Part shown: positions 1-8,667 of the stretch, one piece after another
How positions within the stretch are numbered: position 1 is the stretch's first letter
How the letters are laid out: each line of letters begins with the position of its first letter
DNA from: Deinococcales bacterium
GTDB taxonomy: Bacteria > Deinococcota > Deinococci > Deinococcales > JAAFIG01
DNA: 8,667 nucleotides
Assembly (NCBI GenBank): GCA_013298595.1
Contig: JAAFIG010000046.1
Span: 23,720-32,386 of the forward strand
Direction of reading: 5' to 3'
The notes under the pieces: generated by a model
What the model was told of the DNA's origin: nothing
Database searches by the model: none
What the model saw: the letters and a program-made list of their open reading frames with translations, nothing else
Translations under genes and position numbers: made by a program

Positions 1-845
1 CCAGACTCGGCAATCCCCGCCAAACCACTTTTTGAAAAATGACACGACTGACACGACACACCCTTAGTAGGAAATGACGAAGCCATGTACTCCGACCACG
101 TACTCTGCACTGCCACACCATTGATTTTAAAATCATGACATGCCTGACAAACCTGACCACTCGAGATCACAGGCGCAAACAAATCCTCTTTATGCGGATT
201 AGGTTTCGCATACATCAACGCCTTGGCAACACCACTACCAAAACTTGGTTGCACCGCAAAAGCATCCCCGCCCAGATACCCACGCACTCGAGCAGGATTG
301 ACCTCCCACGCCCCAGAACCACCATGCACCGCTGAAACAGTATGACAAAAACCACACGAGACACCCTGCTGACTCGAGACACTCTCACGGTTATACAAAC
401 CCACTTCACCTGTCATCAGAGCCACAGGTGCATGACACGCCGCACACAAGCGCACAGCAGGTTCACCACGTTCAACAACAAATTGCTCCTTGACCTTTAA
501 ATACAATTCATCAGTAGCACTTTTTGCATGCAAACTCTGCGACCACGCATCATGAATACCCGTATGACACGAACCACAACCAGCGGGATCAGGAAAAGCC
601 GCATTTGGCAGTAACACATTACCAGTGTTACGCGCAGGCGAAGGCAAAAATAAATCTGAGGGTTTCACAGCACCATACTCGAGTTGACCACCAGAACCTT
701 GTTTCAAACCACCCGCGTAAAAAGCAGGCAAAGGCTTAGACTCGAGACGCACAGGAAACGCCACCCAAGCATCAGAAAGCAGCAAAAAACCAACCAGCCC
801 AAGCAAAGCAGCCAAAAAAAGAAAAACTCGAGGAGAAAAACGCAT
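1..845 (-). CDS. multiheme cytochrome c, cytochrome c554-like (3' end outside window)
   Basis: Translating the minus strand from the ATG at 845 gives 281 residues with no stop before the window edge, so the C-terminus is missing. The N-terminus (MRFSPRVFLFLAALLGLVGF...) is a signal peptide or membrane anchor of about 25-30 residues. Five CxxCH haem c-attachment motifs are visible: CGSCH at residues 90-94, CAACH at 134-138, CGFCH at 164-168, CQACH at 233-237 and CQSCH at 265-269. More may lie downstream. The first motif is followed by IHDAWSQSLH, the pattern of the cytochrome c554/c552-type family, where the later His is usually a distal haem ligand. The likely role is periplasmic electron transfer; the partner and substrate cannot be told. 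The start lies 11 nt after the upstream small ORF, with AGGA only 2 nt from the ATG, a short spacing. Six CTCGAG palindromes fall inside the coding sequence. No functional link to the toxin genes is evident. Confidence 0.9.
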   Translation of the reverse strand, partial: MRFSPRVFLFLAALLGLVGFLLLSDAWVAFPVRLESKPLPAFYAGGLKQGSGGQLEYGAVKPSDLFLPSPARNTGNVLLPNAAFPDPAGCGSCHTGIHDAWSQSLHAKSATDELYLKVKEQFVVERGEPAVRLCAACHAPVALMTGEVGLYNRESVSSQQGVSCGFCHTVSAVHGGSGAWEVNPARVRGYLGGDAFAVQPSFGSGVAKALMYAKPNPHKEDLFAPVISSGQVCQACHDFKINGVAVQSTWSEYMASSFPTKGVSCQSCHFSKSGLAGIAES

Positions 846-856
846 AATCCTAGGAA

Positions 857-1210
857 TTAGTGTACTCGAGAAAGAAGCCAAGAAGAAACTTGAGATTCAA
901 AATCCTTCCCATCCAATGTTCTTCCCTCGAGTTTAACCTCGAGACCAGCTTGGGCTTTTAATGGTTCTTTTAGGGTGACATTGAAATCAAATCCATCGTA
1001 GAAAGTGGTTGACGCAGCCATTTTCATGGTGTCAGTAACGTCTTTTCCGCCAATACTGATTTTGATGGTGCTAGGGTTGACTTTGCTACCACTGAAATTA
1101 CCTAAGCTGGCACTAAAACCATTGGTATTACTCGAGAAAGCAAAACTCGAGGAATGGAAAAGCAGCACTAAGAAAGCGCTGAGAAAGCTCGAGAGGCGCA
1201 AGCTATTCAA
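857..1210 (-). CDS. small secreted protein carrying a duplicated toxin-stalk module (chimeric, possibly a gene remnant)
   Basis: This is a 117-residue ORF with a TTG start. No ATG or GTG is available between the in-frame stop at 1229-1231 and the signal-like segment. Residues 1-25 resemble a Sec signal peptide (basic residue, then SSFLSAFLVLLFHSSSFAF). Residues 26-107 are an almost unchanged copy of residues 813-895 of the lipoprotein toxin (NTNGFSASLGNFSGSKVNP... onward). The last residues (QVSSWLLSRVH) are unrelated to the toxin. The homology is confined to a 248-bp block. The gene starts 11 nt after the second SUKH stop and ends 11 nt before the cytochrome start, so it sits in the same transcription unit. 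No good Shine-Dalgarno sequence precedes the TTG. It could be an expressed small secreted protein or the scar of a duplication. No function is recognised. Confidence 0.5.
   Translation of the reverse strand: MNSLRLSSFLSAFLVLLFHSSSFAFSSNTNGFSASLGNFSGSKVNPSTIKISIGGKDVTDTMKMAASTTFYDGFDFNVTLKEPLKAQAGLEVKLEGRTLDGKDFESQVSSWLLSRVH
889..1136 (-). repeat. 248-bp duplicated block, copy 1 (in the small secreted ORF)
   Basis: This block aligns without gaps to 3890-4137 at a constant offset of 3001, with about 18 mismatches by eye (about 93% identity). The left boundary here is CTTGAG (889-894), where the partner has CTCGAG. The right boundary is CTCGAG in both copies (1131-1136). Similarity stops within one base outside these hexamers. 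Six of the mismatches cluster in seven bases, 1067-1073, exactly where the other copy holds an extra CTCGAG. Confidence 0.93.
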
Positions 1211-1221
1211 AACGGAATCAT

Positions 1222-1824
1222 CTAGCCTTTATAGCGCATATCAGGACTGGAAATACGGCGAAGACCATTTTCATCATAGAAAGTCTCAATTCGCTTGAAT
1301 TCTTCTGTCATAAATTCGGGAATACTGCTCCAAGAACGACCGTAAACCAGTTTCTTACGTTCAATACATTCATGCACAGTATTAGTAAAAGTATCATAGA
1401 AAATAGGGTATTGGTCATTTCCGTGTAATTCGAGTAAACCAAAAAAATAGTGTTGAGGTAAAGCACCTTGTGGGCGTTCACCAGAATTGAGGACATGAAG
1501 TGAAACTTGAGTTGTCCATGATTTTTGTGGGATACGATGACGGCGGTTCAAGCCTTGAATATCAAATGTATAATCGAAGAAATACCCACCCCCACAGAAT
1601 TTGTATAAATCAATTAAATCTTTGGAAAACTGCAATCCATAATGGTCTTGAATCTCTTGTATTTCATCATCATGAAAAGGTGTAAGTAATTTATGGACAT
1701 GTTGAAGTTCTCGAGTATAGTGTTTGATTCCAACGCTCGTGTCTTCAAAAACCTCCGTACCTAAGCGTTCCCACGGTTGAAAGCATTGAGTATAAAAATT
1801 TTCATAAGAGTAAGATTTTGACAT
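1222..1824 (-). CDS. SUKH (SMI1/KNR4) family immunity protein, second copy
   Basis: A 200-residue cytoplasmic protein without signal peptide. It shows the SUKH/SMI1-KNR4 pattern: an N-terminal helical part with EIQEIQDHYGLQFSKDL (54-70) and LYKFCGGG (73-80), then a mixed beta region and a C-terminal SSIPEFMTEEF (166-176). SUKH proteins are known to neutralise nuclease toxins of polymorphic toxin systems by direct binding. By position, this one should protect against the nuclease tip of the upstream lipoprotein or a relative of it. It aligns gap-free to the first copy (about 174 of 200 residues identical). Differences gather at 81-96 and 188-193. I chose the ATG at 1824 rather than the GTG at 1833 because the first copy begins at the same point and AAGGTG lies 6 nt before it. 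The gene begins 44 nt after the first copy's stop. It contains one CTCGAG site, which the first copy lacks. Confidence 0.83.
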   Translation of the reverse strand: MSKSYSYENFYTQCFQPWERLGTEVFEDTSVGIKHYTRELQHVHKLLTPFHDDEIQEIQDHYGLQFSKDLIDLYKFCGGGYFFDYTFDIQGLNRRHRIPQKSWTTQVSLHVLNSGERPQGALPQHYFFGLLELHGNDQYPIFYDTFTNTVHECIERKKLVYGRSWSSIPEFMTEEFKRIETFYDENGLRRISSPDMRYKG

Positions 1825-1830
1825 ACTAAA

Positions 1831-1836
1831 CACCTT
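1831..1836 (-). promoter_or_regulatory. ribosome binding site fixing the start of the second SUKH gene
   Basis: The minus strand reads AAGGTG here, 6 nt before the ATG at 1824. The GTG inside this box is the alternative in-frame start at 1833. Having the box serve as a Shine-Dalgarno and matching the paralogue's N-terminus both favour the ATG. Confidence 0.65.
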
Positions 1837-1868
1837 ATCAAATATATAATTGCAAAATTAGGAATTAT

Positions 1869-2471
1869 TTAGCCCTTATAACGCATATCTGGGTCTTCCG
1901 AAAGACAGATACCGTTTTCATCATAGAAAGTCTCAATTCGCTTGAATTCTTCAGTCATAAATTCGGGAATACTGCTCCAAGAACGACCGTAAACCAGTTT
2001 CTTACGTTCAATACATTCATGCACAGTATTAGTAAAAGTATCATAGAAAATAGGGTATTGGTCATTTCCGTACAATTCGAGTAAACCAAAAAAATAGTGT
2101 TGAGGTAAAGCACCTTGTGGACGTTCACCAGAATTGAGGACATGAAGTGAAACTTTTGTTGTCCATGATTTTTGTGGGATTCTGTTGCGACGATTTAAAC
2201 CATGAATATGAAATACAAAGTTAAAAAAACCTCCTCCTCCACAGAATTTGTACAAATCCACCAAATCCTTGGAGAACTGCAAACCATAATGGTCTTGAAT
2301 CTCTTGAATTTCATCATCAAAGAATGGAGTAAGCAGTTTATGTAGATGCTGAAACTCCCTTGTAGGATGATTAATTCCAACACTCGTGTCTTCAAAAACC
2401 TCCGTACCTAAGCGTTCCCACGGTTGGAAGCATTCTTTACGGAAATTTTCATAAGAGTAAATTTCTGACAT
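1869..2471 (-). CDS. SUKH (SMI1/KNR4) family immunity protein, first copy
   Basis: A 200-residue cytoplasmic protein with the SUKH pattern: EIQEIQDHYGLQFSKDL at 54-70, LYKFCGGG at 73-80, YFFGLLELYGNDQYPIFYD at 126-144 and SSIPEFMTEEF at 166-176. It is the gene directly after the toxin: the toxin stop (2475-2477) is 3 nt from this ATG. The Shine-Dalgarno AGGAAA (2479-2484) lies inside the end of the toxin gene, so the two are very likely translated from one message and coupled. Established knowledge: SUKH genes next to C-terminal nuclease toxins act as immunity proteins. Inference: this copy is the cognate immunity protein because it is adjacent. No CTCGAG lies in the gene, unlike most of the window. 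The family call is strong; the cognate pairing is by context only. Confidence 0.86.
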   Translation of the reverse strand: MSEIYSYENFRKECFQPWERLGTEVFEDTSVGINHPTREFQHLHKLLTPFFDDEIQEIQDHYGLQFSKDLVDLYKFCGGGGFFNFVFHIHGLNRRNRIPQKSWTTKVSLHVLNSGERPQGALPQHYFFGLLELYGNDQYPIFYDTFTNTVHECIERKKLVYGRSWSSIPEFMTEEFKRIETFYDENGICLSEDPDMRYKG

Positions 2472-2474
2472 AAA

Positions 2475-5400
2475 TTAGTTTCCTGTCGGTGGTGTAGCTT
2501 CACACCTTGGCACGCGTTGTTCAGTGTCCAAATATCGACTTTCACGATCTGTTAAATTACCTTGCGAACAGTTTTTATAACTACCACCATGACAAATATT
2601 AATGTGAGTATCGCGGTCTGTAAACGAAATATTATCAGGCACATCCGTAGCAGTATCATAACAAGCCGCCGAGTTAATATGATGCCCTACGTAATCACTC
2701 CAATCCCATAGTGTTTTACCTTTTTTATCTTTTTTAATATTACCGTCTGCATCTCGTTGCGCTTTTTTGCCATACAAACCAGATTGACGAATACTATCCT
2801 TGAAATCGGCGAAAGCTTTGACATACTTCTGATTTGTACAAGAAGCCGTAGACCCAAACGGAATACCTGCATACCCATAATTTTTACAACCCAATTGCTG
2901 TAATGTTTTCTCGAGACCAGTACGGGCTTCCCAGAGTTTCTTACGCTCTTCTGGTGTCCAGTTTCGTGTACCTCTGTCACCTCGACAAACTAACGAAGCT
3001 TCTTGTAACCAAGCCACATCAATACCAATTTCATACTTTGCTCGGCGTTCATCTTTATTAGGAATTGAACGCGGTGCTTTATTATTGGTACGTGTCTGCG
3101 GCACACTACGGGTCGTATCAGTTCCTTGGCATTCAGCACTATTAGAACGAACCATATCATAAGGTTTAGCAGCAGAAGCAGCCGCTGGTTTAGTGCTTGC
3201 TGCTGTCGCTAGGCATATACCAATACTTACAGGAGATTGCACAGTTACAGAAATAGGTTTAATCTGCGAAACATATTGCGCCCAACGCTGCGAAATTTGC
3301 GTTGAAACACGATCATTAGAAGGCGAAGTCCGAACAGCGTTTGAAACTCGAGCAGTTAAAGCTGCATTTGGTAAACGATAAGTACCAGAAGACCCCATAC
3401 AAACAGCGCCAGAAAGTGAAATGGCACCACAAGTTAATTGTTGTAAACGAAGTCCTTGACTCGAACCACTAATTGTAAAGTCAAGTCCACCACTGAAAAT
3501 CAAACCATTAACACTCATAGGATTATCCACTTGCAATGTAAACTCTGCAATTCCATTTTCAAAAGCTGCTGCTCGAGTTACATGAGTGCCACTGGTTAAG
3601 GATGGTGTTACTGCTTTAGAATTTATTGGCACAATACGTCCTAATTCATCTTCTGCCATAAAAAACAATGGGATTTCAAAATCTTGTAAGCTCGCTAAGT
3701 CATTCTCGAGGTAAAGAACTTTAATTTCACCTTCGGCTTCAACAAAGAATGGGAATTCACTTGGAGTTGTTTCCTCATCTTCTCCTGTTCCTTGTGCAAG
3801 CATCATATTCACATACGCATCGTCATCTGGGTCAATTGCCACAAAACGAATTGGGTAAGGCGTTATTTTAGCAACAATATCTACGCCCACTCGAGATTCA
3901 AATACTTTCCCATCCAGTGTTCTTCCCTCGAGTTTAACCTCGAGACCAGCTTGGGCTTTTAATGGTTCTTTTAGGGTTACATTGAAATCGAATCCATCAT
4001 AGAAAGTGCTGGAAGCAGCCATTTTCATGGTGTCAGTAACGTCTTTTCCGCCAACACTGATTTTGATACTCGAGGGGTTGACTTTGCTACCACTGAAATT
4101 ACCTAAGCTGGCACTAAAACCATTGGTATTACTCGAGATCAGAAGTGGATTAGTGGTAGTGGTAGCTTGGAGTTGAGCAGTAGGAGTGTTTTGTGGGGTT
4201 GCTTGGGTGGTGGCAAATGGTTTGACAGTGGGGGAACCACAAGCGTTATCTGTTTTGGGGATTGGCTTGGTTTTATAGGGTTCATTAGGTGGTGGAATAA
4301 TGGCGCACGGCAACTTTTGTGGGTTTCGGTCTGTTGGGTTAATTTTTTTCTTACTTGGGGCGGTGTAATCACCGTAACCCAATGGACTAATGACTATTTC
4401 TTGTGGGGCGCGTGAACCAGGTTTTGAACCTCGCACCTGACCATTTTCATCGCTGATCCCTTCGGATGTTGGAATACCGGGTGTTGGTACACAATCGTCT
4501 TCTGGATCTTCTGCGTCTTCATCTACTAGTTTGATGCAAGGCGGTGGCGGCGGTGGTTGTGTGGGATCAGAAATTGGTGGTGGTGCTTTAGAGCAATCAT
4601 CATCAGGGCTTGGTGGTGGTGGACCTGTTGGACCCGAAAATGATGTGGGTGGTAATGGGTTCGCTCCTCCAATCCAAGTAAAGTGATTAATTTCGTACTC
4701 GAGGAATAATTGTCCGTTTATTCTGCTGATTTTTCCGCCTGTGATGTCGTCCACCCATGTTCCTGTTTTAGTGTCAAAGTACAAAATGTTGATTGTTTCG
4801 CCAACATTCAGCACAATGCCGTCTTGTAATGGCAAGAAGAGTGTGGCTGGTTTTTTGAAAACCAAGCCTGTTGGTCCTAAATGGGCAAAGGCAAGGTAGT
4901 TACCGTTGTTGTTTAATTCTGGCAGGGTTGTACCATCACGTAAGTGCGTGAATTGAATCGGTGTATCTTTGTCCAGTGCACCTGCTGGTATTTTAATAAA
5001 TGGTCCTGTGCTGTGGTTGCTAGTGGCGTAATGAATGCCGCCACTCGAGCCGATAATAGTGGTGTTTGTGGTTTTTGGCTCTAACATCACCAGTTTGAGT
5101 GTCATGGTGCTGTTCGGATTATTGAGTACATTAGCTATTCGGTATAGTGGCTCGTGAGTGTCAGTATTTTCGTAATTTCCTGTGCTTGAATTATATTGTT
5201 GTACTTGTTTTTCGATTTTAACCACGTGTCTACCCGCTGGTACGCCGCGTAACAAAAAGTAGCCTGTGTTGCCACTGGTTGTTTCAAGTCCTGGGATGCT
5301 AATTCGTGCGCCTGCGATTGGGTTTTTGGTTTCGTAATCAAAAACGTAGCCATCTATAAAACTTTTGTAATTGTCACGCACATCTAAAGCTCGACCTACA

Positions 5401-6572
5401 GCTCCTTCGGCAATGGTTAAGGCTGGGTAGAGGGTGGCGCGTTCGCCATTGTTACTGGCTGCCATGATGCCGTATTTGCTGGGGATAAATCCTTTGGGGA
5501 TAATCACAGTGGCTTCTGTGGCTGTTACGTTTTGCACCTCGAGTTTAGTACTTTGAATAAAAAAAGCGGTGCTGGTTTCAAATCTTGTTCCTCGAATCAA
5601 AACGGTTGTATCCGTGTCGTTTTTAACAATGCTTGGTTGTAAATCTCGCATGAATAAACTGGGTTTAACAAGGTATGTTGGTTCAAGTCCAATTCGGGCA
5701 TTGCTTAACCGAACTGTGGTTATGCTTGAGTTGCTGGTGGTATCTGCATCTGGTCCAATCAGCATCAGTTCGCTGGCATTGGCGTAATAAGCTCGAGTTT
5801 CGGCTTCGGTTGTACTTTCATTAATTCCTCGTGTGACTCTGGTTATGGTGTCTTCAGTGAGTACAAAAGTCATCACAAATCGGTACGGTATTTGGATTGG
5901 GTTACTTGGGCGTTGGAAGCGCAATGTTAAGGTCACTAAACCCGTTTCACCATCACCAATACTTCTCGAGTAGCCGTTGCGAACCACAAAACCATACTCC
6001 AGTGGTGTGTCTTGGTTACGGATAATGTTGTTATTACGGGCGCTCGTGCCAATATTATTGGCTTCGTCTGAGCTGAAACCTTGAAAGTCTGCGTTTTCTG
6101 AATCTACAATTAATTCTGTACCACTGCGTTTCAGGCTCTGGACTGGGTAAATACTTTGGGCAGCTTTGACATCTGTTATTTCTGTACCACCAAAATTAAC
6201 AAGATTTTTAATGGCTGTACCAGCTAAACTGGTATTGCCTTGGTTGTAGGCAACTAAACTGAGGTTATTAATAACTGCACCACTATTGTTTTTCACTTCA
6301 AAAGTGGCACTGATATAGCGTTCGTTACTGCTATCAATATCAAAGCTACTCGAGAATTTTCTGGTAAAACTCAGAGCATTATCTGGGAAAGCAGTTCCAC
6401 TTTGATTTCTCAGTGCTGGGTTACTCAGTTTAGCGATTGCTTCGCCACCCCCATCAAGGGTTATCTCGAGGTTACCCAGTGTTTTAAAAGCTCGAGTAGC
6501 TGGTGGTGTTGGTTGCACACAAGCAATTAAAACAATTAAAAGCAATAAAATTTTATATGGCAAAGATTTCAT
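2475..6572 (-). CDS. lipoprotein polymorphic toxin with C-terminal GHH/HNH-type nuclease domain
   Basis: A 1365-residue protein. Residues 1-18 form a lipoprotein signal peptide ending in the lipobox LIAC, with lipidation at C18. About 30-300 is an unrecognised beta-rich region (RYISATFEVKNNSGAVINNL). About 303-388 resembles an IPT/TIG domain and 405-500 a carboxypeptidase-regulatory-like beta sandwich (GYVFDYETKNPIAGARISI). About 506-582 resembles ZU5 (FIKIPAGAL, GPTGLVFKKPATLFLPL). About 637-812 is a proline-, threonine- and acid-rich linker. 813-895 is the module duplicated at 889-1136. About 896-1115 is an unassigned beta-rich part. The C-terminal ~200 residues form the toxin, with RNWTPEERKKLW at 1203-1214 and a GHH nuclease core at 1294-1339. 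Eight Cys lie in 1148-1357. The start overlaps the preceding small ORF by ATGA, with AGGTGA 4 nt upstream. The lipid anchor, long stalk and nuclease tip suggest a surface or envelope effector acting on neighbouring cells. No RHS repeats, PAAR domain or other recognised delivery domain is seen, so the delivery route is unknown. Confidence 0.85.
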   Translation of the reverse strand: MKSLPYKILLLLIVLIACVQPTPPATRAFKTLGNLEITLDGGGEAIAKLSNPALRNQSGTAFPDNALSFTRKFSSSFDIDSSNERYISATFEVKNNSGAVINNLSLVAYNQGNTSLAGTAIKNLVNFGGTEITDVKAAQSIYPVQSLKRSGTELIVDSENADFQGFSSDEANNIGTSARNNNIIRNQDTPLEYGFVVRNGYSRSIGDGETGLVTLTLRFQRPSNPIQIPYRFVMTFVLTEDTITRVTRGINESTTEAETRAYYANASELMLIGPDADTTSNSSITTVRLSNARIGLEPTYLVKPSLFMRDLQPSIVKNDTDTTVLIRGTRFETSTAFFIQSTKLEVQNVTATEATVIIPKGFIPSKYGIMAASNNGERATLYPALTIAEGAVGRALDVRDNYKSFIDGYVFDYETKNPIAGARISIPGLETTSGNTGYFLLRGVPAGRHVVKIEKQVQQYNSSTGNYENTDTHEPLYRIANVLNNPNSTMTLKLVMLEPKTTNTTIIGSSGGIHYATSNHSTGPFIKIPAGALDKDTPIQFTHLRDGTTLPELNNNGNYLAFAHLGPTGLVFKKPATLFLPLQDGIVLNVGETINILYFDTKTGTWVDDITGGKISRINGQLFLEYEINHFTWIGGANPLPPTSFSGPTGPPPPSPDDDCSKAPPPISDPTQPPPPPPCIKLVDEDAEDPEDDCVPTPGIPTSEGISDENGQVRGSKPGSRAPQEIVISPLGYGDYTAPSKKKINPTDRNPQKLPCAIIPPPNEPYKTKPIPKTDNACGSPTVKPFATTQATPQNTPTAQLQATTTTNPLLISSNTNGFSASLGNFSGSKVNPSSIKISVGGKDVTDTMKMAASSTFYDGFDFNVTLKEPLKAQAGLEVKLEGRTLDGKVFESRVGVDIVAKITPYPIRFVAIDPDDDAYVNMMLAQGTGEDEETTPSEFPFFVEAEGEIKVLYLENDLASLQDFEIPLFFMAEDELGRIVPINSKAVTPSLTSGTHVTRAAAFENGIAEFTLQVDNPMSVNGLIFSGGLDFTISGSSQGLRLQQLTCGAISLSGAVCMGSSGTYRLPNAALTARVSNAVRTSPSNDRVSTQISQRWAQYVSQIKPISVTVQSPVSIGICLATAASTKPAAASAAKPYDMVRSNSAECQGTDTTRSVPQTRTNNKAPRSIPNKDERRAKYEIGIDVAWLQEASLVCRGDRGTRNWTPEERKKLWEARTGLEKTLQQLGCKNYGYAGIPFGSTASCTNQKYVKAFADFKDSIRQSGLYGKKAQRDADGNIKKDKKGKTLWDWSDYVGHHINSAACYDTATDVPDNISFTDRDTHINICHGGSYKNCSQGNLTDRESRYLDTEQRVPRCEATPPTGN
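2538..2705 (-). other. GHH/HNH-type nuclease core of the toxin (residues about 1290-1345)
   Basis: The visible signature is G1296-H1297-H1298-I-N1300, then P1312-D-N1314-I, H1323, and H1328-G-G, then N1334 and G1338. Known GHH-class toxin nucleases of the HNH/ENDO VII fold carry GHHIN..., PxNI.F and a downstream His followed by HGG, with the His residues serving in metal binding and catalysis. All of these positions are present, so the domain looks intact. The substrate (DNA or RNA) cannot be decided from sequence. Confidence 0.78.
3890..4137 (-). repeat. 248-bp duplicated block, copy 2 (inside the toxin stalk)
   Basis: Encodes toxin residues about 812-895 and matches 889-1136 gap-free. CTCGAG stands at each end (3890-3895 and 4132-4137), with three further CTCGAG sites inside (3927, 3939, 4069). 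The copy is in frame within an intact long gene, so I take it as the likely source and the small ORF as the derived copy. Confidence 0.93.
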
Positions 6573-6712
6573 TCATTCACCTGATCTTCTGGAAGGAGGT
6601 TCAGACCAATAGGTAAAGAAACACCTGTGCTGAGTTGCCATGTGGGTAGTTGCTCAAGTCTTGGCACTTGGTACACTACTCGAGTTTCTTGTTGTTGATG
6701 TACTGCGTTCAT
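6569..6712 (-). CDS. 47-residue small protein between the WD40 and toxin genes
   Basis: MNAVHQQQETRVVYQVPRLE... ending LLPEDQVNE, 47 residues plus TGA. The ATG (6712-6710) overlaps the TGA of the WD40 gene (6711-6709) as ATGA. Its own TGA (6571-6569) overlaps the toxin ATG (6572-6570) as ATGA. A strong Shine-Dalgarno, GGAAGGTGA (6717-6725), lies 4 nt before the start. These paired 4-bp overlaps are a typical sign of translational coupling and are unlikely by chance on both sides of a random frame. The protein is Gln-rich at the N-terminus and has no signal peptide or membrane segment, so it is probably cytoplasmic. I recognise no family. It could be a chaperone, adaptor or regulator for the toxin, or simply a coupling leader. 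Confidence 0.65.
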   Translation of the reverse strand: MNAVHQQQETRVVYQVPRLEQLPTWQLSTGVSLPIGLNLLPEDQVNE

Positions 6713-8523
6713 GGTGTCACCTTCCAACTGGCAATATTGCCACTATCAAATCCCGCATAGAATTGTTGACCATCACTTGAAGCTGTGAGTGCAAAAACTG
6801 CACCTAGTTGTGGTTCTACCTCGAGCATCATCTTCTGATTTGGTACATCCCAAAGGATTATTCTGCCATCCATGCCACCAGTTACCAGTGTGGTGGAATT
6901 TAACCAAGCCATTGTTCTAACAGCCCCAAGATGTCCTTTGAGCGTTGCCTCAAGTGTTTGCGTGGCAGTATTCCAAATGCGAACTTGGTGATCTTCGCTC
7001 CCACTGGCAAGACGTGTTCCATCACTCGAGTATGCAATCGTAAAAACAGGGCGGCTCGAGTCTACGGGCTGCAATGTAAATTGGGTTTCGCCAGTATCAG
7101 GGTTTCGCAGTTTAATTGTGCCATCACTGCTGGCACTGGCTAATGCTGTACCACTTGGATTGTATTGCACTGCGTTCACATAATCTGTATGGTCTGTTTG
7201 GGTTTGCTCGAGTGTTTGTGTAGCAGTATTCCAAATACGTAGCGTGTTATCCCATCCTGCACTGGCTAATGTGGTGCTATTTGGCTTCCAAGCCAACCCA
7301 CGAATGGTGTACGTATGACCACTTAATGTACCTATTTCCTCTCGAGTGCCAGCGTTCCAAAGGTGAATGATGCTGTCTTCGCCTGCTGTTGCATAAGCAG
7401 TGCTGTCTGGCGAGTATCCAATAGCATAGACGGATTGTGAACCTAACTGCTGGGAGCTATTTGCGACACCAGTTTTTAGATCACGCGTCATAACTGTTCT
7501 ATCTCGACTGACACTACTAACCGTTTTTTGATTTGGACTTATAGTAATCTGATAAATATTTGCACTGTGCTTAGTTGCAGTACAGGAAATACAAGCCATT
7601 ATCTCGAGTGTCTTCGCATCGAACAAAATTGGCTCACCTTTATTATTTAAAATAACTAATAGGTTTCCATCGCGGCTAAATTGAAATTCACGAACTTGAC
7701 TGTCATAGGGAAAATTCTGAAAATTATTAATTACTCGGGTTACTTCTCCTGTTTCACTATCAATTATTCTAATTGTCCCATCTTGAAATTGAACAGCTAT
7801 CATTTTACTATTTGGAAACCACTGAAGTTTGCTTGGTCGAGAATCCACAACTATTTGGTTGAGAAACACAAGGTTTGTTGAATCAAAAAATGCAATAATA
7901 TTTTTATTTTGATTATCCTGACACAAGCAATACAGTTTTTTGCGATCAGGGCTAAGGTTATCTATATGTAAATCCGTGTAGCTAAGATTGTTTTGAGCTA
8001 TAAAATCATAAAACTTTACCGAGTATTCGACAGTTTCCGTATCTACATTAATTAATTCAATAAAATCTTCACCATATCCTAATGGCGAGGTTTTATTGAA
8101 TTTTACCAAAATTTTATTATCAGAAATCCAATTTATTTGGTTTAGGTGAATTCCTAAAAATATATTATTTATAGATTTATCTAGAGTATTTAAGATGCTT
8201 AACTTATAGTCACTACTATTGGAAGTAAAAATTGGTGCATACGCAATTTTACTTCCACTCGGATTCCAACTTGCTTGGTATCTCGGTTTAGTATACCCAT
8301 CGAACCACATGGGATTTATAAAAGCAAAAATATTGTTTGGAATAGTACCACCACTGTACTGCGTACTTGGAGTTTCTTGGGCTTCCGCATTCCACCAAAA
8401 GTCACCTGATAACAATTGTGTTCCTTGTGGATTCCATTCAGCTACCCAATCTCCCGAAAAACCATGTCCTTGATTAGAATCGCGTCCATAAACTTGTTGT
8501 ACTAGTGTAGCAATTGACCACAA
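6709..8523 (-). CDS. WD40-repeat beta-propeller protein, 5' end apparently removed by an IS
   Basis: The open frame gives 604 residues from a TTG at 8523, but the true N-terminus is probably lost. No ATG or GTG and no Shine-Dalgarno precede it, and an IS end begins 20 nt upstream. The C-terminal half (about 319-604) has seven WD40-type blades, for example IYQITISPNQKTVSSVSRDR, GLAWKPNSTTLASAGWDNTL with RIWN, and AIGYSPDSTAYATAGEDS with IHLWN. These would close one seven-bladed propeller. Residues about 15-310 hold weaker repeats (WVAEWNPQGTQLLSG, ASWNPSGSKIAY, LQWFPNSKMIAVQFQDG), suggesting a second, degenerate propeller. Two blades share the same IWNTATQTLE segment. WD40 proteins act as binding scaffolds; the partner here is unknown. 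The gene is coupled by ATGA to the small ORF and heads the toxin operon as seen. The 5' 900 bp contains no CTCGAG, unlike the 3' part. Whether the truncated frame is still translated is uncertain. Confidence 0.8.
   Translation of the reverse strand: MWSIATLVQQVYGRDSNQGHGFSGDWVAEWNPQGTQLLSGDFWWNAEAQETPSTQYSGGTIPNNIFAFINPMWFDGYTKPRYQASWNPSGSKIAYAPIFTSNSSDYKLSILNTLDKSINNIFLGIHLNQINWISDNKILVKFNKTSPLGYGEDFIELINVDTETVEYSVKFYDFIAQNNLSYTDLHIDNLSPDRKKLYCLCQDNQNKNIIAFFDSTNLVFLNQIVVDSRPSKLQWFPNSKMIAVQFQDGTIRIIDSETGEVTRVINNFQNFPYDSQVREFQFSRDGNLLVILNNKGEPILFDAKTLEIMACISCTATKHSANIYQITISPNQKTVSSVSRDRTVMTRDLKTGVANSSQQLGSQSVYAIGYSPDSTAYATAGEDSIIHLWNAGTREEIGTLSGHTYTIRGLAWKPNSTTLASAGWDNTLRIWNTATQTLEQTQTDHTDYVNAVQYNPSGTALASASSDGTIKLRNPDTGETQFTLQPVDSSRPVFTIAYSSDGTRLASGSEDHQVRIWNTATQTLEATLKGHLGAVRTMAWLNSTTLVTGGMDGRIILWDVPNQKMMLEVEPQLGAVFALTASSDGQQFYAGFDSGNIASWKVTP
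6717..6725 (-). promoter_or_regulatory. ribosome binding site of the 47-residue ORF
   Basis: The minus strand reads GGAAGGTGA, 4 nt before the ATG at 6712, inside the last codons of the WD40 gene. It is one of the better Shine-Dalgarno matches in the window and supports the small ORF being translated. Confidence 0.6.
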
Positions 8524-8543
8524 AACACCACTAGTACCGCTTA

Positions 8544-8667
8544 GAGCGTGTTTATAAAGTGGGTAAAGCCGGTCAGAATTAAGCTGTGAAACAAAAAATC
8601 TACACCAGTAGCCTTACCCGCCAACAGTTTAAGCATCTCGAACCACTTTTACCAGCCGCCAAAACGG
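8544..8667 (+). mobile_element. left end of an IS5-type insertion sequence (right end outside window)
   Basis: The reading frame of the WD40 gene meets a segment starting GAGCGTGTTTATAAAG at 8544, a terminal-repeat style common in IS5-family elements. It is followed 42 nt later by a transposase start pointing inward. The target side reads CCGCTTA just before it, and TTA or TA could be the target duplication. The right end and second target copy are not in the window, so the exact boundary is an estimate. Confidence 0.65.
8586..8667 (+). CDS. IS5-family transposase, N-terminal 27 residues
   Basis: From a GTG at 8586 the frame reads MKQKIYTSS followed by LTRQQFKHLEPLLPAAKT and runs out of the window. 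An in-frame TAA at 8580-8582 excludes a longer start. The pattern matches the N-terminal domain (DUF4096-like) of IS5-family transposases, which typically read YPTDLTDEQWALLEPLLP. This DNA-binding part precedes a DDE catalytic domain, not seen here. It would catalyse movement of the element abutting the WD40 gene. The Shine-Dalgarno is weak. Only the family-level call is supported, because so little sequence is present. Confidence 0.72.
   Translation, partial: MKQKIYTSSLTRQQFKHLEPLLPAAKT

What the first reader, a model, noticed from the sequence alone, without database searches (positions are those of the whole stretch)
160..7608. CTCGAG is a highly iterated palindrome in this genome
Thirty-seven exact copies in 8.7 kb, about 20-fold or more over my composition-based expectation. 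They lie almost entirely inside genes, in all reading phases, with no conserved flanks. Restriction-type hexamers are usually avoided, so enrichment points to a positive process. Candidates are a methyltransferase-linked or repair-linked mark, an uptake-like word, a nucleoid protein site or a recombination site. HIP1 in cyanobacteria is the known analogue, but I know of no described CTCGAG counterpart.
Basis: partly seen in the sequence, partly recalled or inferred. Interest (0 to 1): 0.82.

Follow-up and report, generated by a model that had tools for sequence, protein, structure and literature searches.

The report
Saturating CTCGAG palindrome in Deinococcales
In an uncultured bacterial family related to Thermus and Meiothermus, the six-letter DNA word CTCGAG occurs about 27,000 times per genome (roughly every 170 bases, 30 times more than expected), strongly enough to shape the cell's proteins, and its copies avoid lying within about 18 bases of each other as if each one holds a bound protein, although no such protein has been identified.

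Summary
Confirmed and genome-wide. The window holds 37 CTCGAG sites (shuffles: 0.7). The whole genome holds 27,159 in 4.58 Mb, against 15 for the control GAGCTC. All four genomes of this family, and one genus of the sister family, are equally rich. Milder enrichment (5-11x) reaches Meiothermus-type and Trueperaceae genomes. One relative (G004) and Thermus lack it.

The pressure acts on DNA. Genic and intergenic densities match (6.1 and 5.8 per kb), and flanks are not conserved. 70% of Leu-Glu pairs are coded CTC-GAG (1.7% expected from other codon use), and Leu-Glu itself is 2.4-fold over-represented. Sites are conserved between genomes about twice as often as other hexamers.

New here: neighbouring sites exclude each other below about 18-20 bp (both-occupied pairs at 6-17 bp, 93 against 282 expected) and are nearly independent beyond. 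This resembles a protein footprint.

No methyltransferase of five searched families, no XhoI-type nuclease and no Vsr repair enzyme is common to the rich genomes. Specificities are unknown and genomes incomplete, so methylation is not excluded.

Best reading: a HIP1-like word, bound site by site by an unidentified protein.

The parts
160..165 (.). CTCGAG site 1
287..292 (.). CTCGAG site 2
373..378 (.). CTCGAG site 3
678..683 (.). CTCGAG site 4
741..746 (.). CTCGAG site 5
827..832 (.). CTCGAG site 6
865..870 (.). CTCGAG site 7
926..931 (.). CTCGAG site 8 (duplicate of 3939 or 3927 by partial gene duplication)
938..943 (.). CTCGAG site 9 (same duplicated pair, 12 bp apart in both copies)
1131..1136 (.). 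CTCGAG site 10
1146..1151 (.). CTCGAG site 11
1188..1193 (.). CTCGAG site 12
1710..1715 (.). CTCGAG site 13 (only site in the two SUKH genes; absent from the second paralogue)
2910..2915 (.). CTCGAG site 14
3347..3352 (.). CTCGAG site 15
3572..3577 (.). CTCGAG site 16
3705..3710 (.). CTCGAG site 17
3890..3895 (.). CTCGAG site 18 (CTCAAG in the duplicate copy)
3927..3932 (.). CTCGAG site 19
3939..3944 (.). CTCGAG site 20
4069..4074 (.). CTCGAG site 21 (absent from the duplicate copy, clustered differences)
4132..4137 (.). CTCGAG site 22
4698..4703 (.). CTCGAG site 23
5044..5049 (.). CTCGAG site 24
5538..5543 (.). CTCGAG site 25
5792..5797 (.). CTCGAG site 26
5965..5970 (.). CTCGAG site 27
6349..6354 (.). 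CTCGAG site 28
6465..6470 (.). CTCGAG site 29
6491..6496 (.). CTCGAG site 30
6679..6684 (.). CTCGAG site 31 (intergenic)
6820..6825 (.). CTCGAG site 32
7025..7030 (.). CTCGAG site 33
7055..7060 (.). CTCGAG site 34
7207..7212 (.). CTCGAG site 35
7341..7346 (.). CTCGAG site 36
7603..7608 (.). CTCGAG site 37

Best explanation
CTCGAG is the highly iterated palindrome of a Deinococcales lineage. Shown: a DNA-level pressure favours nearly every attainable copy individually, at the cost of codon choice and some amino-acid choice, and copies closer than about 18-20 bp exclude each other. Inferred: an unidentified, probably dimeric, sequence-specific DNA-binding protein (nucleoid-organising, chromosome-maintenance or repair-associated) binds each hexamer with a footprint of about 18-20 bp, and occupancy is what is selected (scaled strength about 2-4 per site). 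A second site inside an occupied footprint adds nothing, hence the exclusion; beyond that range sites count nearly independently, hence near saturation. A shared DNA methyltransferase is not needed to explain the pattern and none was found.
For: 27,159 sites in the genome; similar counts in all four family members and dense in genus g11 of the sister family, lost in G004 (tree). Genic and intergenic density about equal, all phases, so it is read on DNA rather than mRNA or protein. 70% of Leu-Glu coded CTCGAG against 1.7% expected; Leu-Glu 2.4x over-represented while Glu-Leu is 0.93. Ln-odds against one-step synonymous neighbours 3.1-3.8 here, 2.3-3.0 in G002 and G003, negative in G004. Sites conserved between genomes: 62% G000-G001 in rpoBC against about 31% for phase-matched hexamers; 5 of 10 between families in rpoB against about 1.1 expected. 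Mutual exclusion: both-occupied pairs observed/expected 0.23, 0.26, 0.31, 0.48, 0.64, 0.84 at 6-8, 9-11, 12-14, 15-17, 18-20, 21-23 bp, rising to 0.96-1.0 beyond 48 bp. If the first site is empty the second has normal occupancy (0.54-0.56 against 0.23-0.27 when occupied), so local context is not the cause; found separately in this genome and in the other rich genomes. Generic 6-bp inverted repeats are not depleted at 12-18 bp.
Against: No reader protein identified; no binding or functional data. A repair or conversion enzyme with a similar footprint would give the same exclusion. One-base spaced doubles (CTCGAGNCTCGAG, 7 bp) are not depleted, chiefly in G002, which a simple steric model does not predict. 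In the milder genomes the exclusion is weak or uncertain (21 observed, 23.3 expected in the pooled G008/Meiothermus/G006 set; 1 observed, 6.5 expected in G068). Exclusion statistics use heuristic gene calls on partial samples.
Confidence: 0.42

Rival explanations
1. Non-adaptive drive: an enzyme (biased mismatch correction, gene conversion, or a binder that shields its site from mutation) converts or protects near-matches, so the word accumulates without a function.
For: Formally equivalent to selection at equilibrium; bias is strong enough to change amino acids. Discordant homologous sites differ by 3 or more bases more often than controls (about 55% against 24% in f1 pairs) and by one base less often (19% against 46%), as if near-misses are quickly pulled in. 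In the window duplicate, site 4069 differs from its copy by a cluster of changes in otherwise nearly identical DNA.
Against: No Vsr in any CTCGAG-rich genome. All three half-site positions behave alike (transitions about 2x over background at each), unlike repair of one specific mismatch. Exclusion at 18 bp needs an additional assumption about the enzyme.
Confidence: 0.24
2. Methylation-linked HIP, as proposed for HIP1 by Elhai 2015 (PMC4390886): a CTCGAG methyltransferase marks strands for mismatch repair and ratchets sites up. Different rich genomes may carry unrelated enzymes of the same specificity.
For: In cyanobacteria HIPs generally go with matching methyltransferases (PMC4390886). Every rich genome except the fragmentary G016 carries several methyltransferases of unknown specificity.
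Against: No methyltransferase ortholog is common to the rich genomes. Partner enzymes of XhoI-type nucleases in the same order (loci L100/L152/L153, and L111) have no close relatives among the methyltransferases found in rich genomes. The C5 enzyme of this genome also occurs in organisms without CTCGAG excess. C-to-T decay at the CpG C is no higher than at C1. Density 6 per kb is far above the roughly 1 per kb at which that model saturates, and the exclusion scale is 18 bp, not 1 kb.
Confidence: 0.2
3. DNA-uptake or self-recognition word for natural transformation or defence.
For: Enriched self-words of this kind exist in Neisseria and Haemophilus (own knowledge); cultured relatives such as Thermus are competent (own knowledge).
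Against: One site per 170 bp is far denser than uptake of kb-long fragments needs; Thermus-sized genomes lack the enrichment; palindromic, 6 bp, no extended flank.
Confidence: 0.07
4. By-product of codon or codon-pair preference, or of avoidance of other palindromes.
For: CTC-GAG in frame is the commonest phase (1183 of 2053 genic sites); other palindromes are avoided.
Against: About equal intergenic density, out-of-frame phases heavily used too (65% of [SPTA]R[VADEG] here), other codons before Glu show GAG:GAA about 0.2 against 11 after CTC.
Confidence: 0.02

Closest known systems
HIP1 (GCGATCGC) and alternate HIPs of cyanobacteria (Elhai 2015, PMC4390886)
   Same: Short GC-rich palindrome, enormous genome-wide excess, conserved in a clade, lost in some members.
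   Different: Different phylum and word; 6 bp rather than 8; about 6 per kb rather than about 1 per kb; no matching methyltransferase found; near saturation of coding opportunities and amino-acid distortion; 18-20 bp mutual exclusion. The last two were not looked up for HIP1.
DNA uptake sequences (Neisseria DUS, Haemophilus USS)
   Same: Genome-wide enriched self-word.
   Different: Those are longer, non-palindromic and several-fold sparser (own knowledge).
XhoI/PaeR7I restriction-modification (CTCGAG)
   Same: Same recognition word.
   Different: No XhoI-family nuclease in any rich genome and the word is enriched, not avoided.
Sequence-specific nucleoid or chromosome-maintenance sites (MatP/matS, ParB/parS, Noc)
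   Same: Palindromic protein sites spread over a chromosome.
   Different: Those number in the tens (own knowledge); here about 27,000, with no known reader.

Membership tests
HIP (highly iterated palindrome) | Palindrome with very large genome-wide excess | tested here: met
   27,159 copies, about 30x; next palindrome 2.4x
HIP (highly iterated palindrome) | Not confined to one phase or to coding DNA, no conserved flanks | tested here: met
HIP1 sensu stricto | Sequence GCGATCGC in cyanobacteria | tested here: not met
   CTCGAG in Deinococcales
HIP1 / alternate HIP | Methyltransferase of matching specificity in the genome | tested here: inconclusive
   None shared in five families, but specificities of resident enzymes are unknown
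HIP1 | One-off variants concentrated at the outer positions | tested here: not met
   Transitions about 2x over background at all three half-site positions
HIP1 | Density near 1 per kb | tested here: not met
   5.9 per kb
XhoI-type restriction-modification | XhoI-family endonuclease (PF04555) in the genome | tested here: not met
   Absent from all rich genomes; present in G009, G018, G042, G048
Vsr-linked m5C site | Vsr endonuclease and depletion of the deamination product | tested here: not met
   No Vsr in rich genomes; CTTGAG 1.9x over background
DNA uptake sequence | Preferential uptake by the competence machinery | not testable with these tools
   needs an uptake assay

The most novel reading that the evidence does not exclude
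A methylation-independent, genome-saturating binding code: an unknown protein coats the chromosome at tens of thousands of CTCGAG sites with an 18-20 bp footprint, and the need for occupancy has reshaped codon usage and proteome composition, in a trait shared at graded strength across the order including cultured Meiothermus.
Probability: 0.35. Interest if true: 0.92.

Novelty: new variant of a known kind. Interest (0 to 1): 0.76.

Why it matters
The function of HIP1 has been open since it was described in 1995 (cited in PMC4390886). This is a second, independent lineage with a different word, much stronger density and a clean sister that lost it (G004), plus milder relatives in the Meiothermus group. 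The near saturation, the proteome distortion and above all the short-range exclusion are quantitative handles that make a protein-reader hypothesis directly testable, and they weigh against the view that such words must be by-products of a methyltransferase.

Tried and rejected
Single dedicated methyltransferase: five families searched, none common to the rich genomes; the one C5 enzyme of this genome was followed to 80 loci in other organisms, of which none at 45-66% identity shows CTCGAG excess apart from the two Deinococcales loci and a marginal 8 against 4.2 in L211. XhoI restriction-modification: no nuclease. Vsr repair: absent. Codon-pair effect: refuted by intergenic density. Hairpin avoidance as cause of the exclusion: generic inverted repeats only mildly reduced below 12 bp and normal at 12-18 bp. 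Helical or other periodicity of spacing: no clear peak. Paralogue comparison for the mutational route to new sites: only 26 sites, inconclusive. CTCGAG-free stretches were checked for rRNA in two loci: none.
Full report
OBSERVATION. The window has 37 CTCGAG; dinucleotide shuffles give 0.71 on average and never more than 4. The window is contig C41:23720-32386 of a 4.58-Mb, 68-contig genome that holds 27,159 copies, against 15 of the reversed word GAGCTC. In 392 kb of sampled sequence (GC 0.45) there are 2386 sites, 31 times the composition expectation and about 72 times a second-order Markov expectation built with the word masked; the next palindrome stands at 2.4 times.

WHO HAS IT. All four genomes of family f1 carry 26,600-28,200 copies; genus g11 of sister family f2 has 21,868 (G012) and 14,690 in a 58% complete genome (G016); G008 has 13,552; G004 of f2 has 683, fewer than its GAGCTC control. 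An RpoB tree puts f1 and f2 together with support 97/98, so the strong state most simply arose in or before their ancestor and was lost in G004. Genome contigs records matching G001 and G012 are titled 'Deinococcales bacterium' metagenome assemblies. Milder excess (4.6-10.9 times) is found in f5 genera g13, g23 and g24, in G006 of f4 and in f3 genus g29; Leu-Glu occupancy by CTCGAG is 0.41-0.66 there. From their replicon lengths I take G025 to be Meiothermus ruber, G061 Meiothermus silvanus, G006 Marinithermus hydrothermalis and G009 Truepera radiovictrix (own knowledge, not tested). Genus g7 (Thermus-sized genomes) shows little or no excess over its GAGCTC control.

THE PRESSURE ACTS ON DNA, SITE BY SITE. 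Genic density is 6.14 per kb and intergenic 5.75. Flanks carry at most about 0.1 bit per position. In genes, 70% of Leu-Glu dipeptides are CTC-GAG, against 1.7% expected from the use of these codons elsewhere; 65% of [Ser/Pro/Thr/Ala]-Arg-[Val/Ala/Asp/Glu/Gly] are written xCT-CGA-Gxx. Leu-Glu is 2.4 times over-represented in the proteome while Glu-Leu is at 0.93, so the word also pulls amino acids. After CTC, GAG beats GAA 1183 to 105; after other codons tested the ratio is about 0.2. Ln-odds against the two one-step synonymous neighbours are 3.8 and 3.2 here, 2.3-3.0 in G002 and G003, and negative in G004.

CONSERVATION. In rpoB-rpoC, 62% of sites are shared between this genome and its congener at 81% identity, against about 31% for phase-matched hexamers; between f1 and g11 (rpoB only, small numbers) 5 of 10 against about 1.1; with G004 0 of 34. 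Where homologous positions differ, the partner is more often three or more changes away than controls and less often one change away: near-misses seem to be pulled in.

MUTUAL EXCLUSION. Occupancy of coding opportunities drops when another site is close. In a conditional test, the second opportunity 6-17 bp away is occupied 23-27% of the time if the first is occupied but 54-56% if it is empty; the effect vanishes at 18-24 bp, and was found separately in the other rich genomes (odds ratios 0.26/0.30 and 0.32/0.29). With more sequence the both-occupied ratio is 0.23, 0.26, 0.31, 0.48, 0.64, 0.84 in 3-bp steps from 6 to 23 bp, reaching 0.96-1.0 beyond 48 bp. Pooled milder genomes show none (21 of 23.3), though G068 hints at it (1 of 6.5). 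Generic inverted repeats are not depleted at 12-18 bp, and local context is made unlikely by the normal occupancy next to empty opportunities. This looks like the footprint of a molecule that occupies each site. An exception is the 7-bp spacing CTCGAGNCTCGAG, which is not depleted.

METHYLATION TESTED. Elhai (PMC4390886) links HIPs to methyltransferases and proposes a methyl-directed repair ratchet that saturates near one site per kb. Here five methyltransferase families were searched. The home genome has one C5 enzyme (L001), with orthologs in G001 (74%) and G012 (59%) only; other pairs are shared by two genomes, none by all rich genomes. Relatives of L001 at about 56-66% identity in cyanobacteria, spirochaetes and others sit in DNA without clear CTCGAG excess. 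XhoI-family nucleases exist in the order (G009, G018, G042, G048) beside two kinds of methyltransferase, but neither nuclease nor a close relative of those partners was found in a rich genome. Vsr is absent from the rich genomes, and transitions at the CpG cytosine are no commoner than at the outer cytosine. Limits: genomes are 91-94% complete (G016 58%), specificities are unknown, unrelated enzymes of the same specificity could replace each other, and other methyltransferase families were not searched.

MECHANISM. Shown: DNA-level, individually acting, whole-hexamer pressure with an 18-20 bp exclusion, conserved over family-level divergence. Inferred: selection for occupancy by a palindrome-binding protein. 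The strongest alternatives are a non-adaptive conversion or protection process with a similar footprint, and methylation by non-orthologous enzymes. Uptake-word and codon explanations fit poorly.

NOVELTY. It is of the HIP kind but differs from HIP1 in phylum, word, length, density, lack of a found methyltransferase and the exclusion rule. I found no description of it in the open-access library; that library is incomplete. A CTCGAG excess around CpG is reported for honey bee intergenic DNA (PMC3903499), an unrelated case.

Noticed in passing
G000 genome; 392-kb sample L031-L050: Many other palindromes are almost absent: GAGCTC 15 in 4.58 Mb; in the sample GGCC 11 against 1014 expected from composition, CTTAAG and TTCGAA 0 against 113. 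GAGCTC is near zero in every CTCGAG-rich genome of f1 and g11 and in no milder one except partly G068; GGCC avoidance is not shared by all (normal in G012).
   Followed up: partly
L055-L058, L411-L421 (G002): CTCGAGNCTCGAG (two sites 7 bp apart) escapes the short-range exclusion, mainly in G002.
   Followed up: no
window 857-1210 and 3858-4200: Partial gene duplication; within nearly identical DNA the copy with site 4069 differs from the other by a tight cluster of substitutions that creates CTCGAG, hinting at multi-base changes.
   Followed up: partly
window 1222-6572: Two tandem SUKH (immunity-type) genes next to a 1365-aa lipoprotein whose C-terminal part weakly matches a GHH/HNH nuclease toxin domain: looks like a polymorphic toxin with immunity genes.
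   Followed up: no
window 3-881 (- strand): Open frame with several CxxCH motifs, a multihaem cytochrome-like protein running off the window.
   Followed up: no
L020 (G003:C40): A C5 methyltransferase frame of 651 aa that appears to be interrupted by an intein-like insertion.
   Followed up: no
L154/L155 (G009): XhoI-family nuclease gene broken by a TGA and a TAG next to an apparently intact methyltransferase frame: a decaying CTCGAG restriction system.
   Followed up: no
L032:4093-6101, L032:17656-18827, L035:1-1296 (G000): AT-rich stretches of 1-2 kb without any CTCGAG, one holding a D12-type methyltransferase; they look like recent acquisitions that have not yet gained the word.
   Followed up: partly
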